Assembly (NCBI GenBank): GCA_029265335.1
Contig: JAJUJN010000062.1
Location: forward strand, 1-9,396
Reading direction: 5' to 3'
DNA from: Alcaligenaceae bacterium
GTDB taxonomy: Bacteria; Pseudomonadota; Gammaproteobacteria; Burkholderiales; Burkholderiaceae_B
Length of the DNA stretch: 9,396 nucleotides
Shown here: piece after piece, positions 1 to 9,396 of the stretch
How positions within the stretch are numbered: position 1 is the first letter of the stretch
Layout of the letters: each line of letters starts with the position of its first letter
Position numbers and translations under genes: made by a program
The notes under the pieces: model-generated
What the model was told of the DNA's origin: nothing
Databases searched by the model: none
Seen by the model: the letters and a program-made list of their open reading frames with translations, nothing else

Positions 1-338
1 ACCAGATAGTCGTCGGCGCCTGCAAGCTTGCCGTCGATGACGTCGCGCGGCTCGGCCAGGGCCGTGAGGAACACGAACGGCACATCGGCAAGGGCATCTT
101 CCTGCTCACGCCAGGCGCGCAAGATTTCGTAGCCGTTGCCGCGCGGCAGGTTGATATCACACAAGATCAGATCGGGGCGGAGCGAGCGCAGCTGAATGAG
201 CGCCTGCTCGCCATCGACGGCTTCGATCACCGTATAGCCTGCCTCCTGCAGCTCTTCCACCAAATCGGCACGCAAGTCGTCTTCATCTTCGATGCACAAA
301 ATGCGCGGACGAATCTCGTAAGGAAAAAGGTTGGTCAC
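1..338 (-). CDS. Response regulator, receiver domain (output end cut by window edge)
   Basis: The first 112 residues of a response regulator, truncated by the left window edge, starting at GTG 338 with GAGGTG upstream. The receiver fold is clear. The acidic pocket is E17-D18 (RILCIEDEDDLR), the phosphoacceptor is D61 (LILCDINLPRGNGYEIL), and the switch threonine is T92 (VPFVFLTALAEPRDV). GADDYLV (107 onward) immediately precedes the position of the conserved lysine, which falls outside the window. A short N-terminal extension of about 11 residues (TNLFPYEIRP) precedes the first strand. It is the obvious partner of the kinase encoded just upstream. Because the C-terminal part is missing, I cannot say whether the output is DNA binding, an enzyme, or nothing beyond the receiver. 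Confidence 0.9.
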   Translation of the reverse strand, partial: MTNLFPYEIRPRILCIEDEDDLRADLVEELQEAGYTVIEAVDGEQALIQLRSLRPDLILCDINLPRGNGYEILRAWREQEDALADVPFVFLTALAEPRDVIDGKLAGADDYL

Positions 339-349
339 ACAGACACCTC
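335..349 (-). promoter_or_regulatory. GTGA stop/start overlap with GAGGTG for the response regulator
   Basis: GAGGTG (349-344) is five bases before GTG 338-336, and the kinase TGA (337-335) overlaps that start by the four bases GTGA. The arrangement supports the non-ATG start and coupled synthesis of kinase and regulator. Confidence 0.75.
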
Positions 350-2194
350 TTGAATATCGGATAAAGGAGCTCGCCGAGGCGGGCGCGCAGGCAGCCACAA
401 GGTGAAAGTGGCGCCCTCGCCTGCTTCACTGGTCACGGTGATTTCGCCGTTCTGACGTTGCGCCAGCGCCTGCGCCAGGTTGAGGCCAATGCCAGTGCCC
501 CGCACATCGCCCGCGGTGGAGGCTCGATAGAAACGTTCAAAGACACGAGCCGTCTCGTCAGCCGGGATGCCCACGCCCTTATCGTGCACCGCACACCAAC
601 TCCGGTCGCCGGTACGACCCACCGACACGGTGACCATACTTTCGGCCGGCGAGTACTTCAGGGCATTGCTGAGCAGGTTGCTGAGAATGGAATCCACCAA
701 CACCGGTTCGCACCAGGCCGACACAGGTTCCGGCGGCAGCTCTTGGTGCAGGGTGCGCTCTGGTGAAGCTTCGCGCTGGCGTTCGCAGGCCGCCGCCACC
801 AGAGCGCGCAGGTCGTGAGTATCACCCTCCAGGGCAATCTGCTCAGCATCGAGCCGCGCGGCGTTGAGGGTGGATTCCACCAGATCAGTCAAGCGACGGA
901 TGCTGGCCCGGATGCGCTCCGCGCGCTGCGCGACTTCCGCCGGCGTGACATCATGGCCCCGACGCACCAGCCGCTGCACGTTGGAGTCGATGATAGCCAA
1001 CGGCGTGCGGAACTGATGGCTGACCATGGCCGCAAAACCGCGATAGAACTCGGCGGCGTCGTGCTCGCGCGCGAACGCGCGCTCGAGATCGTGCAAGGCC
1101 ACCAGCAACTTTTCCTGGGTCTCGCGCAAATGCAGGGTGCGCTCGGCCACTAGATGTTCCAGCTCGTCGCGATGCCGCACCAATGCCCTTTCTGCCATGT
1201 AGCGATCGGTGGTGTCTCTCACGAATAGAATGGCGCCCACCACCTCAACGCCGTGACGCAAGGGCGAAACAGTAATGTCGAGATACTGGGGTTGCGCAGC
1301 CAGATCGCGAAAATACGGCTGGTGAGTGCACTCGGCCGACTCGCCATTCAGGCTGGCCTCCACGGCCCTGGCCACTGGCGATGACGCAAAAAGGCCAGCC
1401 ACCTCTGCCAGGGGCATGCCCTGGGCAGACGCCGCCGTCACCGGCACGATGCGGCTCATGGCTGGGTTCCAGAGGGTGCATCGTTGATTGCGGTCAACCG
1501 CCACAATGCCCTCGCCGCTCGAGCCAAGCACTAATTCCGAAAACTGCTTTTCTTGGCGCAAAGACGCCTCGGCACGTCGCGCCTGCCGCAACGTGAACAA
1601 GAGGCGCGTGGACAGCAATGCGCCACTGATCAGAATCACCACCACCGAGGCAATGATTTCCCACAAGGCCTGGCGCGAGAGGTCGAGACGTTCACCGAGC
1701 TCGTCCCACTCTGCCACCATGGCGGCATTGGCGGCACGGTTGAAGAGCGTAGCCAGGGTTTGCAGTACGGCAGCAAACTCTTCACCCGCTTCGAGCGAAC
1801 CATTCTGCACGGCCGGCAACAGCGCCTCGAGTCGCCGGACTTCCAGCGCCGCCGCGCCGATCTGATCAGCCAGGCCGAGGCCCTGCAAGGCCAGCTGCTG
1901 AGGTATTTGATCCAACAGATTCAAGCGGCTCAGCAGAAGGTCGAAGTAGAGCTCAAGATCGCCGTTGGGCAAGCTCAGGCCGGCCAGATGCCGCGCCACG
2001 GCAGCCTCCAGCCGCAGCACTTCGCGCTGCGATTGCGACAACACCCAGACCATATTCTGACCCGCTTCCAGCCGCATCTGACGTTCCGTACCAGCCAGAC
2101 GGATGAGGGCAAAGCACAAAAACAGCGCAAACACCACGATGGTCAGCAGGTTTACTGCATACCCGAATCGGGGCCCTATCCTGGCGTCGGCCAT
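335..2194 (-). CDS. Membrane sensor histidine kinase with periplasmic sensor region and PAS domain
   Basis: A 619-aa inner-membrane histidine kinase. TM1 is at about residues 13-33 and TM2 at about 179-200. They enclose a ~145-residue, Leu-rich and probably helical periplasmic region. No clear HAMP domain follows. A PAS domain spans about 219-333 (VLGSSGEGIVAVDRNQRCTL to GAILFVRDTTD), then a coiled coil of about 335-385. The HisKA phosphoacceptor is H393 in MVSHQFRTPLAII. The HATPase has the N-box SNLLSNALKYSP (N510), G1 DKGVGIP (from D538), the F-box ARVFERFYRAS and G2 GTGIGLNLAQA (566-576). There is no receiver domain attached. All catalytic elements are intact, so it should autophosphorylate and pass phosphate to the adjacent regulator. 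Start ATG 2194 is coupled to the sulfite-oxidase-fold gene; its TGA overlaps the regulator's GTG start. The PAS domain gives a possible second, cytosolic or membrane-proximal signal input. The stimulus is not evident from sequence. Confidence 0.92.
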   Translation of the reverse strand: MADARIGPRFGYAVNLLTIVVFALFLCFALIRLAGTERQMRLEAGQNMVWVLSQSQREVLRLEAAVARHLAGLSLPNGDLELYFDLLLSRLNLLDQIPQQLALQGLGLADQIGAAALEVRRLEALLPAVQNGSLEAGEEFAAVLQTLATLFNRAANAAMVAEWDELGERLDLSRQALWEIIASVVVILISGALLSTRLLFTLRQARRAEASLRQEKQFSELVLGSSGEGIVAVDRNQRCTLWNPAMSRIVPVTAASAQGMPLAEVAGLFASSPVARAVEASLNGESAECTHQPYFRDLAAQPQYLDITVSPLRHGVEVVGAILFVRDTTDRYMAERALVRHRDELEHLVAERTLHLRETQEKLLVALHDLERAFAREHDAAEFYRGFAAMVSHQFRTPLAIIDSNVQRLVRRGHDVTPAEVAQRAERIRASIRRLTDLVESTLNAARLDAEQIALEGDTHDLRALVAAACERQREASPERTLHQELPPEPVSAWCEPVLVDSILSNLLSNALKYSPAESMVTVSVGRTGDRSWCAVHDKGVGIPADETARVFERFYRASTAGDVRGTGIGLNLAQALAQRQNGEITVTSEAGEGATFTLWLPARPPRRAPLSDIQEVSV

Positions 2195-2205
2195 CAGCGC
2201 ACCTC
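2194..2205 (-). promoter_or_regulatory. TGATG stop/start overlap with GAGGTG for the kinase
   Basis: GAGGTG (2205-2200) lies five bases before ATG 2194, and the last base of the upstream TGA is the first base of that ATG. This favours 2194 over ATG 2230, which would overlap the upstream gene by 37 bases, and implies translational coupling. Confidence 0.75.
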
Positions 2206-2727
2206 GAGCTTGTGCAACTGCCATACCCATCGATAGTCGTAACGGATATCCTGCAGCTCGTCGACTTCGTCGCGCGGATACACAATCCAGAGCGGCCCCT
2301 TGTCGCGGGCGCTGAGCCGCTCCCCATTCATGGTGTGCGCCAGAATAACGTCGTACTCACGAAAATCATCGGCGGGAATCTCGATGACGTAATCGTTGAG
2401 CGCGGACGCCTCAACCACGTTGCCTTGCGCTCCCACCCAATCGAGCAAATCGCGCACCAAGACGCCTTCGAACACTTGCTCGCCATCAGTGACCGAGGTA
2501 GATGTGACCACCTGGCGCGCGGGCAGTGCGGTCAGCAGATCGAAGTCGAAATGGGCTTCATCACCCACATTGTGCTGGGTGAGGGCTCCCCGAACTTGCA
2601 GGATCACATCGTGTTGAGGCGGCGGCAATGGCAGCCGCTCGACCGCACTCCACGCGGCGGACGAGAGGGTGAAGGCGCCGACCAGCATCAGCCGGCCCAG
2701 AAAGAGCAGCGGGTTGAAACCTAGCAT
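2194..2727 (-). CDS. Exported sulfite-oxidase-fold (molybdopterin-binding-like) protein lacking the metal-ligand cysteine
   Basis: A 177-aa protein with a signal peptide (hydrophobic core around residues 6-22, likely cut after A28 in SSAAWSA/VERL). The mature domain matches the short form of the oxidoreductase molybdopterin-binding (SUOX/YedY-type) fold. It has a beta start VILQVRG, then FEGVLVRDLLDWVG (family pattern 'W/F-x-G-V-x-L-R-D-L-L'), NDYVIEIP, ILAHTMNGERLSARDKGPL (family pattern 'A-x-x-x-N-G-x-x-L-x-x-x-x-G-P-x'), WIVYP, and a C-terminal WVWQLHKLEV. Catalytic members bind molybdenum through a cysteine ahead of the FEG segment. That region here is VVTSTSVTDGEQV, and the whole protein has no cysteine. 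I infer it does not hold molybdenum in the usual way and acts as a binding or sensory protein. Its TGA shares one base with the kinase start (TGATG), so the two products are made together. Confidence 0.8.
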   Translation of the reverse strand: MLGFNPLLFLGRLMLVGAFTLSSAAWSAVERLPLPPPQHDVILQVRGALTQHNVGDEAHFDFDLLTALPARQVVTSTSVTDGEQVFEGVLVRDLLDWVGAQGNVVEASALNDYVIEIPADDFREYDVILAHTMNGERLSARDKGPLWIVYPRDEVDELQDIRYDYRWVWQLHKLEVR

Positions 2728-2733
2728 TCCGAG

Positions 2734-2739
2734 CCTCCT
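2734..2739 (-). promoter_or_regulatory. Shine-Dalgarno AGGAGG that decides the start at 2727
   Basis: A perfect AGGAGG is six bases upstream of ATG 2727. It rules in 2727 over the earlier in-frame ATG at 2778, whose product would begin with a cysteine- and arginine-rich leader less suited to export. Confidence 0.8.
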
Positions 2740-2782
2740 GCAACATAAAGTGACAAGGATACCCCGGCAAACCCGCAAGTCA

Positions 2783-3319
2783 TCATCCCAGCTTCAAGGC
2801 GGAGTCGAACCGCCCTTCTACCGGCAGGCACTTCGACAGATCAACCTCGGCAAAAAAGCTCTCTTTGCGACAGATCGACGCGGAGAAAGAACCTGCTGCC
2901 CTCGGATTTTGACCCAATTGCAGTTCTTCAATTTGAACGGCGGCCTGACCGCCTTCGGACCCGCCGATATAGAACACGCCCCGCATACCCTGCGGCCACC
3001 ACGACACGGTTGCTGGCACCGAACCGCGGATCTCCCCGGTGCCGGAAAATTCAACTTGCAGGGAATTGGTCAGTAAACGCTCGGACTTGGGGTCAAGAGC
3101 ATGCACGCTGACGAGCACGTTTTCGCCGAACTGCTGGTAGGTTGCAGTGGCGGTGCCTTCGGCAGGTAGATGCAGCGCGTGGCCTTGGTACGGCTGGCCG
3201 TCGATTTTGGCTGTGAGTTCGCCAATCACCTCGCCACCTGGAGCCGACACGGCAGGAGCCGAAAACACCGCCGCCACCCACCACAGAGCCCCACGACGAA
3301 ACGAAAGACACCGAAACAT
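2783..3319 (-). CDS. Small secreted periplasmic protein with two cysteines, unknown function
   Basis: A 178-aa protein with a classical Sec signal peptide: basic start (MFRCLSFRRG), hydrophobic core (ALWWVAAVFSAPAV), and a likely signal peptidase I site after residue 26 (AVSA before PGGE). The mature part is about 152 residues, looks beta-rich (alternating stretches such as NVLVSVHAL, SLQVEFSG, RGVFYIGG), and has only two cysteines (C150, C164). These could form a disulfide after export. I cannot place it in a named family. The start ATG 3319 is chosen because AGGTG lies five bases upstream and it gives a clean signal peptide; the frame reaches a TTG at 3337 that has no Shine-Dalgarno. It lies 77 bases after the membrane-protein gene and 55 bases before the sulfite-oxidase-fold gene, all on one strand. 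It could be a periplasmic partner or ligand-binding protein for the downstream sensor system (inference from position only). Confidence 0.75.
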   Translation of the reverse strand: MFRCLSFRRGALWWVAAVFSAPAVSAPGGEVIGELTAKIDGQPYQGHALHLPAEGTATATYQQFGENVLVSVHALDPKSERLLTNSLQVEFSGTGEIRGSVPATVSWWPQGMRGVFYIGGSEGGQAAVQIEELQLGQNPRAAGSFSASICRKESFFAEVDLSKCLPVEGRFDSALKLG

Positions 3320-3396
3320 TGCAACACCTGAAAACAAAATGAAGGAGAAACTGGACCGCTGATGGAGCTATGGGCGTTTGGGCTCGTTGAACCAGG

Positions 3397-4401
3397 TCAG
3401 ACGGGCTGATCCGGCGCCGCAGTCGCTTCAGCGCCTGCCGCAGGTGCTGGCGCTGGCGTCACGGTTGCAGCAGCTCGCGCCTTGAGCTCACGAAACTTGC
3501 CCGACATCTGCTCCAGGCGGGCTTCCCATTCAGGGTCGGGCTGCTGCCCTTCCACCGTGCGGAAATACACTTGCATGAGGCAGACGATGGCGAAGGGATC
3601 GAGCAGAGAGGCCTTCACGCTCCAGGCCAGCAGCACGGCGAACACCAAGGCGCCAGCGCTCCATCCGCCGGGCATAAGCCATACGATGGCTGCGGCCGGC
3701 GCCAGCATCACCAGGAATACCAAGAAACTCAGCAAATAGATGAACACGGTAAGCCAGGCCGCGTTCTTGAGCATCACCCGATAGTTCTGCCCATACAAAA
3801 TGAGGGCATCTCGCGCCGAGACCCAGCCGTCGTCGGAGCGGGTTCGGATGGCGTGGGCCAGAATGACTTCGTCGACGAAGCCAATGGCCACGCGCAGAAA
3901 CGCATGCAGCAGGCCCATGAGTTGTTTGACACCCGGCAACGGCAAGAGGTTGAACATGCCACGCACCAACCCCACGATGGCACGCAACACGCCGCGCACG
4001 AGCTGATCGATGGCAAACAGAACACTGGCCTGAGCAAAACGCTCTTTCACCACAGTGGTGCCATAAGCGAATTGCGACTGACCCTGGGGCAACGGTTGAT
4101 CGTCGAGCAAGGCCACCAGCACCGCGATATGGCCAGCCTTTACCAGATAGAGAATGTATTCGCGCGCCCAGTACATGAAGACCGAAACCAGCACGAATCC
4201 GGTCAAGCCTCCCCAGAAGGCGGCGCCGGCTTGAAAGCTCTGGCTGCCCAGGGCGCCCACCCCCCAGCCCACTCCCGCGCCCACCGCGGTAACCAGGATG
4301 TAGGCCAGCGTGATGCCGAAATAAACTGCCAGACGCAGCAAGAGGAAAGGTGCGGTTCGCACCAATAACTGCATCGAACGGGAGAGGCTGAAATCCCACA
4401 T
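3397..4401 (-). CDS. Polytopic inner-membrane protein of unknown function
   Basis: A 334-aa protein I do not recognise. The start ATG 4401 has AGGAG six bases upstream and gives MWDFSLSRSMQLL, a short amphipathic beginning. Hydrophobic segments lie at about 18-46 and 60-80, with a further long pair at about 214-241 and 247-277. Several Gly-rich turns occur in the first helices (GAGVGWGVGALG). The middle (about 115-210) is more polar and includes a distinctive stretch around 176-212 with FVDEVILAHAIRTR, then WVSARDALILYGQNYRVMLK; these look like conserved, functionally constrained residues. The C-terminus is a short charged helix (about 290-309) followed by an Ala/Pro-rich, low-complexity tail of about 25 residues that is probably cytosolic and flexible. 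It follows the antiporter genes after 109 bases and precedes the secreted-protein gene by 77 bases on the same strand. A role as an accessory factor of the antiporter complex is possible but rests only on position. Confidence 0.75.
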   Translation of the reverse strand: MWDFSLSRSMQLLVRTAPFLLLRLAVYFGITLAYILVTAVGAGVGWGVGALGSQSFQAGAAFWGGLTGFVLVSVFMYWAREYILYLVKAGHIAVLVALLDDQPLPQGQSQFAYGTTVVKERFAQASVLFAIDQLVRGVLRAIVGLVRGMFNLLPLPGVKQLMGLLHAFLRVAIGFVDEVILAHAIRTRSDDGWVSARDALILYGQNYRVMLKNAAWLTVFIYLLSFLVFLVMLAPAAAIVWLMPGGWSAGALVFAVLLAWSVKASLLDPFAIVCLMQVYFRTVEGQQPDPEWEARLEQMSGKFRELKARAAATVTPAPAPAAGAEATAAPDQPV

Positions 4402-4510
4402 GCTGGGCTCCTGGACGCTCGTTGAGCGATCTTGAACGGGTGTGCGCCAGCGTAGCAACCAACCGCCATGGCGGAACCGTCAGAATCCATAGGCCTCGCG
4501 GTGCTGGAAC
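4402..4510 (-). other. 109-base gap between antiporter block and membrane-protein gene
   Basis: This is the longest non-coding gap in the window. It holds a perfect 12-base palindrome, CCGCCATGGCGG (4463-4474), and an inverted repeat with five-base arms and a three-base spacer (CGCTC at 4416-4420, GAGCG at 4424-4428). The inverted repeat sits just upstream of the next gene's Shine-Dalgarno. Neither is followed by a T-run on the minus strand, so a classical rho-independent terminator is not supported. I see no convincing -35/-10 pair. The gap may still hold a weak promoter, an operator or an attenuation element. Confidence 0.4.
4408..4412 (-). promoter_or_regulatory. Shine-Dalgarno AGGAG that decides the start at 4401
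   Basis: AGGAG on the minus strand lies six bases before ATG 4401. The frame is open further up (to 4458), but no comparable site precedes an upstream start codon, so 4401 is preferred. Confidence 0.75.
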
Positions 4511-6256
4511 TCAGCGATGAGTGAGCGCGAGCCAGAGAACTCCGAGCACCCAAAGCGTACGGCGTGCGCTCCGCTGCCAGGGTTTCATGCCCTCTTCGCG
4601 ACGCGCCAGCCAATAGACGTCGGCCGCCAGCCATCTATCGATCTGGCGCATGAACGGTCGGCGCCATTGATCGGGTTGTTGCAGCCAATGGCCGATGCGC
4701 TGCACCGGCGCCAGGCAAGCGAGTATGCCCCGCCACACCCATGGCAGGATATCGCCGGCCGGCACGCTGGGCAGCTTCGACTCGTGACGCCGCACTCCCC
4801 CCGCCAGCAGTACCCCCACCAGCACCGGCCAGAGCAATGACCACACATTATCCCAACGAAGAAGATAGGCGTATGGGTGTTGGCTCGCCTGTGGCCACCC
4901 AAGCCAGGACAACGTTGTGGCAGCCACCAGCAAGAGAGGTACTGGCGCATGGCGACAGCATGCAACCCAGGCCCGCGGTCGCGCTCGCGCCGAATGGGAT
5001 GCCTGCTGCTCACCCGCCGCAGCGGCGTGTGTGTCGAGGCGGTACAGAAACCAGGCCAGCAGCATGGCGGTGGTGATCGCTGACCAGCTCATGATGGTGT
5101 CGAAAGGTGCCGGCAGCACCCCTTTGGCGGCAAGCTTCACCAAGCCACCGCCCGTAAAGGGCAGGCCAGCGATGGAAAGAGCCGCCAGACCAATACAGAG
5201 CTGGGCTGCCCGCCGCCAACGCGGCGCCACGGTGACAATCCAACCCACGCCCAAAAACAAGGCGGCCTTGGCCAAGCCATGGTGCACGCCGTACAGCACC
5301 AACGCAGAGTGTGCGGCGGGTGTGGCGGCCATGAGGGCGATCATGCCCACCAACAGGCTCATCTGGCTCACGGTGGAATACGCGAGGATCACCTTGGGGT
5401 GGCGCTGTGTGAGCCCCAGCAAGGCGGCCAGAAAAGCGCCCGTCATGCCCAAGACTGCCAAGCCCACCGCCAGGCCCCCATCGGCAGCTCCAAGGAAAAG
5501 GAGGCAACCGCCAATACCGGCCTTCACGATGGCGCCCGACAACACGGCCGACGCCGGAGTGGGTGCGGCCGGATGGGCCAACGGCAACCAGAGGTGCAAG
5601 GGCAGCAAGCCGGCTTTGATGCCGAAGCCAACGAGCAGGAGAACGATCACCATGGGGCCCAGCTCCAGGCTCGCTAGCGCCGCCCGCACTTCGACGATGC
5701 GCACGCTCTCGGCTCCTGCCGCCCCCATCATGAGCCCCGCCAACAAAGCCGCCTCGCCCAATACGGCCATGCACAGATAGACCCGCCCGGCGCGCAAGGC
5801 GTCAGCATTCCCCTGATGCACCACCAAGGCGTACGAAGCCAGCGACACGACGGCGAAGGCCACATAGAACGTCACCACATCGGCCGCCAAAAACACGCCA
5901 ATATTCCCACTCAAAGTGAGGCACCAGAACCCGGTCAGGATGGCCGGTTTGCGTTGGCAGGCAGGATCCAGCTGCGCGAAGCAAGCCGCCAGAAGCCACA
6001 CGAGTGATGTCATCGCCAGCCACCACCGGGCGCCCTCGGTCAATTCCAATTGAACGCCCAGCAGCAGGCCCGGCAGATCGAGCGCGAGCGGTTGCGGTAT
6101 CAGCGCCAGCGCCAGCGCCGGCAAAGGGGCCAGCGGCAACAACCGCAAAGCCTGGCGTCGACACGCCGGCAGCGAACCCAGCAGCCCCAGCAGCAGCGGC
6201 CAACTGGGCGCCACAAATAACAGGAGGTCGAGAGACATGGCAGCTGGCATGGTCAT
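4511..6256 (-). CDS. Third D-type proton-channel-like subunit, TM5 glutamate missing, extended C-terminus
   Basis: A 581-aa member of the NuoN/MrpD-like superfamily. Recognisable parts are TM7 with K214 (GFGIKAGLLPLHLWLP), TM8 with K245 (SAVLSGAIVKAGIGG), the broken-helix region STVSQMSLLVG, TM11 with H326 and K330 (HHGLAKAALFLG), and TM12 with K374 (PFTGGGLVKLAAK). The TM5 motif reads TFYVAFAVVSLASYALV, so A135 (codon GCC at 5854-5852) stands where the family has glutamate. After about residue 410 there is an extension with a helix near 470-487, a charged and tryptophan-rich stretch of about 500-560, and a final hydrophobic segment (RTLWVLGVLWLAL). The start at ATG 6256 overlaps the upstream stop by four bases. 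No strong Shine-Dalgarno is close (GGAG about 14 bases away), which suggests coupled re-initiation. ATG 6250 or 6238 are alternatives. The open frame extends to 6541, but that part is not membrane-like. I infer a structural or altered-mechanism subunit of the same complex. Confidence 0.8.
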   Translation of the reverse strand: MTMPAAMSLDLLLFVAPSWPLLLGLLGSLPACRRQALRLLPLAPLPALALALIPQPLALDLPGLLLGVQLELTEGARWWLAMTSLVWLLAACFAQLDPACQRKPAILTGFWCLTLSGNIGVFLAADVVTFYVAFAVVSLASYALVVHQGNADALRAGRVYLCMAVLGEAALLAGLMMGAAGAESVRIVEVRAALASLELGPMVIVLLLVGFGIKAGLLPLHLWLPLAHPAAPTPASAVLSGAIVKAGIGGCLLFLGAADGGLAVGLAVLGMTGAFLAALLGLTQRHPKVILAYSTVSQMSLLVGMIALMAATPAAHSALVLYGVHHGLAKAALFLGVGWIVTVAPRWRRAAQLCIGLAALSIAGLPFTGGGLVKLAAKGVLPAPFDTIMSWSAITTAMLLAWFLYRLDTHAAAAGEQQASHSARARPRAWVACCRHAPVPLLLVAATTLSWLGWPQASQHPYAYLLRWDNVWSLLWPVLVGVLLAGGVRRHESKLPSVPAGDILPWVWRGILACLAPVQRIGHWLQQPDQWRRPFMRQIDRWLAADVYWLARREEGMKPWQRSARRTLWVLGVLWLALTHR

Positions 6257-7722
6257 GGCAGATACAGACGCTCCACGATCAGGGTTGCCCAGCCAAGGGG
6301 GCTGAAAGCCAGACCGGCCATCAGGCCGGCGGCCAGTACCACCGCTGCCGTTGCCACCGGCGGCAGCACCAGACCGAACGACTCCGCACTGGGCCTTGTA
6401 CTCTGCGCAGCATCTGCCGGGAGAAACCAGAGCCGGTAGAGGAGCGGTAGAAAATAAGCGGCATTCAGCAAAGTCGAGGCGATCAAGACGGCCACTACCC
6501 AAGGCTGCCCCGACTGCAGACCCCCAATGCCCAAATACCATTTAGAAACAAAACCCGCCATGGGCGGCAAACCAATCATGCCCATGGCGGCAATCGAAAA
6601 CGCCACAGACGTCCAGGGCATGCGAGGGCCCAGACCGTTCAGACCGACCACCTCGCGCACATCCGCCCGTTCGTCGTAGATACCGGCGCAAAAGAACAGG
6701 GTGATTTTCATCAACCCCTGGTGCACCAAATGCACCAACCCGCCGATGACTGCAAACGGGCCGATCAAGGCAGCACCCAACACGATATACGACACCTGGC
6801 TCACCGTGGAAAAAGCCAGCCGCCGCTTGATGTCGGTCTGCTGCAGGGCACGCAACGAGCCCCACACGATCGTGACCGAAGCCACCACCGCGAGCCCCAG
6901 CCCCACGCCCAGTTCCGCCACCCGCTCGATGCCGAAAACATCATAGATGACGCGCACGATGCCAAAGGCGCCGGCCTTGACGACGGCGACGGCGTGCAGC
7001 AGCGCGCTCACCGGGGCAGGGGCCGCCATGGCCGCCGGCAACCAGCCATGCAAAGGAACCAATGCGGCTTTGACGCCCAAGCCCAGCATGAACAGTAGAA
7101 AAATCCAGCGCAAGGAGGTATCGCTCAAGGTCTGCAGCTCGGCCGGCGCACCGAAGGAGACCGGCCCGACCGCGCTTTCCAGCCAGACTATGGCCACCAG
7201 CAGCACGGTGCTGCCGGGCAAGGCAAAGGTGAGATAGCTGCGGCCCGCAGCGATGGAACGCTCGTCCTGCTTATGAGTGACCAACGGCCAGGTGCTGAGC
7301 GTGAGCAACTCGTAGAAGATGAAAAAGGTGATCAGACTGCCCGACAAGGCGATTCCGCTGGTGGCTGCCACACACAGGCCGAAGAAAGCGAAAAATCGCG
7401 ATTGATTGGGTTTGTGGCCGAAGTAATTGATGGCGTAGATCGTGGTGAGCAACCAGAGCGCCGCCGACAGCGTGAGAAACAATAACGACAGCGCGTCGGT
7501 GCGCAACCAGAGATCCAGCCCCGGCACCAGCGAATAGCGCAGCTCGAACTGCGCTCCCATGGCCACCGCCTGAAGCGTGTAGACCACCAAGGTCAACATC
7601 AGTGCGGCGCCGCCCAGGCTCAAACCATTGCGCCAGGCGCGGGCCTTTTCGGGCAAACAAAAGGTGATCAGGGCCGGCAGCAGCGATGACATCAGCAACG
7701 CCAGAGGCAGGGCCGCACTCAT
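6253..7722 (-). CDS. Complex-I-subunit-5/MrpD-like proton-channel subunit (second D-type)
   Basis: A 489-aa polytopic membrane protein of the same proton-channel superfamily, clearly divergent from its neighbours. It keeps E138 in TM5 (FFIFYELLTLSTWPLV), K218 in TM7 (GLGVKAALVPLHGWLP), H243 and K249 in TM8 (APVSALLHAVAVVKAG), H331, H334 and K339 in TM11, and K394 in TM12 (PPMAGFVSKWYL). The TM8 histidine is the NuoL/NuoM/MrpA-type signature, unlike the subunits on either side. All elements for proton translocation are therefore present. The start is taken at ATG 7722, not the open frame's upper limit at 7836. It overlaps the preceding TGA by four bases and has a perfect AGGAGG seven bases upstream, and the added 38 residues of the longer frame are hydrophilic and unlike the family. 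Its stop overlaps the next start. It probably forms a membrane-arm module beside the other D-type subunits; the exact subunit letter cannot be assigned. Confidence 0.85.
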   Translation of the reverse strand: MSAALPLALLMSSLLPALITFCLPEKARAWRNGLSLGGAALMLTLVVYTLQAVAMGAQFELRYSLVPGLDLWLRTDALSLLFLTLSAALWLLTTIYAINYFGHKPNQSRFFAFFGLCVAATSGIALSGSLITFFIFYELLTLSTWPLVTHKQDERSIAAGRSYLTFALPGSTVLLVAIVWLESAVGPVSFGAPAELQTLSDTSLRWIFLLFMLGLGVKAALVPLHGWLPAAMAAPAPVSALLHAVAVVKAGAFGIVRVIYDVFGIERVAELGVGLGLAVVASVTIVWGSLRALQQTDIKRRLAFSTVSQVSYIVLGAALIGPFAVIGGLVHLVHQGLMKITLFFCAGIYDERADVREVVGLNGLGPRMPWTSVAFSIAAMGMIGLPPMAGFVSKWYLGIGGLQSGQPWVVAVLIASTLLNAAYFLPLLYRLWFLPADAAQSTRPSAESFGLVLPPVATAAVVLAAGLMAGLAFSPLGWATLIVERLYLP

Positions 7723-7735
7723 AGGGGCCCCTCCT
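7719..7735 (-). promoter_or_regulatory. AGGAGG plus ATGA overlap at first/second D-type junction
   Basis: AGGAGG (7735-7730) lies seven bases before ATG 7722, and the preceding TGA (7721-7719) overlaps it as ATGA. This fixes the start of the second D-type subunit well inside its open frame. Confidence 0.8.
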
Positions 7736-9239
7736 GCCAATCCGGTCGCCCAATCTGCAGGGCCTCGAACGGCCATGCCGACGCCAGTCCCAGCAGGGCA
7801 GCGGTCAGCGCGAGCAGCAAAGGCAGGCATTGCCACCCTGCGGCCACCGGCTTAAGCTCGGGAGGAGTTTCGGGTCGGCTCATCGCCGCGGCCAAAGGAC
7901 GATACAGGTAGAGCGCCGCGAGCAGCCCCCCCAATACAATCACCACCGCCCACCACCACTGTCCCGCGGCAAAGGCGGCAACCAGCAGCAGGTACTTGGC
8001 GGCAAAGCCCCCGGACGGGGGTAGCCCCATCAAGCTGACGCCCGCCAGACCAAAGGCCAGCACGGTGATCGGCATATGGTTCACCATGCCCCGCAGACCC
8101 GTGATGCGATCATGGCCCAAGGCCTGCAGCCATAGCCCAGCACACAAGAACATGGCGGCCTTTGCCAGGCCATGACTGAATAGCTGAAACCACATGCCGC
8201 TCCAGGCGTCTGTCGACCACGGCTGTTCCTGGGCGGAGCCGCCCGCCAGCGGAAAGATAAAAAACAGGTAGCCGATCTGTGCGACCGTGGACCAGGCAAT
8301 GAGCAACTTCAGCCGCTCCTGACGCAGCGCCAGCAAACTGCCATAAACCACCGCCATCGCGCCCAATACCCCCAGAACATTGAGAGCGGCGGGCGATGCC
8401 GCTGCCGCCCCGGCATCGAGCCAGATCTTGAGAATGAGAAGGAAAGCCACCTTGGGCACCAGCGCCGACAGCACCGCGGAGCCCGCCGCCGGCGCGCTGG
8501 CGTGAGCCGATGGCAACCAGGCGTGAAAAGGAAACAGCGCTGTCTTGATGAACAGGCCCACGGTGATGATGGCCAGCGCTAGAATATCGGTGGGAGTGGA
8601 CCAGGCAGCCTGCGAGAGCAAGCCGACATCCAAGGTGGCGTGCTGGCCATACAGCAAGGTGACGCCCAGCAAATACCAAAGCGACCCCATCAAGGCATAG
8701 GCCAGATAGCGCAGGCTGGCCGAAAGCGCTTCGGCATTGCCAGCGAGCGCCACCACCGCCACGGCGGACAGGCTCACCAGCTCCAAGCCCACGTAGGCGT
8801 TGAACAAATCATCGGTGACCACCACCAGATTGAGCCCCGTCCACAACAGCAGCATGAGCGGCCAGAACGATTCTGCCTGCCGGCGCTGGCCCAAGAGCTT
8901 TTCGCGCCCCTCTTGCGACGTGGGCTCAGGCTGGTGAACTAGGGCAAACTCTTTTCTGGCGTAGATCAGCACCGCCGTCATTACCGCGCCGGCCAAGGTG
9001 AGCAGTGCCGCCCTGGCACCATCGACCGCCCAGGCGATGCCAAGAGGTACGGGCCAGCTACCCAAGACCACAGACACCGGCCCTTGCCACAGCTGTATCC
9101 AAAGCACTGTCAGACACACCCAGGTGGCCACCAGCCCGACTGCGGCAAAGTGCTTACCTTGCCTGGGCCAGACCACGGCCGGCAGCGCTGCGAGCAAAGG
9201 CAGCAGCACCATGCCGACCACAGCCACCTCGCTCGTCAT
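7719..9239 (-). CDS. mnhD: MnhD/MrpD-like proton-channel subunit (first of three D-type subunits)
   Basis: A 506-aa polytopic membrane protein of the NuoL/M/N-MrpD superfamily (proton-conducting transporter domain). It is predicted to move H+ or cations across the inner membrane as part of an Mrp-type antiporter. The proton-path residues are visible: E153 in the TM5 motif GLELVSL, K232 in TM7 (GLFIKTALFPFHAWLP), K263 in TM8 (SALVPKVAF), the TM11 motif H356-x3-K360 (HGLAKAAMF), and K415 in TM12 (PPSGGFAAKYLL). The TM8 position equivalent to the NuoL-type histidine is not a histidine, which fits the D/N type. Length is normal for MrpD. A hydrophilic stretch at about residues 95-125, rich in charge, forms a loop between early helices. 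The ATG at 9239 overlaps the upstream stop (ATGA) and has GAGGA six bases before it. Its own TGA overlaps the next start in the same way. It could be called NuoN/NuoM-like, but no complex I peripheral subunits are present here. Confidence 0.88.
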   Translation of the reverse strand: MTSEVAVVGMVLLPLLAALPAVVWPRQGKHFAAVGLVATWVCLTVLWIQLWQGPVSVVLGSWPVPLGIAWAVDGARAALLTLAGAVMTAVLIYARKEFALVHQPEPTSQEGREKLLGQRRQAESFWPLMLLLWTGLNLVVVTDDLFNAYVGLELVSLSAVAVVALAGNAEALSASLRYLAYALMGSLWYLLGVTLLYGQHATLDVGLLSQAAWSTPTDILALAIITVGLFIKTALFPFHAWLPSAHASAPAAGSAVLSALVPKVAFLLILKIWLDAGAAAASPAALNVLGVLGAMAVVYGSLLALRQERLKLLIAWSTVAQIGYLFFIFPLAGGSAQEQPWSTDAWSGMWFQLFSHGLAKAAMFLCAGLWLQALGHDRITGLRGMVNHMPITVLAFGLAGVSLMGLPPSGGFAAKYLLLVAAFAAGQWWWAVVIVLGGLLAALYLYRPLAAAMSRPETPPELKPVAAGWQCLPLLLALTAALLGLASAWPFEALQIGRPDWQEGPL

Positions 9240-9250
9240 TCGTCATCCTC
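9236..9250 (-). promoter_or_regulatory. GAGGA plus ATGA overlap at C/first D-type junction
   Basis: GAGGA (9250-9246) lies six bases before ATG 9239; the stop of the C subunit (9238-9236) overlaps that start. It indicates coupled translation of the C and D subunits. Confidence 0.7.
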
Positions 9251-9396
9251 GGCGAGAGCCGCACGACTGGTGACGCGCGCGTGGGCGATGAGCAGGGCCA
9301 CCGCCAGCGCGGTTGCCGCCAAGGCCACCACAATGCCAGTGATGACGAGAGCTTGAGGAACCGGGTCGGTTAACGGATCGCCCCGGCGAGCCATGG
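9236..9396 (-). CDS. mnhC: NuoK/MnhC-like antiporter subunit C, C-terminal fragment
   Basis: This is the last ~53 codons of a small membrane subunit, cut by the right window edge, ending in TGA at 9238-9236. The visible protein has the motif DPVPQALVITGIVVALAAT followed by hydrophobic residues and an acidic tail (AEDDE). The 'D-P-x-P-Q-A-L-V-(L/I)-T-(A/G)-I-V' stretch is the family hallmark of MrpC/MnhC and related NuoK-like proteins, where it begins the last transmembrane helix. In Mrp complexes the C subunit packs against the D-type channel subunits in the inner membrane and helps carry the ion path. Its stop overlaps the start of the next gene by four bases (ATGA), so it is translationally coupled to it. 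An ATG lies at the very edge of the window, but it precedes the DP motif by only a few codons and is internal to a normal C subunit. The true start is therefore outside the window. Confidence 0.85.
   Translation of the reverse strand, partial: MARRGDPLTDPVPQALVITGIVVALAATALAVALLIAHARVTSRAALAEDDE

Follow-up and report, generated by a model that had tools for sequence, protein, structure and literature searches.

Alanine in place of the TM5 glutamate and a conserved TM6 glutamate in the third D-type subunit of an Mrp-type operon

Genes of the window and organization of the D3 operons

The DNA analysed here, referred to as the window, is a stretch of 9,396 nucleotides and represents an entire contig (C211) of an assembly that consists of 543 contigs and is 89% complete. 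It carries three genes for D-type antiporter subunits, designated D1, D2 and D3 in the order of transcription, and the end of an MrpC-like gene. The relevant features are listed below, with residue counts for D3 given in the order close set, remote set and locus set (see below).

9236..9396, minus strand: MrpC-like (NuoK-like) gene, C-terminal end, cut by the contig end
7719..9239, minus strand: D1, first D-type subunit (PF00361, E 2e-56)
8781-8783, minus strand: D1 Glu153, codon GAG
8682-8684, minus strand: D1 Ser186, TM6 site
6253..7722, minus strand: D2, second D-type subunit (PF00361, E 2e-59, scored on a longer frame)
7309-7311, minus strand: D2 Glu138, codon GAG
7210-7212, minus strand: D2 Ser171, TM6 site
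4511..6256, minus strand: D3, third D-type (Proton_antipo_M) subunit, 581 aa, start ATG at 6254-6256, stop at 4511-4513
5852..5854, minus strand: D3 Ala135, codon GCC, TM5, aligned with the Glu of D1 and D2
5753..5755, minus strand: D3 Glu168, codon GAG, TM6, candidate to replace the TM5 Glu as partner of Lys214 (by conservation and the NuoL TM6 Asp column)
5615..5617, minus strand: D3 Lys214, codon AAA, broken helix TM7 (Lys in 121/121, 120/120 and 83/83)
5522..5524, minus strand: D3 Lys245, codon AAG, TM8 (Lys in 117/121, 113/120 and 80/83)
5135..5137, minus strand: D3 Lys374, codon AAG, TM12 (Lys in 121/121, 120/120 and 81/81 covered, 2/83 being gapped)
5123..5125, minus strand: D3 Lys378, second TM12 lysine, one turn past Lys374 (Lys in 121/121, 117/120 and 81/81 covered)
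4586..4747, minus strand: D3 residues 504-557, possible lateral helix, followed by the last helix 560-580 (DSSP of the AlphaFold2 model)

D3 matches the PF00361 profile with 115.3 bits (E 4e-33, scored on a longer frame) against a curated cut-off of 21.5, in agreement with its assignment to the Proton_antipo_M superfamily, and its AlphaFold2 model has a mean pLDDT of 90.3. The MrpC-like gene was recognized by Oxidored_q2 (28.0 bits, cut-off 26.1) on its last 52 residues, which are all that the window holds, and such a gene occupies the same place in related loci. ATGA overlaps were found at each junction between the MrpC-like gene, D1, D2 and D3 (9236-9239, 7719-7722 and 6253-6256), and therefore the four genes are probably translated together. 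On a separate contig of the same genome (C176, locus L125), positions 1-1968 carry MrpE-MrpF-MrpG-[MbhD+MnhB], truncated where the contig stops; these genes are likely the upstream half of the operon in the window. The Mrp (CPA3) gene set, including MrpE, MrpF, MrpG, MrpC and an MnhB-type gene, is present in the scanned loci L044, L092 and L116 (MrpF in only two of them), and the same set is present in the genome of the window, split over the two contigs. D3 belongs to operons of the order MrpEFG-MnhB-C-D1-D2-D3.

Downstream from the operon, the region 2194-4458 encodes a 353-aa and a 184-aa protein without Pfam match and a 194-aa protein with an Oxidored_molyb domain. With blastp, none of the three found a counterpart at E up to 1e-6 among 82 related loci, and they were not counted as members of the system. 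An apparent response regulator, which is cut, and a PAS histidine kinase are located on the same strand at 3-2230.

After a comparison of the 82 loci with D3, the order D1-D2-D3 was detected in 55, D1 was directly followed by D3 in 23 (L075, L081, L084, L090-L092, L094, L096, L099, L101-L105, L107, L110, L111, L115, L117-L120 and L122), and four loci were cut. D2 was sought in the genomes of eight of the 23 D2-less cases; seven held at best a remote paralogue (145 bits or less), and the eighth held a full second operon (598 bits). In one locus (L060, 7463-9004, an Oceanicaulis MAG) D2 lies in two frames, owing to a frameshift or an assembly error.

Residues at the TM5 and TM6 sites of D3

An earlier note, made from the DNA of the window, pointed to alanine in D3 (Ala135) at the TM5 site where D1 has Glu153 and D2 has Glu138, and both the codons and the alignment bear this out. 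The TM5 alignment is unambiguous, with D3 FYVAFAVVSLASY over D2 FFIFYELLTLSTW and D1 AYVGLELVSLSAV. In alignments with solved structures, the Ala135 column is Glu in the five inspected (MrpD 7qru_D, MBS 6u8y_X, MBH 6cfw_H and two plant ND4) of 104 matched. The pair that marks the canonical subunits of MrpD, NuoM and NuoN type, a TM5 Glu with the TM7 Lys, is thus lacking in D3, which has Ala135.

The TM5 column was determined in three sets of relatives, which overlap, so that their counts must not be summed. In the close set (the window plus 120 homologues listed of 2771) the column contains Ala 119, Thr 2 and no acid; one member (P0001) is identical to D3 of the window at 578 of 581 residues and is probably the same gene. 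In the remote set (120 listed of 6289, with ten divergent members as query) it contains Ala 85, Thr 20, Ser 13 and Leu 2. For the locus set, at least 589 pattern matches were found in genome contigs, at least 513 of them encoding a relative; the best 80 loci, together with two loci of the same genus (L041 and L042) and the window, gave 83 sequences with Ala 60, Thr 11, Ser 7, Gly 2, Leu 2, Val 1 and no acid. The sampled records without the TM5 Glu include those titled Verrucomicrobia, Gemmatimonadetes and Novipirellula as well as many Proteobacteria.

The situation in which all homologues of the clade carry Glu, set out in the earlier note as an argument against its reading, was not what we found: the column is non-acidic in 121/121, 120/120 and 83/83 rows of the close, remote and locus sets. 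A sequencing error or a lone mutant at Ala135 was dismissed, because the site holds an uncharged residue (Ala, Thr, Ser, Gly, Leu or Val) in every relative examined. No intermediates with an acid at both TM5 and TM6 were present in the D3 clade among the 120 matches listed of 6289. To account for the TM5 residues found within D3, no fewer than 12 changes among Ala, Thr, Ser, Gly, Leu and Val are required, whereas the TM6 Glu is constant in 83/83 rows of the locus set. The TM5 site of D3 is free to vary, but it never returned to an acid in the sequences sampled.

On TM6, the position of E168 is occupied by Glu in 120 and Asp in one of 121 sequences of the close set, and by Glu in 120/120 of the remote set and 83/83 of the locus set. 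Within the first 480 residues of D3, only E168 and D126 are acidic in every row of the three sets. A misaligned TM5 acid was considered and rejected, since besides E168 only D126 is acidic throughout the three sets, and this position is Asp in D1 as well (in 76 of the 77 rows that cover it). Site 148, just after the predicted TM5, is acidic in 111/121 close and 69/83 locus rows and in less than 60% of the remote set; in the remote set, site 73 is acidic in 119/121 and site 101 in 114/121 rows, and the window has Thr and Gln at these two positions.

The claim that the TM7, TM8 and TM12 lysines are kept also holds (K214, K245 and K374, codons AAA, AAG and AAG), with Lys near-invariant in the relatives; His325 and His326 of D3 are near-invariant as well. 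The model of D3 places A135 within helix 127-146 and E168 within helix 151-182; K214 is close to where helix 200-215 stops and a break begins. Helix gaps are found at 216-222 and 364-368, and the TM7 and TM12 lysines (K214 and K374) are invariant where covered, in agreement with the lysines on broken helices that characterize Proton_antipo_M. Lys378, four residues after Lys374, is near-invariant in D3; D1 of the window has Leu and D2 has Gly at this position.

D1 and D2 keep the canonical TM5 Glu, as had been supposed for the window. D1 has the TM5 Glu in 77/77 covered rows (2/79 gapped) and the TM6 Ser in 77/77, and D2 has the TM5 Glu in 57/57 covered rows (1/58 gapped) and Ser (47) or Gly (10) at the TM6 site. 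The pattern is reciprocal: TM5 Glu with TM6 Ser or Gly in D1 and D2, and TM5 Ala, Thr, Ser, Gly, Leu or Val with a TM6 acid in D3. A wider set was made of 64 superfamily frames from loci L001-L040 (the genome of the window and 29 loci of relatives), several frames being repeats of one gene. The TM5 Glu is present in 50 of the 57 frames that cover both sites, and TM6 acids were found among these 57 only in six D3 frames (three genes, four of the frames being those of the window) and as one NuoL Asp. One subunit in this set, hydrogenase-4 subunit B by NCBIfam (L016, 592-2601, G041), has Gly at TM5 and Ala at TM6, and therefore loss of the TM5 Glu without replacement does occur in the superfamily.

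Because the TM5 Glu is absent in D3, with the lysines kept and D1 and D2 canonical, something differs in the third subunit, as the earlier note had concluded. Its further proposal that D3 is non-pumping or structural is not the leading reading here, E168 being conserved like the lysines.

Comparison with NuoL, DabB2 and other related subunits

The earlier note had also allowed for a substitute acid near K214. A candidate for such a residue was found in E168 on TM6, by alignment with the TM6 Asp of NuoL. Both L-INS-i and hhalign put E168 in the column of the Asp in the 'NRVGD' motif of the NuoL of the same genome (identified by NCBIfam) and A135 in the column of the NuoL TM5 Glu; an acid in this TM6 column is the mark of a NuoL-type ion pair. 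The TM6 Asp of this NuoL was taken as E. coli Asp178, because an Arg stands three residues before it, as R175 stands before D178 in E. coli NuoL.

In cryo-EM of the E. coli enzyme, Asp178 is placed 3.3 A and Glu144 4.8 A from Lys229, the passage concerned referring to the wild type or the D79N variant (PMC13324432), and the pair Lys216/Asp166 of Nqo12 has been described likewise (PMC5938582). The analogy with NuoL is incomplete because D3 has neither the TM5 acid nor an equivalent of Arg175, both of which NuoL has together with the TM6 acid; at position -3 of E168, D3 has Val 42, Leu 26, Ile 14 and Phe 1 (n=83). At the TM8 site D3 has Lys whereas the NuoL of the same genome has Thr. Unlike NuoL, Nqo12 and ND5, D3 sits in an Mrp-type operon and in a separate clade. 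On a quick midpoint-rooted tree of 76 rows, D3 forms its own clade (SH-aLRT 100), apart from NuoL and MrpA; the only NuoL row has a long branch and clusters with those of MrpA (98), these deep branches being weak evidence. The MrpA labels of the tree were given by domains or by NCBIfam for L004, L019 and L023. Since D3 and NuoL are apart on the tree, their TM6 acids are probably separate inventions.

A direct and tested precedent for the switch of the acid is DabB2, reported in 2026 for the DAB2 CO2-hydration complex. In DabB2, the TM5 Glu is replaced by Ile151 and Asp185 is kept as the partner of Lys235 (PMC13144422). According to the same report, alanine variants of the ion pairs lower growth yield by 30-60%, and Glu restored at 151 halves the yield (PMC13144422). 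DabB2 and D3 share the absence of the TM5 Glu and the retention of a TM6 acid, but in DabB2 the acid is Asp, with Arg182 at -3, and TM12-14 are displaced, whereas D3 has no Arg at -3. DabB also works with DabA, and no DabA was found with D3: PF10070 gave 0 matches in the genome of the window (89% complete), and a control search was positive in 2/14 (B. subtilis and H. volcanii). D3 was rejected as a DabB member on the ground that no DabA partner was found in this genome.

The Mrp antiporters differ from D3 in both residues, MrpA rows having TM5 Glu and TM6 Gly, and MrpD (7qru) having Glu and Ser. The operons differ from the MrpA/MrpD antiporters (CPA3) as well, with the MbhD and MnhB domains in a separate gene and up to three D-type genes. 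The archaeal MBS has two D-type subunits, MbsH and MbsH', and a lateral helix of a length matching their number (PMC7684303); both subunits, however, keep the axis Glu (E138 and E128) and MBS has a redox module, features in which the D3 operons differ. HycC of E. coli formate hydrogenlyase resembles D3 in that one member of the Glu/Lys pair is missing and the lateral helix is short (PMC9474812), but HycC lost the Lys (Leu208) and keeps Glu135 on TMH5. In the literature covered, which included few subscription journals, nothing was recognised, apart from DabB2, that describes D3 or an Mrp-type subunit with the acid moved from TM5 to TM6, and no antiport test of a D1-D2-D3 operon was found. An ion-pair motif that is already known occurs in D3 in a form shared across the clade, and one precedent for this form has been tested.

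Proposed role of D3 and its C-terminal tail

We consider it probable that D3, having lost the TM5 Glu, uses E168 as the replacement partner of K214 and still conducts protons as part of a cation/proton antiporter of the Mrp type. From the conservation and alignment of the residues, E168 is the likely counter-ion of K214, and a channel in which E168 takes over would therefore probably still work. According to this model, K214 would pair with E168 on TM6 instead of with a TM5 Glu, and protons would move along K214-K245-K374/K378. D3 would be the end subunit carrying the lateral helix and adjoining D2, or D1 where D2 is absent. In the Mrp complex, the MrpA TM5 Glu lies 7 A from the TM12 Lys of MrpD, a proposed point of inter-subunit coupling (PMC7419157). 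Because D3 has no TM5 carboxylate to face the TM12 lysine of its neighbour, it would be biased to the 'open' ion-pair state and coupled to the neighbour more loosely than MrpA is to MrpD; such an open-state bias, which has been proposed for DabB2, is perhaps present.

An alternative is that D3 serves as a structural subunit or as a spacer that does not conduct, in which the lack of the TM5 Glu precludes proton gating and the lateral helix straps D1 and D2 together. The TM5 Glu is essential in B. pseudofirmus, where MrpA-E140A and MrpD-E137A abolish antiport (PMC5703873), so that its loss can be fatal, while MrpA E113Q had little effect in the hands of another group (PMC4938563). In addition, D3 may carry the lateral helix, which is called purely structural for complex I of P. 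denitrificans (PMC9802314). A dead spacer, however, should drift, whereas hardly any change is seen in E168, in His325/His326 or in the TM7, TM8 and TM12 lysines, and the D2-less operons would be left with a single working channel. The argument of the earlier note that two intact channels remain beside D3 fails in the 23 loci with D1 and D3 only, where D3 is one of just two channel subunits. Taken together, a spacer role appears unlikely.

Still less probable is a constitutively open and ungated path, in which E168 and K214 are locked as a nominal pair and D3, uncoupled from D1 and D2, serves as a leak or a pmf-driven conductance. For DabB2, which shows the same loss, stabilisation of the open state has been put forward as a possibility (PMC13144422), and E132Q in Nqo12 was open and conductive in simulation (PMC13220270); on the other hand, an antiporter that leaked without gating would lose pmf needlessly, and the electrostatics differ because Arg182 at -3 of the acid in DabB2 is without a match in D3. 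That D3 moves another ion, Na+ or K+, or helps to bind it where D2 and D3 meet, enabled by removal of the TM5 carboxylate, recalls an earlier model with Na+ at the interface of MrpA TM5 and MrpD TM12 (PMC5703873) but is very improbable, as the Mrp structure paper describes a hydrophobic interface with a tight seal at this place and locates Na+ in the MrpBCEFG/MrpA-C part (PMC7419157), removal of a carboxylate would weaken rather than create a cation site, and the MrpE, MrpF, MrpG and MnhB genes are present.

The model of a working D3 channel bears on the role of the TM5 Glu/TM7 Lys pair, which is debated as gate, pKa tuner or coupling point in complex I and Mrp (PMC7419157, PMC13324432, PMC9802314). 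A large natural family without the TM5 Glu, with the lysines kept and a fixed acid one helix away, offers a ready experiment on the role of this pair, with DabB2 as an independent second case. We regard D3 as well suited to such tests, and not as a system of a new kind.

The lateral helix of D3 is weakly predicted from single-chain models. Helices 504-525 and 532-557 are amphipathic (Eisenberg moment 0.46 and 0.30), within a block of pLDDT 55-84 from residue 501 on. In the model of a D2-less D3 (Bosea, L092; mean pLDDT 89.4, and 58-80 in this part), helices 492-499 and 501-542 follow 458-484, forming a shorter segment. The distance from K374 to the stop was used as the measure of tail length, since an alternative starting from a P-x-GD motif missed the motif in 22/83 rows and gave oddly low values of 9, 13 and 37. 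The tail comprises 159-177 residues (median 168) in the 23 D2-less loci and 177-204 residues (median 186) in 50 three-D loci, the two ranges touching at 177; five of the 55 three-D loci were dropped as truncated, and the four cut loci were excluded. The window D3 has 207 residues. The difference between the medians, about 18 residues of helix or about 27 A, corresponds by estimate to roughly one subunit. The presence of D2 changes only once on the tree, D2 being lost once in an event shared by all D2-less rows, and for this reason the difference in tail length counts as one evolutionary event and no weight is given to its Mann-Whitney p-value.

We suggest, as a tentative extension, that the coupling carboxylate may have moved from TM5, at the subunit interface, to TM6 throughout the clade, leaving the terminal channel its lysine switch but freeing it electrostatically from its neighbour, and that gain or loss of D2, with a ruler-like lateral helix, might make a geared antiporter in which the channel number, changed by a single module, sets the H+/cation ratio. 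The D1-D3 and D1-D2-D3 operons provide a natural test of whether channel number sets stoichiometry.

Over the columns of the tree, D3 of L071 is identical to that of L072, from records titled Chelativorans and Paracoccus, and D3 of L086 is nearly identical to that of L087, from Paracoccus and Mesorhizobium; both cases could be due to a gene transferred recently or to assemblies of mixed origin.
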